Positions 1 to 64,000 of a stretch of 64,000 nucleotides of DNA are shown in pieces. The DNA lies in NCBI RefSeq assembly GCF_021732705.1, contig NZ_JAKFUM010000006.1:100198-164197 (forward strand), given 5' to 3'. This DNA is from Nevskia sp. GTDB lineage: Bacteria > Pseudomonadota > Gammaproteobacteria > Nevskiales > Nevskiaceae. Made by a program: the position numbers and the translations under genes. The notes beneath the pieces are model-generated. The model did not search any database, was not told the origin of the DNA, and saw nothing but the letters and a program-made list of their open reading frames with translations. The first letter of the stretch is position 1; every line of letters starts with the position of its first letter.

Positions 1-35
1 GTCGCCAGCGCACTGCGAATCGCGGCGCGAGTCAT
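1..35 (-). CDS. 5' end of a further pilus-cluster gene, cut by the window edge
   Basis: An ATG at 35-33 overlaps the usher stop codon (ATGA arrangement). Only 11 codons are visible (M-T-R-A-A-I-R-S-A-L-A), which look like the start of a signal peptide. In Csu-type chaperone-usher clusters the usher gene is usually followed by a tip subunit with a spore coat U domain, so that is the expected product. This is inferred from position and translational coupling, since the rest lies outside the window. Confidence 0.45.
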   Translation of the reverse strand, partial: MTRAAIRSALA

Positions 36-2392
36 GGCGGGCGGTCGAGGCAGCGGACGGTGGCGGTATCGGCCGCATTGGCCGCAGCCGGCAGCGGATC
101 GCGGGCGACCCGGCAGTGGCCGCCGGCCCAGACCACCTCGATTCGCGGACGACGCGCGGGATCGGCGGGCCATTCCAGATACACCGCGCCGTCGTAGCCC
201 ACCGGCAAGGCCTGCGCGTGACCCTCGACGCTGAGGCCGGCACCGGCCGGAATCGCGGCTCCCTGCGCGTCGACCAGCCGCAGGCGCCGCATGGATCGGC
301 GGTCGGTGGCAAAGCGCACGGGCACGCCGGCATCCGACGGTGGCGCAATCTCGGCACTGCCGCTGCTCAGGCCGAGGCTGATCGGCAGGTCCCGGTCGTC
401 GATCGCCAGATGGTTGCGCTGATAGGGCATGAGATCGGTCAGCAGCAGGCGGCCGTCGGCATCGGTGCGGCCGACGATCTGGTTTTCGCGCAGCACGCGT
501 ACGTTTGCCACGCCGCCGGTATCGACCACGGCGAAGCTCGATGCGATCGGTCGCGACCAGTAGCCATGACCGTCGACCACCGCAAATGCGGTCTGCAGGC
601 GCGCGCTGGCGCCGCCGTGGTCGCCGATGGCGGCATAGCCTGCGCCGAGCGTGCCGCGCGCGGTGGTGAGCGCGGCGTCCGCCTCGCGCAAGCCGGTGTC
701 GCGGCTGTCGGCGCTGACCTGATACGACCAGCCGAGCGGCCCGTCGGGGGCTTTCTGAATGCTGCCGCGCGTACCCCAGTCGCTGCCGTCGTTGGTCGCC
801 TGAATGCTGGCGCTGGCCGTGCGGCCGAAGGCAGCGGACAGGCCGATGACGAGGCTGTCGGCGCCCTGATCGCGGCCCAGCGGATGCAGCCAGCTCGCGT
901 ACGCCTGCACGCGCGCGGCGAGTGTCGCGTTCCATGCCAGGCCGGCGAGGCGCGTGCCGCGGCCACGCCAGGGCTGTTCGGAGATGTAGAGGAGGCTCGC
1001 GCGCCCGGCGACTGGCAGTCGCCACGACAGGCGCGCGGCATCGGAAAAGTGCAGCGTGCCGGGATCGCGTCCGAGGTCGGCGTAGTCCCGCGTGGCGATC
1101 CGGCGGCGCAGCGCCACACTCCAGCGCTCGGCCAGTCGCTCAAACGCGAGGGTCGCGATGCCACCGACGCCACGCTCGGCGTTCGAGGCTGCAGCGGATA
1201 CCGTCAGCAGGCCGAACGATTGCAGCACGCCGTCGGCTTCGAATCCGCCTTGCTGGCGCCGGGTCGACGCGCTGATCCGGCCGAGCGCGGTCACGCGGTC
1301 ATCGAGGCCTCGCCGCCACAGTCCGGCAACCATCGGGCGGCTGTAGTGATCATTGGCGCCAGCGAAGTTCTCGCGCAGAAAGCCGGCTTCCACCGTGCGC
1401 TCGTCCAGTCCGGTGTCGAGCAGACGCGGCGAGGCGTAAAACGGCTGGCTGATGGTCTGCTCGCGGCCAAGGGCATCGCGGAGGGTCACGGTCAGGTCGC
1501 CAGCACCCGTCAGTGTCGGCACGCTGTCGAAACGGAACGCGCCGGGCTGCAGCGCCTGCGGCGGCGTCTGGCGGATACCGTTGACGTAGAGCTGCGCGGT
1601 CGACGCCAGTGCTGCATTGCCGCCGAGGCTGGGCAACGGAAAGGTGATGCGATCCGGCTGCAGCGTGAAGTCCGTGCCCCACTGCACACCGCCGAAGCGT
1701 ACGGGCGTTTCCCAGTCGGCGCTGTGCGTCACACCGTCACCGAGACGCAGGCGCAGCAGACGTTCGGGATCATCGATCAGCCAGTGGCTGTCGAGCCGGC
1801 GCAGCGTGTTGCCACCCGTGCGATGGTCAATGAACAGGCTGCTGCGGCCCGCGCCGCCGGGCGCAAACACGCCGACATCGACCAGCGCGTTGACGGCGTC
1901 GCTCCCGTTCAAGCCGCCGTAGCGGGCATCCATGTTGACGTAGCCGCCATGGCCGGCCGTGCTGACGGTGCCACGGTCCGGTGAGCCGAGCACCGTGTGC
2001 TGCACGCGCTGGGGATTGGCGTCGACCCACAGGGCACTCCGGCAGCCATCGAAGCGCAGCGCCAGGCCATCGTCGGTGCGCAGCACCGCCCAGCGGCTGC
2101 CGCCGGCATCGGTTTCCATGCGCGGTGGCGGCAGTGGCGTCCACTGTGCCCACGCCTCGTACGGCGCCCGCCAGAGGCCGTCATCGCCGATCAGCAGCCA
2201 GGTGTCGTGCGGGGGCATCGCTGGCGCCGCATGCACGCTCAGCAGCATCGGCTGGCCGGGCAGCGGCATCATCCGCGTGGCGTCGGCCGGGCACGGATCG
2301 GGTTCGAACCAGACACCGGTCGGCGCGGCGGCTGCGTCGCTCGCGCAACCCAGCCACCAGAAGGTCAGCAGCAGGCGACGGTCATTGCGCAC
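32..2392 (-). CDS. fimbrial outer-membrane usher protein (Csu/SCPU-type cluster)
   Basis: This 786-residue protein should be the outer-membrane pore that threads chaperone-bound subunits to the cell surface in an archaic chaperone-usher pilus system. A short N-terminal signal peptide is followed by an N-terminal domain, then a long beta-rich region of alternating strands (about residues 150-600) expected to form the 24-stranded barrel and plug, and small C-terminal domains. The start overlaps the end of the chaperone gene by 11 nt, so the two are translationally coupled. The stop overlaps the ATG of the next gene. Its length is near the usual 750-850 of the family. The family call rests on overall pattern and on the chaperone and SCPU neighbours. 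Confidence 0.85.
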   Translation of the reverse strand: MRNDRRLLLTFWWLGCASDAAAAPTGVWFEPDPCPADATRMMPLPGQPMLLSVHAAPAMPPHDTWLLIGDDGLWRAPYEAWAQWTPLPPPRMETDAGGSRWAVLRTDDGLALRFDGCRSALWVDANPQRVQHTVLGSPDRGTVSTAGHGGYVNMDARYGGLNGSDAVNALVDVGVFAPGGAGRSSLFIDHRTGGNTLRRLDSHWLIDDPERLLRLRLGDGVTHSADWETPVRFGGVQWGTDFTLQPDRITFPLPSLGGNAALASTAQLYVNGIRQTPPQALQPGAFRFDSVPTLTGAGDLTVTLRDALGREQTISQPFYASPRLLDTGLDERTVEAGFLRENFAGANDHYSRPMVAGLWRRGLDDRVTALGRISASTRRQQGGFEADGVLQSFGLLTVSAAASNAERGVGGIATLAFERLAERWSVALRRRIATRDYADLGRDPGTLHFSDAARLSWRLPVAGRASLLYISEQPWRGRGTRLAGLAWNATLAARVQAYASWLHPLGRDQGADSLVIGLSAAFGRTASASIQATNDGSDWGTRGSIQKAPDGPLGWSYQVSADSRDTGLREADAALTTARGTLGAGYAAIGDHGGASARLQTAFAVVDGHGYWSRPIASSFAVVDTGGVANVRVLRENQIVGRTDADGRLLLTDLMPYQRNHLAIDDRDLPISLGLSSGSAEIAPPSDAGVPVRFATDRRSMRRLRLVDAQGAAIPAGAGLSVEGHAQALPVGYDGAVYLEWPADPARRPRIEVVWAGGHCRVARDPLPAAANAADTATVRCLDRPP

Positions 2393-3131
2393 TGAGTCGA
2401 AGGTCGCGCCGCGTCAGTGCCGACGTGCCATCCACGCGCAGCTGCAGCGCACCGGATGCCACGGGGGCGGCACTGGCGGGATCGAGCGCGAAACGGCGGC
2501 GCTCGCCCGGGAACAGGTAGATCGGCCCGGCGATGCGGCTCAGCACATGGCCGTCCGACTGCAACTGGGCTTCATCGATCCGCTCGGTGATCGTGCCTTG
2601 GTTGGCGGCGACGAGTTGTGGCGCGATCGATCCGCCTTCGGCAGACCAGCGCAGGTCGGAACGGCGCATCTCCGGCTGCCGGAACAGCGGCAGGCTGACG
2701 CGCAGACGCATCGCGATCTGCGAGGCGTCGCCGTCCTCGCGGTAGCCGACCGCGGCGAACGGCGGCGGGACTTCCTCGACGATCACGCGCCAGCGGCCCT
2801 CTTCGGCCGCGCGGGGCGGATGCAGAAAGCCGATGCGGACGATCTGGCTGGCGCCATTGCCATCGAGGCGGAACATCGGCGGCGTGACGAGGGGCGCTTC
2901 GCCGGAGGCCGCGGCATCGTCGGCCGGTTCCAGCACGTCGGCACCGTCGACATGTCGCCAGCGGAACACGCGCACCTGCATCGTGGTGGCCCCACCGCCG
3001 GCGTTGCTGATGGTGAGCGAGGTCGCGGTCTGGTCGGATGGCACTTCCAGACGAACCGGATTGACCGTGATCGATCCGGCGCGTGTCGTCAGCGCAAGCA
3101 GGAAACAGGCGGCAATGGGCAGGCGGGTCAT
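2382..3131 (-). CDS. periplasmic pilus-assembly chaperone (PapD-like)
   Basis: A 249-residue exported protein with a cleavable signal peptide (about residues 1-19) followed by two immunoglobulin-like domains. The first begins with the family pattern I-x-V-x-P-V-R-L and includes the subunit-binding edge strand ending in P-P-M-F-R-L. Such chaperones donate a strand to pilin subunits in the periplasm and deliver them to the usher. It sits 15 nt after the SCPU subunit gene and overlaps the usher gene, so the three form one operon. Confidence 0.88.
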   Translation of the reverse strand: MTRLPIAACFLLALTTRAGSITVNPVRLEVPSDQTATSLTISNAGGGATTMQVRVFRWRHVDGADVLEPADDAAASGEAPLVTPPMFRLDGNGASQIVRIGFLHPPRAAEEGRWRVIVEEVPPPFAAVGYREDGDASQIAMRLRVSLPLFRQPEMRRSDLRWSAEGGSIAPQLVAANQGTITERIDEAQLQSDGHVLSRIAGPIYLFPGERRRFALDPASAAPVASGALQLRVDGTSALTRRDLRLSAQ

Positions 3132-3146
3132 GGCAGCACTCGTGGT

Positions 3147-3725
3147 TCAGTAGGTCACGGTGATCGCCACGCTGTCGGTGTACGTTCCGGCAGGCGCGGC
3201 CGTGCCGGCCGGAATCTGGCCGTAGACGGTGATCGTATTGGTCAGCGATACCGCGGACGAGGTCCCGTCGAGCGTGTCGGTGCTCGGCGTGTTGCCCCAG
3301 TTCAGGGTGCGGCCGGCATCGCGGAACAGCCGGTAGCCCAGCGTGTTGCCGCCGCTGGTCATCTGCCGCAGGCTGACGGTCGCGGCGCTTCCGGCACCGG
3401 CATCGAGCCCGATCTTGTAGGCCGTGCCGAGGGTGCAGGTCAGGGTGACGGTGGTCGAGGCATTGCTGGCGCTGCCCGAGGTCGGGTCGTAGCTGCCGAA
3501 GCTCAGGGTGCCGTTCGAGATCAGGCAGACCGAGGCGACCGATGCGTTGACCGTCAGCGTGCCACCGGCCGTGGCTGCGCGTGCTGGCATGGCGGCGCCC
3601 ACCGCGGACAGCGTGGCGGCGGCCATGACGATGCCGCGAACCACGCGCCCGGAACCGGGCGGCCACCGCGCGGCCGCTGCTCGTCGAGCGGGCGCGACCC
3701 GCCGGAACCGCGTTGACGTGAACAT
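3147..3725 (-). CDS. spore coat U domain pilus subunit
   Basis: A 192-residue secreted pilin-like subunit. A long basic N-terminus and hydrophobic stretch end in a signal-peptidase-like P-A-R-A-A site near residue 47. The mature part carries the spore coat U fold, including a Cys pair (V-C-L-I and L-T-C-T), and ends in a hydrophobic beta strand, T-V-T-Y. The frame is open for 94 codons upstream, but the start at 3725 is chosen because a perfect AGGAGGT lies 5 nt before it. It is the first gene of the minus-strand pilus operon and probably encodes the major subunit. Confidence 0.85.
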   Translation of the reverse strand: MFTSTRFRRVAPARRAAAARWPPGSGRVVRGIVMAAATLSAVGAAMPARAATAGGTLTVNASVASVCLISNGTLSFGSYDPTSGSASNASTTVTLTCTLGTAYKIGLDAGAGSAATVSLRQMTSGGNTLGYRLFRDAGRTLNWGNTPSTDTLDGTSSAVSLTNTITVYGQIPAGTAAPAGTYTDSVAITVTY

Positions 3726-3730
3726 GGTGT

Positions 3731-3737
3731 ACCTCCT
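3731..3737 (-). promoter_or_regulatory. strong Shine-Dalgarno of the SCPU subunit gene
   Basis: The minus strand reads AGGAGGT, 5 nt upstream of the ATG at 3725. It is one of the best ribosome-binding sites in the window and decides the start of the first pilus gene, as expected for an abundant subunit. Confidence 0.9.
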
Positions 3738-4024
3738 GACTCGGGTGCATTCCTGTTCGGCCTTGGCGCGGAAATCTGGAGCGCAGCGCACGCGTGGCAG
3801 TCCAGCGGCATACAACCGACGGATGGATGGTGCCGAGGGCGCGGTCAGTGACCGCCAGTGGGGTGTCGGCTCCGGCAGGCGATGACACGGGCGGCACGAT
3901 CGGGCGGGCGAATGGCCATGCCGCGGGGCGTGTTCACGAGATCGGTCATGCAGCGCCGGCCGCGTGGCCTCACAATTCGCGGCTGCGCCCTCTCGGGCGC
4001 GTCTCACGTGCTCAGGTGCAAACC
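3738..4024. other. divergent intergenic region, pilus operon / dbpA
   Basis: About 290 nt between the pilus operon and dbpA must hold both promoters. Frames in both directions are open here because of base composition, but they have no ribosome-binding site or family resemblance. I found no convincing -35/-10 pair or operator. Confidence 0.5.
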
Positions 4025-5407
4025 GTGGAAAGTCAGCCGTTTTCGAGTCTCGCCCTGCATCCGGCCCTGCTGCAGGCGCTGGACTCCCTCGAATACACGG
4101 TGATGACGCCGATCCAGGCGCAGAGCCTGCCGCCGATGCTCGACGGCCGCGACGTGATCGGCCAGGCCCGCACGGGCAGCGGCAAGACTGCAGCCTACGG
4201 GCTCGGCCTGCTGTCGCGGATCGATCCGACGCAGATGACCACGCAGGCGCTGGTGCTGTGCCCGACGCGCGAACTGGCGGATCAGATCGCGAAGGAAATC
4301 CGACGGCTGGCGCGCTGCCTGCCGAACGTCAAGCTGACGGTGCTCGGCGGCGGCATCTCGAAGCGGCCGCAGGTGGCCTCGCTCGAACACGATCCGCACA
4401 TCGTCGTCGGCATGGCCGGCCGGGTGCAGGAACTGCTGGCCGACGGCAACCTGAAGCTCGACAGCCTGCGCGTGCTGGTGCTCGACGAAGCCGACCGCAT
4501 GCTCGATTCGGATTTCGAGGACGCCAGCCGCGCGATCGTCGATCAGGCGCCGAAGACCCGGCAGACGCTTTTCTTCTCCGCCACGTTCCCGGACAGCGTG
4601 CGCGCCTTGAGCCGCCGGCTGCAGCGCGAGCCGGTCGAGATCACGGTCGACAACGCCGTGGTCACGACGCAGGTCGAGCAGACCTTCTACGAGGTCGACC
4701 CGATCCGCCGGATGGATGCGCTGGCGCATCTGCTGAGCACGCAGCGACCGGAATCGGCGCTGGTCTTCGTCCACACCAAGAACGATGCGCAGGACGTCGA
4801 GACGAAACTGGCGAAGCGCGGCTTCTCGGTGCTGAGCCTGCATGGCGACATCGACCAGCGGGATCGCGACGAAGTGCTGGTGCGCTTCGTCAACGGCTCG
4901 GCCCGTGTGCTCGTGGCCACCGATGTCGCGGCCCGCGGGCTCGATATCCAGAACCTCGCGCTGGTCGTCAGCTACGAGTTGCCGAACGAGCCGGACCAGC
5001 ATGTTCACCGCGTGGGCCGTACCGGTCGCGCTGGCAGGAGCGGCATCGCGCTGCATCTGTTCACGTCGCGCGAGCGCAGTAGAGTCGCGGCGATCGAAGC
5101 GAAACTCGGCCTGAAGGCGGTACTCGGCAAGCTGCCGATGTCGCAGCTGTCGCCGGATCGCCCGGTGCCGCCGGTGTTCGTGACGCTGTGCGTCGACGCC
5201 GGCCGGCGCGACAAGCTGCGCCCGGGCGATCTGCTCGGCGCGCTGACCGGCGATGCCGGTCTGGCCAAGGAAGCCGTCGGCAAGATCAACACCTTCGATA
5301 CGCGGACCTATGTGGCGATCGACCGCCGCTTCGCGAAGAGCGCGCTGGAGCGGCTCAAGGCCGGCAGGATCAAGGGCAAGAACTTCCGCGTGCGCCCGAT
5401 CGACTGA
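4025..5407 (+). CDS. dbpA: ATP-dependent RNA helicase DbpA
   Basis: DbpA is a DEAD-box helicase that remodels 23S rRNA during assembly of the large ribosomal subunit. The 460-residue product shows the helicase core in order: Q motif (M-T-P-I-Q), Walker A A-R-T-G-S-G-K-T, P-T-R-E-L, V-L-D-E-A-D, S-A-T, and H-R-V-G-R-T-G-R. It ends with the DbpA-specific RNA-binding domain, recognisable by R-D-K-L-R-P-G-D and the closing G-R-I-K-G-K-N-F-R-V. The frame extends further upstream, but the GTG at 4025 matches the family N-terminus and total length (E. coli DbpA is 457). A GTG at 4016 is the alternative start. Confidence 0.9.
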   Translation: MESQPFSSLALHPALLQALDSLEYTVMTPIQAQSLPPMLDGRDVIGQARTGSGKTAAYGLGLLSRIDPTQMTTQALVLCPTRELADQIAKEIRRLARCLPNVKLTVLGGGISKRPQVASLEHDPHIVVGMAGRVQELLADGNLKLDSLRVLVLDEADRMLDSDFEDASRAIVDQAPKTRQTLFFSATFPDSVRALSRRLQREPVEITVDNAVVTTQVEQTFYEVDPIRRMDALAHLLSTQRPESALVFVHTKNDAQDVETKLAKRGFSVLSLHGDIDQRDRDEVLVRFVNGSARVLVATDVAARGLDIQNLALVVSYELPNEPDQHVHRVGRTGRAGRSGIALHLFTSRERSRVAAIEAKLGLKAVLGKLPMSQLSPDRPVPPVFVTLCVDAGRRDKLRPGDLLGALTGDAGLAKEAVGKINTFDTRTYVAIDRRFAKSALERLKAGRIKGKNFRVRPID

Positions 5408-5427
5408 GATCGACTGAGATCGACTGA
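5398..5427 (+). repeat. three tandem copies of a decamer across the dbpA stop codon
   Basis: GATCGACTGA occurs three times without gaps. The first copy encodes the last two residues and stop of DbpA, and the other two repeat the in-frame Ile-Asp-stop unit behind it. It looks like slippage duplication. Confidence 0.9.
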
Positions 5428-5454
5428 TTCCGCAGGCGGCGGTCGCGTGTCGCG

Positions 5455-6270
5455 TCAGCGACTGCGCAAGGCCGCGACTTCGGCAGCGGTCAAGGTCCGG
5501 TGCGCGCCTTTGGCGAGCGCACCGAGCGTCAGCGGGCCGATCGCGACCCGCACCAGCCGCAGCACGTCGTAGCCGAGCGCCTCGAGCAGCCGGCGGATGT
5601 GCCGATTGCGGCCTTCGTCGAGCACGATTTCGAGCCAGGCGTTCTTCTCGCCAACCCGGAGCCGCGTGGCGCGCCGGGCGGCCAGATGATCAGCGCCGTC
5701 GGCGATGCCGGCGACCATCGCCGCGAGAGCGGCGTCGTCCGGCAGGCCGTTGACCTGCACGTGATAGGTCTTTTCCAGCGCGCCGGACGGTTCGGTGATG
5801 CCGGCCGCCCACACCGTGTCGTTCGACAGCAGCAGCAGGCCTTCGCTGGCTTTGTCGAGCCGGCCGACCGGGCCGATCCACGGCAGGCCGGCATCGGCCA
5901 GCAGCGCGTAGACCGTGTCGCGCCCGCGCTCGTCGGCGGCGCTGACCACGATGCCGCGCGGCTTGTTGAGTGCGAGATAGACCTTGGCGGCGGCCTGCAC
6001 CGCGACGCCATCGAGCGTGATCGCTTCGCGCGTGGCATCGCTCGGCCGTTCCGGGTTGCGTTCGATCCGGCCATCGACCGCGACGCGGCCGTCGCGGATC
6101 GCGGCTTCGGCCTGGCTGCGCGAGCAGACGCCGAGCTTCGACAGCACCCGCGCGAGCCCATGGCGCGGAGGGGCCGCGCGTCCGGCAGGCGAGGCCGCGC
6201 GGGCGCGGGGCGGGGAACGACGCGGCGGCGGCTTCATGGCGCGTGTAGGGCGCGGTTTGATTCGGGACAC
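5455..6270 (-). CDS. 16S/23S rRNA pseudouridine synthase, RsuA/RluB family
   Basis: The protein isomerises a specific uridine in rRNA to pseudouridine. A basic, Pro/Ala/Arg-rich N-terminus precedes an S4 RNA-binding domain (about residues 38-80, with L-S-K-L-G-V-C-S-R-S-Q-A). The catalytic domain contains G-R-L-D-K-A-S-E-G-L-L-L-L, whose Asp is the nucleophile. The distal R-N-R-H-I-R-R segment is also present. The longest start is a GTG at 6270, only 10 nt from the prophage end; an ATG at 6237 (M-K-P-P-P-R) is at least as likely. Neither has a Shine-Dalgarno, so the insertion may have removed the native leader. RsuA, RluB and RluE cannot be told apart safely here. Confidence 0.82.
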   Translation of the reverse strand: MSRIKPRPTRAMKPPPRRSPPRARAASPAGRAAPPRHGLARVLSKLGVCSRSQAEAAIRDGRVAVDGRIERNPERPSDATREAITLDGVAVQAAAKVYLALNKPRGIVVSAADERGRDTVYALLADAGLPWIGPVGRLDKASEGLLLLSNDTVWAAGITEPSGALEKTYHVQVNGLPDDAALAAMVAGIADGADHLAARRATRLRVGEKNAWLEIVLDEGRNRHIRRLLEALGYDVLRLVRVAIGPLTLGALAKGAHRTLTAAEVAALRSR

Positions 6271-6279
6271 ATTGCGGGT

Positions 6280-6292
6280 TGGTTTTAGACAC
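6280..6292 (+). repeat. late-end terminal transposase-binding site
   Basis: The sequence TGGTTTTAGACAC reads inward at the left end. It matches three inward-reading copies at the right end over the core TTAGACAC. Position, orientation and the leading TG support it as a MuA-type terminal site. Confidence 0.65.
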
Positions 6293-6347
6293 CTTGCAAT
6301 AGTGCCGCAACGGGCCTGTCAGGGCGATGCAAGGCGATGAGAAAAGG

Positions 6348-7169
6348 CTAGATCAGGTCGAGGCCGAGGGTTTCGGTGAGGGGTTTCGGCGCTGGCCAGC
6401 CGTCGCGCCAGTTTCCAATGATCAGTTCCTTGGCCGGCTGGGCGTTCTGGCCGCCGCCGACGGTGTAGGTGATGTCGGCCGTGCGCATCGGGAAACCGGC
6501 GAAAATCGCCCGGATGTCCGGGTGGTCATTGATTGAAACAATCATGGTGCCTTGGATAGAGCGCATCAGGGCAGCCATCTGCTCGTAGTGCTCGAAGCCG
6601 AATTCGACGCCGTAGCCCTCGGTTTGCCAGTACGGCGGATCGCAATAGAACAGGGTGTGCGGTCGGTCGTACCGTGAGATGACCTCAGCCCAAGGGAGGT
6701 TTTCGACATAGGCACCGTGCAGTCGAAGATGGGCGGCGCTCAGCTCCTCCTTGATGCGCAGCAGATTGAGCTTGGGCGGGGCTGTGGTCGCGTAGCCGAA
6801 GCTCTGGCCGTCCACGCGACCGCCAAAGGCATTGCGCTGCAGGTAGTAGAACCGGGCGGCGCGCTGAATATCGGTCAAGGTCCTCGGCACCTTGGCCTGC
6901 TCCCAGTCGAAGACCGTCCGGCTGGTCAGCGCCCACTTGAACTGCCTGACGAACTCCTCCAGGTGGTTCTGAACGACGCGATACAGGTTCACCAGCTCGC
7001 CATTGATGTCGTTGATTACCTCCACGTCAGATGGCGGCTTCAGGAAAAAAAGGGCTGCCGCGCCGCAGAACGGCTCGACGTAGCAGGTGTGTTCAGGAAA
7101 CAGCGGAAGAATCAGCGGGACCAGACGGCGTTTTCCGCCAATCCACGGAATGATGGGTGCAGCAGGCAT
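6348..7169 (-). CDS. D12-class DNA adenine-N6 methyltransferase (phage Dam)
   Basis: A 273-residue methylase of the Dam/D12 family that should methylate adenine in phage or host DNA. Visible motifs are the N-terminal AdoMet motif P-W-I-G-G-K-R-R, the F-C-G-A-A-A segment, and the catalytic D-P-P-Y (F-Y-C-D-P-P-Y-W, about residue 176). A GAGGAG ribosome-binding site precedes the ATG. It occupies the position at the late end where Mu carries its mom modification genes, so it probably serves an anti-restriction role. That role is inference from position. Confidence 0.9.
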   Translation of the reverse strand: MPAAPIIPWIGGKRRLVPLILPLFPEHTCYVEPFCGAAALFFLKPPSDVEVINDINGELVNLYRVVQNHLEEFVRQFKWALTSRTVFDWEQAKVPRTLTDIQRAARFYYLQRNAFGGRVDGQSFGYATTAPPKLNLLRIKEELSAAHLRLHGAYVENLPWAEVISRYDRPHTLFYCDPPYWQTEGYGVEFGFEHYEQMAALMRSIQGTMIVSINDHPDIRAIFAGFPMRTADITYTVGGGQNAQPAKELIIGNWRDGWPAPKPLTETLGLDLI

Positions 7170-7267
7170 GGGCTCTCCTCGGCCAGATGAACTCGGTTAG
7201 GCTTCCCATGCCGTGTGCACGGTGGGGATGCCTTGGCTGGCCGTCGGTGTATGCCGGCGGTTGGCGG

Positions 7268-7295
7268 CCCTCGGTGCGCGCTAACGCATCGAGGG
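7268..7295 (-). terminator. hairpin between the tail-collar gene and dam
   Basis: An 11-bp stem with one mismatch and a 6-nt loop lies just after the collar gene stop. There is no U-tract, so it may be a weak or Rho-assisted terminator, or only a structural separator before dam. Confidence 0.35.
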
Positions 7296-7305
7296 TCGCA
7301 TCCTC

Positions 7306-7905
7306 TTACGCGGTGCGACGCCAGTACAGGATGACCTGGTACGGCTGAAGGTTCGGATGAGGCTGGCCACCGCCGACTGACCGCACCGGATTGGTGGCAT
7401 TGAAGGTGTTGGTATTGCTGGCCTCGTAGGCCTCGTCGGTGACGAACGACTGAAAAGCGCCCCCACCGGCGCCGGTGGTCGAGGAGCCACGCTCGATGCC
7501 GTGCCGATGCGCCGGCATTTGGTCGACCGACAGCGTGATCTCCTTCGCACCGCCGGTCTCGCCGACCACGTCAAACAGCGGATCGCTGACATCGAGGCCG
7601 ACCAGGACGCGGCCGGCCGCGTAGTTCTCCCAGGTGCCGATCCCGAACAGCTGGAACGGCGTCTGGATGCCGGTGCTGATGAACACGCAGCCGACCGGAT
7701 AGACCAGGCTGAAAATGGCCTTCCGGAATTGGTTGTTGGCCCCGGCGTTCAGCGCAATTCCTGCCGCTTCGATGGTCGACGCGATCTCCTCTTGAACGCT
7801 ATTGAGGAAGGCGGCGGTGACCACGGTGGCGGGCGTGCCGGAGCTGGGGCTGCCCTCGGTAAAGCGATTGTCAGGCGTCGCCGTGGGATGTTGGATTCGC
7901 TGCAT
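7306..7905 (-). CDS. tail-collar / tail-fibre-like protein
   Basis: A 199-residue virion protein. The N-terminal half has the pattern common in phage tail proteins (an alpha-helical V-V-T-A-A-F-L-N-S-V-Q-E-E segment). The middle has Y-P-V-G-C-V-F-I-S and W-E-N-Y-A-A-G-R-V-L-V-G, typical of phage tail-collar domains. It ends with P-H-x-N-L-Q-P-Y-Q-V-I-L-Y-W, the usual collar closing motif. It follows gp48 by 3 nt and is the last structural gene. It probably forms a receptor-binding fibre tip. No tail-fibre chaperone gene follows. Confidence 0.75.
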   Translation of the reverse strand: MQRIQHPTATPDNRFTEGSPSSGTPATVVTAAFLNSVQEEIASTIEAAGIALNAGANNQFRKAIFSLVYPVGCVFISTGIQTPFQLFGIGTWENYAAGRVLVGLDVSDPLFDVVGETGGAKEITLSVDQMPAHRHGIERGSSTTGAGGGAFQSFVTDEAYEASNTNTFNATNPVRSVGGGQPHPNLQPYQVILYWRRTA

Positions 7906-7908
7906 GGG

Positions 7909-8445
7909 TCAGGGTCCGTAGGCAAAAAGAAGGGCCGTGTGCGCCGGCTTGATCCGGTTAAACAGGCATTCGAGCGACTCGTTGCCGAAGCTGGTCAAAG
8001 GGTCGCCAGCCGTCGACAAGCCAGCTCGGAACGGGGTCACTGGCACGTCGGCCGATCGGATGCGCCAGGTGTGCAAGGCCGGCTCCTCGATCGTGATCGT
8101 GTAGCCGTAGGCAGCACCGACGCCGATGAAGTAGCTGCGCGAAGCCCCGCCCGTGGCGGTGAGCCGAGCGACCAAGGCTATGCGGCGCTGCTGCACGCTC
8201 TGTGCAACGGCCACGCAAGAGTCTGGCAGCCCGGCTGTCAGCTCCCAGTCGGGCAGCAATTCGGCGGTCGAACGCGGGTCGGCCTCGACCAGCAGTGTGT
8301 CCGCGCGAACGTGCAGCCGCGCTAGCTCGCCCCCGAGCGCGAACAAGAGCCGAGCCAGCAGCGAGCCTTCGCGCCGCGTCCAGGCCGGGCCGACCGGCAA
8401 CAGCGCCGCCAGCTGCGCGGCATAGATCTCGGCACTTACGTCCAC
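7909..8445 (-). CDS. Mu gp48-like baseplate protein (DUF2313)
   Basis: A 178-residue protein of the YmfQ/DUF2313 family, which in Mu joins the baseplate wedge. Family features include the N-terminal L-L-P-x-G-P-A-W segment, then E-A-D-P-R-S-T-A-E-L-L-P-D-W-E, and R-R-x-A-L-V-A-R-L-T-A-T-G-G. It overlaps the end of the gp47 gene by 10 nt, the normal Mu order. Confidence 0.88.
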   Translation of the reverse strand: MDVSAEIYAAQLAALLPVGPAWTRREGSLLARLLFALGGELARLHVRADTLLVEADPRSTAELLPDWELTAGLPDSCVAVAQSVQQRRIALVARLTATGGASRSYFIGVGAAYGYTITIEEPALHTWRIRSADVPVTPFRAGLSTAGDPLTSFGNESLECLFNRIKPAHTALLFAYGP

Positions 8446-9494
8446 GTCAGCGTCCCCAGCACCAGGATCGCACCGGCCGCCGCCGTCACATTGGCCGACG
8501 GCGTGATCAGGTTGTGGTCGTACTCGCCGACGGCCTGACTGATGGCTTCGCGCACATGCGTCAGCAGGATCGTGCCTTCGGGTGCCGCTTCGCGCGTGAA
8601 CAGATCGGCCAGTGCAGCCTGTACCGACGCCCGAATGGCCGGCGTATTCGGAACCAGCGTCACGCGGATATTGACCGCCTGGCGGTTCGGCGCGACGACG
8701 TCGACGTCGGCCGTCACCGGCCGCACGCTGTCGATGTAGGCCTGCGCGGCAGCCACCGTGGCTGCGCTGGCCAGCGTGACACCTGCATAGCTGTCGTCGG
8801 CGATGTAGACGCGCACGTTGCCGGCACCGAGATACAGCGGAAAGACCCAGGCACGCGAGACGCCGCGCACCGATGTCGCCCAGATCTCGTAGTCGAAGGC
8901 GTTGCCGCCATGCGGCGGGTTTTGAATCCGCTCGATCATGCGGGCGCGCAGCGAGTCGTCGTCCTCCAGCTCCGCGCCACCGTTGATGCCATCGGCCGTG
9001 ATCTGGGCCACCGCATTAACGCCCAGCGCCGGGCTGATGAAGCTCAGCAGCGTGTTGCCGGCCTGGTTGCCGACAGCGCCAGGCACCTGCGCGGTAACCA
9101 GCGCAACGGCCGATCCCGTGCCATCCAGAACCACCGGGTTCGACACCTGATACTCGATGCCATTGGCCGACTGCAGCGCCTTGCCGGCGGCGATCGTGGC
9201 GGCCGGGTCGCCAGTGATCGTGATGCTGCCGCTGGCGTAGGTCGGCTGGCGTCGACCGACGCTCCACAGGCTCGCCCAGCGCGCCAGATCGTCACCGGTC
9301 GCGGAGTAAGGGACCGACTGCTCGGAGCGATACGCGACGAAGCCATACAGGCTATGGATGGCCGACGACAAGGCACTGGCGAAAACACCGAGCACGCTGC
9401 GGCGAAGGGATGGTGTCGAGCCCTCGATCCGCGTCTGCAGGTCCGCCTGCACACGGTTCTGAATCTGGCTCAAGCTCGGGCGATTGAACGGCAT
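8436..9494 (-). CDS. baseplate J-like protein (Mu gp47)
   Basis: A 352-residue baseplate wedge protein. The start at 9494 (M-P-F-N-R-P-S-L-S-Q-I) is chosen by resemblance to the family N-terminus; the frame is open further upstream but overlaps the spike gene. The protein shows the central G-x-x-G-N-Q-A-G-N-T-L region and the D-D-D-S-L-R-A-R-M segment of baseplate J proteins. It lies directly before gp48. Unusually, it is separated from gp46 by two tail-fibre-like genes. Confidence 0.9.
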   Translation of the reverse strand: MPFNRPSLSQIQNRVQADLQTRIEGSTPSLRRSVLGVFASALSSAIHSLYGFVAYRSEQSVPYSATGDDLARWASLWSVGRRQPTYASGSITITGDPAATIAAGKALQSANGIEYQVSNPVVLDGTGSAVALVTAQVPGAVGNQAGNTLLSFISPALGVNAVAQITADGINGGAELEDDDSLRARMIERIQNPPHGGNAFDYEIWATSVRGVSRAWVFPLYLGAGNVRVYIADDSYAGVTLASAATVAAAQAYIDSVRPVTADVDVVAPNRQAVNIRVTLVPNTPAIRASVQAALADLFTREAAPEGTILLTHVREAISQAVGEYDHNLITPSANVTAAAGAILVLGTLTWT

Positions 9495-9502
9495 CGGCAG
9501 TC

Positions 9503-12500
9503 TCAGGTGACGCCCGGGGCCGGGAACAGGTCGACCTGTCCGCCGCCGGCGTTGGTGTTGAACTGATTGTCGTAGGCGCGCACGCGGCTGACCCAGACCG
9601 GCCGCCACGGGATCTGCGCATTGCTGAACCGGCTGTACGGGTGCCAGGTGTAGTGCACCCGGCTCTCGTTCGGGTTGCTGGCACCGGTCTCCTCGTCGAA
9701 GGACGTGAAGCCGATCGATTCTTGGTCAGCAGCGATCAGGTTGTTCGAGGTGCCGGTATTGCCAAGGGCGATCAAGCGCGCCTGTTCGGCCTTGATCAGC
9801 GTCAGATCGTCGATGCCGGGCACCACGAAATTGACCATCTTCAGCAGCGCGCCATTCTGCTCGCCCCACACATCGATGCCGAAGCTCTGCAGAGCGATCG
9901 CCAGCGGGATCAGGAACACCAGCGCGTAGCTGGAGTAGTACAGCGCTCGCGAGCCGCGTGACAGCTCGGCAATCAGCGACCCGGTGGCCCCTGGCAAGGT
10001 CGCCGCGTCGTAGACCGCATTCCGGAAGATGTACAGGCCGAAGTCGTAGAAGTCGCCGCGTTCCAGGATGCGGGCAGCCGTCACCGCCGCGAAGCCGGCG
10101 CTGTAGCTGTGGTTATTGCGGGCCGTGTTCGTCCCGGTCCATACCTGCGGCCCGGTGAAGCCCTGCCGGATGATCGAGCGATAGAACGTGATCATCGCCG
10201 TGGTCCTTGCCCGGAACCATTCCCGGATCACTGCATGGTCAGCCGGTGTGCCGGCACCACAGTCACGCACCAGCAGATAGGCCATGCCCGTGCTGCCGAT
10301 CTGGTTGCTGATCTGCGTCAGGCTGGAGCTGTCGCCGGCTGGGCCGCGCCAGTAGTCCGCCGCGCACCAATCCCGCAGCCCGCGCAGGCAGCGTAGCGCC
10401 TCGGAGCGATTGCCCGAGACCGCCCAGGCATTGCTCGCCTTCACCATCTCGGACGCGAACGCGCGCGGCGGATCGATGATCGAGTGGTACTGCGCGTAGC
10501 TCGGGGGATCGACGATCGAGCGGAACGGGTCCAGCGGATTCGGAGGGCCGTAGACGCTGACCGTCGGCACTTCTGCCGGCGGCGCGAAGATGTCGCCACT
10601 GCGCTGGAAGAAGTACCAGACGCCCGCCGTCGACGCGAAAGTGGCGAAGCTCAGCGGCGGGATCGACATCGTCGCAGCGCCCTGAATCGTGCCGGCCGCA
10701 GTGGAGACCGTGATGCTGGCCACGCTGTCGATATTGATGATGGTGATCAGCGCCAGCGTCGGTGCCGTCACCGGCGACGGCAGCACGTCGTTCATAGCCG
10801 CGCCACCGTTCGAGCGCCGGAAGTAGCGATTCGAGGTGAACGTCGGATAAGCGGAATAGCTCGCGCCGGGCGCTTCGATCGCCGTGCCGATGAAGGCCGG
10901 AGCGGCTTCGATCGACCCTGGGTTCGACACCGCTTCGATGGTCTTGAAGTTGATCGGCGACCAGCGCTGCCGGGCGCGTAGCGCCAGACTGTTTCCGGTG
11001 ATCGCACCGGCCTGCACGGACAAGGCTCGCACGGCCGTCGCCGCCGGCTTCGTGCCGTTGACGCTACCGAGCCAGGCGTTGGTCGCGGTCGTCGGATCGA
11101 AGCCCGCCAAGGCGGTCGACAGCACGCCACCGCCGCCCAGGTCCGGCATCGACACCGAGATCGAACCCGCCGACCACGATGCGCATATTCGGATGGCCCC
11201 AGTCGCTCCGGCGCTGGCACGCGTCAACGTGGCCACGGCCGTGCCCGCAAGTTCGACGATCGCGCCCACCTGATCGCCAGCCACCAAGCGCAGCACATGG
11301 CCGCTCCCGAACTGCACCGCGAACACCGTGGCGTACGGCGTCATGGCCCGATACTCGGCCTCGATCACGGCGTGGCAGGCACCCGCGAATAGGGCGGGTT
11401 CGTTGATGGCCACGACTTCAGCAGCGCGCGACACCAGGCCTGTTGCACCGACCACCGTCACGCGCTCGATGCGGGGTGACGGGTACAGCCGGATGTCGGT
11501 CACCGAAGTCGAGTTCGCGGCAGCGCTGAAGGTCAATTGCGTGCTGACGTAGGCCGTGTTCGCCGGCATCGTCTGCTGCACTTCGGCGGTCACCGGTACC
11601 GAGCTGGCTGGAATCGCATTCGAGCCGGAGCCCGTCGACGAAGTGGAGGCATTGCGCGAAGTGATGCCCACGCGCGGCCCGGCATTGTTCGGGTCAGCCA
11701 GAATCCGGGCGATGACCGACGACACCCAGACCTGACCAGGCGCTGCAGCGGGGTTGCTGGCCTGCGCGATCGGGCTAGTGCGTACGGTGCCGGCGATCGC
11801 AGCACCCGTGGTGTTGGTCACCGTCACCCGCAAGGTGATGTCGCCTGCCACCTCAGTGTTCACGGCCAGCACCTGCGCCGTTGTCGACGCGCCCAGGCTC
11901 CAGCCCGTCGGCAGCTGCCCGCCCGAGCCCACCGTGCCGATCACCACGCCGGAGCTGGTGTTATAGGCGTAGTAGTTGGTCCGGGTTTCAACACCGGCCG
12001 ACGTCGCGATCCAGTCGGTAGCCGTGCTGCCAGCTTCGAGCTGCGCGGCGGTCAGCCGAAAGCGAAAGACGCCCGTGCTGCCGTTGCGGATGACTGCCGT
12101 GATCACTGGCGATGCCGTGACTGCCGTGCTGTCCAGCAAGGTAGTCACGATGAACGGCGTGGCCACGCCGGTGGTCGACACCAGCACGGCAGATTCCAGC
12201 GAATCGCCCACGGCGACGCCGCCCGAGTTGCGGCCGTAGATGCGCGCCCGCACCAGGCTGATGTTGGTGCGCGTCAGCACCGTCAGATCGCCGCTGAAGG
12301 TGAAGGTGCGCGTGGCGCCCGCCGTATAGCCGTTGTTCGGCTCCAGGCTGATCTGGATCGTGGTGCCGTCGTCCGGATTCAGCGGATCGAACGGCGTGGT
12401 GTTGGTGTACTGGGCTTCCACCACGATCGAGGCCCTGCCATCGACCGTGCCAATCTCGATCACGGACAAGGTCACGCCACCGGTGGCATCCCAGCCGAGC

Positions 12501-12793
12501 GGCAACGCGCCACCGAAGCCGATCGCACCGACCACGGCTCGCGAGAATGCGGAGTTGGACAGTAGCTGCTGCGATGGCGGGTCGATAAACACGCCGCGAT
12601 CAGTCAGCCGCACCGCATTGGCGGCGAACATCGCCCGGCTGCCATCGAAGCGCGGCGCGGTCGACGCGGAGGCGCGGCTGCATGACAGCAGGCTGGCCGG
12701 TGAGCCTGCCCAGGCACCGCCGCGCCACGCGCGTGCCCGGCGGAAGTCCGCCTGCAGGCGCATGGCACTGCGATTCGGCACCGGCCGCATCAT
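9503..12793 (-). CDS. tailspike with C-terminal alginate-lyase-like (PL5-type) domain
   Basis: A 1096-residue protein, by far the largest of the phage. The first 700 residues are beta-rich, Ser/Thr/Ala/Gly-rich and fibre-like, with three or four carbohydrate-binding-like segments. The C-terminal 300 residues resemble alginate lyases: an alpha-helical start (A-S-N-A-W-A-V-S-G), the catalytic N-N-H-S-Y motif (about residues 893-897), and R-G-S-R-A-L-Y-Y-S-S-Y-A-L (about 945-957) with the Arg and Tyr used in beta-elimination. It should depolymerise an acidic surface polysaccharide during adsorption. The substrate is inferred from family. Its stop lies 8 nt before gp47, between gp46 and gp47. Confidence 0.75.
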   Translation of the reverse strand: MMRPVPNRSAMRLQADFRRARAWRGGAWAGSPASLLSCSRASASTAPRFDGSRAMFAANAVRLTDRGVFIDPPSQQLLSNSAFSRAVVGAIGFGGALPLGWDATGGVTLSVIEIGTVDGRASIVVEAQYTNTTPFDPLNPDDGTTIQISLEPNNGYTAGATRTFTFSGDLTVLTRTNISLVRARIYGRNSGGVAVGDSLESAVLVSTTGVATPFIVTTLLDSTAVTASPVITAVIRNGSTGVFRFRLTAAQLEAGSTATDWIATSAGVETRTNYYAYNTSSGVVIGTVGSGGQLPTGWSLGASTTAQVLAVNTEVAGDITLRVTVTNTTGAAIAGTVRTSPIAQASNPAAAPGQVWVSSVIARILADPNNAGPRVGITSRNASTSSTGSGSNAIPASSVPVTAEVQQTMPANTAYVSTQLTFSAAANSTSVTDIRLYPSPRIERVTVVGATGLVSRAAEVVAINEPALFAGACHAVIEAEYRAMTPYATVFAVQFGSGHVLRLVAGDQVGAIVELAGTAVATLTRASAGATGAIRICASWSAGSISVSMPDLGGGGVLSTALAGFDPTTATNAWLGSVNGTKPAATAVRALSVQAGAITGNSLALRARQRWSPINFKTIEAVSNPGSIEAAPAFIGTAIEAPGASYSAYPTFTSNRYFRRSNGGAAMNDVLPSPVTAPTLALITIINIDSVASITVSTAAGTIQGAATMSIPPLSFATFASTAGVWYFFQRSGDIFAPPAEVPTVSVYGPPNPLDPFRSIVDPPSYAQYHSIIDPPRAFASEMVKASNAWAVSGNRSEALRCLRGLRDWCAADYWRGPAGDSSSLTQISNQIGSTGMAYLLVRDCGAGTPADHAVIREWFRARTTAMITFYRSIIRQGFTGPQVWTGTNTARNNHSYSAGFAAVTAARILERGDFYDFGLYIFRNAVYDAATLPGATGSLIAELSRGSRALYYSSYALVFLIPLAIALQSFGIDVWGEQNGALLKMVNFVVPGIDDLTLIKAEQARLIALGNTGTSNNLIAADQESIGFTSFDEETGASNPNESRVHYTWHPYSRFSNAQIPWRPVWVSRVRAYDNQFNTNAGGGQVDLFPAPGVT

Positions 12794-13215
12794 GGGAAGT
12801 AGCCGATGATCGTGATGCCGGCGTCGGTGCCTGTCGCCAGCACCTTGCTCGGGATGTTCGGAAAGAACGTGTTCGGCGCGAAGAGCTGCGACACCACGGC
12901 ACCGTTGCCGAACTGCAGCGCGACCAGGCCACCGTCCGGAAAGTACAGGCCACCGACCGGCAGCGGGTCGAGCGTCACGGAATCCGAAGGCACGATCGGA
13001 AGCGCGGTCGATCCTCCCGTCGGGGTCGCCTCGATCGCAGCCACGGCCGCGTCGACGCGCGCCTGGGCATCGGTGATGAGCTTGGCGATGGATGGCAACA
13101 GCACGCTGCCGTTGTCCACCGTCTGGGTCGGGCCGCCTGTGAAGATCGCGACAAAGCCATCGACCACCGATCGAATCGTTACCGCAGCCGCTTCGAGTTC
13201 GCTTTGTGCGCTCAC
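12790..13215 (-). CDS. small putative tail-fibre protein
   Basis: A 141-residue protein whose N-terminal half is a predicted amphipathic helix (about residues 1-70), followed by a Gly/Pro/Val-rich beta part. No known family is recognised. It overlaps gp46 upstream and the spike gene downstream by 4 nt each (ATGA), so the three are translationally coupled. It may be an adaptor joining the spike to the baseplate, a suggestion from position alone. Confidence 0.6.
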   Translation of the reverse strand: MSAQSELEAAAVTIRSVVDGFVAIFTGGPTQTVDNGSVLLPSIAKLITDAQARVDAAVAAIEATPTGGSTALPIVPSDSVTLDPLPVGGLYFPDGGLVALQFGNGAVVSQLFAPNTFFPNIPSKVLATGTDAGITIIGYFP

Positions 13216-13760
13216 AGGGTCACCATCGGATCCATGGTTTGGTAGAGGTAGGCGTAGCGCGCCGCCAGGCGCTGCAGCTCCGCCAGCTGCGTGAATGGCG
13301 ACACCCGCTCATACGGCCGCAACGAAGCCGCCCAGATGTCGCTGAAGCGGATCAGCTCAAGGCCTGTCGGCCGCACGATCTCGATCGCCAGATCAAGCCG
13401 GCCGCGCTGCGGGAACGTGGCCGTCGCCTTGACCGAGCGCGCCACACCGTCGTCGACCAGCCAGGCCAGTGCCCGCTCGGCCGCGAGCTGCGCCTTGATC
13501 AGCACGTCGTCGGTCTGCTTTTCGCGCTGCAGCTGCCACAGCGTTGAGCCGATGCGGTCACCAGCAACGGTCGACAGCGCATCGCCCCACCAGCCACGCC
13601 GATCCGCGCTGCCGGCGTCGTCGTTCTCTCGATCGCTGAACAGCGAAACGATCACCGCCGTCCGCAGCGAGGGATCGAGCAGCAGATCGGTGTCCAGGAA
13701 GTCGAGGTCGAAGCCATCGAGCAGATCATCCGACGCGGCGATGAGGGCAAGGTCGGCCAT
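13212..13760 (-). CDS. Mu gp46-like baseplate protein
   Basis: A 182-residue protein of the phage GP46 family, a baseplate component. It shows the family pattern D-L-L-L-D-P-S-L-R-T-A-V-I-V-S-L-F-S-D, the R-R-G-W-W-G-D-A block and a G-S-x-L-W-x-L motif. Its start shares one base with the gp45 stop (TGATG), so it is coupled to gp45. Confidence 0.9.
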   Translation of the reverse strand: MADLALIAASDDLLDGFDLDFLDTDLLLDPSLRTAVIVSLFSDRENDDAGSADRRGWWGDALSTVAGDRIGSTLWQLQREKQTDDVLIKAQLAAERALAWLVDDGVARSVKATATFPQRGRLDLAIEIVRPTGLELIRFSDIWAASLRPYERVSPFTQLAELQRLAARYAYLYQTMDPMVTL

Positions 13761-14344
13761 CAGGTCATCGGCATGTTGGTAAGGCCAGAGGTCGCGCCGC
13801 CGGCCTGAACGCCGGTATGGCGATGCGCGTTGTTGATGTCGCGCATTTCCTGCATCGAGCCCAGCGGATCAGACACCGAGGTATTGCTCAGCAATGCGCC
13901 GTCGACGGTCATCGTGCCGGTGACGTGCGTATGCGGGCTGTTGATCGTGACCAGACTGCTGCTGTGGATCACGATCTCGCCGGTCGCTTTGAGCCAGACG
14001 TGATCGCCGTGGCTGTTGTAGACCTGGCTTTCGCCGACATCGAGATTGCGCGGCCGGGAATCGTGCTCGCCGCCGATGACCAGGCAATGCGTCCGCGAGC
14101 CGGCGATCGAGATCAACAAGCAGGTGCTGCCGGGCGGCGGCACCGCGCTATGTCCGAAGTACTGCAGCCGCTGCACGTCATCCAGGCGTTCGCCAGCGAG
14201 CGCGGTCACCTGCACCGTCTGCAGCTTGCCGCCGTCGTCGGCGCGCGCGATCAAGGCGCGCGATGCCAGTGCCCGCAGCCGACGCGACAAAGGCCGCATC
14301 GCCGTCTGCATGGCCGTCAGGATCGCAGTGCGGCTGTCAGCCAT
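13760..14344 (-). CDS. baseplate assembly protein V / central spike (Mu gp45)
   Basis: A 194-residue trimeric spike protein that pierces the outer membrane. An N-terminal OB-fold part (about residues 30-110) has G-x-x-V-Q-x-L-Q-Y-F-G-H-S and C-L-L-I-S-I-A-G-S. A beta-helical part follows with regularly spaced V-x-I-x-S repeats. Near the end is A-H-R-H-T-G, a His-x-His of the kind that binds iron at the tip of Mu gp45. The start at 14344 overlaps the upstream fibre gene stop (TGATG). Confidence 0.88.
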   Translation of the reverse strand: MADSRTAILTAMQTAMRPLSRRLRALASRALIARADDGGKLQTVQVTALAGERLDDVQRLQYFGHSAVPPPGSTCLLISIAGSRTHCLVIGGEHDSRPRNLDVGESQVYNSHGDHVWLKATGEIVIHSSSLVTINSPHTHVTGTMTVDGALLSNTSVSDPLGSMQEMRDINNAHRHTGVQAGGATSGLTNMPMT

Positions 14345-15774
14345 CAGGGAGCCGGCTCGACGATCTGCCAAGCGATCACGCTGGTGTCGGTGGCCTGGGA
14401 GCACAGGATGGTGAAGCTGATCCCGGCGCTGCGGCCGCTGATGCCGCAGGCCGAAGGCACCGACACCGTGCCCAAGGTCTGCGGCGTCAGGAAAATGCGG
14501 CTACTGCTGGTCACCAGCGTGTTGCTGACCGTCACGGTGCCGGCGCTCAGGGTGGCCGTGCCCATCGCCGCGTTGCTGCCCTCGCGAATGGAAAGGCCCG
14601 CACCCGCCGCGCCCAGGCGAACGCCGCCATCGAGCTGCGTCAGGCCCGCTGCGACCCAAAGGGCGCGCGGGTTGGTGATGGTCATGTTGGTGCCGGCCAG
14701 CGGCGCGCTGTCGATGTACAGCGAGGCGGCATCGGTGATCGTGCTCGCGCCGACCGCGGAATGCGTCGAAGGCGTGATTCTGAAATCGCGCTGCAAGGTG
14801 ATTGCACCGGTCGCGTGCTGCCGCACCTGCCCCAGATTGAAATACACACTCGGGCTTTCGGTTGCAGCCGTCATGCTCGTATCGGCAGCACCCGTAAACC
14901 CGAATCGCACCGAAGCGGCCGCCGACGACGTGGTCGGAGTGCAGCTGAAGGCGAGCGAGCTGACCGTGCATCGCGTGCTGTTGCCGGTGCGGAAAAGGAT
15001 GGAGCCGGTACCTTTCGTCGAAAGGGTCAATCCTTCGTTCGTCTGCGTCGAAATCACTGCGATGTCGGCGGCCGAACCGGCCACATTGCCAGTGATCTTG
15101 ATGCCGGTGACTTGTGAGGCTGTCGAGTCGTCGACCTGCAGAACAGGGTTCGTGCTGCCGTTCGGCCCGACGACCAGCGCGTTTGCCGAAGCCGAAGTGA
15201 GCGTATGCGCGCCGCTGGCCAGCGTGCCCACGCCGCTGATGTTGTTGCTGGCATCGATCAGCACGCCGCTGTTCTGCAGCACGGTGCCACCGGTGCCGCT
15301 GTAGCGCGCGATCGCCGTGTCAGTGCTGGTACCGGGGCCAGTCACGCCACCGCCGCCGCCACCGCCGGCCGGAGTGGCCCAGGTGCCATCGCCGCGCCAG
15401 TACGTCGTGGAGTCCGCACCGGTACCGCCGTTGAGCTTGGATACCGGCAGGTTGCCGCTCAGGTTCGCGATCACCAGTGAAGATTCGGCTACGTCAATTG
15501 TCGGGTTGCCCGCCACGCCGCTGCCGTTGCTGACCGTGATCTTGCTGCTACCGGCCGTAATGGTTCGGCTCGTATAGCTGCCGCTGGCGATACGGGCGAT
15601 CAAGCCCGTCACCGCCAACTGCTGCAGCGCCGGCAGCTCAGCGCCGGCCTGCAGGCGTTGCTGGGCACCGAGCCGCGTCACGTTCAGATAGTCCTGGGCC
15701 AGCAGAGTTTCGCTCTGCCCGAAAGCCGACAGACAGAACAGCAGGCACAACACGAAAATGATTTTCAGGTTCAT
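14344..15774 (-). CDS. tail-fibre-like protein with N-terminal signal peptide
   Basis: A 476-residue, Gly/Ser/Thr-rich protein with phage fibre features: a N-L-S-G-x-L-P-V-S-K-L-N-G-G-T-G repeat, W-R-G-D-G-T-W-A-T-P followed by a poly-Gly hinge (about residues 145-155), and a beta-structured C-terminus. The chosen start (M-N-L-K-I-I-F-V-L-C-L-L) gives a typical secretory signal peptide ending at S-A-F-G-Q-S, which is odd for a cytoplasmically assembled virion part. It is coupled to gp45. It may be a fibre that meets its partner at lysis, or a superinfection or adhesin factor. Confidence 0.65.
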   Translation of the reverse strand: MNLKIIFVLCLLFCLSAFGQSETLLAQDYLNVTRLGAQQRLQAGAELPALQQLAVTGLIARIASGSYTSRTITAGSSKITVSNGSGVAGNPTIDVAESSLVIANLSGNLPVSKLNGGTGADSTTYWRGDGTWATPAGGGGGGGVTGPGTSTDTAIARYSGTGGTVLQNSGVLIDASNNISGVGTLASGAHTLTSASANALVVGPNGSTNPVLQVDDSTASQVTGIKITGNVAGSAADIAVISTQTNEGLTLSTKGTGSILFRTGNSTRCTVSSLAFSCTPTTSSAAASVRFGFTGAADTSMTAATESPSVYFNLGQVRQHATGAITLQRDFRITPSTHSAVGASTITDAASLYIDSAPLAGTNMTITNPRALWVAAGLTQLDGGVRLGAAGAGLSIREGSNAAMGTATLSAGTVTVSNTLVTSSSRIFLTPQTLGTVSVPSACGISGRSAGISFTILCSQATDTSVIAWQIVEPAP

Positions 15775-15787
15775 GGCGAGGGCTCGG

Positions 15788-17770
15788 TTAAAGGGCAGCA
15801 GGGACTTTTGCCAGCGAGCAACGGCCAACATCGACGGTGGCCGAACCGATGACCGAACCATCGAGGTGCGTCTCCACGCGCACCGTCAGCGCGGTGGCAC
15901 CGCTTTGCACGGTCAGCCGGTTGGTACGGCGGATGCTCGAAAACGCCACCTGCGGGAAAGGCTGCGTGCTGTCGATCGGGTTCAGGTCGTAGTAGGTCTG
16001 GCCAGCGCCGCCGGTCGACAGAAGGACCAGCGCCACGCCGACCAGGTTGTTGCCGCTGAGGCCCGACACATTGACTTCGCACGTCGCCTCGACGATGTCT
16101 CCGGCCGCAAAGTTGCTGGAAACGGTCTGCAGCAGGAAGCCGACGAACTCCGGATTGGCAGCCGGCGGTGTTGCCGGCGTCGCGGTGCCGTTCGTGGTCC
16201 AGATCTGACGCGCCGATGATCCGGCCGTGCCGTCCAGAAAGGTGGTGTTGATGCTGCCGACGCCGGTGCCGTAGGTGCTCTGGCGTTGCATCGTCCAAGC
16301 GTCCGGAACTTGGCCGCTGACTCCGGTGCCGTTCAGGGTCCCGGCGGTGCCCGCCATGAACCCATTAGCCAGCAGGTTGCCGCCTGGATTGCTGCTGGCG
16401 TTGTAGAGGTTTCCGGCGGACTGCAGCGTTCCGACGATCGAGGGCGGCAGGTTGCCGGCTTCCTGGTCCCATTCGGCGCGCGCGGCGGCGTAGGCGCAGG
16501 CCGGCAGCGGGTGCAGCCCGTCGACGAGGCAGCCGGCACGCGGGTCGCCGACGGTCGACGCCGGGTCGACCATATATCGCCACGGATCAACCACCCGAAT
16601 CTTGTAGCCAGTGGTCGGTGCCGTCGTAATGTTGTAGCGCCTGATGTACTGATTGAACTGCTCGATCGCGCCCTTGGCCGTGGTCACTTCGCCCGTGGTC
16701 ATGCCAAGCGCCGTGAGGTTCGCAGCGGATCGCGGATAGACCGTGCTGACGGTCAGCGGGATGCCGGCCGCCCCCAGCTGCTGAATGATGCTGTTGAGCT
16801 GGCCTTGCACCGTAGCCAGCGAAACCTTGGCCCCGAAGTCGTTCGTGCCGCACAGGAGGAAGGCATCGTCCGGCCGCTGGCTGATGATCGCGGACAGCCG
16901 CGCGAGGATGTCGCCGCAGCCCTGGCCGCTGACACCGAAGTTCAGAGAGTTGGCCGTAAAGGTCGAGGCCGTCGCGTACTGAACGGGCATCTCGAAACAC
17001 TGGCCGCACAAGGCGTTCAGCCAGATCGCGTAACCCGAGGCCGACCGCTCGTTGATGCTCGGGGTCGTCTTGTTGTTGCGCGCCGTGATCGAGTCTCCGA
17101 TCCACGCACGTCGGCCGGCCCGGTGGCCGACGCCGCCCAGATAAGGCGGATAGTCACCGGCCGCCGGCACTACGGCACCGACGCGCGAGTTGAAGCTGCT
17201 CACGGCCCCGCCACCGCCGCCGCTCGGAGCCTGCCAGGTCGCGGTGCTGGCGCTGGTTGCGGTCGGCACATAGCCGGCCACTGGCGTGCCGCTGACGGTC
17301 ACGCCGTTGATCGCGCCGATGCGGGCATCGTTGCCCTGGGCAATCGTCCCGGCCGTTGTTCCAAAGGACGCTGCGCAGGTGCCGGTGGTCGTGATCGTGC
17401 CGCCGGTCAGGCCGGTGCCGCAGACGACCGTGGTCACCGTTCCGCCGCCGCCGCCACCGGTCGCGCTCAGGACGCCGCCTACGCTCAACGACAGGCCGCT
17501 GCCGATGGTGATGGCAGCCGGTGCCGCAGCGCCTGCAGCGGCATTCCCGAGCAAGGTGCCGCCCGGCAGGGTGGCCAGATTCGCGTACGGCACCACGATG
17601 GGCGCGTAGCGGGCATCGGCCTGCGTCCGGGTCCAGACATCACCAATGCCGTAGCCGGCCACGGTGGTCGGTGTGTTCCGAATATGGGTCCAGTTGGTCG
17701 TGGTGTTCTGCGCTTCGGCCGTGCCGAGCAGCAGGCTTACGCAGGCGAGCAATCGCAGGGCGTTCTTCAT
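15788..17770 (-). CDS. tail-fibre-like protein with SGNH/GDSL hydrolase domain and signal peptide
   Basis: A 660-residue protein. The start at 17770 gives a signal peptide (M-K-N-A-L-R-L-L-A-C-V-S-L-L-L-G, cleavage near T-A-E-A-Q). A fibre-like region with poly-Gly hinges follows (about 20-210). Next comes an SGNH esterase domain: block I I-G-D-S-I-T (about 222), the block II Gly in N-F-G-V-S-G, block III C-G-T-N-D (about 307) and block V D-G-L-H (about 417). The C-terminal 220 residues are a carbohydrate-binding-like beta domain. The family removes acyl groups from polysaccharides, so a deacetylating receptor enzyme is likely. Confidence 0.72.
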   Translation of the reverse strand: MKNALRLLACVSLLLGTAEAQNTTTNWTHIRNTPTTVAGYGIGDVWTRTQADARYAPIVVPYANLATLPGGTLLGNAAAGAAAPAAITIGSGLSLSVGGVLSATGGGGGGTVTTVVCGTGLTGGTITTTGTCAASFGTTAGTIAQGNDARIGAINGVTVSGTPVAGYVPTATSASTATWQAPSGGGGGAVSSFNSRVGAVVPAAGDYPPYLGGVGHRAGRRAWIGDSITARNNKTTPSINERSASGYAIWLNALCGQCFEMPVQYATASTFTANSLNFGVSGQGCGDILARLSAIISQRPDDAFLLCGTNDFGAKVSLATVQGQLNSIIQQLGAAGIPLTVSTVYPRSAANLTALGMTTGEVTTAKGAIEQFNQYIRRYNITTAPTTGYKIRVVDPWRYMVDPASTVGDPRAGCLVDGLHPLPACAYAAARAEWDQEAGNLPPSIVGTLQSAGNLYNASSNPGGNLLANGFMAGTAGTLNGTGVSGQVPDAWTMQRQSTYGTGVGSINTTFLDGTAGSSARQIWTTNGTATPATPPAANPEFVGFLLQTVSSNFAAGDIVEATCEVNVSGLSGNNLVGVALVLLSTGGAGQTYYDLNPIDSTQPFPQVAFSSIRRTNRLTVQSGATALTVRVETHLDGSVIGSATVDVGRCSLAKVPAAL

Positions 17771-17781
17771 TGTGGGCGGGC

Positions 17782-18126
17782 TCAGTAGGTGTAGATCAGG
17801 CTGACCGTCAGGTAGCCGGTCGGCGTGCCGACCAAGGTCAAGCCTTGGGAATTGATCGCGAACGGATCGTTGGCCTGCTCGGTGCCATCGAGCAGCAGCA
17901 TCGTGAAGTCGCCATCCGGCGCTTGTTCCAAGGCGTAAGGCCCGGCTCCGGCGAATGCGAAGGTCTCGCGCTTGATCCGGGTCGAGTTCGGCCCAGCGAC
18001 GCCGCCACCGCCCAGGGATGCAATCCACTGCGCTTCCGTCACGTTCGGCGACAGCCCGTTGCGCAGGGCGATCTGATATGCCGAAAGGCCGGCCGCGCCT
18101 TCGCGGATGATGATCGTCTTAGCCAT
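17782..18126 (-). CDS. small fibre-associated protein
   Basis: A 114-residue protein. The N-terminal part has the pattern A-G-x-S-A-Y-Q-I-A-L-R-N-G followed by T-E-A-Q-W-I-A-S-L-G-G, which recurs in phage tail-fibre and collagen-like proteins. The C-terminal 70 residues look like a small beta domain. It overlaps the previous gene by 8 nt and lies 11 nt before the SGNH fibre gene. It is probably an adaptor or minor fibre. Confidence 0.6.
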   Translation of the reverse strand: MAKTIIIREGAAGLSAYQIALRNGLSPNVTEAQWIASLGGGGVAGPNSTRIKRETFAFAGAGPYALEQAPDGDFTMLLLDGTEQANDPFAINSQGLTLVGTPTGYLTVSLIYTY

Positions 18127-18460
18127 GCGCGCCGTCTCCGAGGATCTCGAATTCCAGATCCTCTCGATTGATTTCAGTGGTGGTCTTGCTGCCCTCGGTT
18201 ACCTGCACTTCGAAGCCGTGCAGGCCCGCTGGCCAGGTCTGGGTGGTCGCGCCGTCGATCGCGGCGAGCACGATGTCGAAGCCGACCACGCTGGCCGTTG
18301 CAGTGGTCGTGCTCCATCGATAGACCAGGCCGTCGACCGGGTCCCTCAGCTCAGCTCGAACGGCAGCGCCGGGTGCCGGCACGCGATCGAGCGTGATCGT
18401 GATCGGCTCGATGCTGTCCCCCGCCTTGCGGCTGATGAAGATTTCGGGGAGATCGATCAC
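18119..18460 (-). CDS. hypothetical beta-rich virion protein
   Basis: A 113-residue protein starting with GTG inside the gpP stop (GTGA). It reads as a small beta sandwich (I-D-L-P-E-I-F-I-S-R-K-A-G-D, then Y-R-W-S-T-T-T-A-T-A, ending E-F-E-I-L-G-D). I recognise no named family, but small proteins of this type often sit before fibre genes in siphophages and lambda-like phages. It is the first gene of the block inserted between P and gp45. Confidence 0.55.
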   Translation of the reverse strand: MIDLPEIFISRKAGDSIEPITITLDRVPAPGAAVRAELRDPVDGLVYRWSTTTATASVVGFDIVLAAIDGATTQTWPAGLHGFEVQVTEGSKTTTEINREDLEFEILGDGAHG

Positions 18461-19500
18461 GGCATCTTCTCCGTCAGTGGCGCCGGAACGTAGGCATCCG
18501 CCGGCGTCACCGACAAGCGCGTGATCTCGCCGCCCTGGTCATCCAGCGAAAACGTCACCTGCGCCACCAGGTAATCGCCGAACAAGCCGAGCCAGGCGTC
18601 ATCGATCTGCACCAGGCGGTTCGGCTGCCACGGGGCGCTGCCGTCGATCCAGCCGCGCACCGAAAGCTCCGCGCGATCGCCGCGCGCCTTGCGGTTGGCG
18701 GCCGTCCACCGGGCCAGCTGCTGCGCCGCTCCGGCGTCGGATGCGTCGACGGTATCGATGACGGTGGTCCGCGCTCTGCGGATCTCCGGATCAGTTGCGG
18801 TCGCCAGCACCTGCTGAGCCAGCGTTTCGTTGCCGGCATAACGGCCTTCGCCGTCCTGGCCGATCACCCGATACCGGGCGAAGCGCTCGGCATGGCTGCG
18901 GGTGGCCGAACCTTCGAGCATGTCCACGCCCAGCTTCAGCGCGCGCGTGGCGCGACGCACACCAGCGCGAGTGATGGTCAAGCCACCGAGGCTGTCAGAC
19001 ACCAGCAGGAAGCCGCGCAGGCGGGCCGCGCGCGACAGCACTTCCATCACCGTCTCACCGGGATTGATCGCCTGTTGCGCGAACACCGCGCCGGCATCGC
19101 CGTCCAGGCGCACCGGAATGCCGAACGGCTTGCACAGATCCGTGGCCACCTGCAGCAGGTTTCGGCCTTCCCAGCTCTGGCCGTCGGTCTCGGCCGCGCA
19201 GTCCACCAGGTCACCGGTGGCGTCTCGGCCGCGAATGGTCAGGCTGTGCGCCGTGGCGCTGTAGCTCGGGCTGGCCTCGTCGATGTACCCGGTGATCACC
19301 GGCGTGCCGTCGATCGACACCGCGCAGGCTTTGCCCGGCAGGATCGGCCGGGTCTCACCTCGGATGGCCCAGCGATCGGCGCACTGCAGCTCGAACTGGC
19401 CGGCGAGCTGCTCGATGCCGGTCGTGATGCTGATCGACTCCCAGCCGGTGAACACGTCTTCACCGATCTGTAGCGTCACCCGAGTGTTCAGGTCAGTCAC
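18457..19500 (-). CDS. P: baseplate hub protein (Mu gpP / gp44)
   Basis: A 347-residue hub protein of the gp44/gpD-like fold linking tail tube and spike. The GTG start at 19500 is selected because GGAGGT stands 6 nt upstream, inside the end of gene N, giving a GTGA-type coupling. Recognisable parts include W-E-S-I-S-I-T-T-G-I-E-Q-L-A and P-V-I-T-G-Y-I-D near the N-terminus, and the H-S-L-T-I-R-G-R-D-A-T-G-D-L-V-D-C block typical of gpP. Confidence 0.9.
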   Translation of the reverse strand: MTDLNTRVTLQIGEDVFTGWESISITTGIEQLAGQFELQCADRWAIRGETRPILPGKACAVSIDGTPVITGYIDEASPSYSATAHSLTIRGRDATGDLVDCAAETDGQSWEGRNLLQVATDLCKPFGIPVRLDGDAGAVFAQQAINPGETVMEVLSRAARLRGFLLVSDSLGGLTITRAGVRRATRALKLGVDMLEGSATRSHAERFARYRVIGQDGEGRYAGNETLAQQVLATATDPEIRRARTTVIDTVDASDAGAAQQLARWTAANRKARGDRAELSVRGWIDGSAPWQPNRLVQIDDAWLGLFGDYLVAQVTFSLDDQGGEITRLSVTPADAYVPAPLTEKMP

Positions 19501-20614
19501 TGAGCACCTCCAGCTCGACACCGCCGGCCACGAAGCCGGGATGCGCCAGGCCGTTGCGCGCCACGATGTCGTCAGCCCGCTGCAACAGCCCAGCAACGCC
19601 GGTGCGAGCGCCGTACAGCCGATAAGCCACGACCACGGCCGGCAAGGTGGCCGGCGGCGTGTAGCGGGCGATCCTGGACAGATCCACGGCGCGGCTGCGG
19701 ATGTCCTCCACCAGGCGCGCGCGCAGATCCTGCAGGGCCGCATAGCTCTCGTCGTCGACCGCGTAACCGACCAGGTCAATCACGTCGACCAGCTCGTCCC
19801 GCGTGCGGATCGCCGCGTCGAAGCTGTCGAACACCGTGTCGGCTGCAAGCTCAGTCGCGGCGATCACCGCCTGCACGCGCACCAGCGTGGTCAGCGCTGC
19901 CGCGTTCGCGATGGCCTGCGGCGCGCGGCTGGCTGACGTGGCTCGGTAGCTGAACAGCCGGCGGAGACCGGCCAGCGTGCGGATGCGCCGAATATCCGTG
20001 CCGATCCGGCTGGCGATGCGCTGCGGAAAGCTGACGATGCCAGCGATCTCGTCCTGCGCCACGGTGACGGAACCCAGCACGGTTTCCACGGCTCGGACCG
20101 CGCCGACCACCGAGCCGATCGTGCTATCGATCGTGGCACCGAGGCTAGCGGGCCAGCTTGTCGCGAACTGCGTCGTCGCGGCCGTCGACGCAATTTCCGC
20201 CTGAGACCGGACGCGAAGCTGGGTGTCGGCGGCACGCGCGGGCGCGCTGACCGTGCGTGCTTCGATGAACTCCAGCTGGAACCGCGCCAGACCACCTTCG
20301 CGCGTGCTCTCGGTCATCCGGCAGCTGATCAGCTGCACCAGGAACGTACCGCGATACGGATGCACCAGCTCGCCCGGACCGGGCTGATTGAGCGCATCGA
20401 GCAGCCGATCACGGGCCGTGAAGTACTCGGACCCAATCACGTAGCCATCGAGCAGGATGCGCACGGCACGGCCGCCCAAGTCCTCAGTTTCAGCGCGCTC
20501 CTGCAGCGGATACTCGTGCACCGCCACCCGCCGCGCGAATTCGTTGGGCGCGTTGTCGATCTGGAACGGAACGCCGCGAAACGAAGCGTCCTGGAGCTGC
20601 TCGCGCCAGCTCAT
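19493..20614 (-). CDS. N: DNA circularisation / tail protein N (Mu gpN / gp43)
   Basis: A 373-residue protein with the DNA-circularisation N-terminal domain (about residues 1-95: W-R-E-x-L-x-D-A-S-F-R-G-V-P-F, then a R-R-V-A-V-H-E-Y-P segment). In Mu, N is a tail protein and is also credited with protecting and circularising infecting DNA. The rest is mainly alpha-helical. It overlaps the tape-measure gene by 4 nt. Confidence 0.9.
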   Translation of the reverse strand: MSWREQLQDASFRGVPFQIDNAPNEFARRVAVHEYPLQERAETEDLGGRAVRILLDGYVIGSEYFTARDRLLDALNQPGPGELVHPYRGTFLVQLISCRMTESTREGGLARFQLEFIEARTVSAPARAADTQLRVRSQAEIASTAATTQFATSWPASLGATIDSTIGSVVGAVRAVETVLGSVTVAQDEIAGIVSFPQRIASRIGTDIRRIRTLAGLRRLFSYRATSASRAPQAIANAAALTTLVRVQAVIAATELAADTVFDSFDAAIRTRDELVDVIDLVGYAVDDESYAALQDLRARLVEDIRSRAVDLSRIARYTPPATLPAVVVAYRLYGARTGVAGLLQRADDIVARNGLAHPGFVAGGVELEVLSD

Positions 20615-22416
20615 GGCGGGCTCAGGGCCAACGGCCCGGAACTGAAGTCGAAGTCCACGCCCCGGCTGCGAGCACTGGCAACACGGGCACCACGATTGTC
20701 CAGCTCGATCTTGATCGTGCCGGTGACGTCGGTAGGTTCCTTGGCACGGCTTGCAAGCGCATTGCGAGCGTCCTGATTGCCGAAGGCCGCCAGAGCGATG
20801 GCCACAGCCCGACCCACCTTATCGGCGAACTCGGTGCCGGCGATCGCAGGCGCTCCGAGCGCCCCACCGTTATAGGCCTTGGTCCCCAGCTCGAATCCGG
20901 CCGCGCCCGCAGCCAGCACGCCGGCCGTTCCGAGCGCAGCAGTTCCAACGGCGGCGGCCGAGGTCAATCCAAGCCGGGCCAGCAGTCCTCCGGCACCAGC
21001 TGCAGCTGCCACACCGGCAACGGAGCCGGCGGCACCGCCGCTGTCAGACGCCGGGAAGTTGGTGACGAATACCGGCGTGGCGAGGCCGGCCTGCTTGATC
21101 AGCTGACCCTGCGCGAGTCCGGCCGCTGTGCCGGCGGCATCAGCAGCAGCGCCGCCAATGAACGGGATTCTCTTCAACAGATCGCTGGCCAGCTTGCCGG
21201 CCGCGCCCGTTGCCAACACCAGCCCACCGGTGGCGAGGGCCGCGCCGCCAGGACTGAGACCAAGACCGCCCTTCTCCGCTGGATCAAGCTGGAACTGAAT
21301 CAGATCCGACAGCGTGCGGTTGATCGGCTGCGCGAAGGCATCGCCGATGGTCTTGAAGTTCGCGGCCAGACGCTTCGCTTGCGAATCGGCGTTATCCAGG
21401 GCTTCCCCCAGATCGCGCTTCACGGTGCCGCCGGCCCGCGTGATCGTGCCGGTGAACTCGCGCACCTGCTTCAGCGAGTCGCCGCCCAGCAGGGTTCGGA
21501 TGCCGCGCTGGGTATCGAGATCGGTAGTGCCGAAAGCCCTGGCGATGAAGCGATCGCGCGCCTGATCGGTTGCCAGCTTCTGATAGCGCGCAGCGATGTC
21601 ATCGAGCACCGCCAATGGATCGCGGCTGCTGCCGTCCTTGTTGTAGAACGGCACGCCGGTGGCCTTCGAGGCACTCGCGCGGTACTTGTCGTTGGTGAAC
21701 AGGCGCAGCGTTGAATCCGCCAACGTCGCCAGCCGTTCCGGCTGCCGTTCGACCTGGCTGAGGCCTTCGATGAAACCGAGGGTCTGCGGGAACTGCAGGT
21801 TGGCGGCTTTGGCGTTTACGCCGACGCGCGAAAAGATCGAGGCCAGATCCTCCAGCTCGGCATTGCCGAGCCGGCCGGCGACCACCATCTGATCGAGCAG
21901 CTCCACTGCTGTGCGCGGCTGGGTCAGGTCGAACTGGAAACTGGCAGCGGCAACGGCAAGCCCGCCGGCCAGAACATCCTCACCGGCACCGGTGACCGCA
22001 CTGGCTGGCGCGATCGCGCGCGTCGATGCCAGTGCTGCCTTGAAGTCGAGGCCGGCCTGAATCAAGTTGTTGAAGCCGCCGAGCAGCGTGTCGATCGGCC
22101 GGCCGGTATCCCGTGCCAACTGGAAGATGTCCGCGCGAAGAGACCGCACCTGGTCGCCCGTGGCACCGGCGGTCTGGCGGATCTGCGTCAGGGACTTGTC
22201 GAGCCGAGCCGACTCGCGAACCACCTGGACAGCCGCAAAGCCGACCCCGAGCGCCGCCAGGTTGTTGCGAACGCTCTTGATGGTCTGATCGAGCTGCCCG
22301 ATCGCGCGCCGACTGCGCGTGCTGAAATCGGTCACGCCGCGCTCGCTGCCGAGCAGGCCGCGCGTGAACTCGCGCGACTGCAACAGCAAACGTAGCGATA
22401 CGGTCAGATCGGTCAC
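20611..22416 (-). CDS. tail tape-measure protein
   Basis: A 601-residue protein starting with GTG. The first 350 residues are helical, with the TMP pattern R-E-S-A-R-L-D-K-S-L-T-Q-I-R and a later G-G-F-N-N-L-I-Q-A-G. The next 200 residues are Ala/Gly-rich hydrophobic helices, able to cross a membrane during DNA delivery. The protein sets tail length; at about 1.5 angstrom per residue it predicts a tail near 90 nm, shorter than if it were a typical 700-1000-residue TMP. It follows the frameshifted chaperone pair in the standard order. Confidence 0.88.
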   Translation of the reverse strand: MTDLTVSLRLLLQSREFTRGLLGSERGVTDFSTRSRRAIGQLDQTIKSVRNNLAALGVGFAAVQVVRESARLDKSLTQIRQTAGATGDQVRSLRADIFQLARDTGRPIDTLLGGFNNLIQAGLDFKAALASTRAIAPASAVTGAGEDVLAGGLAVAAASFQFDLTQPRTAVELLDQMVVAGRLGNAELEDLASIFSRVGVNAKAANLQFPQTLGFIEGLSQVERQPERLATLADSTLRLFTNDKYRASASKATGVPFYNKDGSSRDPLAVLDDIAARYQKLATDQARDRFIARAFGTTDLDTQRGIRTLLGGDSLKQVREFTGTITRAGGTVKRDLGEALDNADSQAKRLAANFKTIGDAFAQPINRTLSDLIQFQLDPAEKGGLGLSPGGAALATGGLVLATGAAGKLASDLLKRIPFIGGAAADAAGTAAGLAQGQLIKQAGLATPVFVTNFPASDSGGAAGSVAGVAAAAGAGGLLARLGLTSAAAVGTAALGTAGVLAAGAAGFELGTKAYNGGALGAPAIAGTEFADKVGRAVAIALAAFGNQDARNALASRAKEPTDVTGTIKIELDNRGARVASARSRGVDFDFSSGPLALSPP

Positions 22417-22425
22417 GGGCGTGCG

Positions 22426-22850
22426 TCAGTCCGGAGTCTTGGTAAAGGTGTTGATGTGGTGCAGCAGTTCGCTCGCCGGCATCGCCCCCAACTCAGCGCG
22501 TGACCAGCCCGTCTTCGAGGCCAGGAAGGCCATCGCGGTGAGGCTGGCGCGCTGGCGAGGCGTCAGCCTTCCCCCAGCTTTTCCGCCTCCTTCATGGCGT
22601 TGCTCAAGGTCACGTAATCGCGGCGGGTCAGCTTCCGGATCATCTGGAACGTGAACGGGCCGTTGAACGTGCCGCAGCGGACCAGCGTGCGAGCGATCAC
22701 CGCGCCGTTGAACTTCAGCGGTGTATCGGTACCGGCCTCGTCTTCCGCCTCGAACAGATCGTCCGTGGTCGGCTCGCGCAGCTCGAATTCCAGGTGCGTC
22801 TTGCCGCTGATGGTGATGCCGTCGCGTAGCGTGCCGGTGATGGTTTTCAT
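22426..22850 (-). CDS. tail assembly chaperone, long form by -1 frameshift (gp41-42 type)
   Basis: After a -1 shift at the G run (22571-22575) the reading frame stays open for another 47 codons to a stop at 22426, just upstream of the tape-measure GTG. That gives a fused product of about 141 residues. The extension has the sequence features of such T-extensions (A-F-L-A-S-K-T-G-W-S-R-A-E-L, then E-L-L-H-H-I-N). Frameshifting here is conserved in Mu and most long-tailed phages. The site is GGG-GAA preceded by G: P-site re-pairing is perfect and A-site re-pairing imperfect, so efficiency is unknown. Confidence 0.7.
22563..22850 (-). CDS. tail assembly chaperone, short form (Mu gp41)
   Basis: A 95-residue protein of the phage tail-assembly chaperone family (start K-T-I-T-G-T-L-R-D-G, then E-F-E-L-R-E-P-T-T-D-D). 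It coats the tape measure before tube polymerisation and is not part of the virion. Its stop lies 9 nt after a run of five G residues that can shift ribosomes into the -1 frame, producing the longer form. Confidence 0.85.
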   Translation of the reverse strand: MKTITGTLRDGITISGKTHLEFELREPTTDDLFEAEDEAGTDTPLKFNGAVIARTLVRCGTFNGPFTFQMIRKLTRRDYVTLSNAMKEAEKLGEG

Positions 22851-22888
22851 GGGCCTTGAAGTTGGTTGCAGGTGGGTGGCAGGCCGGC

Positions 22889-23248
22889 TTAAACGCGGTC
22901 GCAGCTGGTGCCGCTGAACGTCGCGCTGATCTCGCCTTCGGTCTCGGCCAGCTTCGGCGTGGTGGTGCTGAACGCGCCGGTGATCACGTAGCTCACGCCG
23001 TCATCGCCCTCGAAGACGATGGTTGCGTCCTCGATCGCGCGGATTTCTTCCAGTGCGATCTCGTCGGTCTGGGTGATCTTCACGTCGAGCGAACACGCGG
23101 TCAGCTCTTCGGTGAACCCGTGCACCGAGCGCGAACCAACGACGGGCGTACGCGCCACACCGCCGGGATCGAGCGTCGAGCCTTTCTTGCTCAGGACAGT
23201 GCGGCCATCGAACTTGATCGTGGCGCGGCCCAGAATCTTCTTTGCCAT
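22889..23248 (-). CDS. M: tail tube protein M
   Basis: A 119-residue tail tube subunit (Mu gpM family). It shows the start K-K-I-L-G-R-A-T-I-K-F-D-G, the central T-A-C-S-L-D-V-K-I region and I-E-D-A-T-I-V-F-E-G-D-D-G-V-S-Y. It lies 15 nt after the sheath gene and upstream of the chaperone pair, the Mu order. Confidence 0.9.
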   Translation of the reverse strand: MAKKILGRATIKFDGRTVLSKKGSTLDPGGVARTPVVGSRSVHGFTEELTACSLDVKITQTDEIALEEIRAIEDATIVFEGDDGVSYVITGAFSTTTPKLAETEGEISATFSGTSCDRV

Positions 23249-23263
23249 AAGCGTCGTGCTCCC

Positions 23264-24733
23264 TTAGCGGCGGAACTGGATTTGTGCGGCGACCACGCGG
23301 AGCTGATTGATCAGGTCCGGCGGCACGATCGCGTTCAGGCGGTTCGGGTCGTCGGCGTCGATCTCCACCCGCAGGTCGGTTTTGAACTGCTCGAAGGCCG
23401 TACCGCCCTCGACCCAGCCCCGGCTCATCCAGTCCCGGTACAGCGAGATCAGCTCGGCTCGCGCGGTGCCCGGCGTCATCACGTTGGGGCCTTCGCTGCC
23501 GTCCTTGCCCAGCTTGTGGCGCGGGTACTTCGCAGCGAAGCGGCTGCGCAGCGTGAAGCGCAGGTTGGCGAGCAGATGCAGCGATTCCGTGTCGAAATAG
23601 CTGTCATCCGGCAGGCCGTAGCTGTTCAGGCGATAGGTCGTGGTCAGGCGCTCGATGTGAACGAGACCGCCGGCATCGACCAGGACTGTCGACACGCCGG
23701 CATTCAGCAGCTGGTTGCGCACCTGCTTGGTCCGGCGGCCGGTTTCGATCTTGGCCACGACACCCGGCAGGGTCAGCGTCTGGCGCGGCCGGGCCGGATC
23801 GGGCTCGCCTGCATCCACGGCCGCCACGCTGGCCGCCACGGCCCAGGCCGGCGTCAACAGGTCCAGGCAATCGATGATCGATTCGTGCGGGCTGTTCCGG
23901 CCGGCCGCCAGCGCCTGCAGCGTCGCCTGGTCAGCGGAGCGGCCGACGTGGGCATAGCCCTCGATCTGCCGCACCGGACCGAAGCGATCGGCCAGCTCGG
24001 CTTCGAGCGCCGTCAGGCTGGCGGCATCGGTGTACGGCATGACGATGGTCGGATACCAGTTCTCGCCCAGTCCGGCGATCGCCGCTGTCAGCGTCGGATT
24101 GCCGGCACCTTCGACCAGGGCCGCGATCACGACCGAAATTCCGGTCGGCAGCCGTTCGCCGTCATAGCGGCTGTGGGTGCACTCAATCCGGCCGGCATCG
24201 ATCCCGCCATGCCGGGCCGTCAGATTCACGCGAGCCGGCACGACGCCGTCGACGGCGGCATCGACATAGCTCTCGGCATCGGCGGTGATCGCGGCGGCGG
24301 CCAGCGTGGCGAGCTGCGCGGCCGTCGTCGCGGTCGGCACCGGCACGGCGTAGCGCGCATCACCGATGTACAGCGCCAGTTCGCCGCCGGCCGTCGCAGT
24401 GCCGCTGAAGATCACGGCGCGCGAGCTTTTGGTAGAGCCGCCGGCATCCGCCTGCGCCAGGATGTAGGTCGGCGTGAAGCCGTTCGCCAGGAACAGCTTC
24501 TTGGCCATCAGATGCAGCATCGAGCCGCGACCGGCCAGCAGCGCCACCTCGTCCGCGCTGGACACCAGCGTGGCCACGTTCGGCGTACCGGTACCGGCAG
24601 CGAGCATCTGGCCGATCAGCAGGATCTTCTGCGGCACCGTGCCGTCGCTGCCGTTGGCCTGGGAGTTGTCGAACTCCACGTACTGGCCGGGAACCCGGAA
24701 GTTCACCGGAATCTGGTTGAAAGCGATCGTCAT
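23264..24733 (-). CDS. L: contractile tail sheath protein L
   Basis: A 489-residue sheath subunit, which makes this a myovirus-type phage. The N-terminal F-N-Q-I-P-V-N-F-R-V-P-G-Q-Y-V-E-F-D-N and the C-terminal core with R-L-T-T-T-Y, D-x-x-Y-F-D-T-E-S and the closing Q-I-Q-F-R match Mu gpL. Start and gp37 stop overlap as ATGA. Confidence 0.92.
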   Translation of the reverse strand: MTIAFNQIPVNFRVPGQYVEFDNSQANGSDGTVPQKILLIGQMLAAGTGTPNVATLVSSADEVALLAGRGSMLHLMAKKLFLANGFTPTYILAQADAGGSTKSSRAVIFSGTATAGGELALYIGDARYAVPVPTATTAAQLATLAAAAITADAESYVDAAVDGVVPARVNLTARHGGIDAGRIECTHSRYDGERLPTGISVVIAALVEGAGNPTLTAAIAGLGENWYPTIVMPYTDAASLTALEAELADRFGPVRQIEGYAHVGRSADQATLQALAAGRNSPHESIIDCLDLLTPAWAVAASVAAVDAGEPDPARPRQTLTLPGVVAKIETGRRTKQVRNQLLNAGVSTVLVDAGGLVHIERLTTTYRLNSYGLPDDSYFDTESLHLLANLRFTLRSRFAAKYPRHKLGKDGSEGPNVMTPGTARAELISLYRDWMSRGWVEGGTAFEQFKTDLRVEIDADDPNRLNAIVPPDLINQLRVVAAQIQFRR

Positions 24734-25287
24734 GAGGTTGGCTCGGTGGAGGCCCGGCCGCGCACGGCCAGATGGTCAACGGCTTCCGGGCGGCCATCGG
24801 CCGGCGGAAAATCGAAATCGGTATGCAGCGTCAGAAACTCGCCCAGGGCATCGGCGCCCTCGGCCTGCAGCGGCGACAGTTGCCGCCAGCCAACAGCCCC
24901 CAGCCACACGCCGTCTTCACCGAGCGCGCTGCTGTAGAGGTTGTCGAAGCGCAGCCCGGTCGGGCTCTGGGCTTGCTTGGAAAAATCAGTGGCCGACACG
25001 GCCTGCAGGATCACGGTCGAGAGCTTCAGGCCGGATTCCGCCGGCAGTGCGCCCCGCATCGCCTTGGTCAGCACGTAGGCCGCGACCGTCAGATTCAGGT
25101 ACAGCTCGCCCCGGTCGGAGCCCTCGCTGCCGTTCAGAACCGACACCAGAACGCACGGGGCCTTGACCGCATGGCGTTCCAGCTCTTCGAGGTTGAAGCG
25201 ACCGGCAAAGCCATAGACGGTCACCGTCTTCGGCAGCACGGTCTGCAGCTGCGCGACGATGGCATCGCGGTGATCGAGCAGATCCAT
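24730..25287 (-). CDS. Mu gp37-like protein (DUF1834), tail terminator candidate
   Basis: A 185-residue protein of the gp37/DUF1834 family, found in front of the sheath gene in Mu-like phages and thought to act as tail terminator. The ATG at 25287 shares a base with the gp36 stop (TGATG). A GTG one codon earlier is the alternative. The Mu gp38 (DUF2635) gene that usually follows is absent here. Confidence 0.85.
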   Translation of the reverse strand: MDLLDHRDAIVAQLQTVLPKTVTVYGFAGRFNLEELERHAVKAPCVLVSVLNGSEGSDRGELYLNLTVAAYVLTKAMRGALPAESGLKLSTVILQAVSATDFSKQAQSPTGLRFDNLYSSALGEDGVWLGAVGWRQLSPLQAEGADALGEFLTLHTDFDFPPADGRPEAVDHLAVRGRASTEPTS

Positions 25288-25727
25288 CACAGCCCGCCCT
25301 GGCTACGCCGCGTGAACAGCCGCGGCTCAGCCGAGATCAGGATTTCGCCGCCCTTGACCTCGCCGCCGGCATCGGCCGGTTCGCTGGCCACCGGAATGCC
25401 GAGGCCGACATCGCCGCGCGACATCTTGTTCAGCAGCGAGATTGCATCCTCGTAGCGCTGCCGCAGCTCCTTCGTCAGCACATCGGCCGACAGGCTCAGG
25501 CGGTACAGCGTGATGTCGATGCACAGCCGCGTCAGGGCTGGCGGCACCGTGGCCAGGGGCAGCGGGTAACGCAGGCTCAGGAACGTATCGATCTCGGCCG
25601 AGGCGTCCGCCAGCTTCAGATCCACCGCCACGACATCCACCTGGCCGTCGCGGTCGCGATCGGCCGCCGCGTAGAGCGCATTCGCGCCTTCGCGGTCGAG
25701 GATGTCCTGGCGGGTGGCGTAGATCAC
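25287..25727 (-). CDS. Mu gp36-like head-tail connector protein (DUF1320)
   Basis: A 146-residue protein of family DUF1320. The start M-I-Y-A-T-R-Q-D-I-L-D-R is characteristic, and the helical E-I-D-T-F-L-S-x-R-Y-P-L-P segment follows. It probably acts at the head-tail junction. GTG start; it lies 18 nt downstream of the capsid gene T. Confidence 0.9.
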   Translation of the reverse strand: MIYATRQDILDREGANALYAAADRDRDGQVDVVAVDLKLADASAEIDTFLSLRYPLPLATVPPALTRLCIDITLYRLSLSADVLTKELRQRYEDAISLLNKMSRGDVGLGIPVASEPADAGGEVKGGEILISAEPRLFTRRSQGGL

Positions 25728-25745
25728 GTCAGCTCAGGTCCTGGC

Positions 25746-26654
25746 TTAAGCCAGATACGGAACGACGACCACCTTGACCGCACCAGCCAGCTCGTTGGAG
25801 CTGCCGCCGTCGATCAGGGTGCGCTTGAACAGCAGCTCGGCTGCCGTTTCCAGGGCCGGCGGCACGAAGATGTGCGTCGGCTTCATGTTCAGCGGCCGGC
25901 CGTTGTCGGACTTCAGGTTGCGCATCGCCGTGCGCACCGCCTTGAAGTTGGCTCCGGTCAAGTCCTGGTTGCTGGCCTGCATCATCTGCCACAGGCCGAA
26001 GCCGGCGCTGACGCGGGCGTCGACGCCATACAGCGCTTCGTTCTTCAGGAACACCAGCGAATCCGTGGAAGCGTCTACGCGGACGAAGTCGTAGTTCTTG
26101 CGGGTCTGCCAGATGATCGGCTTCAGCACGCGGCTCAAGTCCGCCACGTACCAGAACGGCTTGCCGCCGGCTTCCGTGGTCAGGTTCGAGGTGTTGGTGA
26201 CCTTGCCCTTGCTGTCGGTCACCGGATGATTGGCCGCGAAGTACGGGCGGCCGTCGTAGCAGACGGCACTCGTGCCGCTGGCCAGCAGATCCCAGATCAG
26301 CGTGTCCGGGTGCTCGGCCGTGTCCTGGCCCATCTGCTCGAAGATCGTGCCGAGCAGGCCGTACTTGTCGTCCTCGATCTGATCGCGGTTGACGCCGACG
26401 GTGTTCTCGTAGTGCTCGTTCTTGATCGTGAAATCGTGGCCTTCCAGGCTCTGGATCACGCGATCGCCCATCCACTTGCGGAAGCCGGTGGTCTTGCCGA
26501 GCCAGCCGTAAACCTCCTGGGCATCGCCGGACGGCACGGTCATCGCGACCTCGCCCCAGTAGATGTCGCCACGACCGAGGCCGGCCTGGAACTTCGTGTT
26601 GTAGCCCTGATAGATCGCCGTCATCAGGGCGGGTGAAATGGTCAGCTTCGGCAT
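25746..26654 (-). CDS. T: major capsid protein T
   Basis: A 302-residue major head subunit of the Mu gpT family. The N-terminus has A-L-M-T-A-I-Y-Q-G-Y-N-T-K-F, and the central part has W-M-G-D-R-V-I-Q-S-L. The family-typical Y-E-N-T-V-G-V-N-R-D-Q-I-E-D-D-K-Y-G and the hydrophobic C-terminus (V-V-V-V-P-Y-L) are present. Mu gpT is of similar length and assembles an HK97-fold shell. Confidence 0.93.
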   Translation of the reverse strand: MPKLTISPALMTAIYQGYNTKFQAGLGRGDIYWGEVAMTVPSGDAQEVYGWLGKTTGFRKWMGDRVIQSLEGHDFTIKNEHYENTVGVNRDQIEDDKYGLLGTIFEQMGQDTAEHPDTLIWDLLASGTSAVCYDGRPYFAANHPVTDSKGKVTNTSNLTTEAGGKPFWYVADLSRVLKPIIWQTRKNYDFVRVDASTDSLVFLKNEALYGVDARVSAGFGLWQMMQASNQDLTGANFKAVRTAMRNLKSDNGRPLNMKPTHIFVPPALETAAELLFKRTLIDGGSSNELAGAVKVVVVPYLA

Positions 26655-26714
26655 GGGGATTCTCGGGTAAGGGGCTGCGGGTGGTTGCGGCTAAGAACTA
26701 CGGACGCGGTCGAA

Positions 26715-27107
26715 TTAGCGGAAGTCGACCCAGACGCCGTACTCGTCGACGTCGAACACCTTGCCGGCACGCGGGCGCGCACCGCCGCCATTGGTCTTGG
26801 CTACCGTCTGGTCATCGACCACGTAGCAGCTCGCGCCGATATCGGCCTTAGCAATCAGGTCGGCCGCCGTGGAATTGGCGAACGGCACGATTTCCTTGCT
26901 GACCTCCACCTGCGTGCCGCCGGCCGCGTCGGCGGTAAACCAGCCGACGACGTTCAGCGTGTTGGTGGCGGTGGCCGCCACGGCGGTGCCGGCGGGCTGA
27001 ATGGCAGCGAGGCCGCCGCGATAGCCCTGCGCGCCGTTGGCCATCGTGACGATGAGGAGATCGCCCAGTCGGGTGAACACGCGACGGGCAGCGTTAAGTG
27101 CAGTCAT
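26715..27107 (-). CDS. putative capsid decoration / cement protein
   Basis: A 130-residue protein between the scaffold/protease gene and T, where many Mu-like phages encode a cement protein. It is Ala/Gly/Val-rich with beta-type repeats (G-Y-R-G-G-L-A-A-I, then V-V-G-W-F-T-A-D) and ends K-V-F-D-V-D-E-Y-G-V-W-V-D-F. The function is inferred from position and composition. Confidence 0.65.
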   Translation of the reverse strand: MTALNAARRVFTRLGDLLIVTMANGAQGYRGGLAAIQPAGTAVAATATNTLNVVGWFTADAAGGTQVEVSKEIVPFANSTAADLIAKADIGASCYVVDDQTVAKTNGGGARPRAGKVFDVDEYGVWVDFR

Positions 27108-27167
27108 GGAAAGCTCCGAAAGATCAGGTCAGGGGTGTGCGGCTTGCAACGGGTGATGCGGCGCGAA

Positions 27168-28154
27168 CTACAGGCCGTTGGCCTTGCGGAAGGTGGCTTC
27201 GTCGACACCCATCGCGGTCATGGCGGCGAGCTGCTCGGCATTGAGCGCGGTGGGGTTGGTCTTCGGATCGCCCTTCACGTCGCTGGCCGCTGCGATCACG
27301 GGGCTTTGCGCGATGAAAGCCTTGAACGCCTCGATGCCGCCTTCACGGGCGCAGTTCGCGCGGTGGTACTCGGCCGTGGCCGGCGTGATCTTCCCGGCCT
27401 GCAGCGCGCCATCGATCAGCGTGGCGATCTCGCCGTCGGTCTTGGCGCGGCGCTCGGTGGCCAGCGCGGTTTCTGCCGCATTGCGGGCGTTCAGCGCGGT
27501 GTCGTAATCGGCGCGCGGCACGAACTTGTCGAGCGGCGGGCTGGCCGCTGCGTTCAGCGCGGTCTGGCGCGTATCCATCAAGGACTGCACCGAGGCGACC
27601 ACCTCAGCTTCGGTGGCAGTGGCGGGCAGCTTGAGCAGGGTGATCAGGGCAGCGGACATAGGATCGGTCTCGGTCGAGGGGTGCTGTGCGCTGTTCAGCG
27701 CCAGGCTGGGAAAATTCGGGGTGTTGGTCAGCGCCACGCTTTTCACGCCGACGATCTCGCCGCTGGCGGCGTCGAACTCGATCACCGGCGACAGGTAGCG
27801 GTAGTCACGGCCTTTCACGGCATTCAGGCCGCGCTCGGTCCATTCGATGGCACCGGAGACAGCGCCGCTCTCGTCGGCACTCAGGGAGCTGATCCAGCCG
27901 AACGCAGGCGAGGCCTGCCCGAGCGGGGCGGCCAGCTGAGTGGCGTGGTTCTCGTCGACCTGGATCGGCTGGCTGGCGTTGGCCGCCACTTGGCGCGGCT
28001 GGCTCAAGCGCCAGGCGCGGCCATCAACGCCCTTGACCAGGCCTTGCGCATCTGGTGCCGGGATCACCGGAATCCGGGTGGGCACGGCTTCGCCTTCGGT
28101 GCCGAGAGTCGGCAAGGCGAAGCAGAGGGCGGTCAGGCGGTTGGCTTTCGGCAT
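27168..28154 (-). CDS. I: prohead protease with internal scaffold (Mu gpI / gpZ)
   Basis: A 328-residue protein. The N-terminal part (about 1-160) matches Mu gpI: T-A-L-C-F-A-L-P, D-G-R-A-W-R-L, D-E-N-H-A-T (the catalytic His region), and G-W-I-x-x-L. The helical C-terminal half from the internal ATG at 27659 (M-S-A-A-L-I-T-L-L-K-L) corresponds to scaffold gpZ. In Mu the scaffold is made from an internal start in the same frame. Here the internal ATG has no clear Shine-Dalgarno, so separate production is uncertain. Confidence 0.88.
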   Translation of the reverse strand: MPKANRLTALCFALPTLGTEGEAVPTRIPVIPAPDAQGLVKGVDGRAWRLSQPRQVAANASQPIQVDENHATQLAAPLGQASPAFGWISSLSADESGAVSGAIEWTERGLNAVKGRDYRYLSPVIEFDAASGEIVGVKSVALTNTPNFPSLALNSAQHPSTETDPMSAALITLLKLPATATEAEVVASVQSLMDTRQTALNAAASPPLDKFVPRADYDTALNARNAAETALATERRAKTDGEIATLIDGALQAGKITPATAEYHRANCAREGGIEAFKAFIAQSPVIAAASDVKGDPKTNPTALNAEQLAAMTAMGVDEATFRKANGL

Positions 28155-28454
28155 GCCGCCAGTGTCGAAGCCCCACCGGCACGGCAGGGTTTCGCACCTG
28201 CGACTGCTCGATCAGCCTCGCCGCGCGCGCCCGGGAGGTCGCCGAAACCGGGTCGGCGGGCGTCGCCAAGCCACTTTCGGGTGCGATCGGCAGTGTGTCA
28301 ATGCCGCTTGGCTCGCCGTTTCGCACCCGGCCGTTGCAAAGGCCGTTGCACGCGTTGCAGAAAATTTGCCGGGGTCGTCGGGGCGGGAAGCGCTTTCAGC
28401 GCGCCACAGGCCCGCCCAGGGGCTCGTTTTCAGCCGCCGCTCGGACCCCGGCGG
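28155..28454. other. 300-nt gap between genes G and I with direct repeats
   Basis: This is the longest gap of the late operon. The plus strand has CGTTGCA three times in 28 bp (28332-28338, 28344-28350, 28353-28359) and GTTTCGCACC twice (28189-28198, 28318-28327). A minus frame from a GTG at 28326 is open across the gpI start but has no ribosome-binding site, and I do not call it. The content is unexplained. Confidence 0.5.
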
Positions 28455-28919
28455 TCACAGCTGAAGGTAATGGCGGACGATCTGGCCGATTTCGCGTTCG
28501 TCTTCGGGGCTCACGCCCAGGAATGGCCGCGCCGGAATGCCGCCCCGGCCGAACTGGTGCGTGGCCGCGTACGGCCGATCGCTGCCGACCAGCAGCTCGT
28601 CGCCCACCACCTGGTGCCGGACCAGGCGGCGCAGATCCAGCGTCAGCTCCAGGACCTGGCCAGGATCGGACACGACCGCGGATCGCTTGGTCGCGCGGCC
28701 GGCCTGCTTGCGGCGGGCGTAGTCCTCGCTGACCGGTGCCCAGGGCGTGCCGTCCGGCGCTGTGCGCTCGTCGAAGCGCTTTTCAGTGCTGTTGGCCAGG
28801 AGCTGGCCGATGGTGTCCAGCAGCGGCTCCGGTGCTGCCACCAGCTGCTCGTAGCGCGCGATCGCCGCGCTGAGGTCGGCCAGCTGCCGCAAGTCCAGTT
28901 CAATGATCGCGCCGGCCAT
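28455..28919 (-). CDS. G: virion morphogenesis protein G (Mu gpG family)
   Basis: A 154-residue protein of the phage virion morphogenesis / tail completion family. It includes the block K-R-F-D-E-R-T-A-P-D-G-T-P-W-A-P, then Y-A-A-T-H-Q-F-G, and I-P-A-R-P-F-L-G. The start at 28919 is preceded by GGAGG with 6-nt spacing, which decides between it and an upstream GTG. The ribosome-binding site lies just after the structured element described at 28939-29046. Confidence 0.9.
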   Translation of the reverse strand: MAGAIIELDLRQLADLSAAIARYEQLVAAPEPLLDTIGQLLANSTEKRFDERTAPDGTPWAPVSEDYARRKQAGRATKRSAVVSDPGQVLELTLDLRRLVRHQVVGDELLVGSDRPYAATHQFGRGGIPARPFLGVSPEDEREIGQIVRHYLQL

Positions 28920-29181
28920 CGGTTTCCTCCGTAGTAAGCTCCAACGGTGACGCGCCTTCGGTAATTCTCCCGGCCGGCGCATTCTGCGAAAGCAGACCTA
29001 TCGAGGCGTAAGCGAGGGGGTTGGAGACCTCGCAGGGCGCGTCACCCTCCTGGCAGGCCTCGCGGTACACTGGGGGCCGAAGTTCAGACGGCCGGGAAAT
29101 CGCCAGCTCCGGCTCGGGGGACCGCAAGGTCGCCTGCACGGTGGGTGTGGCGTCCACCCTGAGCTTCCCTTCCTCTTTCAA
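28900..29181 (-). CDS. doubtful 93-codon frame filling the F-G gap
   Basis: A TTG inside the gpF stop codon opens a frame of 93 codons that ends 20 nt into gene G. Coverage of the whole gap and tight overlaps are what one expects of a real phage gene. But no family is recognisable, there is no convincing ribosome-binding site, and its 3' half coincides with strong RNA pairing. It may be a genuine small protein, a dual-use sequence, or only the open frame of a structured RNA. Confidence 0.3.
   Translation of the reverse strand: MKEEGKLRVDATPTVQATLRSPEPELAISRPSELRPPVYREACQEGDAPCEVSNPLAYASIGLLSQNAPAGRITEGASPLELTTEETDGRRDH
28939..29046 (-). ncRNA. candidate structured RNA / leader element of gene G
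   Basis: An 11-bp perfect stem pairs 28946-28956 with 29036-29046. Inside are a 6-bp hairpin (29012-29017 with 29028-29033, 10-nt loop) and a 5-bp hairpin with a 4-nt loop (28983-28987 with 28992-28996). The 6-bp hairpin loop contains GTTGGAG (29020-29026), which is complementary over 7 nt to 28939-28945, directly outside the main stem, so a pseudoknot can form. An alternative 5-bp pairing (28952-28956 with 28976-28980) competes with the main stem. Read in the late mRNA, the element ends 8 nt before the gpG Shine-Dalgarno. No known RNA family is recognised. Confidence 0.45.
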
Positions 29182-30458
29182 AGCCGGCCTTCCAGCAGTT
29201 CCAGGGAGCCGGCTCGCACATCCTTCGTCAGGTCCGCCGTGTTCGCCAGCGTGACCGTCCGGATGGAATTGGTGCCACGCCGCCCGTCGCTGGTTTTGAG
29301 GCTGTAGTTCACCTCCACCACGATCCTGCCAGCGCTTCGGCCGCTCGCAGACTCCGGATCAAACACGTAGATCAAGGTGCTGGTACCGGTGACCAGCAGC
29401 ACGGCGCGCGGCCGGGTCAGCAGATTCGGCAGCTGTTTGAAGTCTCTCAGGCTGGGCTGTTTGGGCAACCCGGCCTTGGTCGTGGTTTTCGTCTCCCGAA
29501 AGACATGCTGCACTTCGCGGTCGCGGATGGTGATCGCGGCGGACTCCGGAATCACGTTGCGCGCCGCCAGGGATTCGACGATCTCCGCCGACAGGCTGCC
29601 GACGTTGAAGCTGACATTGCCCGGCCGATCGGTCGCCAGCACGGTATCGATCCAGCTTCCGAACTCCGTGGCCAAAGCCTTGCGCACCGCCGGCCGGCTG
29701 ACCATTGCAGCGGCGGCGGACGCACCGGATGCCGGCGGCAGGCCGCCGATGCTGCCGAGTCCACGCTCGGCCAGCTTGCCGAGCGTGGACTTGCCGGGCG
29801 TATAGGCGAACCCTGGATCAATGCCCTTCGGCACCCGCACCGTCTGCGGGTTGCCGCTGCGCTTGCCGATCACCCGGTCTTCGAATTCCTCGGGCGGCGG
29901 CTTGACCACCTTGAGCCCGCGCCGCTCGACGTCGCGATCGCTGTACATGAACTTCTTGCACTTGCAGCCCCAGCCATTGGCCGGGCTGTGGCTGTCCCAC
30001 CAGGGGTCATCGAGCGGGATGATCAGGCCGTCCCAGGCGACATGCTCCGGCCGCTCGTTCGGGCTGGCGTAGTGCTTGTACATGCCGTACGGCCGCCGAG
30101 CGCGCAGCTCGGGATCGGCCATCTGCGCTTCACGGCCGGCGTTGTAGCTCTGGTTCAGGTTGGTCTCGTAGATCACCTGTGCGCGCCAGTTGCTGCCGCC
30201 GTTGTAGGCCCAGCCGTGCTTCGCGGCGATCGAGCGGAAATCCTTCTTGAACGCTTCGAAGCCGATGCCGTCGGCGACCACGCGGTCGACCGCACCGCGC
30301 AGATCGTTCAGCAGGTCTGCCTTCAGTGCACCGGCCACAACAAACGCCTGGTCGTGAGCCGCGCCCTGGATGTCGGTGTACGACTTCGTCGGCAGGTTCA
30401 GCTTGTCCCGGAAGAACTCGATCTGCTGTTTTAACGGCAGGCTGCCGTAGGTCGCCAC
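29178..30458 (-). CDS. F: minor head protein F (Mu gp30 / MuF) with nuclease-like C-terminal domain
   Basis: A 426-residue minor capsid protein. The MuF domain occupies about residues 40-170, with E-T-N-L-N-Q-S-Y-N-A-G-R, W-D-G-L-I-I-P-L-D-D-P-W-W and G-W-G-C-K-C. From about residue 280 it departs from Mu gp30: I-T-I-R-D-R-E-V-Q-H-V-F-R, L-R-D-F-K-Q-L-P-N-L-L, a beta hairpin ending Y-V-F-D, and T-N-S-I-R-T-V-T. This resembles the phage Barnase-EndoU-ColicinE5/D-RelE-like (PBECR) nuclease domains often fused to MuF proteins. Start GTG, 2 nt after the portal stop. Confidence 0.85.
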   Translation of the reverse strand: MATYGSLPLKQQIEFFRDKLNLPTKSYTDIQGAAHDQAFVVAGALKADLLNDLRGAVDRVVADGIGFEAFKKDFRSIAAKHGWAYNGGSNWRAQVIYETNLNQSYNAGREAQMADPELRARRPYGMYKHYASPNERPEHVAWDGLIIPLDDPWWDSHSPANGWGCKCKKFMYSDRDVERRGLKVVKPPPEEFEDRVIGKRSGNPQTVRVPKGIDPGFAYTPGKSTLGKLAERGLGSIGGLPPASGASAAAAMVSRPAVRKALATEFGSWIDTVLATDRPGNVSFNVGSLSAEIVESLAARNVIPESAAITIRDREVQHVFRETKTTTKAGLPKQPSLRDFKQLPNLLTRPRAVLLVTGTSTLIYVFDPESASGRSAGRIVVEVNYSLKTSDGRRGTNSIRTVTLANTADLTKDVRAGSLELLEGRL

Positions 30459-30460
30459 CG

Positions 30461-32029
30461 TCAGACGCCCAGCAGCAGCTCGTAGCGGCCAGCCAGCTGG
30501 GCAGCGGTCAGCGCGGTCGCCAGCAGCTCCGACAGGCGCGCGTCGTCCAGCTCGTCGTAGGCATCGAGCAGCTTGGCCCGGAACTCCTCGAACGAACTGG
30601 ACTCATCGAGCATCGTCTGGATCGGCGCGGTCAGCGTTTCGACCACCAGATCGGCGTCCTCGGTCAGGCGCGCAGCCTGCCGGGCGTCCGTGGACAGCGG
30701 CGGGGCCTTCTTCACCTGGCGGGCGTTCAGCGCCTGGTCAAGATTGCCGCTGCCCGGCAACGGGCTTGCAACGGCCTTTGCGGGTGCCTGCAGGAGCAAC
30801 GCATCCTTGTCCGGTTCCGGGAAGCCGAGGCGATCGCGCATGACGCTTTCTTCCACCCGCAGCCCGAACGGCACCAACGCGGTGACGTTCTTGACCAGGG
30901 CGACCAGGTCTTCCGGCTCGCGGATCGGGAAGGTGATGCGCGGGTAGTTGTCGCGCGGCCCGAAGTTCAGGATCACGTACGGCACAACCAGGTCACGGTT
31001 CAGCGTTTCTTCCGCGTCCTGGGCATCGTCGTCGCGGATATCGTCGCGCACTTCGTTGTGCACGCTGGCGTTGTTCGACCCCAGCCCGGTGCTCTGGGCA
31101 TCGGTGGTCATGGTCTGCCCGAGGACCGCCTTGCTGATCTGCCGGTCCAAGTACTCGCAAAGCGTCTTGAACAGATCGCCGCCGCTGGTCTTGGCCGCCT
31201 CGTGGAACTCGATGGCCATTGACTGCGGCAGGATCGCTGCCGCATCCGAGCCGAGGCTGGCCACCGCGTGCCGCAGGATCGCGATGTCGCCCTTGCTGGC
31301 ACCGGGGCCATAACGGCCGATCCTCAGCGGCAGTCCGAAGATCTCCGCGAAGGCATTCCAGTCTTTCTGCGCGTAGCTCTTGCACAGCCAAGCGAAGGCC
31401 ACCAGCCGGGCCAGACCGCCCCGGATCGGCAGGCCGGTCTTGAGGCTCGGCCGGTGCACGATCCATTTGTACGGTGCCAGGGGGATGCCGTTGATCGGGT
31501 CGGACTCATGCTTCAGCCGCAGGCTGCAGCCGGTATCGCGGTCCCAGCGAAACCAGCGCGGATCTCGAATCTCGAAACTGGGCAGCCACTTCTTGCCGCG
31601 CTCCCAGACGATCTCGTGCACTGAGTAGCCCTTGCCCAGGGCATCGAGCATGTCCTTGCGCAGCAAGCGGAAGCCTGGGCGGGCGATCAGCTCGCGCACG
31701 TCGTCGGCAATCCGCACGTCCTCGGCATCGTCCGAGGCTGATTCCACCATCACCGGCAGGCGCGACACCGCGCGCTTGCGGGTGCCTAGCACAGCCGCGT
31801 AATGCGGCTCGCGCTCCTCCATTTCCTCGGCCAGCGTCAGGTAGTCGTCAGCATTGCCGCGACCGGCCTCTTCGAGCATCGCCGACAGACGCGCTGGGGT
31901 GAGGTTGCGGGCGATGCTGTCGTGCCAGACGCTGCGCAGGCCGGTGACGCCACCGCGCCCCAGCTCTTCGGTCAGGTCGGCGGTTTCGATCGGGCGGCCG
32001 TCCGGGCCAAGGATGCTGCTGGTGGCCAT
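30461..32029 (-). CDS. portal protein (Mu gp29, DUF935)
   Basis: A 522-residue portal protein of family DUF935, forming the dodecameric DNA channel. Typical are the N-terminal S-I-L-G-P-D-G-R-P-I, the L-R-S-V-W-H-D-S-I segment, A-L-G-K-G-Y-S-V-H-E-I-V-W, and a Q-T-M-T-T-D-A-Q-S-T-G-L-G-S block. The start shares a base with the large terminase stop (TGATG). Confidence 0.92.
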   Translation of the reverse strand: MATSSILGPDGRPIETADLTEELGRGGVTGLRSVWHDSIARNLTPARLSAMLEEAGRGNADDYLTLAEEMEEREPHYAAVLGTRKRAVSRLPVMVESASDDAEDVRIADDVRELIARPGFRLLRKDMLDALGKGYSVHEIVWERGKKWLPSFEIRDPRWFRWDRDTGCSLRLKHESDPINGIPLAPYKWIVHRPSLKTGLPIRGGLARLVAFAWLCKSYAQKDWNAFAEIFGLPLRIGRYGPGASKGDIAILRHAVASLGSDAAAILPQSMAIEFHEAAKTSGGDLFKTLCEYLDRQISKAVLGQTMTTDAQSTGLGSNNASVHNEVRDDIRDDDAQDAEETLNRDLVVPYVILNFGPRDNYPRITFPIREPEDLVALVKNVTALVPFGLRVEESVMRDRLGFPEPDKDALLLQAPAKAVASPLPGSGNLDQALNARQVKKAPPLSTDARQAARLTEDADLVVETLTAPIQTMLDESSSFEEFRAKLLDAYDELDDARLSELLATALTAAQLAGRYELLLGV

Positions 32030-33660
32030 CAGATCACTCCGTGATGGTGGAAGCCCTTCGGCTCGGGAATATCGTCCTGATCGTCGTGGCGCATGAAGTT
32101 GATGCGCGCGCCACCGGGCGCCCTCACGGCCTCGTAGTCGAACGGTTGGTAGATCTGCTGCCGGGTTGCCGCATAGGCCAGCAGCAGCGCAATGCCGGCG
32201 TCGCCGTGGCGGTGGTTGCCGGTGCTGTCACCCGCACGCTGGTCCGGGATGCGCGCCACGCCGCGCACCAGGCGGAACGTGGCCAGGTCGTTCAGCACGT
32301 CGACGTCGCGCGGCAACACGATAGCCGCATCCTCGAACGCAGCTTTCAGCGGCGGTGTGTTGTCGCGATACCAGGGCTCGGACAGATGCACGCGGGTGAT
32401 CAGCGCCTCGCCGTACCGCTGCTGCGCCACTTCGGCCAGATAGGCTCCGTTGCCGGTGGCATCGAGCATGCCGTGGCTGAATCGCGGCAGACCGTCGATC
32501 AGGTAGAACAGGATCAGCGCTTGGGCTTTGAACGGCACGTCGCGCAGTTCCACCAGGAACGGGAAGCTCCGCACCAGCGTCCGGGTGAGCTGGCACGGAG
32601 CCAGCACCGTGAGATCACCCTTGCGCGCGAAGTCCTCACCGAGGCAGCTGGCTAGCATCGGATCAAGCTGCTCGATCTCCGCCTTCAGCTCCCGCTCGCA
32701 GAACGCGGCGACTTCCTGCTCGATCAGGTAATCGGACCACAGGTCCATGCCGCCCGGAGCCTGCCAGCGGATGACCTTGCGCGGTGCGTCGACCGGGGCC
32801 ATCCGCGCCTCGATCAGCGCACGCGGCAGCCAGATGCCGCCGCCCTTGCTGGGAATGCAGAACAGCTCCTCGTCGGCACCGCTGCCGTACTGCGCCACCA
32901 GGCTTGCACGCCATGCGGTCTCGCCTTCCGCTGACCAGGGCACGCCGCGCACCTGGCACACGCGCTGATACAGGCCATCGGCCAAGGCATCGTCCAGGGT
33001 CACGCGGTGCAGCGAGTAAGGGCGTTTGCCTGCCCGCACTTCCTTGATCAGCTCATTGAACGGATTCTCTTCGCCATCGTGCGTGCTGACGACGTGCACC
33101 TGGCCGCCCCAGATCAGCAGCGCCAGCGCCGCCTTGAGCAGCTCCGCCAGATCCGGATGGAACGCCGCTTCGTCGATGATGACGCGGCCTTGCTTACCGC
33201 GCAGGTTCGACGGCCGTGACGACAGTGCCGTGATGCGGAACCCGCTGGCGAAGCGGATGGTGTAAGTCAGGATCGACTTCTCTTCGTCGCCGTCCTTGAA
33301 CACCTCGACACCCGTCTCGATCTCGCTGGCGGCGAAGGCATAGTGCTTGGCCCAGTCGGCGCAATCGCGCACGAACTCTTCGGCCATGTCCTTGTTGTAG
33401 CCGATGTACCAGACGTCCATGCCGGAGCGGCTGGCGGCCAGCAGCGTGGAATCCGCGGCTTCGGCCCAGCTCAGGCCGATGCGGCGCGACTTTTCGATGA
33501 TCTTGACCGGCGATTGATCCGCCGCCCAGCGCGCCTGGTAGCCCAGGAACACGCTGGCACTTTCTGCGATCGCGCGCTTGGCTGGCAGCTCCGGCGGCGG
33601 CTGGACAACGTCGGCCGCCGCCGGCCTACTCGTGCGCTTCGAGGTATTCGTGACCGCCAC
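32029..33660 (-). CDS. terminase large subunit (Mu gp28)
   Basis: A 543-residue packaging motor. The ATPase has a degenerate Walker A (E-K-S-R-R-I-G-L-S-W, about residues 56-65) and Walker B V-I-I-D-E-A-A-F (about 159-166). The C-terminal nuclease part has acidic residues at spaced positions. Mu-like terminases package by headful from inside flanking host DNA. GTG start, placed after gp27. Confidence 0.92.
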   Translation of the reverse strand: MAVTNTSKRTSRPAAADVVQPPPELPAKRAIAESASVFLGYQARWAADQSPVKIIEKSRRIGLSWAEAADSTLLAASRSGMDVWYIGYNKDMAEEFVRDCADWAKHYAFAASEIETGVEVFKDGDEEKSILTYTIRFASGFRITALSSRPSNLRGKQGRVIIDEAAFHPDLAELLKAALALLIWGGQVHVVSTHDGEENPFNELIKEVRAGKRPYSLHRVTLDDALADGLYQRVCQVRGVPWSAEGETAWRASLVAQYGSGADEELFCIPSKGGGIWLPRALIEARMAPVDAPRKVIRWQAPGGMDLWSDYLIEQEVAAFCERELKAEIEQLDPMLASCLGEDFARKGDLTVLAPCQLTRTLVRSFPFLVELRDVPFKAQALILFYLIDGLPRFSHGMLDATGNGAYLAEVAQQRYGEALITRVHLSEPWYRDNTPPLKAAFEDAAIVLPRDVDVLNDLATFRLVRGVARIPDQRAGDSTGNHRHGDAGIALLLAYAATRQQIYQPFDYEAVRAPGGARINFMRHDDQDDIPEPKGFHHHGVI

Positions 33661-33664
33661 GGGC

Positions 33665-34231
33665 TCAGGCCCCGCTGCCGGTCTTGATGCCGAGGATGCG
33701 TCGCTTGATCTCTTCGGCCGCTTCGTCGGTCAGGCCGACGGACTTCTCTGCCGCCACTGCGTCGACCAGGCTGGCCGCCTCTTCAGCCGCTGCGCGGCGC
33801 AGGGCCTGCTCGCGCTTGAGGCTCAGGGTGCCGGCCGCTTCCAGCCGCTGCATCGCCAGCGCCAGCGCGCCGATTTCCTTGCCGCTGAGTTGCACTTCGG
33901 CATCGCCGTCGCCGCCTTCACCGAGCTGCATCGTGGCGTCGAAGGCCAGCGTCCGGAGCATCTCCATCACCACCTTGCCGATATCGCCCTGCGGCTCGGA
34001 GCCCAGACGCTCCGCCCAGACGGCCGCGACCTCGCGGGCTTCGCGGATCTTCTTTCCAGACTCCTCGAAGCGCTTGTGATACCGACCGACGGCACTGCGG
34101 GACACCTGAGCGCCCAGGCTCTTCAGGTGGGCCACGACCTGCTCCAGCGTGAACCGGTCGTCTTTCAGCAGCCGATCGAGTTCGGTGCGGATGGCCGGTG
34201 CCAGGGTGGCGATGCTGCTCTTGCGGCTCAT
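33665..34231 (-). CDS. terminase small subunit (Mu gp27, DUF3486)
   Basis: A 188-residue protein of family DUF3486 with an N-terminal helix-turn-helix-like part (about residues 10-60: L-D-R-L-L-K-D-D-R-F-T-L-E-Q-V, S-R-S-A-V-G-R-Y). A long helical rest follows. It should recognise the packaging start near the phage left end. It directly precedes the large subunit. Confidence 0.88.
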   Translation of the reverse strand: MSRKSSIATLAPAIRTELDRLLKDDRFTLEQVVAHLKSLGAQVSRSAVGRYHKRFEESGKKIREAREVAAVWAERLGSEPQGDIGKVVMEMLRTLAFDATMQLGEGGDGDAEVQLSGKEIGALALAMQRLEAAGTLSLKREQALRRAAAEEAASLVDAVAAEKSVGLTDEAAEEIKRRILGIKTGSGA

Positions 34232-34249
34232 GGTCGGCCCACAGCAGGC

Positions 34250-34549
34250 TCAGGCGCCCGGGCCGGGCCGCTTCACGCCGGGCACGTTGCTGCGGCCCTT
34301 CGCAACATCGAGGCCGCGCGCGGTCAACGTGGCTACCAGCACCGTGGCCACCGGCTTGTCGACCGTGACCAGGCCTTGCTCGGCCAGCCAGGTCAGCTCG
34401 GTGTGGATCTGATCGCGGCTGGCGTTGTGGCCATAGTCCTCGACCGACATCTGCAGGATGCTGCTGTTGCACTCGTAGCTCGGCGCGCATTCCAGCACCC
34501 GCAGCAACACCAGGCGCAGATCGGCCGTCAGGTGATCCCGGAAGCTCAT
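34250..34549 (-). CDS. Mu gp26-like winged-helix protein (VpaChn25_0724 type)
   Basis: A 99-residue protein with a winged helix-turn-helix pattern (L-L-R-V-L-E-C-A-P, R-D-Q-I-H-T-E-L-T-W-L-A-E-Q-G-L-V). Proteins of this type sit between lysis and terminase genes in Mu-like phages. The role is unknown; DNA binding is inferred from the fold. ATGA overlap with the next gene upstream. Confidence 0.8.
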   Translation of the reverse strand: MSFRDHLTADLRLVLLRVLECAPSYECNSSILQMSVEDYGHNASRDQIHTELTWLAEQGLVTVDKPVATVLVATLTARGLDVAKGRSNVPGVKRPGPGA

Positions 34550-34929
34550 ACCTTCTCCGTCCGCATCAGATAGCTGTTCATCAGGTCGACCTGGCGCGTG
34601 GTGCCCTGCTGCGCGCCTTCGAGCCGGCCGATGCCGTTGGAAAGTTGATTGATCGACTGCTGCAGGGCGCGCAGGTCACCGGCCGTGGGCAGGTGCTTGA
34701 CGTTTTCCTCAACCACGCCGATGCGCTCGCCCATGTCGGCGATCTCGTCTTTCAGCGAGCTGTAGTGGCTGCTTTCGTCGGCGGACTTCTTCGCCAGATC
34801 CTGCGCGACCTTTTCGATCGCCAGCTTGTGCGCCTGGTCGCGGCGGCCGAACCACGCCACGAGGAAGGCCGCGACGGAGATCAGGCTCACGACGACGTCC
34901 CAGATGAGCTTCATCCACTCTGGGGTCAT
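34546..34929 (-). CDS. DUF2730 membrane protein (Mu gp25-like)
   Basis: A 127-residue protein with one N-terminal transmembrane helix (about residues 8-27, V-V-V-S-L-I-S-V-A-A-F-L-V-A-W-F) and a long coiled coil (about 35-115). Family DUF2730 belongs to the lysis block of Mu-like phages and may act with the holin or as a spanin-like factor. It is coupled to the holin gene by an ATGA overlap. Confidence 0.85.
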   Translation of the reverse strand: MTPEWMKLIWDVVVSLISVAAFLVAWFGRRDQAHKLAIEKVAQDLAKKSADESSHYSSLKDEIADMGERIGVVEENVKHLPTAGDLRALQQSINQLSNGIGRLEGAQQGTTRQVDLMNSYLMRTEKV

Positions 34930-35429
34930 GGTTTCTCACCGAGCAGTCGCAGCGGCGCGGCGATGGGCGTGGGCGGTTCCTGCAGCGGTGATGGCAGCGG
35001 CCGGCGGTTGCGCTTTTCCATGCTGCGGCCGAAGGTGTAAAGCCCGAGGATGCCGCCCCAGGCATACCAGAATTCCTCCGGCAGATTGAACACCGGCGGC
35101 GTCTTGCCGACGGTCCACGCGATCATCGGGGCCAGGCAGTAGTTGAAGACGATCACCGCCAGCCCGACGTAGACCACGGCCGGCCGGGCGCGCTTGGTGA
35201 AGGTGTCGTCCTGCTGCAGTTCGGCCACCATGATCCGCTCGCGCACGGTGAGCTCGGCTCGCAGGCTCTGCTCGATCTCGCTGTCGCGCGCCTGCAGGAC
35301 CTTCTCGGTTTCGAGCCGGTACTGGTTGCGCTCGCCATCGGTCGTGATGAAGCGGTCGGCAGCCCCCGCGATCTTGTCCACCAGATCGCCGGCCGTGCTG
35401 CCGAGCAGGTTTGCAATGAGGTTCGCCAT
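34926..35429 (-). CDS. holin, 3-TM gene-transfer-agent type
   Basis: A 167-residue protein with a helical N-terminus (M-A-N-L-I-A-N-L-L-G, then a charged helix to about residue 75) and two or three membrane segments (about 82-100, 118-135). This is the layout of the GTA-type 3-TM holin family. It should open the inner membrane for the endolysin. The start at 35429 fits the family N-terminus better than the longer frame. It follows the endolysin gene by 2 nt. Confidence 0.8.
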   Translation of the reverse strand: MANLIANLLGSTAGDLVDKIAGAADRFITTDGERNQYRLETEKVLQARDSEIEQSLRAELTVRERIMVAELQQDDTFTKRARPAVVYVGLAVIVFNYCLAPMIAWTVGKTPPVFNLPEEFWYAWGGILGLYTFGRSMEKRNRRPLPSPLQEPPTPIAAPLRLLGEKP

Positions 35430-35431
35430 GT

Positions 35432-36043
35432 CTAGTCCGGAATCGACAGCAGTTGTTTGGCTTTGCCGAACCACACCAGGCGATCGGGCATGCCGATCAG
35501 CCGCGTGTTGATCCGGCGGGTGCAGCCGATGAAGTCACCGTCGTCGGCGGAATTCGAGCAGCCGGCGTGGTTCCAGTACCAGCCGGCGGATTCGGCGGCA
35601 TAGATCGGCCGCAACAGGGCCTCGGGGTTCTGCACCAGGAAGTTGCGGCGCGGCGACAGGGCCTTGCTGCATTCCGAGTAGTTGCGCAGGCCCGTGATCT
35701 GGATCAGCCCGCGTCCGCGATAGCGCCAGCCGTTGCCAGACGCCTCGTCGGCGTTGCCCAGCCGGTTGGCATAGGCCCGGTTTGCAATCCGCTCTGGTTG
35801 CCGGGCATAGGCCTTGGCTTCGGCTGGGCTGAATCGGCTGGGCCAGAGTTCGAGGAGCTTCTCGGCCGAATAGTTGAGGTTCTCTTCCAGCCGCGTGAAG
35901 CCCTGACTTTCATGGGCGATCTGCGCCAGGAACATCGCCTGCCGGATCGGCGTGTTGATGCGAAACGTCGTCATCGCACTGACCAGCTGCACGTGGAAGC
36001 TGAGCGCGGCCGGGCAGAACGCCTGGAGTTGTTCGGGGGTCAT
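35432..36043 (-). CDS. endolysin, glycoside hydrolase family 19 type
   Basis: A 203-residue chitinase-class lysozyme that cleaves peptidoglycan. The catalytic region A-Q-I-A-H-E-S-Q-G-F (about residues 40-49) holds the first acid. It is followed by N-R-L-G-N-A-D-E-A-S-G-N-G-W-R-Y-R-G-R-G and L-I-Q-I-T-G, all family hallmarks. The start at 36043 is chosen over a longer frame because it gives the normal GH19 N-terminus. It is the first gene of the late operon, downstream of a terminator. Confidence 0.92.
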   Translation of the reverse strand: MTPEQLQAFCPAALSFHVQLVSAMTTFRINTPIRQAMFLAQIAHESQGFTRLEENLNYSAEKLLELWPSRFSPAEAKAYARQPERIANRAYANRLGNADEASGNGWRYRGRGLIQITGLRNYSECSKALSPRRNFLVQNPEALLRPIYAAESAGWYWNHAGCSNSADDGDFIGCTRRINTRLIGMPDRLVWFGKAKQLLSIPD

Positions 36044-36053
36044 GCGCGCATCG

Positions 36054-36067
36054 TCACGCGCGCGTGA
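36054..36067. promoter_or_regulatory. 14-bp perfect palindrome in the late-operon leader
   Basis: TCACGCGCGCGTGA lies 10 nt upstream of the endolysin ATG, in the only sizeable gap (36044-36103) where the late promoter can be. Mu late promoters are activated by a dimeric activator that binds dyad sites, so this may be an operator, but it could also be a leader hairpin. Confidence 0.4.
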
Positions 36068-36103
36068 ATCAATCAGGGTTTCGCAGATGCGGATGCAACG
36101 AGA

Positions 36104-36126
36104 AAGGCCCGCTTTCGGCGGGCCTT
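36104..36126 (-). terminator. terminator between middle and late regions
   Basis: A perfect 9-bp GC-rich stem (AAGGCCCGC / GCGGGCCTT) with a 5-nt loop, followed on the minus strand by CTTTCTCGTT-type pyrimidine-rich sequence. It stands 22 nt after the stop of the membrane-protein gene and before the endolysin gene, so it should end the early/middle transcript. Confidence 0.75.
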
Positions 36127-36147
36127 GGCGCAACGTTCAGAGCACGT

Positions 36148-36714
36148 CTACCAGCGCATGCCCGGCGCTTCCTCGACAAAAGCCTGCCGATTATCCTCGC
36201 CGACCACCAGATACTTGCCATCTGCCAGCTGGTACGGCTTCAGCAAACCCTTCGAGGCATCGGCAAAGGCCAGCTGCATGATCGTGTTCGGCTCCATCGG
36301 CAGGAATTCCTTGCGCAGCATTCGCCCGCTGCTGAATACCCGTACCCGGACGATATCGCAGGGCCTCGCGCAGTCCATCACCTGGCGAAGGCTGCGGCCG
36401 GTTTCGATCGCCAGCTGCAGCCGCCCGTCCCGAGCACCGAGATACTTGATCATCACCAGCGCCTTGGTGCCTTGACCCTGCTGGAGATCAACATCGGAAA
36501 GCGCGGGCTTGTAGCCGTACTCGTAGCCATCGACGATGGAGTAGTAGGGCGTCATCGTCACCACTTTTACCGGCGGCGGCGGGGCTTGCGAAGCCGTCTC
36601 TGGCTGCGCGCTGTGTTGGCTGCTCTCTTTCGACATGATGACTACCAAGGTCACCACCATCGCACCGCCGACGGCTGCCAGCAGCAGCACGATCCAGCGC
36701 ACCAGTAGTTTCAT
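36148..36714 (-). CDS. membrane-anchored hypothetical protein
   Basis: A 188-residue protein with an N-terminal transmembrane helix (about residues 4-28, rich in L/V/A) and a Pro-rich linker (A-P-P-P-P-V-K-V-V). A periplasmic part follows with two Cys in C-A-R-P-C. GGGAG precedes the chosen ATG. No family is recognised. It is the last gene before the terminator, and a lysogenic-conversion or envelope role is possible but unsupported. Confidence 0.65.
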   Translation of the reverse strand: MKLLVRWIVLLLAAVGGAMVVTLVVIMSKESSQHSAQPETASQAPPPPVKVVTMTPYYSIVDGYEYGYKPALSDVDLQQGQGTKALVMIKYLGARDGRLQLAIETGRSLRQVMDCARPCDIVRVRVFSSGRMLRKEFLPMEPNTIMQLAFADASKGLLKPYQLADGKYLVVGEDNRQAFVEEAPGMRW

Positions 36715-36774
36715 GCTCGCTCCCTGAGAGAAAAATAGTCCGACACACCAGTCTATGCCGGGCGTCAATTCGGT

Positions 36775-37362
36775 TCAGCGAGCCAGATCACGTTGGCGTT
36801 CCAGAAACTGAGTTTCTTCCTCGGGCGTCATGTCAGCCAGCTTCAAGCGCCGACGAGCCTGCCGCTCGGAGTGCAGCAGCTGCTGCGGCAGATTGACCGC
36901 GACCGAAGCGGGATCGGCCGCAGGGCTGCCGGCGCTGCGCGGCGCGCTGCGAAGGCCCTGCTCGTGGTCGCGCTCCGACTGCGTCGCGGCCTTCTCGGCA
37001 AGTCCGGACAACACGTCCAGCAAGTAGCCGTGGGATTCCATCGGCAGGTTCAGGGCGTCGCGCGTAGCCGCCATGTGTTCCAGCGCCGCGCGCCACAGCG
37101 CCGGGGTGGCCGGAAACGACCGGTGCTTGCGAGTGATCGTAGGCTCCGCCATGAGCGCCACCAGCTCCGCCAGCAGCTTGTGCGTGCGTGACCAGGTCAA
37201 GGCCCGCTGACGTGGCCGGAACAGCGCCAGGTAAGCCCAGACCTGACGGGCGACGGCGGGTGGCAGATCGCCGGCCAGCATCAGCGCGGCGTCAGCATCG
37301 GCCGCGCCGAACACCACTTCGGCAGAGCCGGTTGCGCCGCAGGATCTGCAGGTCAGACGCAT
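36775..37362 (-). CDS. hypothetical protein with N-terminal zinc-ribbon half
   Basis: A 195-residue protein. The N-terminus T-C-R-S-C-G-A-T-G has one Cys-x-x-Cys knuckle. A helical core follows (Y-L-A-L-F-R-P-R-Q-R-A-L-T-W, S-H-G-Y-L-L-D-V-L-S-G-L) and a charged C-terminal helix with E-E-E-T-Q-F-L-E. I know this architecture only as an unnamed family in Mu-like prophages. It overlaps the HNH gene by 10 nt. Confidence 0.7.
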   Translation of the reverse strand: MRLTCRSCGATGSAEVVFGAADADAALMLAGDLPPAVARQVWAYLALFRPRQRALTWSRTHKLLAELVALMAEPTITRKHRSFPATPALWRAALEHMAATRDALNLPMESHGYLLDVLSGLAEKAATQSERDHEQGLRSAPRSAGSPAADPASVAVNLPQQLLHSERQARRRLKLADMTPEEETQFLERQRDLAR

Positions 37363-37718
37363 GGTTGCCCCGGTTGTTCAAACAGGTCGCTTGCCGCACG
37401 GCCCTGCCGCCGGGTCGCGTAGCGCGTCTGCGCGTGATGATCGCGGTCGTAGTGAAGGTGACAGGCTTGGCACATGGATCGCAGGTTGTCGTCGGCGCAA
37501 TGCTCCGGAACATGGTCCAGGTGCGCGGTGGTCAGCACTACCGTCGATCCGGTGCCGTACGCCGGCTCCCCTTGGCGATTCGGGCAGCGCCCGTCATGGG
37601 TGCCACGGCCGCACTCGCCCAGGCATTCGCAGCGGTCTTGCGCACGCGCTCGGATGCGAGCGGAGATCGCAGGCCAGTCGCGGGGGTAGCGCGCTCGGTT
37701 TTCAGGCCGGATCGGCAT
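37353..37718 (-). CDS. HNH endonuclease
   Basis: A 121-residue nuclease. Residues about 25-105 form the HNH fold: a Cys-rich start (R-C-E-C-L-G-E-C-G), the metal-binding A-H-L-D-H-V-P-E-H, N-L-R-S-M-C-Q-A-C, and H-x-x-Y-D-R-D-H-H. The start at 37718 gives the usual short basic N-terminus. Phage HNH proteins near Mor are usually free-standing nucleases that may help packaging or counter host DNA. It overlaps the Cys-rich gene by 17 nt. Confidence 0.85.
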   Translation of the reverse strand: MPIRPENRARYPRDWPAISARIRARAQDRCECLGECGRGTHDGRCPNRQGEPAYGTGSTVVLTTAHLDHVPEHCADDNLRSMCQACHLHYDRDHHAQTRYATRRQGRAASDLFEQPGQPCV

Positions 37719-37965
37719 ACGTCGGCGACTCAGGATTGCGCGGGTGCCAGGACCATTCCATCGCATGCTTCGGGCACAGGTCCTTGCCCTCGAACGGCGA
37801 GACGCTGCAGGCCGTGCAAACCGGCCGGTCGCAAGTCTTGTCGAGCCCGACCTTCCAGTCGCATTCCTGGCTGGCCGGGCCGCCGCACTTCACGCAAGCC
37901 GGAATCCGCCTGGATCCACAGACGATCACGGGATGACCGTTGACCACCAGATGACTGCACTTCAC
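37702..37965 (-). CDS. small Cys-rich zinc-binding protein
   Basis: An 87-residue protein starting with GTG inside the previous stop (GTGA). It contains nine Cys and several His, arranged as C-V-K-C-G, C-D-W, C-D-R-P-V-C-T-A-C and C-P-K-H, which suggests two zinc knuckles. A role in DNA or RNA binding is possible. No named family is recognised. Confidence 0.65.
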   Translation of the reverse strand: MKCSHLVVNGHPVIVCGSRRIPACVKCGGPASQECDWKVGLDKTCDRPVCTACSVSPFEGKDLCPKHAMEWSWHPRNPESPTYADPA

Positions 37966-38198
37966 AGCAGCGGCGCCTGCGCGTTGGCCACATGGCTGAT
38001 CGCCGCTGCGCGCGCGTCGAGATACGGCTGGCGGGCCACCATGATCGTCTGGTGATCCTTGGCCTTCGTGAAGCCGCGCCAGGTGCTCCAGACGCGGCCC
38101 TTGAGTTCCGTCGGCACCATCGACCAATGCGGGCCGCACAGCAGCTGCCCAGGGCGCGTACGGCTGCTGCAGCCTGGTATCGGGCATGGCATAGCCAT
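37962..38198 (-). CDS. small protein with Cys/His motif
   Basis: A 78-residue protein with a C-P-I-P-G-C pair and a later C-G-P-H-W, probably a single zinc site, followed by a helical region with W-S-T-W-R-G-F. It overlaps the DUF2786 gene by one base (TGATG) and the next gene by four bases. It is one of three neighbouring small Cys-rich products. Confidence 0.65.
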   Translation of the reverse strand: MAMPCPIPGCSSRTRPGQLLCGPHWSMVPTELKGRVWSTWRGFTKAKDHQTIMVARQPYLDARAAAISHVANAQAPLL

Positions 38199-38896
38199 CA
38201 GCGGAGCGCCTCGAGCTGTGCAGCATCGCCAGTCATGGGCTTGCGCAGGTCCACTTCGCGGCCAGCTCGATATCCGCTATTGAAGTCGTTGTATCGAATG
38301 TCCGCTCGCGCAGACGATTTCTCGGCCGGAGCGGGCGACATGTCGATCTGCGAGAGGTAGGTCTGGATTGCTCTTAGCCGCTCCGGCGGTATGGTCAGCA
38401 AACCGATCTTCGCGCGCACACTAAAAACCCAGCCAGCGCAGAACGAGTCGGCGCGATCCATGCGATTCGCGCGTTTGCATCGCTTCAGATGGAGCCGCAG
38501 ATATTGCTTGCGAGCTGCTTTTAGCTGCCGGTACAGGACCGAAAAAGCGTATGAAGCAATGGCTTGGTCACCGCCGCAGCCGACGAACACGTATTGCCCC
38601 GGTTTCTTGATGAAGTGCAGATCCACGCCGTAGCTGAAATAAACCCCGCAACCGATCGCTTCGGCAACGACAAACGCAAGGCTCTGTTCCCACTTCGGCG
38701 GCTGCTGTAGCGCCTGCGATCGCACGCGTGCTTCCGCAGCGTCGGAGGCGGCAACGTCATCGGCGGAGACGCCGATCTCGTCCATCATCTTCCGCGCCTG
38801 CCGCAACGCTGCGGCAGCCTCGTGCTCGTTGCTGGAATTCGCAAGCCGCAGGCACTTCTTGATCTTGTCTAGCTTGCGCTCGTGTTCGGTTTTCAC
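38198..38896 (-). CDS. DUF2786 domain protein
   Basis: A 232-residue protein. The N-terminal 45 residues (K-I-K-K-C-L-R-L-A-N-S-S-N-E-H-E-A-A-A-A) match DUF2786. The rest resembles the domain usually fused to it, with D-F-N-S-G-Y-R-A-G near the C-terminus. The family is common in phages and mobile elements, function unknown. The GTG at 38896 is chosen because it overlaps the Mor stop as GTGA. Confidence 0.8.
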   Translation of the reverse strand: MKTEHERKLDKIKKCLRLANSSNEHEAAAALRQARKMMDEIGVSADDVAASDAAEARVRSQALQQPPKWEQSLAFVVAEAIGCGVYFSYGVDLHFIKKPGQYVFVGCGGDQAIASYAFSVLYRQLKAARKQYLRLHLKRCKRANRMDRADSFCAGWVFSVRAKIGLLTIPPERLRAIQTYLSQIDMSPAPAEKSSARADIRYNDFNSGYRAGREVDLRKPMTGDAAQLEALR

Positions 38897-39297
38897 AGGT
38901 TCAGACTCCGCTGCCGCTTCGCCACCTGCAGCTTCTGTTGGGTATTGATGATCCGGCGCACCTGGCTTTCGGTCAGGCCGGTGGCGCGGCTCAGTTCGTC
39001 GTAGTTGTTGCCTTTGAAGCCTTCCCACAGGCGGTCATCCCGCAGGGCGCGCTTCAGGTGGCTGGCGGCCGGCAAGTAGATCGGCCGGCCGCCGGCCACG
39101 CTGGCGATCGCCAGCACGGCTTCCTTGGCGATCCGGCTCACGAGATCCGGCGTGACAGTGCCGCGCAGCTCGGTGCCGAGCTGGTGTTCCAGGTGATCGA
39201 GGATCTCGACCAGGCGCGACGGCCACTTGTCCAGCAGCGCTTGATGCTCCGGCAGCGCGCCGGCCGGCAGGTCCTGATCCTGGAACAGGTCAGCCAT
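38893..39297 (-). CDS. mor: Mor-family middle transcription activator
   Basis: A 134-residue activator of the Mor/C family. Family signatures are G-G-R-P-I-Y-L-P-A-A, the linker and dimerisation helices before it, and the C-terminal helix-turn-helix Y-D-E-L-S-R-A-T-G-L-T-E-S-Q-V-R-R-I-I. In Mu, Mor turns on the C gene, which then activates late promoters. I see no separate C gene, so this protein may itself activate the late operon. Confidence 0.92.
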   Translation of the reverse strand: MADLFQDQDLPAGALPEHQALLDKWPSRLVEILDHLEHQLGTELRGTVTPDLVSRIAKEAVLAIASVAGGRPIYLPAASHLKRALRDDRLWEGFKGNNYDELSRATGLTESQVRRIINTQQKLQVAKRQRSLNL

Positions 39298-39940
39298 TGC
39301 CGGTCTCCGTGCCGGGCCGCTGCAGCACGCCCTTGCCGGCCAGCTCGCCGCGCAGCCAGCGCAGCACCTGACTCATCGCCTGCGGGTAGCGATCGAGGTT
39401 CCTGTCGCTGGCGTCGAACCCGAATTCCTGGATCGCGATGTACTGGCCGTGCGCCCACATCAGGCCGGCGTCGGCCAGCGCCTGGCGCAGCGCGGGCACC
39501 AGGCGCTTGATCGCGGCCTTTTCCAGTGCTGCGACGATGCCGGCCAGATCGTTGCCGTCGCAGAACTCCAGCCGCTCCTTGCGGTACATCCGCTTTGCCA
39601 TCGCAGCGGCGTAGCCCCACGGCAGCCCGGCATCGGTCAGCAGGGCCTCGATCTTCTTCATCAGCGGGCCGCGATCGCCGGCCCCGAGGTTATGCGGCCT
39701 CCTGCCTCGTTTCGGCTTTGCAGCCTGCGCTTTGAAGCCGGCCGACTTCAGATGCGCCAGCACCCTTTCGAGCTGTGCCAGGCTCATCTTTGTGGTGCTG
39801 TCGTGGCCGCCGTGCACGCGCAGCATCTGCCGGTAACCCTCGTCGTCCAGGCCAAGCTGCGCCTTGGCGATATGCACCATCTGGATCAGCTTGCGCTGAC
39901 CAGCATTGATGGGGGGCGGCACCCTGGGCGCGGCGGGCAT
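39290..39940 (-). CDS. gemA: GemA / Mu gp16-like regulatory protein (DUF1018)
   Basis: A 216-residue protein. The N-terminal half is the gp16/DUF1018 domain (R-K-L-I-Q-M-V-H-I-A-K-A-Q-L-G-L-D-D-E-G-Y-R split across about residues 16-37, then M-S-L-A-Q-L-E-R-V-L). In Mu, GemA modulates host gene expression and DNA topology after infection. The gene sits directly before mor, as in Mu, overlapping it by 8 nt. Confidence 0.9.
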   Translation of the reverse strand: MPAAPRVPPPINAGQRKLIQMVHIAKAQLGLDDEGYRQMLRVHGGHDSTTKMSLAQLERVLAHLKSAGFKAQAAKPKRGRRPHNLGAGDRGPLMKKIEALLTDAGLPWGYAAAMAKRMYRKERLEFCDGNDLAGIVAALEKAAIKRLVPALRQALADAGLMWAHGQYIAIQEFGFDASDRNLDRYPQAMSQVLRWLRGELAGKGVLQRPGTETGNG

Positions 39941-39944
39941 GGCT

Positions 39945-40220
39945 TCAGCGCTTTGGCGTGGCCGCGCAGGCCAGGGCGTACTTCAGCTCCGATGCCGGCA
40001 GCAGCCGCACCACGATCCGCGCCTTGATCGGGCCGGTCATGTGGCAGCGCTGCGGCTGCAGCTCCGGCTTCAGGACACCGATGCCCGGCAACGTCACCTG
40101 CTTGCCGGCCTGCAACTCGCCGATCGCGGCGGACGCCAGATCGTTCAGCAAATGCGTGGCCAGCGCCACCGTGATGCCGCGTTCGGCTGCGATGTGCACC
40201 GCCAGTTCGGCGGCGTTCAT
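39945..40220 (-). CDS. HU-like DNA-binding protein
   Basis: A 91-residue protein of the DNABII (HU/IHF) type: N-terminal helices with A-E-L-A-V-H-I-A-A-E-R-G, then the family turn G-K-Q-V-T-L-P-G-I-G and a basic arm. Mu transposition needs HU and IHF as architectural factors, so a phage-encoded version next to the transposition genes may help the transpososome. It overlaps the gene upstream by ATGA. Confidence 0.8.
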   Translation of the reverse strand: MNAAELAVHIAAERGITVALATHLLNDLASAAIGELQAGKQVTLPGIGVLKPELQPQRCHMTGPIKARIVVRLLPASELKYALACAATPKR

Positions 40221-40465
40221 TCGCCACCGCCATCGGCGTCTGCGTCCGCCACGTCGTCCGGCATCGGCGCGCCAACGTCGATCGCTTGATCGATCAGCTC
40301 GCCAGCTGCAGCGGTGTTGCCGTACGCGTGCTGGTACTCGGCCTGCGCCACCAGCTGCGCGGCCCGGTCCAGCGCAGCCTTGCGACGGCGCGCAGCTTCG
40401 CGCTCCGCCGCTTGCGCGTGAAAGTCCAGCAACGGTGCGACCTGGCTATCCGGCCGGGCGCTCAC
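40217..40465 (-). CDS. small hypothetical early protein
   Basis: An 82-residue protein with a GTG start inside the Gam stop. A charged Ala/Arg/Glu-rich helix (about residues 12-50) is followed by an acidic tail (D-D-V-A-D-A-D-A-D). No family is recognised. Coupling to the flanking genes supports that it is expressed. Confidence 0.55.
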   Translation of the reverse strand: MSARPDSQVAPLLDFHAQAAEREAARRRKAALDRAAQLVAQAEYQHAYGNTAAAGELIDQAIDVGAPMPDDVADADADGGGE

Positions 40466-41004
40466 GTTTCATCCTCGACCGCCGTTTCCTCGGTCTTGAG
40501 GAACGCGGTCAGCAGCTTTTCGAGATCCGAGTCCACCGGGCGGATCACCACGACATCGCCGGCCGCGCCGGCCTCCGCGCCGATCTTCTTGAGGTCGGCA
40601 GCCTTGAGCTGATTCAGTGCGGCCTTCACCAGCTTGAACTTGGTCTTGACCAGGGCATCGAACTGATCAGTCAGGTGCTTGCGGATCAGCTCGATCGTGC
40701 GATCGGCGTCCTCGACGATGATCTTGCCCTTCTGCTTTTCGATGCCGAGCTTGATCGCGTGGACGATCAGGGTGCGCGGCTTCTCGAACAGCTTCGGGTT
40801 TTCCTGGATCGCGGTCGACAGCTCGGCCTCCGCCGCCTTGGCCGCGCCCAGGGCAGACGTGATCAGCGGCATCGCGCGGCGCTTGGCAGCCTCGATCTGA
40901 TCTTCGAGCTGGCGAAGTCGATCAGCCAGTAGATCGCGCGCCTGGCGGTAGTTCTTGGCACGTTCCTCGATACCGGCGAGGGCCACAGTTGTGTCTTGCG
41001 TCAT
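40462..41004 (-). CDS. gam: Gam-like host-nuclease inhibitor
   Basis: A 180-residue protein with an N-terminal coiled coil (about residues 8-60) followed by the region P-R-T-L-I-V-H-A-I-K-L-G-I-E-K-Q-K-G-K-I. The C-terminal A-D-L-K-K-I-G, V-V-V-I-R-P-V-D-S-D block resembles the Gam proteins of Mu-like phages. Gam binds DNA ends as a Ku-like dimer and blocks RecBCD. The match is to the broader family rather than to Mu Gam itself, and position in the early operon agrees. Confidence 0.7.
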   Translation of the reverse strand: MTQDTTVALAGIEERAKNYRQARDLLADRLRQLEDQIEAAKRRAMPLITSALGAAKAAEAELSTAIQENPKLFEKPRTLIVHAIKLGIEKQKGKIIVEDADRTIELIRKHLTDQFDALVKTKFKLVKAALNQLKAADLKKIGAEAGAAGDVVVIRPVDSDLEKLLTAFLKTEETAVEDET

Positions 41005-41348
41005 GAGCTTGCTCCGGCAGCCGTCGTGGCTGCGGTGAGGGCCAGCGCCGACCGCCCGAACAACTGCGGGTCGACCGGCGTGGCGGGAGGGAAAATCGGG
41101 GCTTCTTCAGCGCGGCCGACTTGTGTCGGCCACGGCCGCGTCTCGCCGAACTGCCGGACCCACAAGGTCGGGCAGCCGAAGGTTTCGACGCGGCGATACT
41201 TCAGTTCGATCAGCACCACGCGATTCGCAGCCACCGGGCACTCGATGCCGTGAGCGGCCTGCAGGTAGGCATGCACCTCCCACAGCGGCTGCGGGCCGCG
41301 TTCTGCGAGGAAGGCCCGCAGCCCGGTGATGACGAGCTGCGCGGTCAT
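41001..41348 (-). CDS. hypothetical early protein
   Basis: A 115-residue protein. The first 70 residues look like a compact helical / winged fold (A-F-L-A-E-R-G-P-Q-P-L-W-E-V-H-A-Y-L, then a Y-R-R-V-E-T-F-G-C-P-T-L-W-V strand pair). The rest is Ala/Pro-rich. Starts and stops overlap both neighbours by 4 nt. No named family is recognised. Confidence 0.6.
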   Translation of the reverse strand: MTAQLVITGLRAFLAERGPQPLWEVHAYLQAAHGIECPVAANRVVLIELKYRRVETFGCPTLWVRQFGETRPWPTQVGRAEEAPIFPPATPVDPQLFGRSALALTAATTAAGASS

Positions 41349-41755
41349 GCGCCTTCGCGCCACTCGACCGTCGCGCCGAGATAGCGGCCACGGTTGATGT
41401 GGATGCGATCGCCGCCAGGGCCGGTGTACGTAGCCCGGTGGCCCTCGATCTGCAGGGCCGCGCTCGGTGCTCGCGCCAAGCGCACCGTGGCGGACTCGAA
41501 GCCGATGTCGATGCCGACAATCAGGCACCGTCCGGCATCCAGCCCCTTGATCGCACGCGCTGCCAACGCCAGGCCGGTGATGAAGCCTTCGTTGCAGGCC
41601 AGCGGCCTGCGCGGCAGCATCCCGAGCAGATCCTGAGCGTTCAGTTCGGCTGCCGGGTCTACATCGCCCCGGAAGTCTTCTGCCGCAGAGCCTTGGCCCG
41701 GCAGCAGCGATGCATCGTTGCGGGCGTGCGCGCTGAAACCGCCACCGCCGCTCAT
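41345..41755 (-). CDS. hypothetical early protein
   Basis: A 136-residue protein. The N-terminal third is likely disordered. The remainder has a hydrophobic helix (I-T-G-L-A-L-A-A-R-A-I-K) and strands around C-L-I-V-G-I-D-I-G-F-E-S-A and G-G-D-R-I-H-I-N-R-G-R-Y. I recognise no family. Tight ATGA overlaps on both sides argue that it is a true gene. Confidence 0.55.
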   Translation of the reverse strand: MSGGGGFSAHARNDASLLPGQGSAAEDFRGDVDPAAELNAQDLLGMLPRRPLACNEGFITGLALAARAIKGLDAGRCLIVGIDIGFESATVRLARAPSAALQIEGHRATYTGPGGDRIHINRGRYLGATVEWREGA

Positions 41756-41940
41756 GACTGCACCGCCGGCACCAGCGCCCGCAGCCTGCGGATCTCCGCA
41801 ATCGCGCGCAGGTAGATGTGATCGTCGCCCGGCATGCCCAGGTCATCCGCCATGTCGGCGAAGAACTTCAGCTCGTCGACGATGTCCTCGAACGGCTGCG
41901 TCTCGCGGCCGAGCGGCTGGATCAAGCGGACGGCGGTCAT
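41752..41940 (-). CDS. small hypothetical early protein
   Basis: A 62-residue acidic protein (D-I-V-D-E-L-K-F-F-A-D-M-A-D-D-L, then an alpha-helical R-A-I-A-E-I-R-R-L-R end). The start at 41940 is chosen because it overlaps the preceding stop as ATGA; an upstream ATG at 41997 is inside the previous gene. Function unknown. Confidence 0.55.
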   Translation of the reverse strand: MTAVRLIQPLGRETQPFEDIVDELKFFADMADDLGMPGDDHIYLRAIAEIRRLRALVPAVQS

Positions 41941-42377
41941 GGCTTCACCGCCGGGAACTGATCGAGCGTCGGCAGCAGCGGCTTCGTCGGTCGCCACACC
42001 GCGACCTCAGCGGCGGTCAGCGCCAGCGGCTGAGTGGTCTTGCAGCCGATCCACCCTGCACCGATGCCTTGGCCGGTGAACATGTACAGCTCTGGCCGCA
42101 GCAGCACGAGGCCCGTATTGCGATCAAACACCGCGATCAGCGCGCAGGTGAAGGCCACCGGGAAAGCGTCGATCGGCTGCCAGACCGGCTCGCTGCGGAA
42201 CAGGCGGCGAATCGAACGCAGGCCGCGCTGCCACATCGCACGGGCGGCCAGCAGCAGGCCGCTGGGGCTGTGGACGGTCTTCCAGGCAGCAACCTGTTCA
42301 CAGGCATCGACTTCCTGGATGTGCACGCCGCGCAGGCAGAAATCGTGCTCGTTGGCACTCTCGAACGGGAAGCTCAT
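41937..42377 (-). CDS. hypothetical early protein
   Basis: A 146-residue protein starting M-S-F-P-F-E-S-A-N-E. The start is fixed by GGAGGT 5 nt upstream and by the ATGA overlap with the MuB-like gene. A Cys-containing N-terminal half is followed by a hydrophobic stretch (F-T-C-A-L-I-A-V-F-D) and L-L-R-P-E-L-Y-M-F-T-G-Q-G. No known family is recognised. The Mu position corresponds to the semi-essential early region. Confidence 0.6.
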   Translation of the reverse strand: MSFPFESANEHDFCLRGVHIQEVDACEQVAAWKTVHSPSGLLLAARAMWQRGLRSIRRLFRSEPVWQPIDAFPVAFTCALIAVFDRNTGLVLLRPELYMFTGQGIGAGWIGCKTTQPLALTAAEVAVWRPTKPLLPTLDQFPAVKP

Positions 42378-43342
42378 TCCGCACCTCCCAGCTGCGTCCA
42401 AGCCGTGCGCAGGTGCTCGCCGCGGATCTGGCCGGCGCTGACCACGCTGGCCAGCCGCAGGCACTTGGTGGCACCGCGAAGGGCGCCGGGCTTGCCGGCG
42501 ATCTCGTGCAGCAGATCGCGCGCCTCGGAATCGTTCAGACCCCAGGCATCGGCCACGGCGTCGACGTCTTGGGCCACCGGCCGACCCAGACGCACGCGCT
42601 TGCCGATGCGGCTGAACAGCTGCGCGAAGGTGGCATCCCGCTTGCCGCCGGTGAGGCGCGAATACAGCACTTCATTGCCGAGCAGCACCACGCCGATGCC
42701 GGTGGCATCGTGAATCGCGCGGATCGCTTCGAGGGCGTCGTTCTCCAGGTGTTGCGCCTCGTCGATCACCAGCAGCCCGCCGGTGTCGGCCACACGGTCG
42801 TGAATGCGGTCTTGCACCTTGGCCGGCTCGCGCGGAATGCCGCGCAGCCCGATGGTCACGGCGATGCGTTCCAGCGCTCCCAGCAGCTTGCCGTGGCTGC
42901 GCGTCATCTCGACCACCCAGACGCTGGCCGCAGTGCTGGCATAGCGCTTGGTTGCGGTGGTCTTGCCCAGGCCGGCACCGCCGTAGACCACCGCCATGTC
43001 GCCTGCCGCTTGCGCGTATTCGAGCGTATCGAGGATGCGCTGCGCGGTCCTTGTGTTGATGTAGGCCGGCGGCGTGGGCATTGCGCTGGCGGTGCTGAGA
43101 CGCGCGCGGCGGGTTTCCAGCCACTTCGAGAGCTTGGTGGCGATGCCGGCGTTGTCGCCCTTGTAGTCGCCCTTCAGAAAGCGGCTCAGCGTGGTGCTGC
43201 TGACATCCGCTTCGCGGCTGATATCGCTCTGTGACAGGCCGTTGGCCTCGTCTGCGAGCAGCGCCTGCAGTGTGCTGCGGGTGGCTTCTACCATCTCCGC
43301 TTCGCTCGGTGCGCTGTCGAACATCGGTGTTGCATCTGCCAT
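42374..43342 (-). CDS. B: MuB-like transposition ATPase
   Basis: A 322-residue AAA+ target-selection protein. An N-terminal HTH (about residues 30-60, S-Q-S-D-I-S-R-E-A-D-V-S) is followed by the ATPase with Walker A G-G-A-G-L-G-K-T-T (about 118-126) and Walker B L-L-V-I-D-E-A-Q-H (about 186-194). The arginine-finger region and a C-terminal domain follow. MuB forms filaments on target DNA, delivers it to the MuA complex and gives target immunity. It lies 92 nt after gene A. Confidence 0.93.
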   Translation of the reverse strand: MADATPMFDSAPSEAEMVEATRSTLQALLADEANGLSQSDISREADVSSTTLSRFLKGDYKGDNAGIATKLSKWLETRRARLSTASAMPTPPAYINTRTAQRILDTLEYAQAAGDMAVVYGGAGLGKTTATKRYASTAASVWVVEMTRSHGKLLGALERIAVTIGLRGIPREPAKVQDRIHDRVADTGGLLVIDEAQHLENDALEAIRAIHDATGIGVVLLGNEVLYSRLTGGKRDATFAQLFSRIGKRVRLGRPVAQDVDAVADAWGLNDSEARDLLHEIAGKPGALRGATKCLRLASVVSAGQIRGEHLRTAWTQLGGAE

Positions 43343-43386
43343 TGCTAAACTCCAGTTGCAGTAAGAGGGCTCGCGCCCTTTGAGGG

Positions 43387-43426
43387 CCTGCCGGGTGTCT
43401 TCCCTTCGAACGGGACACCCGGCAGG
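43387..43426 (-). promoter_or_regulatory. strong hairpin between transposase genes A and B
   Basis: A perfect 13-bp inverted repeat (CCTGCCGGGTGTC and its complement) encloses a 14-nt loop, 9 nt after the transposase stop. A second small hairpin (GGGC-TCGC-GCCC type) follows at about 43367-43379. There is no U-tract on the minus strand, so it may instead be an attenuator or mRNA-processing/stability element that sets the A:B ratio. Confidence 0.6.
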
Positions 43427-43434
43427 TTTTGGTG

Positions 43435-45525
43435 TTAGAGCCGCGCTTTCCCGGTGCCGCCGGCTTTCAGCCGCGCCACGCCAGCCGAAAACGCGGCCTC
43501 GAAATCCTCATCGGTCATCGGAGCCGGCTTCGGCACCGGCCGGAATGCAGCGGCAATCACGGACGACCCTTCGTTGTCGCCGCCTTGCACGCCCGCCGCA
43601 GGCCGCTTGCCGGGCGCGGCATGCCCGGTGGCCATGCGGACCACCTTCGGGGCTTTCATCGGTTCGGCCGGCGTGGCGCGCGGCATGAGCGCGGCCACCT
43701 GCAGGGCATCCATTCGACGCTCGGCATCCAGCACGCCCTTCGCGTGCTTCTTGCGCTGGCTCTTGGCGCGGGCGAGATCGCGCGCAGCATCCAGATCGTT
43801 GAAGCCGGCGGCCACCGTGCACTCGGCATCGGTGATGTAGCGGCCGTCCATCGTGTAGACGTGCACGCCCTTGTGGAGGTGGTCCGGGTCGAAGCGCACC
43901 ACGGCCTTGTCGCCCGCGTGGTCGACCAGGCTTTCATGCCAGTAGAAGTTGCCGAGCAGCTTGATCTCGCCGGTGCTGCGCGCCAGCGAGACGCTCTCCG
44001 CCGCCAGCATCCACCAGCGCCGCTGCTCGGCTGTCGGCATGCGGATCAGCACGCCGGCTTCCTGGTAGCTCTCGGCAAACGTCTGGTCGAAGCTGCGGCC
44101 TGCGCAGATCGTCGAGCGGCGTCCGCTGCGGGCGTTGTGGGCGGCGATCTCTTCGTCCAGCACGGCGAGGAAATCCGCGATCGGCACCGCGCGGCTGCCG
44201 TAGTTCTCCGGCTTGGCCATCGGGTTGTTGCCGACGTACGCCCCGGCGAAGGCCGGGTGCTTGGCCACTGTCTCGCAGAGGTCCAGCCAAGCGCGCTCGA
44301 TCGGCTTGGCCTGGCCGTGGTACGGCGTGGTCCAGTGGATGTTGTCCGCGCCGATCAGCTGCGTCATCAAGCCGGCCGGGTCTTCCTCGCGCACCTTGAA
44401 GCGGTAGCGATTGGCCATGCCGCCGGTGATGAACTTGGCGGCAAAGCTGCGGCCGTTGTCGAGCCAGGCCGCGCCAGGAATGCCGTACTGCTCGATCAGG
44501 TCACCGAAGCTCAAGCGCACCAGACCGCTGTGCTCGGTGCGGTCCACGCGCTTGGCCAGCAGCTTGCCGCTCATGAGGTCTTGCCAGCCGACCATGACCG
44601 GCCGGGCCACGGTGCCGTCCGGCCACTTGGCGAACACGTCGAAGCGATGACCGTCGGCGTTCACGCCGCCCAGTGCGGTGAACACGCTGCGGTCGCGGCG
44701 CTGCGCCGGCATCGTTCGGGCGAAGGCTTCGGTGCCTCTACGCGCCAGCACCTGCACGGCCTTCGGCACTTCGCGATCCAGCCGGGTCTTCAGGCTGCCC
44801 AGGCTCGGCACGATCCAGCCGCGCACCTTGGCCGTGCGGGTCAGGCGGTCGTAGACGGCGCTGTACTTCGGCGCTTCCAGCCGCAGGTAGTCGCCCTTGA
44901 AGAAATCCCAGGCCTCGGGGCTGACCGTATCCAGCGTGCGGCCGGTCCAGCCCGGCGTCAGCACGGCCAGCCAGTCTTCGCGGGCGTAGGGCTTCACGTC
45001 GTACCAGGACTTGCGCAGCGTGCCTTCGGTCTCGGTGCCTTGTGCCACAACCTCTCGAATGGCCTGGCGAACCGCGCGGCCGGCGTCGACGAGTGCTGCA
45101 ACGGCATCCACCGCCGCTTTGAGCTGGGCAGCGCGGGCCTTGCAGCCCGGTGCTGCTCGCTCATGACGCCCCCAGAGGCTCTCGGCTGTCTGGGCAGCGA
45201 CGGCAGCCTTGCGGGCTGCCGGTGATGAAGAAAGGGCAGCAGCGCCGGTCGGGGAGGTCCGGGCTGCCGAAGGTGCGGCACCGGCGCGAGAAGCCGGTGC
45301 GGAGGAGACGGCCGGCGTGACGCGGCCGGCGATGGCGAGGGCGGCTTGCAGGTCGGCCGGCAGATCCTTGAAGGCGTAAAGCCGCTGCATGCCGCCGCGT
45401 ACCGGGCGTTCCGTAAAAGCCCAGCGCTCTGTCAAGGCGCGCTTTGCGCAGCCCGACTTGGACATGCCAGTTACTTGAACGATGTCCGCTGCAGAAACAG
45501 CCAAGGTGGGCACATCGGAAGTCAT
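43435..45525 (-). CDS. A: MuA-like DDE transposase
   Basis: A 696-residue transposase that binds the phage ends and carries out strand transfer. The N-terminal part (about 1-60) is the MuA winged-helix domain. A Pro/Ala-rich linker and the end-binding domains follow. The catalytic core has Asp near residue 286 (N-A-D-G-H-R-F-D-V), Asp near 354 (W-L-D-N-G-R-S-F) and Glu near 409 (K-P-I-E-R-A-W), with spacing like MuA D269, D336 and E392. The C-terminus is basic, as needed for MuB contact. It overlaps the upstream gene by 4 nt. Confidence 0.95.
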   Translation of the reverse strand: MTSDVPTLAVSAADIVQVTGMSKSGCAKRALTERWAFTERPVRGGMQRLYAFKDLPADLQAALAIAGRVTPAVSSAPASRAGAAPSAARTSPTGAAALSSSPAARKAAVAAQTAESLWGRHERAAPGCKARAAQLKAAVDAVAALVDAGRAVRQAIREVVAQGTETEGTLRKSWYDVKPYAREDWLAVLTPGWTGRTLDTVSPEAWDFFKGDYLRLEAPKYSAVYDRLTRTAKVRGWIVPSLGSLKTRLDREVPKAVQVLARRGTEAFARTMPAQRRDRSVFTALGGVNADGHRFDVFAKWPDGTVARPVMVGWQDLMSGKLLAKRVDRTEHSGLVRLSFGDLIEQYGIPGAAWLDNGRSFAAKFITGGMANRYRFKVREEDPAGLMTQLIGADNIHWTTPYHGQAKPIERAWLDLCETVAKHPAFAGAYVGNNPMAKPENYGSRAVPIADFLAVLDEEIAAHNARSGRRSTICAGRSFDQTFAESYQEAGVLIRMPTAEQRRWWMLAAESVSLARSTGEIKLLGNFYWHESLVDHAGDKAVVRFDPDHLHKGVHVYTMDGRYITDAECTVAAGFNDLDAARDLARAKSQRKKHAKGVLDAERRMDALQVAALMPRATPAEPMKAPKVVRMATGHAAPGKRPAAGVQGGDNEGSSVIAAAFRPVPKPAPMTDEDFEAAFSAGVARLKAGGTGKARL

Positions 45526-45953
45526 TCCGTTTCACCCATCTGCTTCTTCACTTCGCGGATGCGCTTTGCGGCGTGCTCGCGCAGCTGCTCAAGGCGACCC
45601 AGCTCTGCGTTCAGGGCTTCCCGGCCGATCAGCATCCGGCCGCCGCGTACGTCGACCAGCCAGGCGGTCAGTGCGTGTGTCTGGCAGCTCGCTTCGAACG
45701 CTGGCACCAGCCACAACGGCAGGTTGAATTCCTCACGCGCCCCACTCGAATAGGCATCGAGCATGTACTTGCTGACATCGCGGCCGGCCAGGCGGGACAT
45801 GCTCGCCGCGATCTCGTGCCGGTCACTGACGGCTGCATGCAGCGCCTGACCGACCAGCCCCGCAACCACCGGCCGGAAGTCGTGGCTGCCGGCCAGCGCC
45901 TGCGCTGGACGCGGCACCGCAAACAAGTCGCCAGTGAGCAGGTCGCGGGCCAT
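45522..45953 (-). CDS. hypothetical early protein upstream of the transposase
   Basis: A 143-residue protein with a predicted N-terminal strand region (L-L-T-G-D-L-F-A-V-P) and then a helical part with E-I-A-A-S-M-S-R-L-A-G-R-D-V-S-K-Y-M-L-D-A-Y. A long C-terminal coiled helix follows (L-N-A-E-L-G-R-L-E-Q-L-R-E-H-A-A-K-R). Similar unnamed proteins precede MuA in some transposable phages. The central part has HTH-like character, so DNA binding is possible. Confidence 0.65.
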   Translation of the reverse strand: MARDLLTGDLFAVPRPAQALAGSHDFRPVVAGLVGQALHAAVSDRHEIAASMSRLAGRDVSKYMLDAYSSGAREEFNLPLWLVPAFEASCQTHALTAWLVDVRGGRMLIGREALNAELGRLEQLREHAAKRIREVKKQMGETE

Positions 45954-45955
45954 AT

Positions 45956-46312
45956 CTAGACCTGCGTCTCGGTTTGCGTATTGCGCTTGCGCGCAGCCGG
46001 ACTATGCTTCGGCTTATGTTCTTGACCAGAGACTTTTTTCGGCCGGCCCATGCGCCGATTCGGCAGGCCGTCGGCGTCGTAGCGTTCCGGAAACAGCGCC
46101 TGCGGCGTCAGTTCCAGCGACCGCGCAATCATCATTTCCATGCGCGGATAGGGCTTCACCAGCGCGTGGTACAGGCACTTGCGATGCACACCGTTTTCGC
46201 GGCCGACATCGGCCAGCGAACGGCCCTTGATTCCCAGTTGATAAATGACCCACGCGCGGCGCTTGAGCGGGTCGCGGAGGAGCTTCTTGGTGGCGGTATC
46301 AATTTGCGTCAT
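45956..46312 (-). CDS. ner: Ner/Nlp-like early DNA-binding regulator
   Basis: A 118-residue protein. The HTH region (about residues 15-75: W-V-I-Y-Q-L-G-I-K-G-R-S-L-A-D-V, then M-E-M-M-I-A-R-S-L-E-L-T-P-Q-A-L-F-P-E-R-Y) resembles the Ner/Nlp family. The C-terminus is basic. Ner represses both early and repressor promoters during lytic growth. The ATG at 46312 is preferred over 46324 and an upstream TTG because both of these lie within the predicted promoter. No Shine-Dalgarno is present, and translation may start on a leaderless mRNA. Confidence 0.8.
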   Translation of the reverse strand: MTQIDTATKKLLRDPLKRRAWVIYQLGIKGRSLADVGRENGVHRKCLYHALVKPYPRMEMMIARSLELTPQALFPERYDADGLPNRRMGRPKKVSGQEHKPKHSPAARKRNTQTETQV

Positions 46313-46319
46313 GGGGTTA

Positions 46320-46348
46320 AACATAGGCCCCAAATGGGGCCTTGTCAA
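46320..46348 (-). promoter_or_regulatory. predicted early (lytic) promoter with an operator in its spacer
   Basis: On the minus strand a perfect -35 TTGACA (46348-46343) is followed after exactly 17 bp by TATGTT (46325-46320, four of six consensus positions). The spacer holds a 7-bp inverted repeat (46325-46331 with 46336-46342, loop AAAT) that also takes in the first base of the -10 box. Transcription should start near 46313, one base before the Ner-like ATG. A regulator bound to the repeat would directly block RNA polymerase. Confidence 0.7.
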
Positions 46349-46363
46349 ACCCAATTGTGTCCG

Positions 46364-46373
46364 TGGACGCTTT
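46364..46373 (-). promoter_or_regulatory. operator half: TGGACGCTTT
   Basis: This 10-mer is the exact inverse of AAAGCGTCCA at 46452-46461, so matching sites face each other across the divergent promoter region. It sits in GTGTCCGTGGACGC, which has its own GTCC/GGAC dyad. Likely a regulator site upstream of the early promoter. Confidence 0.5.
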
Positions 46374-46425
46374 CCTGCACGGCACTTCCTTTTAAAAAAT
46401 GAATAAACACTTTAAATATCAGTTG

Positions 46426-46448
46426 CTTAGTGATGAAAAATCACTTAG
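46426..46448 (+). promoter_or_regulatory. imperfect palindrome in front of the repressor gene
   Basis: CTTAGTGAT and ATCACTTAG (8 of 9 positions complementary) flank a 5-nt AT-rich centre. The element covers the spacer of a weak candidate promoter (TTGCTT at 46423-46428, TAGCGA at 46446-46451) that would start transcription at the repressor ATG. Probably an autoregulatory operator. Confidence 0.5.
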
Positions 46449-46451
46449 CGA

Positions 46452-46461
46452 AAAGCGTCCA
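46452..46461 (+). promoter_or_regulatory. operator half overlapping the repressor start codon
   Basis: AAAGCGTCCA ends on the first base of the repressor ATG and is the exact inverse of 46364-46373. The following sequence to 46474 continues GTCC-N8-GGAC. Binding here would hinder transcription or initiation of the repressor gene. Confidence 0.5.
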
Positions 46462-46925
46462 TGACGGTGGACACTTACGGGCCGAATGAGTCCACCGCGT
46501 TCGTCGGCCTCGCCTATAGGCTCAGCAGCGTGCGGATTGCGCTCGACATGAGCCAGCAGGATTTTTCCCTGTTCTCGGGGATCAGCTTCAGCGCCCTGAA
46601 GAAATACGAGGCAGGGACAAGGGTGCCTGGCGCTTGGCCCCTTTTGGGGTATTTGCGGGCGGGTGCCAACATCCACTGGGTACTTACAGGAGACGGTCCG
46701 GCACTGTTTTCTGAGCTTCAATCACCGCCTAAGCCAGGGGAGTTTGATTCCCGACTGATGCGAGAGGTCGTCGAGATCGTCGAGCAGCTGCTGGCGGAGC
46801 ACCGTCGGGTCTTGCCGCCGGCCAAGAAAGCGGAGCTGCTCGTCACGCTTTACGAGATGTTCAAGGAGTCGGCGACGCCAGTGCACCGAGCCACGGTGCT
46901 AAGGCTAGTCAATCTCGCCGCTTAA
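46461..46925 (+). CDS. phage repressor with XRE-type helix-turn-helix
   Basis: A 154-residue protein, one of only two prophage genes on the plus strand. The HTH lies at about residues 28-60 (S-Q-Q-D-F-S-L-F-S-G-I-S-F-S-A-L-K-K-Y-E-A-G), followed by the CI-family A-N-I-H-W-V-L-T-G-D-G-P-A-L-F segment. The helical C-terminus probably dimerises. It should maintain lysogeny by binding the divergent early promoter. There is no Shine-Dalgarno before the ATG, so a leaderless transcript, as for lambda CI from PRM, is plausible. Confidence 0.8.
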   Translation: MTVDTYGPNESTAFVGLAYRLSSVRIALDMSQQDFSLFSGISFSALKKYEAGTRVPGAWPLLGYLRAGANIHWVLTGDGPALFSELQSPPKPGEFDSRLMREVVEIVEQLLAEHRRVLPPAKKAELLVTLYEMFKESATPVHRATVLRLVNLAA

Positions 46926-46947
46926 GTTTCAACACAGGGAGCGACAC

Positions 46948-47547
46948 ATGGCAGAGAGCAGGGAAGACAAGGTGCGGGCGCTGTTCGGAGATTCACAAAA
47001 GCAATGGAATCAAGATGTTCCATCGGTTTCACAGGTGGTTTCCGGGACCGGCAATATCGTTGCAGGCGGTAACGTAACCATTCACCATCGGCCGGTGGTG
47101 GTGAAAACACAGGTGATCCCTGGCGCGATGCACATCAGCCAGGAAACCGCGCGCACGCTGACGGAACTGGTCAACCAGATCGTTGTGGCGGAAGCGGCGG
47201 TCAGGAAATCGCCTCGTAACCATGCGGCCGTATGGGGAGCCTTGAAGCGCAAGTTCAAGTACAGCAGCTTGTCGTTGATGCCAGCGATCCACGGCGAGGA
47301 AGCGATATCAGCGCTCAGACAGGACCTTGGACGGCTCCTCGGGTCAAAAAGCGCGCCGAAGCGTGTTCCAGACTGGCGGAACAAGCGGTACACCGCGATT
47401 CACGCTCGGGTGAAGCAACTCGGCATCGAGCACTGGAAAACCCAGCATCTGCAGGAACGCTACAGCGTCAGCAGCCTGAAGGACTTGAGCGACGACGACC
47501 TTGACTCGGTGTATCAAGCGGTCTTTGCAAGGAAGAAAGCACCCTAA
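46948..47547 (+). CDS. repressor-linked protein with ORF6C-like C-terminal domain
   Basis: A 199-residue protein 22 nt after the repressor, with its own GGGAG ribosome-binding site. After a short helix it has V-S-G-T-G-N-I-V-A-G-G-N-V-T-I-H, a Gly/Asn-rich strand pattern seen in various defence and phage regulatory proteins. About residues 70-120 (L-T-E-L-V-N-Q-I-V, A-V-W-G-A-L-K-R-K-F, then M-P-A-I-H-G-E-E-A) resemble the ORF6C / anti-repressor C-terminal domain. Co-expression with the repressor suggests a lysogeny or exclusion function. The family match is moderate. Confidence 0.55.
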   Translation: MAESREDKVRALFGDSQKQWNQDVPSVSQVVSGTGNIVAGGNVTIHHRPVVVKTQVIPGAMHISQETARTLTELVNQIVVAEAAVRKSPRNHAAVWGALKRKFKYSSLSLMPAIHGEEAISALRQDLGRLLGSKSAPKRVPDWRNKRYTAIHARVKQLGIEHWKTQHLQERYSVSSLKDLSDDDLDSVYQAVFARKKAP

Positions 47548-47586
47548 TTGCAACGCTGATGCAAGGCCGCCGCACCAAACGCTCAG

Positions 47587-47599
47587 GTGTCTAAAATCA
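47587..47599 (-). repeat. early-end transposase-binding site, innermost
   Basis: Reads TGATTTTAGACAC inward. It shares the 8-bp core TTAGACAC with the other three end sites. Spacing to the next site is 52 bp. Confidence 0.6.
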
Positions 47600-47638
47600 A
47601 AAGGCGGTATCACGGTCAATCGCCGGGTTTCGCCTTTT

Positions 47639-47651
47639 GTGTCTAAGACCT
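47639..47651 (-). repeat. early-end transposase-binding site, middle
   Basis: Reads AGGTCTTAGACAC inward, followed by an A/G-rich tract. It lies 52 and 93 bp from its neighbours, an asymmetric arrangement like L1-L3 of Mu. Confidence 0.6.
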
Positions 47652-47731
47652 CAGGCAGGCAGGCCAGCCGGAAAAACTCGTTTGTTTCCCGATATTTCCC
47701 GTTAAATTCCGGTTTTTCCCGCCTTTCCCTT

Positions 47732-47744
47732 GTGTCTAAGATCA
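47732..47744 (-). repeat. early-end terminal transposase-binding site
   Basis: Reads TGATCTTAGACAC inward and begins with TG. It is the outermost copy and marks the probable right end of the prophage. A TG four bases further out (47748) is an alternative terminus. Confidence 0.65.
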
Positions 47745-47943
47745 TTCAAGCCCCAGCAGCGCGAAGCCTAGCAAGCCGCGCCCTGCGACCGCGTTGCGGG
47801 CACATGATGTCGAGCGAAATCAATGCGATCCCGATTTTCGCGGTGACAGGATCGCGATCATTGTCGATTCCGGCAGGGCTGCTTCGTCGTCCTGATGCCG
47901 CGGTGCCGTTGGCCGCTTTCTGCACATCCCTGGAGACCGAACG
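47745..47943. other. host DNA between prophage end and sigma-factor operon
   Basis: About 200 nt with no gene. It must contain the promoter of the ECF42-type operon. The only clear element is GATCGCGATC, a 10-bp palindrome near 47850. Words shared with the other prophage flank are discussed under findings. Confidence 0.5.
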
Positions 47944-48369
47944 ATGCGCGTGATGATCATCCTGAAGGCCGATGCCCATTCCGAGTCCGGCGTGATGCCC
48001 GACGAACAACTGCTGACCGACATGGGTCGCTACAACGAGGAACTGGTCAAGGCCGGCGTGATGCTGGCCGGCGAGGGCCTGCATCCCAGCGCCAAAGGCG
48101 TTCGCGTGCATTTCTCCGGCCGTCAGCGCACGGTGACGGATGGCCCGTTTGCCGAAACCAAGGAGCTGATCGCCGGCTTCTGGCTGTGGCAGGTGCGGTC
48201 GATGGCGGAGGCCATCGAATGGGTCAAGCGCTGCCCGAACCCGATGATCGGCGACTCGGAGATCGAGATCCGCCCGGTCTACGAGATGAGCGACTTCGGC
48301 GATGCGATGACGCCGGCGCTGCGCGAGCAGGAAACAAGGCTGCGCGCGCAGCTCGATGCGAACGCCTGA
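47944..48369 (+). CDS. YCII/DGPF-domain protein
   Basis: A 141-residue protein of the YciI-related (DGPF) family. It starts with R-V-M-I-I-L-K-A-D and carries the family signature V-T-D-G-P-F-A-E-T-K-E. YCII proteins have a dimeric ferredoxin-like fold, and their reaction is usually unknown. DGPF proteins are the hallmark partners and presumed targets of ECF42 sigma factors, two genes downstream here. First gene of the operon. Confidence 0.9.
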   Translation: MRVMIILKADAHSESGVMPDEQLLTDMGRYNEELVKAGVMLAGEGLHPSAKGVRVHFSGRQRTVTDGPFAETKELIAGFWLWQVRSMAEAIEWVKRCPNPMIGDSEIEIRPVYEMSDFGDAMTPALREQETRLRAQLDANA

Positions 48370-48398
48370 CCGGCAGCGAGACGACGAGGACAACGCGC

Positions 48399-48812
48399 AT
48401 GAAACTCAATCCCTACCTGCATTTCGACGGTCGCTGCCGCGAGGCGTTCGCCTTCTACGCCGCGACCTTTCACGGCGCCATCACGATGATCGCGACCTAC
48501 GGCGAGTCGCCGATGTGCGCCGATCTGCCGGCCGCGATCAAGGACCGCGTGATGCATGCGCAACTGGACGTCGGCGATCAGGTGCTGATGGGCTCCGATT
48601 CCCCGGACGACAGCCCGTCGACGCCGGCCGGTTTCTCGATATCGCTGAATGTCGAATCGGTCGCCGACGCCGAGCGGGTCTACGCCGCGCTGGCCGACGG
48701 CGCCGTGATCCGCATGCCGCTGCAGCCGACATTTTGGTCGGCCCGGTTCGGCATGCTGACCGATCGCTTCGGCATTCCGTGGATGGTCAATTGCGCGCTG
48801 CCGCCGGCCTGA
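48399..48812 (+). CDS. VOC-family protein (PhnB-like)
   Basis: A 137-residue protein of the vicinal oxygen chelate superfamily, PhnB / 3-demethylubiquinone-methyltransferase-like type. Typical are the start L-N-P-Y-L-H-F-D-G-R-C-R-E-A-F-A-F-Y, the H-A-Q-L-D-V-G-D strand and the closing D-R-F-G-I-P-W-M-V-N. The start at 48399 follows a GAGGA motif. It lies between the YCII gene and the sigma factor, 2 nt before the latter. Metal-dependent activity is possible but the substrate is unknown. Confidence 0.88.
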   Translation: MKLNPYLHFDGRCREAFAFYAATFHGAITMIATYGESPMCADLPAAIKDRVMHAQLDVGDQVLMGSDSPDDSPSTPAGFSISLNVESVADAERVYAALADGAVIRMPLQPTFWSARFGMLTDRFGIPWMVNCALPPA

Positions 48813-48814
48813 GG

Positions 48815-50140
48815 ATGCCGTCGACCTCGCCGTCCCGGCCGCGCACGCCGCACGATGACGGCATCGGCGCGCGCGTGGCGGCGATCTGGCGAATCGAGGC
48901 GCCGAAGCTCATCGGCGCGCTGGTGCGGATGCTGCGCGATGTCGGCCTGGCCGAGGATCTGGCGCAGGACGCGCTGGTGGCCGCGCTCGAACGCTGGCCG
49001 TCTTCCGGCGTGCCGGACAATCCCGGAGCCTGGCTGATGACCACGGCGAAGCATCGCGCGATCGATCGCCTGCGACGCGAGCGCCTGCATCACGAGCAGG
49101 CCGCGGCACTGACCCTCGCACTGGAGACGCAGCTGCAGGACGCGCAGCGCGCGCCGGACGCCGGCGAGCCGGCGCTGCCGACGGCCGACACGATGGACGA
49201 CGACCTGCTGCGCCTGATGTTCATCGCCTGCCACCCGGTGCTGACGCCGGAAGCCCGCGCCGCGCTGACGCTGCGCCTGCTCGGCGGCCTGAGCACCGAC
49301 GAGATCGCGCGCGCGTTCCTGGTGCCGGAAGCGACGATGGCGCAACGCATCGTTCGGGCCAAGCGCACCCTCGGCGAGGCCAGGGTCGCGTTCGAACTGC
49401 CGGATGCGGCCGGCCTCGCGGCGCGGCTCGACTCGGTGCTGGCGGTGCTGTACCTGATCTTCAACGAGGGCTACGCCGCCACCGCCGGTGACGATGCGCT
49501 GCGACCGGCGCTGTGCGACGAAGCGCTGCGCCTCGGCCGCATCCTGGCCGCGCTGGCGCCGCGCGCGGCCGAGGTGCACGGGCTGGTTGCGCTGATGGAA
49601 CTGCAGGCCTCGCGACTGCGCGCGCGCACCGCGCCGGACGGTGCGCCGATCCTGCTGATGGATCAGGATCGCCGTCGCTGGGATCGTCTGCTGATCGGCC
49701 GCGGCCTTGCCGCGCTCGCGATGGCCGACTCGCTGGCGGGCGGGCAGCCGGGGCCGTATGCGCTGCAGGCGGCGATCGCGGCCTGCCACGCGCGAGCGCC
49801 GGAAGCCGATCGGACCGACTGGGCGCGCATCGTCCAGCACTACGACGCGCTGCTGGCAAGCGCGCCATCGCCGGTGGTGGCGCTGAATCGCGCCGTTGCG
49901 GTGTCGATGGCGCATGGCCCGGCGGCCGGGCTTGCCGCGCTGACGCCGCTGCTGGCGGAGCCGGCGCTCGCCGGCTACCCGTGGCTGGCGAGCGCCCATG
50001 GCGATCTGCTGTCGCGGCTCGGGCGGCACCACGAAGCGCAGGCCGCGTTCGAGCAGGCCGCGATGCTGACCCGCAACCGCCGCGAGCAGGCGTTCCTGCG
50101 CCAGCGTGCGCAGGCCAGCGCCGCCGCCGCGTCACGATGA
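48815..50140 (+). CDS. ECF42-type RNA polymerase sigma factor with C-terminal helical extension
   Basis: A 441-residue sigma factor. Region 2 (about residues 20-95: L-V-R-M-L-R-D-V-G-L-A-E-D-L-A-Q-D-A, W-L-M-T-T-A-K-H-R-A-I-D) and region 4 (about 125-190: L-L-G-G-L-S-T-D-E-I-A-R-A-F, M-A-Q-R-I-V-R-A-K) are clear. The 240-residue extension is helical, TPR-like, with N-E-G-Y and N-R-A-V-A-V motifs. ECF42 factors lack an anti-sigma factor; the extension regulates them, and they control YCII/DGPF genes. Start directly after the VOC stop (TGAGGATG). Confidence 0.92.
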   Translation: MPSTSPSRPRTPHDDGIGARVAAIWRIEAPKLIGALVRMLRDVGLAEDLAQDALVAALERWPSSGVPDNPGAWLMTTAKHRAIDRLRRERLHHEQAAALTLALETQLQDAQRAPDAGEPALPTADTMDDDLLRLMFIACHPVLTPEARAALTLRLLGGLSTDEIARAFLVPEATMAQRIVRAKRTLGEARVAFELPDAAGLAARLDSVLAVLYLIFNEGYAATAGDDALRPALCDEALRLGRILAALAPRAAEVHGLVALMELQASRLRARTAPDGAPILLMDQDRRRWDRLLIGRGLAALAMADSLAGGQPGPYALQAAIAACHARAPEADRTDWARIVQHYDALLASAPSPVVALNRAVAVSMAHGPAAGLAALTPLLAEPALAGYPWLASAHGDLLSRLGRHHEAQAAFEQAAMLTRNRREQAFLRQRAQASAAAASR

Positions 50141-50196
50141 CGCCGGGTGCGACGCGCGCTTACCATCCAGCCTCGTCATCTGCGCTGCCCGCTGCC

Positions 50197-50553
50197 ATGC
50201 CCTACGCCTTGCTGATCCACGAACCGCGCGACCGGCGCGGCCGCCGCACCCGGGAACAAGGCATCGCGGAGTACGACAGCATGCTGCGCTTCGGCGCCAC
50301 GCTGACCGCGCGCGGCATCCACCGCGGCAGCGATGCGCTGATGCCGGATGCGCAAGGCGCGCGCGTCAGCCGTCAGGACGGCCGCACGACGGTCGTCGAT
50401 GGCCCGTTCGCCGAGTCGAAGGAAATGATCGGCGGCTTCTTCCTGATCGATGTCGCGACCCGCGCCGAAGCGATCGCGATCGCTGCCGAATGCCCGGCCG
50501 CGGCGTGGGCGACGGTCGAAGTGCGCGAGATCGGGACCTGCCATGACCAGTGA
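50197..50553 (+). CDS. second YCII/DGPF-domain protein
   Basis: A 118-residue YCII-family protein with the signature V-D-G-P-F-A-E-S-K-E. The start M-P-Y-A-L-L-I-H is chosen by family resemblance. An in-frame ATG at 50137 overlaps the sigma-factor stop (ATGA) and would add 20 residues. Neither has a good Shine-Dalgarno. It is the second member of the pair that brackets the sigma factor. Confidence 0.85.
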   Translation: MPYALLIHEPRDRRGRRTREQGIAEYDSMLRFGATLTARGIHRGSDALMPDAQGARVSRQDGRTTVVDGPFAESKEMIGGFFLIDVATRAEAIAIAAECPAAAWATVEVREIGTCHDQ

Positions 50554-51061
50554 CGGCAGCGAGCATGTCGCCGCGGCGCTCGAAGGCCTGTTTGCCGATC
50601 CGCCGGCCGTGGTGCACGACACCATCGTGCTCGAACAGGACTTCGGGGCGGCACCCGAGCAGGTCTGGGCCGCGTTCGAAAGTGCTGAATCGCGCAGCCG
50701 CTGGGGCGTGCCGTCGGGCGCGGTGATGCTCGAAGTCATCGAAGCGGATTTCCGCGTCGGCGGCCGTGATGTCGCGCGCTGCGGCCCGAAGGCCGACCCG
50801 CGCTATCGGGTCGAAACCCGCTATCTCGATCTCGTGCCGCCACAGCGGCTGGTGTTCTCGGAAACCGTCGACGACGGCACGCGGCGGCTGTCCGCTGCGC
50901 TGATCACGGTCGAACTGCGACCGATTGCGACCGGCACGGCGCTGCGCTTCACCAGCCAGGTCGTCGCGTTCGACGGGGCCGACATCGCGTCCGGCGTTCG
51001 CCTCGGCTATCAGGCCGCATTCGGCAATCTGGCCGCGGAACTGGCGATGGCTGCGCGCTGA
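50543..51061 (+). CDS. SRPBCC / AHSA1-type protein
   Basis: A 172-residue protein of the START-like SRPBCC superfamily, AHSA1 subgroup. It has the pattern F-G-A-A-P-E-Q-V-W-A-A-F, R-W-G-V-P-S-G, D-F-R-V-G-G, and the closing long helix. Members bind hydrophobic ligands. It overlaps the YCII gene by 11 nt and ends the operon. AHSA1 genes are frequent companions of YCII and ECF42 genes. Confidence 0.85.
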   Translation: MTSDGSEHVAAALEGLFADPPAVVHDTIVLEQDFGAAPEQVWAAFESAESRSRWGVPSGAVMLEVIEADFRVGGRDVARCGPKADPRYRVETRYLDLVPPQRLVFSETVDDGTRRLSAALITVELRPIATGTALRFTSQVVAFDGADIASGVRLGYQAAFGNLAAELAMAAR

Positions 51062-51090
51062 CCGGTCGCGGATCGACCGCCGCAAGACCC

Positions 51091-51117
51091 AAAAAAGAGG
51101 CCGCACGCGGCGGCCTC
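51091..51117 (-). terminator. intrinsic terminator of the lipoprotein gene
   Basis: On the minus strand a 7-bp stem (GAGGCCG / CGGCCTC) with a 7-nt loop is followed by six T residues. It lies about 50 nt after the stop of the minus-strand lipoprotein gene and also separates it from the convergent operon. Confidence 0.88.
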
Positions 51118-51165
51118 CGGACAACGGATGGGGATCGCCCGCTCAGGGTCGATCCCCGCGGTCGA

Positions 51166-52299
51166 TCAGCACAGACCGAGGAAGCGCAGGATGCAGCCGT
51201 TGCCGCCGGTCAGCGGCGCCAGCAGCGCATTCAGCAAGCTCTGCAGCGCGCCGATGGCGGCCGTCAGCGGCGACTGGCCGGCGGTGCCGGCGAGGCCGGT
51301 CGGCAGGGCCGCCACCAGCTGCGTGACGAGACCGCTGATCGCCGAGAAGCCGGTGCCACCGAGCGGATTGGCCGGAAGCGGCACGGTCGGGCTGGTGCCG
51401 AGGCTGGCCGTCAGCGTGGCCACCGCGCTCTGGATCGTCTGCACGAGATTGGCGATCGCGGTGCCGCCGGCAGTGTTCTGCAGCACGCCGACCGGCAGCA
51501 CGCGGGTCAGGACGTCGGTCAGCACGCTCTGGGCCAGCGCCTGGAAGCCGGCCGCGAGGGTCGTCGGCGAGGCACCGGCAACCGCCGCGTTGGCGAGCGC
51601 GCTCAGGTTGGTCAGCGCGTTGCCGACCGTCACCAGCGTGCCGCCGACGACGGGCGCGCCGGTGACGTTGCTCGGCAACTGGGCCAGCGCCTGATTGAAC
51701 GCCGTGCTCAGCGTCGACAGGATCGTGGCGAGCTGCACCGCGGTGATCGGTGGCGCGCTGCCGTTGAGACTGGCGGTGAGCTGCTGCGCGGCGGAGGTCA
51801 GCGGCGGCAGCAGCGCGGCACCGATTGGGGCCAGCGGCGTGCCGGCCAGCGGGTTGCTGGTCGGCACGGTCGCGACACCGCCGCTGGTGCCGAGGCAGGC
51901 CAGCGCGCCGTTGTTCAGGGTCGTCAGCAGGCCGGACAGGTTGCTCAGCAGCGCGGCCAGCGCCGCCTGTGCCTGCGCCGGCGTGGTGACGATCAGCTGC
52001 GTCGGCGACGCGAGGCCGTTGGCAAAGGCATCGGCGATGTCGAGTACGTTCTGCGTGACCACCGAGTTGCCGCACAGCAGTACGCCCTGCAGCGGCGTGT
52101 TGGCCGTGGCGGTGACCAGCGGCGAGATCACGCTGGTGGTGACGGCGGCCTGGACGGTGTCGAGCGGGCCGACGACGGTCGGCGACGACTGCGGCGTCGG
52201 ACCGGTGCCGGCCGGCGAGGGGCTCGGGCCGCCGCTGCCGCCGCAGCCAGCGGCGAGCACGGTGGCGAAGACGAGGGCACAGCGGGTCTTGTTGAACAT
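51166..52299 (-). CDS. putative lipoprotein, Ala/Leu/Thr-rich
   Basis: A 377-residue protein. The start at 52299 (GGGAG upstream) gives a lipoprotein signal with L-A-A-G-C, lipidated Cys at residue 19, then a Gly/Ser/Pro linker. The mature part is a low-complexity, mostly helical sequence with recurring L-x-x-L and A-x-x-A patterns and T-x-P spacers, ending in G-N-G-C-I-L-R-F-L-G-L-C. No enzyme motif or named family is seen. It may be a surface or envelope-spacer protein. It has its own terminator. Confidence 0.7.
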   Translation of the reverse strand: MFNKTRCALVFATVLAAGCGGSGGPSPSPAGTGPTPQSSPTVVGPLDTVQAAVTTSVISPLVTATANTPLQGVLLCGNSVVTQNVLDIADAFANGLASPTQLIVTTPAQAQAALAALLSNLSGLLTTLNNGALACLGTSGGVATVPTSNPLAGTPLAPIGAALLPPLTSAAQQLTASLNGSAPPITAVQLATILSTLSTAFNQALAQLPSNVTGAPVVGGTLVTVGNALTNLSALANAAVAGASPTTLAAGFQALAQSVLTDVLTRVLPVGVLQNTAGGTAIANLVQTIQSAVATLTASLGTSPTVPLPANPLGGTGFSAISGLVTQLVAALPTGLAGTAGQSPLTAAIGALQSLLNALLAPLTGGNGCILRFLGLC

Positions 52300-52860
52300 G
52301 GGAACTCCCGGATCCTGTAGGTGAAGACATGCGACGAGCGCACCGCGGTGGTGCGTCACGCCGCGAAACCTACCGATGGCGACCTCTGAATCCACAGATC
52401 GCCGATGGAAGGACAGGAATCCGCGGTGGGTGGAACGGCTTCAGAATCCATGCCGGACAGCCGGTCGAAAGCACGCTGCAGCATCCTCGTGCCACGCGGT
52501 CGGCACGAGGCGTCAAGCCCCTGTTCCGTCGTTGCCGCCAGGCCGCCGCGCGGTCTGGTCATCGCCATTCCAGACGATGAAACGCGAGTCTTCATGAAGG
52601 CGTTCATGAAGAAATTCATGTATCGCTCATCAAGCGCCGAGCGTTGCTTGGTACGCGCAGGGCACGCCGTGAAGCCACCCGCGCGGTGATGGCGCACGGC
52701 CGGCCACGACCCTTCCGAACAAAGTCTCACGCCGCTGCCACGCGCGCGAAAATGTCATGAGAAACGCCGTATCGGGGGCCTGAAATTCCGACATGATGAC
52801 GGCGGCAGCTTGTCGATCCAGCGCCATACGAATGTGTCCGCACACCGGTTCGGGGGAACC
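52300..52860. other. 561-nt intergenic region with TTCATGAA repeats
   Basis: Divergent region between the lipoprotein gene and the lipoxygenase-like gene. TTCATGAA occurs at 52591-52598 and 52603-52610, and TTCATG at 52615-52620, spaced 12 bp apart. Other frames here have no ribosome-binding site or family resemblance. I see no RNA gene. Confidence 0.55.
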
Positions 52861-54433
52861 ATGTCAACCGTCTCGTCGTTCAAGCAGCGTGCTTTTCCAC
52901 TGCCGCGCAGCGCCTTCCGCTACGGCCGCACGGGCCCATGGCCGCAGCCGGCTGCCGACCAGCCGATGTACATGGCGGCCGAGGTCATGCATCTGCCCAA
53001 GGCCGAGCAGAGGCACTGGAACTGGACGGTGCGCATCAACTATTTCAAGGCGATGCTGACCAAGCTGCCGCTGGCGCTCTACAACTGGTTCATCCACAAC
53101 CGCATCGATCACGCGACCGACGCCGAATGCGCGTGGATGCTGACCACGACCTGCTATGCGAAATACCTGCGGCGGCGCACGGCCGCGCAACTGGCGGGCA
53201 GCAACTTCGAGCAACACCTCGGCCTGCGATCCGAAACGGGACTATCTGATTTCCGATTTCACGACCATGCAGGATCTCGATCCGTACCCGGGCATGCATG
53301 TCGCGCCGACGGTCGTGCTGTTCGGTCGCGTGGCCGCCGGCAAGGCGTACGAACTGCTGGCGATCTCGATCGGCCATCTGCAGGATGATCGCTGGCAGCA
53401 TCTGGTGATGACGCCGGCCGATGGTCACGCCTGGACGCTCGCCAAGTACTACGCGATCCAGGGGGCTGCGCACATGACCTCGCTGTCCGGGCACCCAGCG
53501 ACGCATTTCCCGTACGACACGGTCAACGCGATCACGGTCAGCGCGATTCCGACAGCGCACACGCTGTTCAAGCTGCTCGAGCCGCATCTGGAACTGCATC
53601 TGGCGGTCGACCACGCGGTGCTCGAAGGCGGCAGTTCGATCGTCAGCGAACGGCACGGCGAGTTCTACGCGCCCTACGTCTGCAATGGCACCAACATCCG
53701 GCAACTGGTGCCGACCGGGTACATCGGCTATCCGAATCCGCTGTCGAAGTACGCGCCGTCGAACGAGCCGGGACCGAACTACAAGCCGTGGACCTATCCG
53801 ACGGCCGCGCCGGACATCCCGTCCGACTACGGCCGCTTCCTGGCCGAGTACTACGACACCGTTCGCGGCTATGTCCGGGAGGTGGTGGCGCACATCGCAG
53901 CGCTCGGAGACACGCGACAGGGCGAGGAAGAGCGCTACTACATCCAGCGCTGGGCGCACTACATCGCGCAGGTGCTGCCCGGGTTTCCGGACGAGCATGT
54001 GATCCTCGCGCCAGGCGGCGATGGTGATCCGTACCCGAACCTGGTGCTGGCGTTGACGACCTACATCTGGGACGTCGCCATTGCCCACGGGCTCGAGCAC
54101 AACTCGTATTACAAGCTCGGGCCGCATCGCACCGACTTCCGCATCCGGATTCCGCCGCCGTCATCGCGCGCCATTCCGGCGTTCGCGCGCAAGGATGTGC
54201 TGCACGGCTGGGATCTGTTCAAGTCGACCCTGGCCTTCGAGATGTTCTTCCGGCCCCTCATCGTCACCCACCTGCTCGACGCGCAATACCACTTCGAGAC
54301 GCCGGCACTGCGCGCGGCCGCCGAGCGCTTCAAGCAGGCGCTGCGCGTCACCGAGCAGCGGCTGGCGGACGAAGGTGTCAATCTTGACCAGTACGCGCGC
54401 CTCCACGAACTCGCCAGCAGCATCCAGTATTGA
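52861..54433 (+). pseudogene. lipoxygenase-like gene interrupted by one frameshift
   Basis: Two overlapping plus-strand frames together give a lipoxygenase-like protein of about 523 residues. The first runs from the ATG at 52861 to about 53226; the second begins near 53230 (D-P-K-R-D-Y-L-I-S-D-F). One surplus base lies between 53220 and 53232. Lipoxygenase features are W-T-L-A-K-Y-Y-A-I-Q, a His-rich A-A-H-M-T-S-L-S-G-H-P-A-T-H, the I-P-T-A-H-T-L-F-K-L-L-E-P-H helix and a late W-D-V-A-I-A-H-G-L-E-H-N with candidate iron ligands. Members oxygenate polyunsaturated fatty acids. It could be a pseudogene, a sequencing error or a recoded gene. The stop is 4 nt before the cyclase ATG. Confidence 0.65.
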
Positions 54434-54437
54434 CGGC

Positions 54438-57400
54438 ATGAGCACCTCGACCGACGAATTCACCGCGCTGCTGGCCCGTGTGACCGCTGCGCTGGAAGCC
54501 GAGCAGCGCATCTCGTATCGCGGCCTGAAGCGCCGCTTCGGGCTGACCAACGACGACATCGACGATGTCAAGGACGAGCTGATCCACGCGCGCCGCGTCG
54601 CCGATGACGAGAACGGCATCGTGCTGGTCTGGCGCAAGCCGGCTGCGACGGCGGCCACGTCCGCTCCGGCCGCAGGACGCATGGCCACGTACACGCCGCG
54701 CTTTCTCGCCGACAAGATCCTGTCGATGCGCTCGGTCATCGAAGGCGAACGCAAGCAGGTCACCGTGCTGTTCTGCGATACCGCGAACTCGACCGCGCTG
54801 GCCGAGCGTCTCGGGCCCGAGATCTGGCACGAGACGATGAACGCCTTCTTCGCCGGCCTGACCGAAGCCGTGCATCAGCTCGAAGGCACGGTCAACCAGT
54901 TCACCGGCGATGGCGCCATCGCGCTGTTCGGCGCGCCGGTGGCGCATGAGGATCACGCCTATCGCGCGTGCATGGCCGCGCTGCGCCTGCGTGATGCCAC
55001 GGCGACGCTCGATGCCCGGCTCGAAGCCGAATACGGGCTACGCTTCAGCATCCGCGTCGGCCTCAACTCCGGTGAAGTGGTGGTCGGCACCATCGGCGAC
55101 GACCTGCGCATGGACTACACCGCGCAGGGTCATGTCGTGGTGATCGCCGCGCGGCTGGAAGCGCTCGCCAGCGGCGACCGCATCCTGATGTCCGAGCACT
55201 GCCATCGTCAGGTGCGCGGCATGTGCGAGGTGCGCTCGATCGGCAGCCCGACGCTCAAGGGCGTGGTCGAACCGATCGAGGTGTTCGAGCTGGTATCGGC
55301 GCGGACCAGCGCCAATCGCTTCGACAATTCCCGTTCGCGCGGGCTGACCCGCTTCGTCGGTCGCGATCCGGAACTTGCGGTGCTCGAAAGCGCGCTGGCG
55401 CGCGCGCGGGCGGGCGAGGGCATCGTGCTCGGTGTCGTCGCCGAAGCCGGCACCGGCAAGAGCCGGCTGTTCCACGAGTTCATCGCGTCCTGCCGTGCGC
55501 GCGGCATGACCGTGCATCTCGGCCGCGCCGTGTCGCACGGCGCCAACATTCCGTACCTGCCGATGCTGCAGGTGTTTCGCAGTCACTACGGCATCGACGA
55601 GCACGAAGACCCGGTCAGCGCCCGCGACAAGATCACTGGCAGGCTGATGCGCCTCGGCGCCGAGTTCATCGACTACGCGCCGCTGGTCTGCGAACTGCTC
55701 GGCGTGGCCGATCCGGCACTGCCGCCGGTGCAGATCGATCCGGATGCCAAGCAGCGTCGCCTGTTCGAGCTGCTGCGGCGCCTGATTCAGGGTGCCGATC
55801 CGATGTCGGGCTCGGTGATCACCTGCTTCGAGGACCTGCACTGGATGGACCCCGCCAGCGAGCGCTTCCTCGAGGAATGGGTCGAAGCGCAGGCCGGCAG
55901 CAACCGGCTGCTGCTGCTGAACTTCCGCCCGGGCTATCACGCGGAGTGGATGAAGAAGCCGTACTACGAGCAGATGTCGCTGTCGCCATTGGGTCCGGAA
56001 GCGGTCGGCGCGATGCTGACCGACCTGATCGGCAACGACCCGACCACGGCCGGCCTGGCCGAAGACATCTTCCGTCGCAGCGGCGGCAATCCGTTCTTCT
56101 GCGAGGAAATCGTGCAGTCGCTGCGCGAGTCGGGCGATCTGGTCATGGCGCCGGCGCGCATCGAGTTGCGGCAGCCGCTCACTGCGCTGCGCATCCCGGC
56201 CTCGGTGCAGTCGATCCTCGCGTCGCGTATCGATCGCCTGCCGGACGCGGAGAAATCGGTCCTGCAGATCGCTGCAGTCATCGGCCGCGAGTTCGCGCCG
56301 GCGCTGGTCCGGCATGTGATGGATCTGTCGACCGACATCTTCGACGGCCTGATCGATCGCCTGCGCGACGGCGAGTTCGTGTTCGAGACCCGTGAAGGCA
56401 ACGAGGTGCGGCTGAGCTTCAAGCACGCGCTGACGCAGGAGGTGGCGATCAACTCGCAGCTCCGCGACAAGCGCCGCCTGACCCACATGATGGTCGCGCA
56501 GGGGATCGAAAGCCTGTACGCGACGCGTCTGGGCGAGATGGCCAGCCTGCGCGCCTGGCACTGGCAGCAGGCCGGCGAGGCGCTGAAGGCAGCGCTCGCG
56601 TACGGCGAAGCGGCCGTGCACATCCGCAGCGGCAACCGTATCCAGCAGCTGGAATACATCCGCAAGGCGCTGGAGCTGACCGCGCCGCTCGCCGCCAGCC
56701 CGCCGCGTCAGCAACTGCGGCTGCAGTGTCTGGTCGAGCTGATCGTCGGCGGCGCGTGGCGCTTCAGCATGACCGACGGCGAACTCGAAGTGCTGTGCAA
56801 CGAGGCGCGCGAACTGGCCGAAGCTTTCGGCATGAAGGAACTGGCGCTGATGATCCGCGCCGGCCGCGCGGCAGCGAGCGGCATGATGGCGGGCGACATT
56901 CGCGCGTGGACCCACGCCATCGAAACGCTGGCCGGGCAGTGCCGGGATGCGGCGCCGGAAGTCAGCGGCACGATCATCGGCCAGTACTCGTATGCGCTGT
57001 ACATCAGCGGCCGGCCGCGCGAGGGCCGGGTCTTTGCCGAGCAGAGCCACGCGATGTGCAACGACGATCCACGCTTCGGTCTGGCAATGGGCTACAGCGT
57101 GCTCGGCGCGATGCAGAACTGCCTGGGCCTGCTGTACACCAGCCTCGGCCTGCTCGACGAGGCGCGCGCGATCTACGCCCGGGCGCTGGTGATGCTGCCG
57201 GCAGCCGGGATCATCGAGGAACTGCTGTGGAATCAGGCCAATCAGTCGGAATCGGAACTGCCGCGCGGCCTGCCGCCCGACGATCCCGCCGTCCTGCATT
57301 CGGTGGCGCTGTCATCGGCCGCGATCGAGCGGGCCGAGCAGGTCGCCAGCGATTTCACGCGGGGCGTCGCGAAGCGGGCGTGGGTGGTCGCGCTGCTGAT

Positions 57401-57893
57401 GCAGCAGCGTTACGACGAAGCCGTGCTGGCCGCGACCGACTGCCTGGCCCACCTGCGCGCGCGTCGGGCACATCTGGAGGTTGAAGCGCGCTGCCTGTCA
57501 TACCTCGCCGATGCACTGCGCGGCGTCGGCCGACATGCCGAAGCACGGGTCGCGGCCGACGAAGCCGTGGCCTGCAGCCGCGAGCGCGGGGCACGCTATT
57601 TCGAAGCGTGTGCGCTGCTGTGCGTCGGGCGTTGCGAGATTGCCGAAGCCGGCGCCAGGCCGGACGCCGCACGTGAAGCCACGGCGCGACAGGCCTTCGA
57701 GCAGGCACTGGCGCTGGCTCGCGAGATTGGCGCCGCCGCGCTCGAACCGCAGATCGTCGAAGCGCTGGCCGACCAGTCCGCCCGCCTCGGCGATGCCGCA
57801 GCCGCGCTGGCCGGACGGCGCGAAGCGCTCGCGGGCTACCGTGCGGTCAATGCCAGCGGCCATGCCGCGCGTCTGGCGGCGGTGCTGGGCTGA
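54438..57893 (+). CDS. class III cyclase-like / AAA ATPase / TPR signalling protein
   Basis: A 1151-residue protein. A short helical N-terminal domain (about 5-70) precedes a class III nucleotide cyclase domain (about 105-290) with metal-binding Asp in F-C-D-T-A-N-S-T (about 112) and G-D-G-A-I-A-L-F (about 157). In the usual G-D-x-V-N-x-A-A-R motif the Asp and Asn are replaced (H-V-V-V-I-A-A-R-L), so cyclase activity is doubtful. Next is a STAND/AAA_16-type ATPase: Walker A A-G-T-G-K-S (about 338), F-E-D-L-H-W-M-D. The last 450 residues are helical repeats of TPR type. It forms an operon with the lipoxygenase-like gene. Confidence 0.85.
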   Translation: MSTSTDEFTALLARVTAALEAEQRISYRGLKRRFGLTNDDIDDVKDELIHARRVADDENGIVLVWRKPAATAATSAPAAGRMATYTPRFLADKILSMRSVIEGERKQVTVLFCDTANSTALAERLGPEIWHETMNAFFAGLTEAVHQLEGTVNQFTGDGAIALFGAPVAHEDHAYRACMAALRLRDATATLDARLEAEYGLRFSIRVGLNSGEVVVGTIGDDLRMDYTAQGHVVVIAARLEALASGDRILMSEHCHRQVRGMCEVRSIGSPTLKGVVEPIEVFELVSARTSANRFDNSRSRGLTRFVGRDPELAVLESALARARAGEGIVLGVVAEAGTGKSRLFHEFIASCRARGMTVHLGRAVSHGANIPYLPMLQVFRSHYGIDEHEDPVSARDKITGRLMRLGAEFIDYAPLVCELLGVADPALPPVQIDPDAKQRRLFELLRRLIQGADPMSGSVITCFEDLHWMDPASERFLEEWVEAQAGSNRLLLLNFRPGYHAEWMKKPYYEQMSLSPLGPEAVGAMLTDLIGNDPTTAGLAEDIFRRSGGNPFFCEEIVQSLRESGDLVMAPARIELRQPLTALRIPASVQSILASRIDRLPDAEKSVLQIAAVIGREFAPALVRHVMDLSTDIFDGLIDRLRDGEFVFETREGNEVRLSFKHALTQEVAINSQLRDKRRLTHMMVAQGIESLYATRLGEMASLRAWHWQQAGEALKAALAYGEAAVHIRSGNRIQQLEYIRKALELTAPLAASPPRQQLRLQCLVELIVGGAWRFSMTDGELEVLCNEARELAEAFGMKELALMIRAGRAAASGMMAGDIRAWTHAIETLAGQCRDAAPEVSGTIIGQYSYALYISGRPREGRVFAEQSHAMCNDDPRFGLAMGYSVLGAMQNCLGLLYTSLGLLDEARAIYARALVMLPAAGIIEELLWNQANQSESELPRGLPPDDPAVLHSVALSSAAIERAEQVASDFTRGVAKRAWVVALLMQQRYDEAVLAATDCLAHLRARRAHLEVEARCLSYLADALRGVGRHAEARVAADEAVACSRERGARYFEACALLCVGRCEIAEAGARPDAAREATARQAFEQALALAREIGAAALEPQIVEALADQSARLGDAAAALAGRREALAGYRAVNASGHAARLAAVLG

Positions 57894-57917
57894 CGCTGTC
57901 GAACGTCCGCGACGGTC

Positions 57918-58400
57918 CTAGTCGCGGAAGTTCTCGAACTGCAGCGGCACCTCGAGGTCGGCCTTCTTCAGGAACGCGATGGTCAGTTGCAGATCGTCGC
58001 GCTTCTTCGAGTTCACGCGCAGCTTCTCGCCGTTGATCTGGCAGTCGACCTTGAGTTTGGCTTCCTTGATCTTGGCGATGATCTTCTTCGCCTGTGCCTG
58101 TTCCAGCCCCTGCTTGATGGTGATCGCGCGGCGCGAGCCGGCGAGGTTGGTCAGCACATCGCCGACCTCGACCGCGCGCAGGTCGATGTGGCGGCCGGCA
58201 AGGCGGATCTTCAGCATTTCCAGCAGTTGGTCGAGCTGGTGCTCGGTCGGCGCGTACTGCGTGATGACGTTGTCTTCCAGCTCGAACCGGGCGTCGGTGC
58301 CGCGCAGGTCGTAGCGGTTGCCGAGATCGCGGCTGGCCTGATCGACGGCATTGGTCAGTTCGTGCTTGTCGACTTCGGAAACGGCGTCGAAGGAGGGCAT
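57918..58400 (-). CDS. yajQ: YajQ family nucleotide (c-di-GMP)-binding protein
   Basis: A 160-residue protein of the YajQ/UPF0234 family. The start at 58400 gives the canonical M-P-S-F-D-A-V-S-E-V, followed by N-A-V-D-Q-A-S-R-D-L-G-N-R-Y-D. The end D-L-E-V-P-L-Q-F-E-N-F-R-D is also canonical. In Xanthomonas the homologue binds cyclic di-GMP and acts with a transcription factor. Length is typical. It stands alone, convergent with the cyclase gene. Confidence 0.95.
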   Translation of the reverse strand: MPSFDAVSEVDKHELTNAVDQASRDLGNRYDLRGTDARFELEDNVITQYAPTEHQLDQLLEMLKIRLAGRHIDLRAVEVGDVLTNLAGSRRAITIKQGLEQAQAKKIIAKIKEAKLKVDCQINGEKLRVNSKKRDDLQLTIAFLKKADLEVPLQFENFRD

Positions 58401-58645
58401 GGGAGTTCCTGTTGCGGATTCGGGTGGCGCGATTCTGCCGCGTTTGGACCGGGAAATGCGTGCCTCGCGCGGCGTGGCGAGCGGCGCCTGCGGCCACGCA
58501 GCGGCCGAGCGTCCCGCGCAGTCGGCGATGGCCACGATGACGCTCGCCATTTCCGCGTGCACCGGCGCCGCCATCTGACGGCGTGGCTTGCGCTGCGCGA
58601 AAGTCGGACACTGTCGGACCGACCGACTGAACCGCACCGCAAGCC

Positions 58646-59428
58646 ATGGCCGATACCGTTCTCTACACCGTCGATGCCCGCATCGCGACCCTGACGATCA
58701 ACCGTCCGGACACGCTGAACAGCCTCGACGTCGCGACCGTCGCTGCGCTGATCGATGGCATTCGTCGGGCGCTCGCTGACGATGCTGCGGCGCTGGTGCT
58801 GACCGGCAGTGGCCGTGCGTTCTGTTCCGGTGCCGATCTTGGTTCGGCCCGGCGCGATGATCTGAAACTGGACGAGATCGACCTCGGCGCGCCGATGCGC
58901 AGCCACTACGGCGTGCTGGTGCAGATGATCCGCGAGCTGCCGATTCCGGTGGTCATCGCGGTCAACGGCATCGCGGCCGGCGGGGGCTGCTCGCTGGCGC
59001 TGAGTGGGGACATCGTCATCGCTGCGCAGTCGGCGGCATTCCGGCAGACCTTCGTCGACATCGGCCTGATGCCGGACATGGGCGCCACATGGATGATGCC
59101 GCGCCTCGTCGGGCGCGCCCGGTCGCGCGGCATGGCGCTGCTCGGCGAGCCGATTCCGGCGGCAACGGCAGCGGCCTGGGGCCTGATCTGGGCGGTGGTC
59201 GACGATGCCGAACTGATGACCAAGGCGGGCGAGATCGCCGCGAAGCTCGCCACCCGCTCGCCGGCGGCACTGCGGGCCACGCGAAGGGCCCTCGACGACA
59301 GCCTGCATCAGGATTTCGCGGCGCAGCTGGAACTCGAAGCCGCCGGCCAGACCGCGCTGGGCCGCGAGCCGGCGTTCAGCGCTGCCGTGCAGGCCTTCCT
59401 CGCGCGGCGCACGCGCAAGCCGGGCTGA
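58646..59428 (+). CDS. enoyl-CoA hydratase/isomerase family protein
   Basis: A 260-residue crotonase-fold enzyme. Oxyanion-hole segments are C-S-G-A-D-L-G (about residues 52-58) and N-G-I-A-A-G-G-G-C-S-L-A (about 107-118). The region G-L-M-P-D-M-G-A-T-W-M-M-P-R-L-V-G carries Asp where true hydratases have Glu, which resembles PaaG-type 2,3-dehydroadipyl / epoxyphenylacetyl-CoA isomerases. The exact substrate is not determinable. The next gene follows after 68 nt. Confidence 0.88.
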   Translation: MADTVLYTVDARIATLTINRPDTLNSLDVATVAALIDGIRRALADDAAALVLTGSGRAFCSGADLGSARRDDLKLDEIDLGAPMRSHYGVLVQMIRELPIPVVIAVNGIAAGGGCSLALSGDIVIAAQSAAFRQTFVDIGLMPDMGATWMMPRLVGRARSRGMALLGEPIPAATAAAWGLIWAVVDDAELMTKAGEIAAKLATRSPAALRATRRALDDSLHQDFAAQLELEAAGQTALGREPAFSAAVQAFLARRTRKPG

Positions 59429-59496
59429 CGACGGCTGCCGGCCGGTGCATGCTTGACCGCAGCGATCATCTGCTCGCGTTCGGAAATCCTTCTGCC

Positions 59497-60336
59497 ATGA
59501 ATCTGAGCATCACGCCGTCCGGTCAAGCCTGTGGTGCCGAAGTCCGCGGCGTCGATCTGTCGCAGCCGCTCGATGCCGCCACCATCGCGGCGCTGCGCTC
59601 GGCCTGGCTTGAACATCACGTGCTGGCCTTTCCGGATCAGCGGCTCGACGACGATGCGCTGGAGCGCTACACGCAGTATTTCGGCGCGTTCGGCGATGAT
59701 CCGTTCATCGCGCCGATTGCCGGCCGGAAGCACATCATCGCGGTCGAACGGCGCGCCGATGAAACGACCTCGCTGTTCGCCGAGGCCTGGCACAGCGACT
59801 GGAGCTTCCAGCCGCGGCCGCCTGCCGGCACCTGCCTGTACGGGCTGGTCATACCGCCGGTTGGCGGCGATACCCTGTTCGCGAACCAGCACGCTGCGCT
59901 GGAGGCGATGCCGAAGCCGCTGCGGGCCAGGATCGAAGGCCGCATCGCACTGCATTCGGCAAAGAAGGCCTACGCGCCGGATGGTCTGTACGGGGCCAAC
60001 GACCGCAAGGGCCGCTCGATGGTGATCCGGCCGTCGAAGGACGCCGAAAACGTGCAGCGCCATCCGCTGATCCAGCGCCATCCGGAAACCGGCCGCGAGG
60101 GGCTGTTCAGCTGTCTGGGCTACATCATCGGCATCGACGGCATGGACGACGCCGAAGCGATGCCGCTGCTGTTCGAGCTGTACCAGTGGCAATCGAAGCC
60201 TGCGTTCGTCTATCGCCATCGCTGGCAGCCGAACATGCTGGTGATGTGGGACAACCGCTCGCTGCTGCATGCCGCAACCGGTGGCTATGCCGGACACCAC
60301 CGACTGCTGCATCGGACCACGATTGCAGCCGCCTGA
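59497..60336 (+). CDS. TauD/TfdA-type Fe(II)/2-oxoglutarate dioxygenase
   Basis: A 279-residue oxygenase. The N-terminal pattern G-A-E-V-R-G-V-D-L-S-Q-P, the iron-binding H-x-D in W-H-S-D-W-S-F (about residue 97), the distal His in L-L-H-A-A-T and the 2-oxoglutarate-binding Arg in L-L-H-R-T-T-I are all present. The substrate could be taurine, a sulfonate or an aryloxyacid. An ATG at 59449 would add 16 residues; 59497 fits the family N-terminus. Confidence 0.88.
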   Translation: MNLSITPSGQACGAEVRGVDLSQPLDAATIAALRSAWLEHHVLAFPDQRLDDDALERYTQYFGAFGDDPFIAPIAGRKHIIAVERRADETTSLFAEAWHSDWSFQPRPPAGTCLYGLVIPPVGGDTLFANQHAALEAMPKPLRARIEGRIALHSAKKAYAPDGLYGANDRKGRSMVIRPSKDAENVQRHPLIQRHPETGREGLFSCLGYIIGIDGMDDAEAMPLLFELYQWQSKPAFVYRHRWQPNMLVMWDNRSLLHAATGGYAGHHRLLHRTTIAAA

Positions 60337-60384
60337 GTCATCCCCGGCCGCTTGACGCGTCGCCGTCAGGCATCCGTGGCTTGC

Positions 60385-60927
60385 TCACCACTTCAGGAAT
60401 GGCGGCGGGCTTAGCGGATGCTGCCTGAACCAGCGGCCGGCGAGGCCCATCAGGAACTTGTGGAAGCCGCTGTTCGGCAAAGCGGTGCGGATCGCCTTGA
60501 CCTGCGCCGACGGGAGGCCGAACGCGATCGCACCGAACGACAGGTCCACCAGATCCGCCTTTCGGAATGCTTCGACCAGCGGGTACGTTGCGTCCTTGAA
60601 CGTGCGCAGCTTGTGGTGTTCGTCGATCATCAGCTCGATCTCGACGATCCAGGCATCGAGGCCATTGGCCTGCAGGTAGTCGCGCGCGCGGCGCGACGAC
60701 GGCGGCAGATAGTCGATCGTGCCGTCGGACCAGATGCCGAGGTCGTGGAAGCACGCCGCGATGGCCACCTTCTTCCGGTCGTCATCGGTCGGTGACGGCA
60801 TCAGCGCCAGGGTGAACGCGGCCATCCGCTGGCAGTGATTGCGGTAAGCCGTGTAGGCGTCGCCGATCTGGGGCTGCCAGATGCGCAGCAGTTCATCGAG
60901 CAGGGCCAGCGGTTCGGGAGCGGTCAT
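60385..60927 (-). CDS. HD-domain protein
   Basis: A 180-residue metal-dependent phosphohydrolase-type protein. The central A-C-F-H-D-L-G-I-W (about residues 63-71) is the HD pair, with a further D-E-H-H-K near 105-109. The start at 60927 (M-T-A-P-E-P-L-A-L-L) is chosen as the first ATG giving a compact N-terminus. Substrate unknown. It is convergent with the dioxygenase gene. Confidence 0.8.
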   Translation of the reverse strand: MTAPEPLALLDELLRIWQPQIGDAYTAYRNHCQRMAAFTLALMPSPTDDDRKKVAIAACFHDLGIWSDGTIDYLPPSSRRARDYLQANGLDAWIVEIELMIDEHHKLRTFKDATYPLVEAFRKADLVDLSFGAIAFGLPSAQVKAIRTALPNSGFHKFLMGLAGRWFRQHPLSPPPFLKW

Positions 60928-61087
60928 GGTGATCGGGTCTCGGTGAGTGCGGGTCGGGACGAGCGTGGTGGCGGCATCGTGATTATCGGGACTGCCGCGC
61001 GCGACCTGCAGTGGCCCGATTGCCAAATTTCGCTAGGATCGGGCCAAGTCGCCTGCCAACGGGCAGGCCCGCAACGCGAGCCCTGCC

Positions 61088-62074
61088 ATGCCCCGTTCCG
61101 CATCGATCGAATCGCCCGCGCCGGTGCGCGCACCGGTCGTGGCCGTCATCGCCTTCGAGCAGATCAGCCCGTTCCATCTGTCGGTGCCCTGCGTCGTGTT
61201 CGGCGACGCGCATCCGGGCGTGCCGCGGTTCGATCTGAAGGTCTGCGCGGTCGAGCCCGGCGCGCTGATGACGACCGCGGGCTTTGCCGTGCAAGTGCGA
61301 CACGGCCTGGGCGTTCTGCGCCGCGCCGATGTCGTCATCGTGCCGAGCTGGCGCGATCCGGCGGAACGGCCGCCGCAGGCGCTTCTCGATGCGCTGGTGG
61401 CGGCGCATCGGCGTGGCGCGCAGATCGTCGGCCTGTGTCTCGGTGCCTTCGTGCTGGCCGAGGCCGGCTTGCTCGGCGGACGTCGCGCGACCACGCACTG
61501 GGGCTTTGCCCGCGACTTCGCGCAACGCTTCCCGCAGGTCGAGCTCGATGCCGATGTGCTGTACGTCGACGACGGCGACCTCGTGACTTCGGCCGGAACG
61601 GCCGCCGGCATCGACTGTTGCCTGCATCTGCTGCGGGCGCGACATGGCAGCGATTGCGCGAATACCGTGGCACGTCGTCTGGTGGTGCCCCCGCATCGGC
61701 AGGGCGGACAGGCGCAGTTCATCGCCCAGCCGCTGCCGTCCACCGCGCGTGATTCGCGCCTGGCCGAGTTGATCGACAGCGTGCGATCGAGTCTGGATCA
61801 GCCGCACAGCCTCGATGCGCTGGCGACGCGCGCTCTGATGAGCCGGCGCACGTTCACCCGGCGCTTCCGGCAACTGACCGGCGAACCGTTCGGCCAGTGG
61901 CTGCTGGGTCAGCGGCTGGCGCTGAGCCAGCAACTGCTCGAAACCACCGAGCATTCGATCGACCGCATCGCGATGCTTGCAGGGCTCGGTTCCGCGACTT
62001 CATTGCGCCAGCATTTTCGTGCGGCGTTCGGGGTTTCGCCGCTGCAGTGGCGGCAGAGTTTCAAGGGCAACTGA
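61088..62074 (+). CDS. GlxA/FtrA-type AraC-family transcriptional regulator
   Basis: A 328-residue regulator. The N-terminal DJ-1/PfpI-like domain (about 15-190) has the nucleophile-elbow motif G-L-C-L-G-A-F-V-L-A-E-A-G. The C-terminal AraC HTH pair (about 225-325) has A-L-M-S-R-R-T-F-T-R-R-F and I-A-M-L-A-G-L-G-S-A-T-S-L-R-Q-H-F. GlxA-type regulators often control neighbouring catabolic genes. The target here is unknown. Confidence 0.9.
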   Translation: MPRSASIESPAPVRAPVVAVIAFEQISPFHLSVPCVVFGDAHPGVPRFDLKVCAVEPGALMTTAGFAVQVRHGLGVLRRADVVIVPSWRDPAERPPQALLDALVAAHRRGAQIVGLCLGAFVLAEAGLLGGRRATTHWGFARDFAQRFPQVELDADVLYVDDGDLVTSAGTAAGIDCCLHLLRARHGSDCANTVARRLVVPPHRQGGQAQFIAQPLPSTARDSRLAELIDSVRSSLDQPHSLDALATRALMSRRTFTRRFRQLTGEPFGQWLLGQRLALSQQLLETTEHSIDRIAMLAGLGSATSLRQHFRAAFGVSPLQWRQSFKGN

Positions 62075-62296
62075 CGGCTTTCGGACACGGCTGATTGCCG
62101 CGTCATTCGGCAGGTTGCGACTGACAGTCACGGCAGTTTGCGAGGCCTGCACGTGCCGGCTATGGTCGGCGCACGTCATCGGCCAATCGCGCTGAACAAG
62201 CTTGAAAACCGATGATCGACAGGATCGGGCACGTCGCAACCGACGGCACCGCATCTCATCGCGTCACTGCCTTTCACACTTCTGGGGAGCACAGGG

Positions 62297-63892
62297 ATGA
62301 GCCATTTCACCAGCCGGCTTCAGCGGGCCGGACGTTGTCTGCGCGCCATCGGCATCGGCACCATCATCGGCCTCGTCAGCACCTGCGTCGGCGCGGCACC
62401 TTTGCCGGTGGATTACGCGGAAACCGTGCTGCATTCGTTCAGCGGATTCGATGGCGCACGGCCGACCGGCGAACTGGTCGAGACCGACGACGGAGCCGTG
62501 CTCGGAACCACGAGCAGCGGCGGCACGTCCGGGAATTTCGGCACCGTGTTCCGCATCGATGCGGACGGCCGCCACACCGTGCTGCACGAATTCGCGGGCA
62601 GCGATGGCGCGAACCCGAACGCCGGCCTCGTGCGCGGCCCGGACGGTGCCTATTACGGCACCACCGGCGCGGGCGGTGCGGTGGGTCTGGGCACGGTGTT
62701 CCGGATCGCGGCCGACGGCAGCGGCTTCGCCAACCTGCATTCGTTCGGCGATGCCGATGGCGCAGCCCCCGCCAGTTCGCTGATGCTCGCGAGCGATGGC
62801 AATTTCTACGGCACGACGTTCTGCTGCGGCAGCATCAGCACCAGCGGCAGCGTCTTCCGGATGACGCCGGCCGGTGTCGTCACCAACCTGTATCGCCTGC
62901 GCGGCGGCGTCGATGGCTCGGGTGTGTATGCGGGGCTGGTCGAGGGGCCGGATGGCGCGCTGTACGGCGCGGCCCTGACCGAAGGCGGTGTCGACAATGC
63001 CGGCACCGTCTTCCGCGTGACCAAGGCCGGACAGTTCAGCGTGCTGCACACCTTCACCGCCACCGGCGGCGGCAGCGGGCCGTCCGGCGGGCTGCTGTTC
63101 GGGAGCGATGGCGGCCTGTTCGGCACCACCGCCTACGCGGGCCCGGCTGCGAGTGACTTCAACCGTGGCGGCACGGTGTTCCGCCTTGCCCCGAATGGCA
63201 GCCTGAGCGTGCTGCGCGGCTTCAGCGGCGACGCCAACGGCGGCCTGCTGTTCGGCGGCCTGTCGCGTGCCGCAAGTGGCCGCTGGTACGGCACGACGTT
63301 CTCCGGCGGCAGCGGCAATGGCGTGGTCTATTCGCTGGCGAACGATGGCAGCGACTTCCGCCGCCTGTACGCCTTCCGCGGCACGCCGCTGGCTGCCAAT
63401 CCGTACGCCGGCGTGCTCGAATCGCGCACGGGCGATCTCGTCGGCACCAGCTTCGCCGGCGGTCAGGCCGGCATGGGTTCGGTCTATCGGCTCAGGCCGT
63501 TCACGCCGGCGCCGACGGTCAGCTTCGCCAGCGCAGCCTTGGACACGCCGCCGGCCAATCTGCGCGGCGATTCGGTGACGACCGTCGGCGTGACCTTGTC
63601 GTATGCGCCGACCAGCACGGTGACCGTGCCGGTGACCGTTGGCGGTAGCGAGCCCGCCTCGCGCTATCGCGTGTCGCCGTCAGGCTCGGTGACGTTCGCG
63701 CCGGGCCAGACCACGGCGAACATCACGGTCACGGTGACGGCACCGGCGCTGCTGCAGTGCGAGCGCACGATCGAACTGACGCTGGCACCCACGGCGACGG
63801 CGCTGCTCGGCCCGGTGCCGACGGCCACCGTGACCATCCGCACGCCGGCACCGCTGCTGACGCGGTTGCTGTGCGGGCGACAGCAGCCCTGA
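62297..63892 (+). CDS. secreted GloVer-repeat protein with Calx-beta-like end
   Basis: A 531-residue exported protein with an N-terminal signal peptide (hydrophobic about residues 17-34). It carries about eight tandem repeats of roughly 45 residues with the pattern L-H-x-F-x-G-x-D-G-A, G-L-V-x-G-x-D-G, Y-G-T-T-x-x-G-G, G-T-V-F-R-I, the GloVer family. These should form a beta-propeller. The last 110 residues resemble a Calx-beta domain (T-V-T-V-P-V-T-V-G-G). It ends without an obvious sorting motif, so secretion or surface attachment is unclear. A GGGGAG ribosome-binding site precedes the ATG. Confidence 0.85.
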   Translation: MSHFTSRLQRAGRCLRAIGIGTIIGLVSTCVGAAPLPVDYAETVLHSFSGFDGARPTGELVETDDGAVLGTTSSGGTSGNFGTVFRIDADGRHTVLHEFAGSDGANPNAGLVRGPDGAYYGTTGAGGAVGLGTVFRIAADGSGFANLHSFGDADGAAPASSLMLASDGNFYGTTFCCGSISTSGSVFRMTPAGVVTNLYRLRGGVDGSGVYAGLVEGPDGALYGAALTEGGVDNAGTVFRVTKAGQFSVLHTFTATGGGSGPSGGLLFGSDGGLFGTTAYAGPAASDFNRGGTVFRLAPNGSLSVLRGFSGDANGGLLFGGLSRAASGRWYGTTFSGGSGNGVVYSLANDGSDFRRLYAFRGTPLAANPYAGVLESRTGDLVGTSFAGGQAGMGSVYRLRPFTPAPTVSFASAALDTPPANLRGDSVTTVGVTLSYAPTSTVTVPVTVGGSEPASRYRVSPSGSVTFAPGQTTANITVTVTAPALLQCERTIELTLAPTATALLGPVPTATVTIRTPAPLLTRLLCGRQQP

Positions 63893-63934
63893 GGTCTCGA
63901 CCGACGCGGTGGCCGCAGGCCTCGTGGCGCGGCG

Positions 63935-64000
63935 TCAGTGCGTCACGCGGCGCAGCACATCGAGCATGCTGGTGGCCTGATTCGCCGCAGGAATGACGCC
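63935..64000 (-). CDS. C-terminal end of an unidentified minus-strand gene
   Basis: A minus frame enters from beyond the window and ends at 63935 with ...M-L-D-V-L-R-R-V-T-H. The 21 visible residues look like the end of a normal protein helix. Nothing more can be said about function. Confidence 0.4.
   Translation of the reverse strand, partial: GVIPAANQATSMLDVLRRVTH

What the first reader, a model, noticed from the sequence alone, without database searches (positions are those of the whole stretch)
52861..57893. Lipoxygenase-like enzyme paired with a cyclase/ATPase/TPR protein
The two genes are 4 nt apart and alone in their transcription unit. The large protein has a cyclase-type domain whose substrate and transition-state residues are altered (H-V-V-V-I instead of D-x-V-N-x), a STAND-type ATPase and TPR repeats, like a sensor-scaffold. 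A possible system is lipid oxidation sensed or controlled by the multidomain partner.
Basis: partly seen in the sequence, partly recalled or inferred. Interest (0 to 1): 0.56.

Follow-up and report, generated by a model that had tools for sequence, protein, structure and literature searches.

The report
Lipoxygenase-like enzyme paired with nucleotide cyclase
In several bacterial genera an unusual relative of lipid-oxidising enzymes sits beside a gene for a cyclase-type signalling protein, which suggests that lipid oxidation and cyclic-nucleotide signalling are wired together there; in the genome examined here the enzyme gene itself is broken by a frame shift or by an assembly error.

Summary
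(1) The window's lipoxygenase-like gene is not one open frame: it changes frame near 53.23 kb and is two nucleotides shorter there than intact homologues. Ka/Ks of about 0.16-0.17 on both sides against L002 suggests a recent break or an assembly error. (2) It belongs to a divergent family: lipoxygenase fold (Z 26), but H-x3-H instead of H-x4-H in 7 of 7 aligned members.

Eight searches (1748 genome look-ups, overlapping) gave 8 carrier genomes. In 7 of 8 a class III cyclase gene is the immediate neighbour, in three architectures: cyclase-ATPase-TPR, 7TMR-DISM-cyclase, kinase-ATPase-GAF-cyclase. In one genome that neighbour is the only PF00211 match; the eighth genome has none. One locus adds a transporter with a cyclic-nucleotide-binding domain.

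The altered transition-state residue is confirmed (V/A/A/G in 4 of 4 paired proteins of the window type), but an active cyclase with Ala there is published, so inactivity does not follow. Function is untested.

The parts
52861..54433 (+). lipoxygenase-like gene, frame-disrupted in this assembly (about 53.23 kb); intact in L001 and L002
   Evidence: intact homologues
53492..53506 (+). H-P-A-T-H, first pair of predicted iron ligands, spaced H-x3-H (canonical H-x4-H)
54086..54100 (+). H-G-L-E-H, second pair of predicted iron ligands (H-x3-H; canonical H-x3-N/H)
54419..54433 (+). C-terminal S-I-Q-Y and stop; the terminal carboxylate is the predicted fifth ligand
   Evidence: ligand role recalled for lipoxygenases
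54438..57893 (+). cyclase / AAA_16 ATPase / TPR protein, 1151 aa, intact
54750..55262 (+). class III cyclase domain (PF00211), residues 105-275; both metal Asp and Arg kept, Lys position Gln
55140..55142 (+). codon for Val235 at the transition-state Asn position
   Evidence: residue 235
55350..55913 (+). AAA_16 (STAND-type) ATPase domain with Walker A (55440-55463) and Walker B-like motif (55821-55844)
   Evidence: motif names recalled
57117..57584 (+). TPR-like repeats, residues about 894-1049, weak (below Pfam cut-off)

Best explanation
The two genes form one signalling module. The first encodes an oxygenase of lipoxygenase fold, probably cytosolic (no signal peptide seen by eye), of a divergent family with altered iron-ligand spacing. 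The second encodes a STAND-type ATPase with a class III cyclase-fold domain and TPR-like repeats. Most likely the oxygenase's activity (its oxidised lipid product, or its own ligand- or redox-dependent state) is the input that the partner reads through its repeat/ATPase part, and the output is a change in cyclic-nucleotide level. In other lineages the same oxygenase family is joined to a membrane receptor-type cyclase or to a kinase-ATPase-GAF-cyclase, and once to a transporter with a cyclic-nucleotide-binding domain, so the constant element is oxygenase plus cyclase. Shown: adjacency, co-inheritance, domain content, predicted fold, purifying selection. Inferred: enzyme activity, lipid substrate, physical or signalling contact, direction. 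My separate estimates: functional linkage 0.85; oxygenase upstream of the cyclase 0.5; window-type cyclase domain still catalytic 0.5.
For: Immediate class III cyclase neighbour in 7 of 8 carrier genomes, three architectures. Junctions: 4 nt (window), 0 nt (L001, L002), 61 nt (G121), 7 nt overlap (G190), 34 nt in G771 if the ATG there is the start, divergent with 195 nt between in G655. PF00211 matches are few: 8, 3, 4, 8, 3, 5, 1 in G000, G014, G005, G121, G190, G655, G771; in G771 the only one is the neighbour. Rough chance per genome 0.0005-0.005, assuming 0.93 gene per kb. Window-type partners form one clade (100/99 and 100/100) that includes G121 and excludes 18 and 17 unpaired relatives; partners at 87-100% identity occur only in the 3 of 58 family genomes that have the oxygenase. 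In L001 the flanking genes tested in window and L002 are not found, so the pair is kept or moved as a unit. Ka/Ks 0.12-0.25 for both genes. Lipoxygenase fold: Z 26.4, 3.5-3.6 A over 462-463 residues, aligned to the last residue. SulP-STAS-cNMP_binding gene next to the oxygenase in G655; an oxygenase fragment near a cNMP-binding gene in G190.
Against: G1016 carries the oxygenase with no cyclase beside it and no PF00211 match in its genome, so the oxygenase can occur alone. The window's own oxygenase gene is frame-disrupted and the G121 copy has an in-frame TAG, so 2 of 8 copies look broken (both are draft assemblies). The window-type cyclase domain has lost Asn, and an unpaired G121 relative has lost it too. 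The confident AF2 model used an alignment with 5 canonical lipoxygenases among 12 rows; without them confidence was poor (pLDDT 52). Members are few and several loci share descent, so there are about three independent events, and the chance figure was made after seeing the pattern.
Confidence: 0.5

Rival explanations
1. Reverse direction: the cyclase protein is the sensor and the oxygenase is its output; the cyclase protein (via cyclic nucleotide or by direct contact) switches oxygenase expression or activity, and the oxidised lipid is the effector or an extracellular signal.
For: Sensor-type domains lie in the partner (7TMR-DISMED2 plus 7TM in G190 and G655; GAF in G771). In G655 the two genes are divergent, as in regulator-target pairs.
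Against: No cyclic-nucleotide-binding domain was found by Pfam in the oxygenases scanned. In G655 the cNMP-binding domain is on a transporter instead.
Confidence: 0.25
2. One reading: the window-type cyclase domain is dead, the partner is a scaffold or ATPase switch, and the pair has no cyclic-nucleotide output.
For: Asn replaced by V/A/A/G in 4 of 4 paired proteins against N in 14 of 17 unpaired relatives aligned.
Against: Metal Asp pair and Arg kept in 21 of 21; active Ma1120 has Ala at this site (PMC4215837, passages); paired cyclases of the two other architectures keep Asn; an unpaired G121 relative also lacks Asn.
Confidence: 0.15
3. Defence-type module: a STAND/cyclase alarm that triggers a membrane-damaging lipid oxygenase on phage infection (works like Pycsar or STAND systems).
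For: Sporadic distribution (3 of 18 congeners); STAND-type ATPase; PADLOC Pycsar-cyclase models match the cyclase domain (E 4.8e-17) and PD-T4-6 kinase models match the G771 partner.
Against: Such matches are what any class III cyclase or such kinase could give; no PADLOC model matched the two oxygenases scanned; no plasmid or viral-contig relative of the oxygenase was found. Wider neighbourhoods were not scanned for defence genes.
Confidence: 0.07
4. Chance or hitch-hiking neighbours with no functional link.
For: Few members; one member without a cyclase neighbour.
Against: Three cyclase architectures; low cyclase density in the genomes; pair kept where flanks differ; paired cyclases form their own clade.
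Confidence: 0.03

Closest known systems
Canonical lipoxygenases (PF00305), e.g. P. aeruginosa LoxA, CspLOX2, animal ALOX12/15
   Same: Whole catalytic-domain fold (Z 20.5-26.4 in the 50 rows shown), second ligand pair H-x3-H/N, C-terminal position, H-xLFKLL-PH segment.
   Different: 505-550 aa; H-x3-H in 7 of 7 instead of H-x4-H (4 of 5 canonical rows; the fifth, G070, also shows H-x3-H); ends in Y/F, not I; below Pfam cut-off; own clade (100/99); class III cyclase neighbours.
Cyclase-AAA_16-TPR proteins with zinc-ribbon-like N-terminus ('adenylate/guanylate cyclase domain-containing protein')
   Same: Same cyclase-ATPase order; about 34-47% identity to the window protein.
   Different: The 18 unpaired ones read carry a C-x2-C..C-x2-C-G start (Pfam zinc-ribbon scores below cut-off in the one scanned) and 14 of 17 aligned keep Asn; the 4 paired ones have a different N-terminus of about 70 residues and lack Asn.
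TOMM kinase/cyclase fusion protein (TIGR03903)
   Same: Cyclase plus ATPase stretch aligned, E 2.3e-73.
   Different: Score 247.7 against a cut-off of 705.75; no kinase domain matched in the window protein. The G771 partner does have kinase-ATPase-GAF-cyclase.
Oxylipin-dependent quorum sensing (ODS) of P. aeruginosa
   Same: A bacterial fatty-acid oxygenation system whose products are sensed and regulate genes (PMC6377657, start of abstract and passages).
   Different: Diol synthases (haem enzymes, recalled) and a LysR regulator, OdsR; in the passages seen no lipoxygenase-fold enzyme and no cyclase are part of it.

Membership tests
Lipoxygenase (PF00305 superfamily) | Lipoxygenase catalytic-domain fold | tested here: met
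   AF2 model pLDDT 75, pTM 0.79; VIA Z 26.4 over 462-463 residues; Foldseek E 1.2e-11. Caveat: 5 of 12 alignment rows were canonical lipoxygenases.
Lipoxygenase (PF00305 superfamily) | Pfam curated cut-off | tested here: not met
   Cut-off 23.6 bits: no match in 3 of 7 full-length members, 16.6-20.3 bits in 4 of 7.
Lipoxygenase (PF00305 superfamily) | First ligand pair H-x4-H | tested here: not met
   H-x3-H in 7 of 7; a one-residue gap against PDB lipoxygenases in the alignments shown.
Lipoxygenase (PF00305 superfamily) | Second ligand pair H-x3-H/N and C-terminal carboxylate (Ile) | tested here: inconclusive
   H-x3-H in 7 of 7 and last residue at the canonical position, but Y (6 of 7) or F (1 of 7) instead of Ile.
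Lipoxygenase (PF00305 superfamily) | Dioxygenation of polyunsaturated fatty acids | not testable with these tools
   No assay; host substrates unknown.
Class III nucleotide cyclase | Cyclase homology domain | tested here: met
   PF00211 64.6 bits against 21.9; PDB cyclases 2w01 E 4.3e-23 and CyaB 3r5g E 4.5e-22.
Class III nucleotide cyclase | Two metal-binding Asp and transition-state Arg | tested here: met
   Kept in 21 of 21 rows.
Class III nucleotide cyclase | Transition-state Asn | tested here: not met
   V/A/A/G in 4 of 4 paired proteins; not decisive, since Ma1120 is active with Ala.
Class III nucleotide cyclase | Cyclic nucleotide synthesis | not testable with these tools
   Needs an assay.
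STAND ATPase | AAA_16-type NTPase domain with Walker motifs | tested here: met
   AAA_16 72.4 bits against 32.6; Walker A and B-like motifs by eye.
STAND ATPase | C-terminal repeats | tested here: inconclusive
   TPR matches below cut-off in the window copy and in L001.
TOMM kinase/cyclase fusion (TIGR03903) | Score over curated cut-off and kinase domain | tested here: not met
   247.7 against 705.75 bits; no kinase match.
Pycsar | Cyclase with adjacent cyclic-pyrimidine-binding effector | tested here: inconclusive
   PycC models match the cyclase domain; the adjacent oxygenase matches no PADLOC model; genes beyond the pair were not scanned with PADLOC.

The most novel reading that the evidence does not exclude
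A lipoxygenase-like enzyme family with a shifted iron-ligand spacing is a dedicated partner of class III cyclase receptors in bacteria: intracellular lipid oxidation is turned into a cyclic-nucleotide signal, and different bacteria have plugged the same oxygenase into three unrelated cyclase receptors (STAND type, 7TM type, kinase-GAF type). It would be a bacterial analogue of eicosanoid-to-cAMP signalling assembled within one gene cluster.
Probability: 0.3. Interest if true: 0.82.

Novelty: new variant of a known kind. Interest (0 to 1): 0.6.

Why it matters
What bacterial lipoxygenases do is open. A 2024 review puts them at not more than 0.5% of sequenced bacteria and says that a role of bacterial oxylipins in multicellular structures is not definitively confirmed (PMC11011848, passages). 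A repeated genetic link to class III cyclases gives a direct, testable lead: measure cyclic nucleotides with and without the oxygenase. At least one carrier (G190, handle without a name) has a nearly closed genome of 3 contigs, so the arrangement is not only a metagenome-bin artefact. The H-x3-H spacing also asks whether a lipoxygenase fold can work, or sense, with a different iron site.

Tried and rejected
A PF00305 search of the own genome found nothing; this only shows that the Pfam model is too far away. A first AF2 job on five family rows gave pLDDT 52 and was not used. Plasmid and viral-contig searches for the oxygenase found nothing. A pattern scan of the species-level genome collection with the window protein, which reaches close relatives only, gave 2 loci, L001 and L002. 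The idea that Gln for Lys and Thr for Asp are special to the pair was rejected: they are family-wide. I first took the 7TM-type cyclases for guanylyl-cyclase-like at the Lys position; the alignment puts Arg there, so no substrate is assigned. A scan for promoters and terminators gave nothing above chance. Translating L005 in a wrong frame gave nothing.

Papers: searches that could show a lipoxygenase-cyclase link were 0 papers; 1 paper, on epoxyalcohol synthases, seen as listing only; 5 papers, listings only, titles on other subjects; 15 of 669 listed. In one search my cyclase term was misspelt, so that search tested nothing of use; two searches were about bacterial lipoxygenases in general; ('HX4H') gave 0 papers. 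The library holds open-licence PMC papers only, so this is weak evidence of absence.

Rows dropped: of 31 lower-scoring cyclase places only the 17 returned as loci were aligned. Of the genes beside G1016, G1421, G1233 and G070, eight were scanned with Pfam and none has a cyclase domain; the ORFs L046 7472-8212 and L049 4817-5467 were not scanned. G1384's lipoxygenase is cut by the contig end and was left out of alignments.
Full report
What is in the window. The downstream gene is an intact 1151-aa protein (54438-57893, +) with class III cyclase and AAA_16 ATPase domains and TPR matches below cut-off. The upstream gene begins at ATG 52861 and stops at 54433, 4 nt before the next ATG. It is not one reading frame: the length is not a multiple of three, and the coding signal passes from one frame to another near 53.23 kb. 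Two congeners hold intact copies (L001, L002), and the window copy is two nucleotides shorter there. Ka/Ks against L002 is 0.17 before and 0.16 after the break (0.25 for the second part against L001), like the two intact copies with each other (0.21), and 0.12-0.17 for the cyclase. So the gene has been under selection, and the break is recent or an assembly error; I cannot tell which.

What the upstream protein is. Single-sequence searches give only weak lipoxygenase matches (Pfam E 0.59; PDB E 0.0019). A profile of seven members matches PDB lipoxygenases at E 4.7e-9; the second half of the catalytic domain aligns in order but is weak by itself in the best hit (7.4 bits), while 3fg4 aligns in one stretch, 145-498. 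An AF2 model of the L002 protein built on 12 rows (7 family, 5 canonical) has pLDDT 75 and pTM 0.79. All 50 rows shown by Foldseek and all 50 shown by VIA are lipoxygenases (best Z 26.4, 462-463 residues, ending at the terminal residue). The canonical rows may help the model towards that fold; without them the model was poor. In 7 of 7 aligned members the first ligand pair is H-x3-H (HPxxHFP) and the second H-x3-H; the protein ends S-I-Q-Y (6) or S-I-N-F (1); the window copy has the same motifs. Canonical rows show H-x4-H in 4 of 5; the fifth (G070) shows H-x3-H. The 7 form a clade of 100/99 support against those 5. I therefore call it lipoxygenase-like: by predicted fold it is built like a lipoxygenase, but it fails one defining ligand feature, and its activity is unknown.

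Where the family occurs. Genomes with a match, misses included: 5 of 194 relatives, 3 of 369 class, 2 of 250 family of G190, 6 of 398 phylum, of which 2 (G1039, G1050) are canonical lipoxygenases by Pfam, 1 of 151 family of G771, 1 of 1 order of G121, 4 of 300 order of G190, of which 3 (G1233, G1384, G1421) are canonical by Pfam, 4 of 85 own order, of which 1 (G070) is over the Pfam cut-off. These eight searches make 1748 genome look-ups; the draws overlap. Distinct carriers: G000 (window), G005, G014, G121, G190, G655, G771, G1016. Within the own genus it is in 3 of 18. No plasmid or viral-contig relative was found. All carriers lie in one class. Other phyla were reached only by a pattern scan for close relatives of the window protein, which gave L001 and L002, so distant members elsewhere are untested.

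What sits beside it. G000, G005 (L001), G014 (L002): cyclase-AAA_16-TPR directly downstream. G121 (L005): the same, 51% identical over the part held, 61 nt downstream; the contig ends inside the partner. G190 (L009): a 7TMR-DISMED2/7TM/cyclase protein upstream whose end overlaps the oxygenase start by 7 nt. G655 (L017): the same type of receptor, divergent, 195 nt away, and downstream a SulP-STAS-cNMP_binding protein. G771 (L034): a kinase-AAA_16-GAF-cyclase protein downstream; the mechanical ORF starts inside the oxygenase gene, and the first ATG after it lies 34 nt from the oxygenase stop. G1016 (L035): an RHS protein with an ADP-ribosyltransferase-like end (Pfam Scabin-like), a small gene without a Pfam match, and delta-aminolevulinate dehydratase; no cyclase. 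So 7 of 8 genomes, 5 of 6 genera, three architectures. PF00211 matches (E up to 0.001) per genome are 8, 4, 3, 8, 3, 5, 1 and 0 in G000, G005, G014, G121, G190, G655, G771 and G1016. With 0.93 gene per kb (assumed), the chance that one of two neighbours is a cyclase is 0.0005-0.005 per genome; this was worked out after the pattern was seen. G190 also has an oxygenase fragment (39 aa, 56% identical) near a cNMP-binding gene and a SulP-STAS-cNMP gene.

The window-type partner. Proteins at 87-100% identity occur only in the oxygenase carriers (3 of 58 family genomes); 29 more of the 58 hold relatives at 29-47% identity over the matched part, without the oxygenase. In trees of the cyclase/ATPase region the four paired proteins, G121 included, form one side of a branch (100/99 with 18 unpaired rows; 100/100 with 17); long branches are flagged, so the exact root is unsure. 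Of seven flanking window ORFs tested, two are found beside the pair in L002 and none in L001: the pair is kept or moved as a unit. The 18 unpaired relatives read begin with a zinc-ribbon-like C-x2-C..C-x2-C-G stretch, the 4 paired ones with a different stretch of about 70 residues.

The altered cyclase site. Both metal Asp, Thr at the second substrate position and the transition-state Arg are kept, and the Lys position is Gln, in 21 of 21 rows, paired or not. The Asn position is V, A, A, G in the four paired rows and N in 14 of 17 unpaired rows (H in 2, S in 1). An unpaired G121 relative has A. In the 7TM-type partners the Lys position is Arg and Asn is kept; in the kinase type the Lys position is Ser and Asn is kept. 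Ma1120 of Mycobacterium avium is an active adenylyl cyclase with Ala at the Asn site, and putting Asn there lowered its activity (PMC4215837, passages seen). So loss of Asn does not show a dead enzyme.

How it most likely works. The constant elements across lineages are the oxygenase and a class III cyclase protein, the sensor part varies, and a cyclic-nucleotide-binding transporter is joined once. The simplest reading is that oxygenase activity feeds a cyclic-nucleotide signal. The reverse (cyclase protein controls oxygenase) is the main rival; a dead-cyclase scaffold, a defence module and chance are less likely. No step beyond adjacency, co-inheritance, domain content, predicted fold and selection is shown.

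Relation to what is known. Bacterial lipoxygenases are described as rare, and a role of bacterial oxylipins in multicellular structures as unconfirmed (PMC11011848, passages). Oxylipin signalling in P. aeruginosa uses diol synthases and OdsR (PMC6377657, passages). The paper searches that could show a lipoxygenase-cyclase link listed no paper whose title or abstract start describes one in bacteria; coverage is limited to open-licence papers and, to 15 of 669. A side observation: canonical lipoxygenase genes in G1039 and G1384 lie tail to tail with kinase-AAA_16-GAF-GGDEF proteins, and in G1050 beside a GGDEF protein (3 of 6 canonical loci looked at). GGDEF genes can be numerous and their background was not counted, so a wider lipoxygenase-nucleotide-cyclase link is possible but weakly supported.

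Noticed in passing
L037 4754-11697 (G1039); L048 1-6231 (G1384): Canonical lipoxygenase genes lie tail to tail with a kinase-AAA_16-GAF-GGDEF giant protein in two different genomes.
   Followed up: partly
L036 4942-8176 (G1050): Canonical lipoxygenase gene divergent from a GGDEF protein.
   Followed up: partly
L018 1527-4836 (G190:C1:68000-78000): Second lipoxygenase-like fragment near a cNMP-binding protein and a SulP-STAS-cNMP_binding transporter.
   Followed up: partly
L005 (G121:C198), codon 420 of the lipoxygenase-like gene: In-frame TAG between the two His of the second ligand motif; draft contig, could be error or decay.
   Followed up: no
L049 5471-7540 (G070): Another divergent lipoxygenase (81.9 bits PF00305) with H-x3-H spacing and C-terminal SPWN.
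   Followed up: no
L035 137-4422 (G1016): The one family member without a cyclase lies next to an RHS protein with a Scabin-like ADP-ribosyltransferase end and a small gene without a Pfam match.
   Followed up: partly
window 51166-52395 (-) and L002 5660-6898 (-): Lipoprotein-like gene without a Pfam match, divergent from the pair in window and L002, not found beside the pair in L001.
   Followed up: partly
window 57918-58637 (-): DUF520 (YajQ family, name recalled; such proteins are reported, from memory, to bind c-di-GMP) convergent with the cyclase gene, also in L002.
   Followed up: partly
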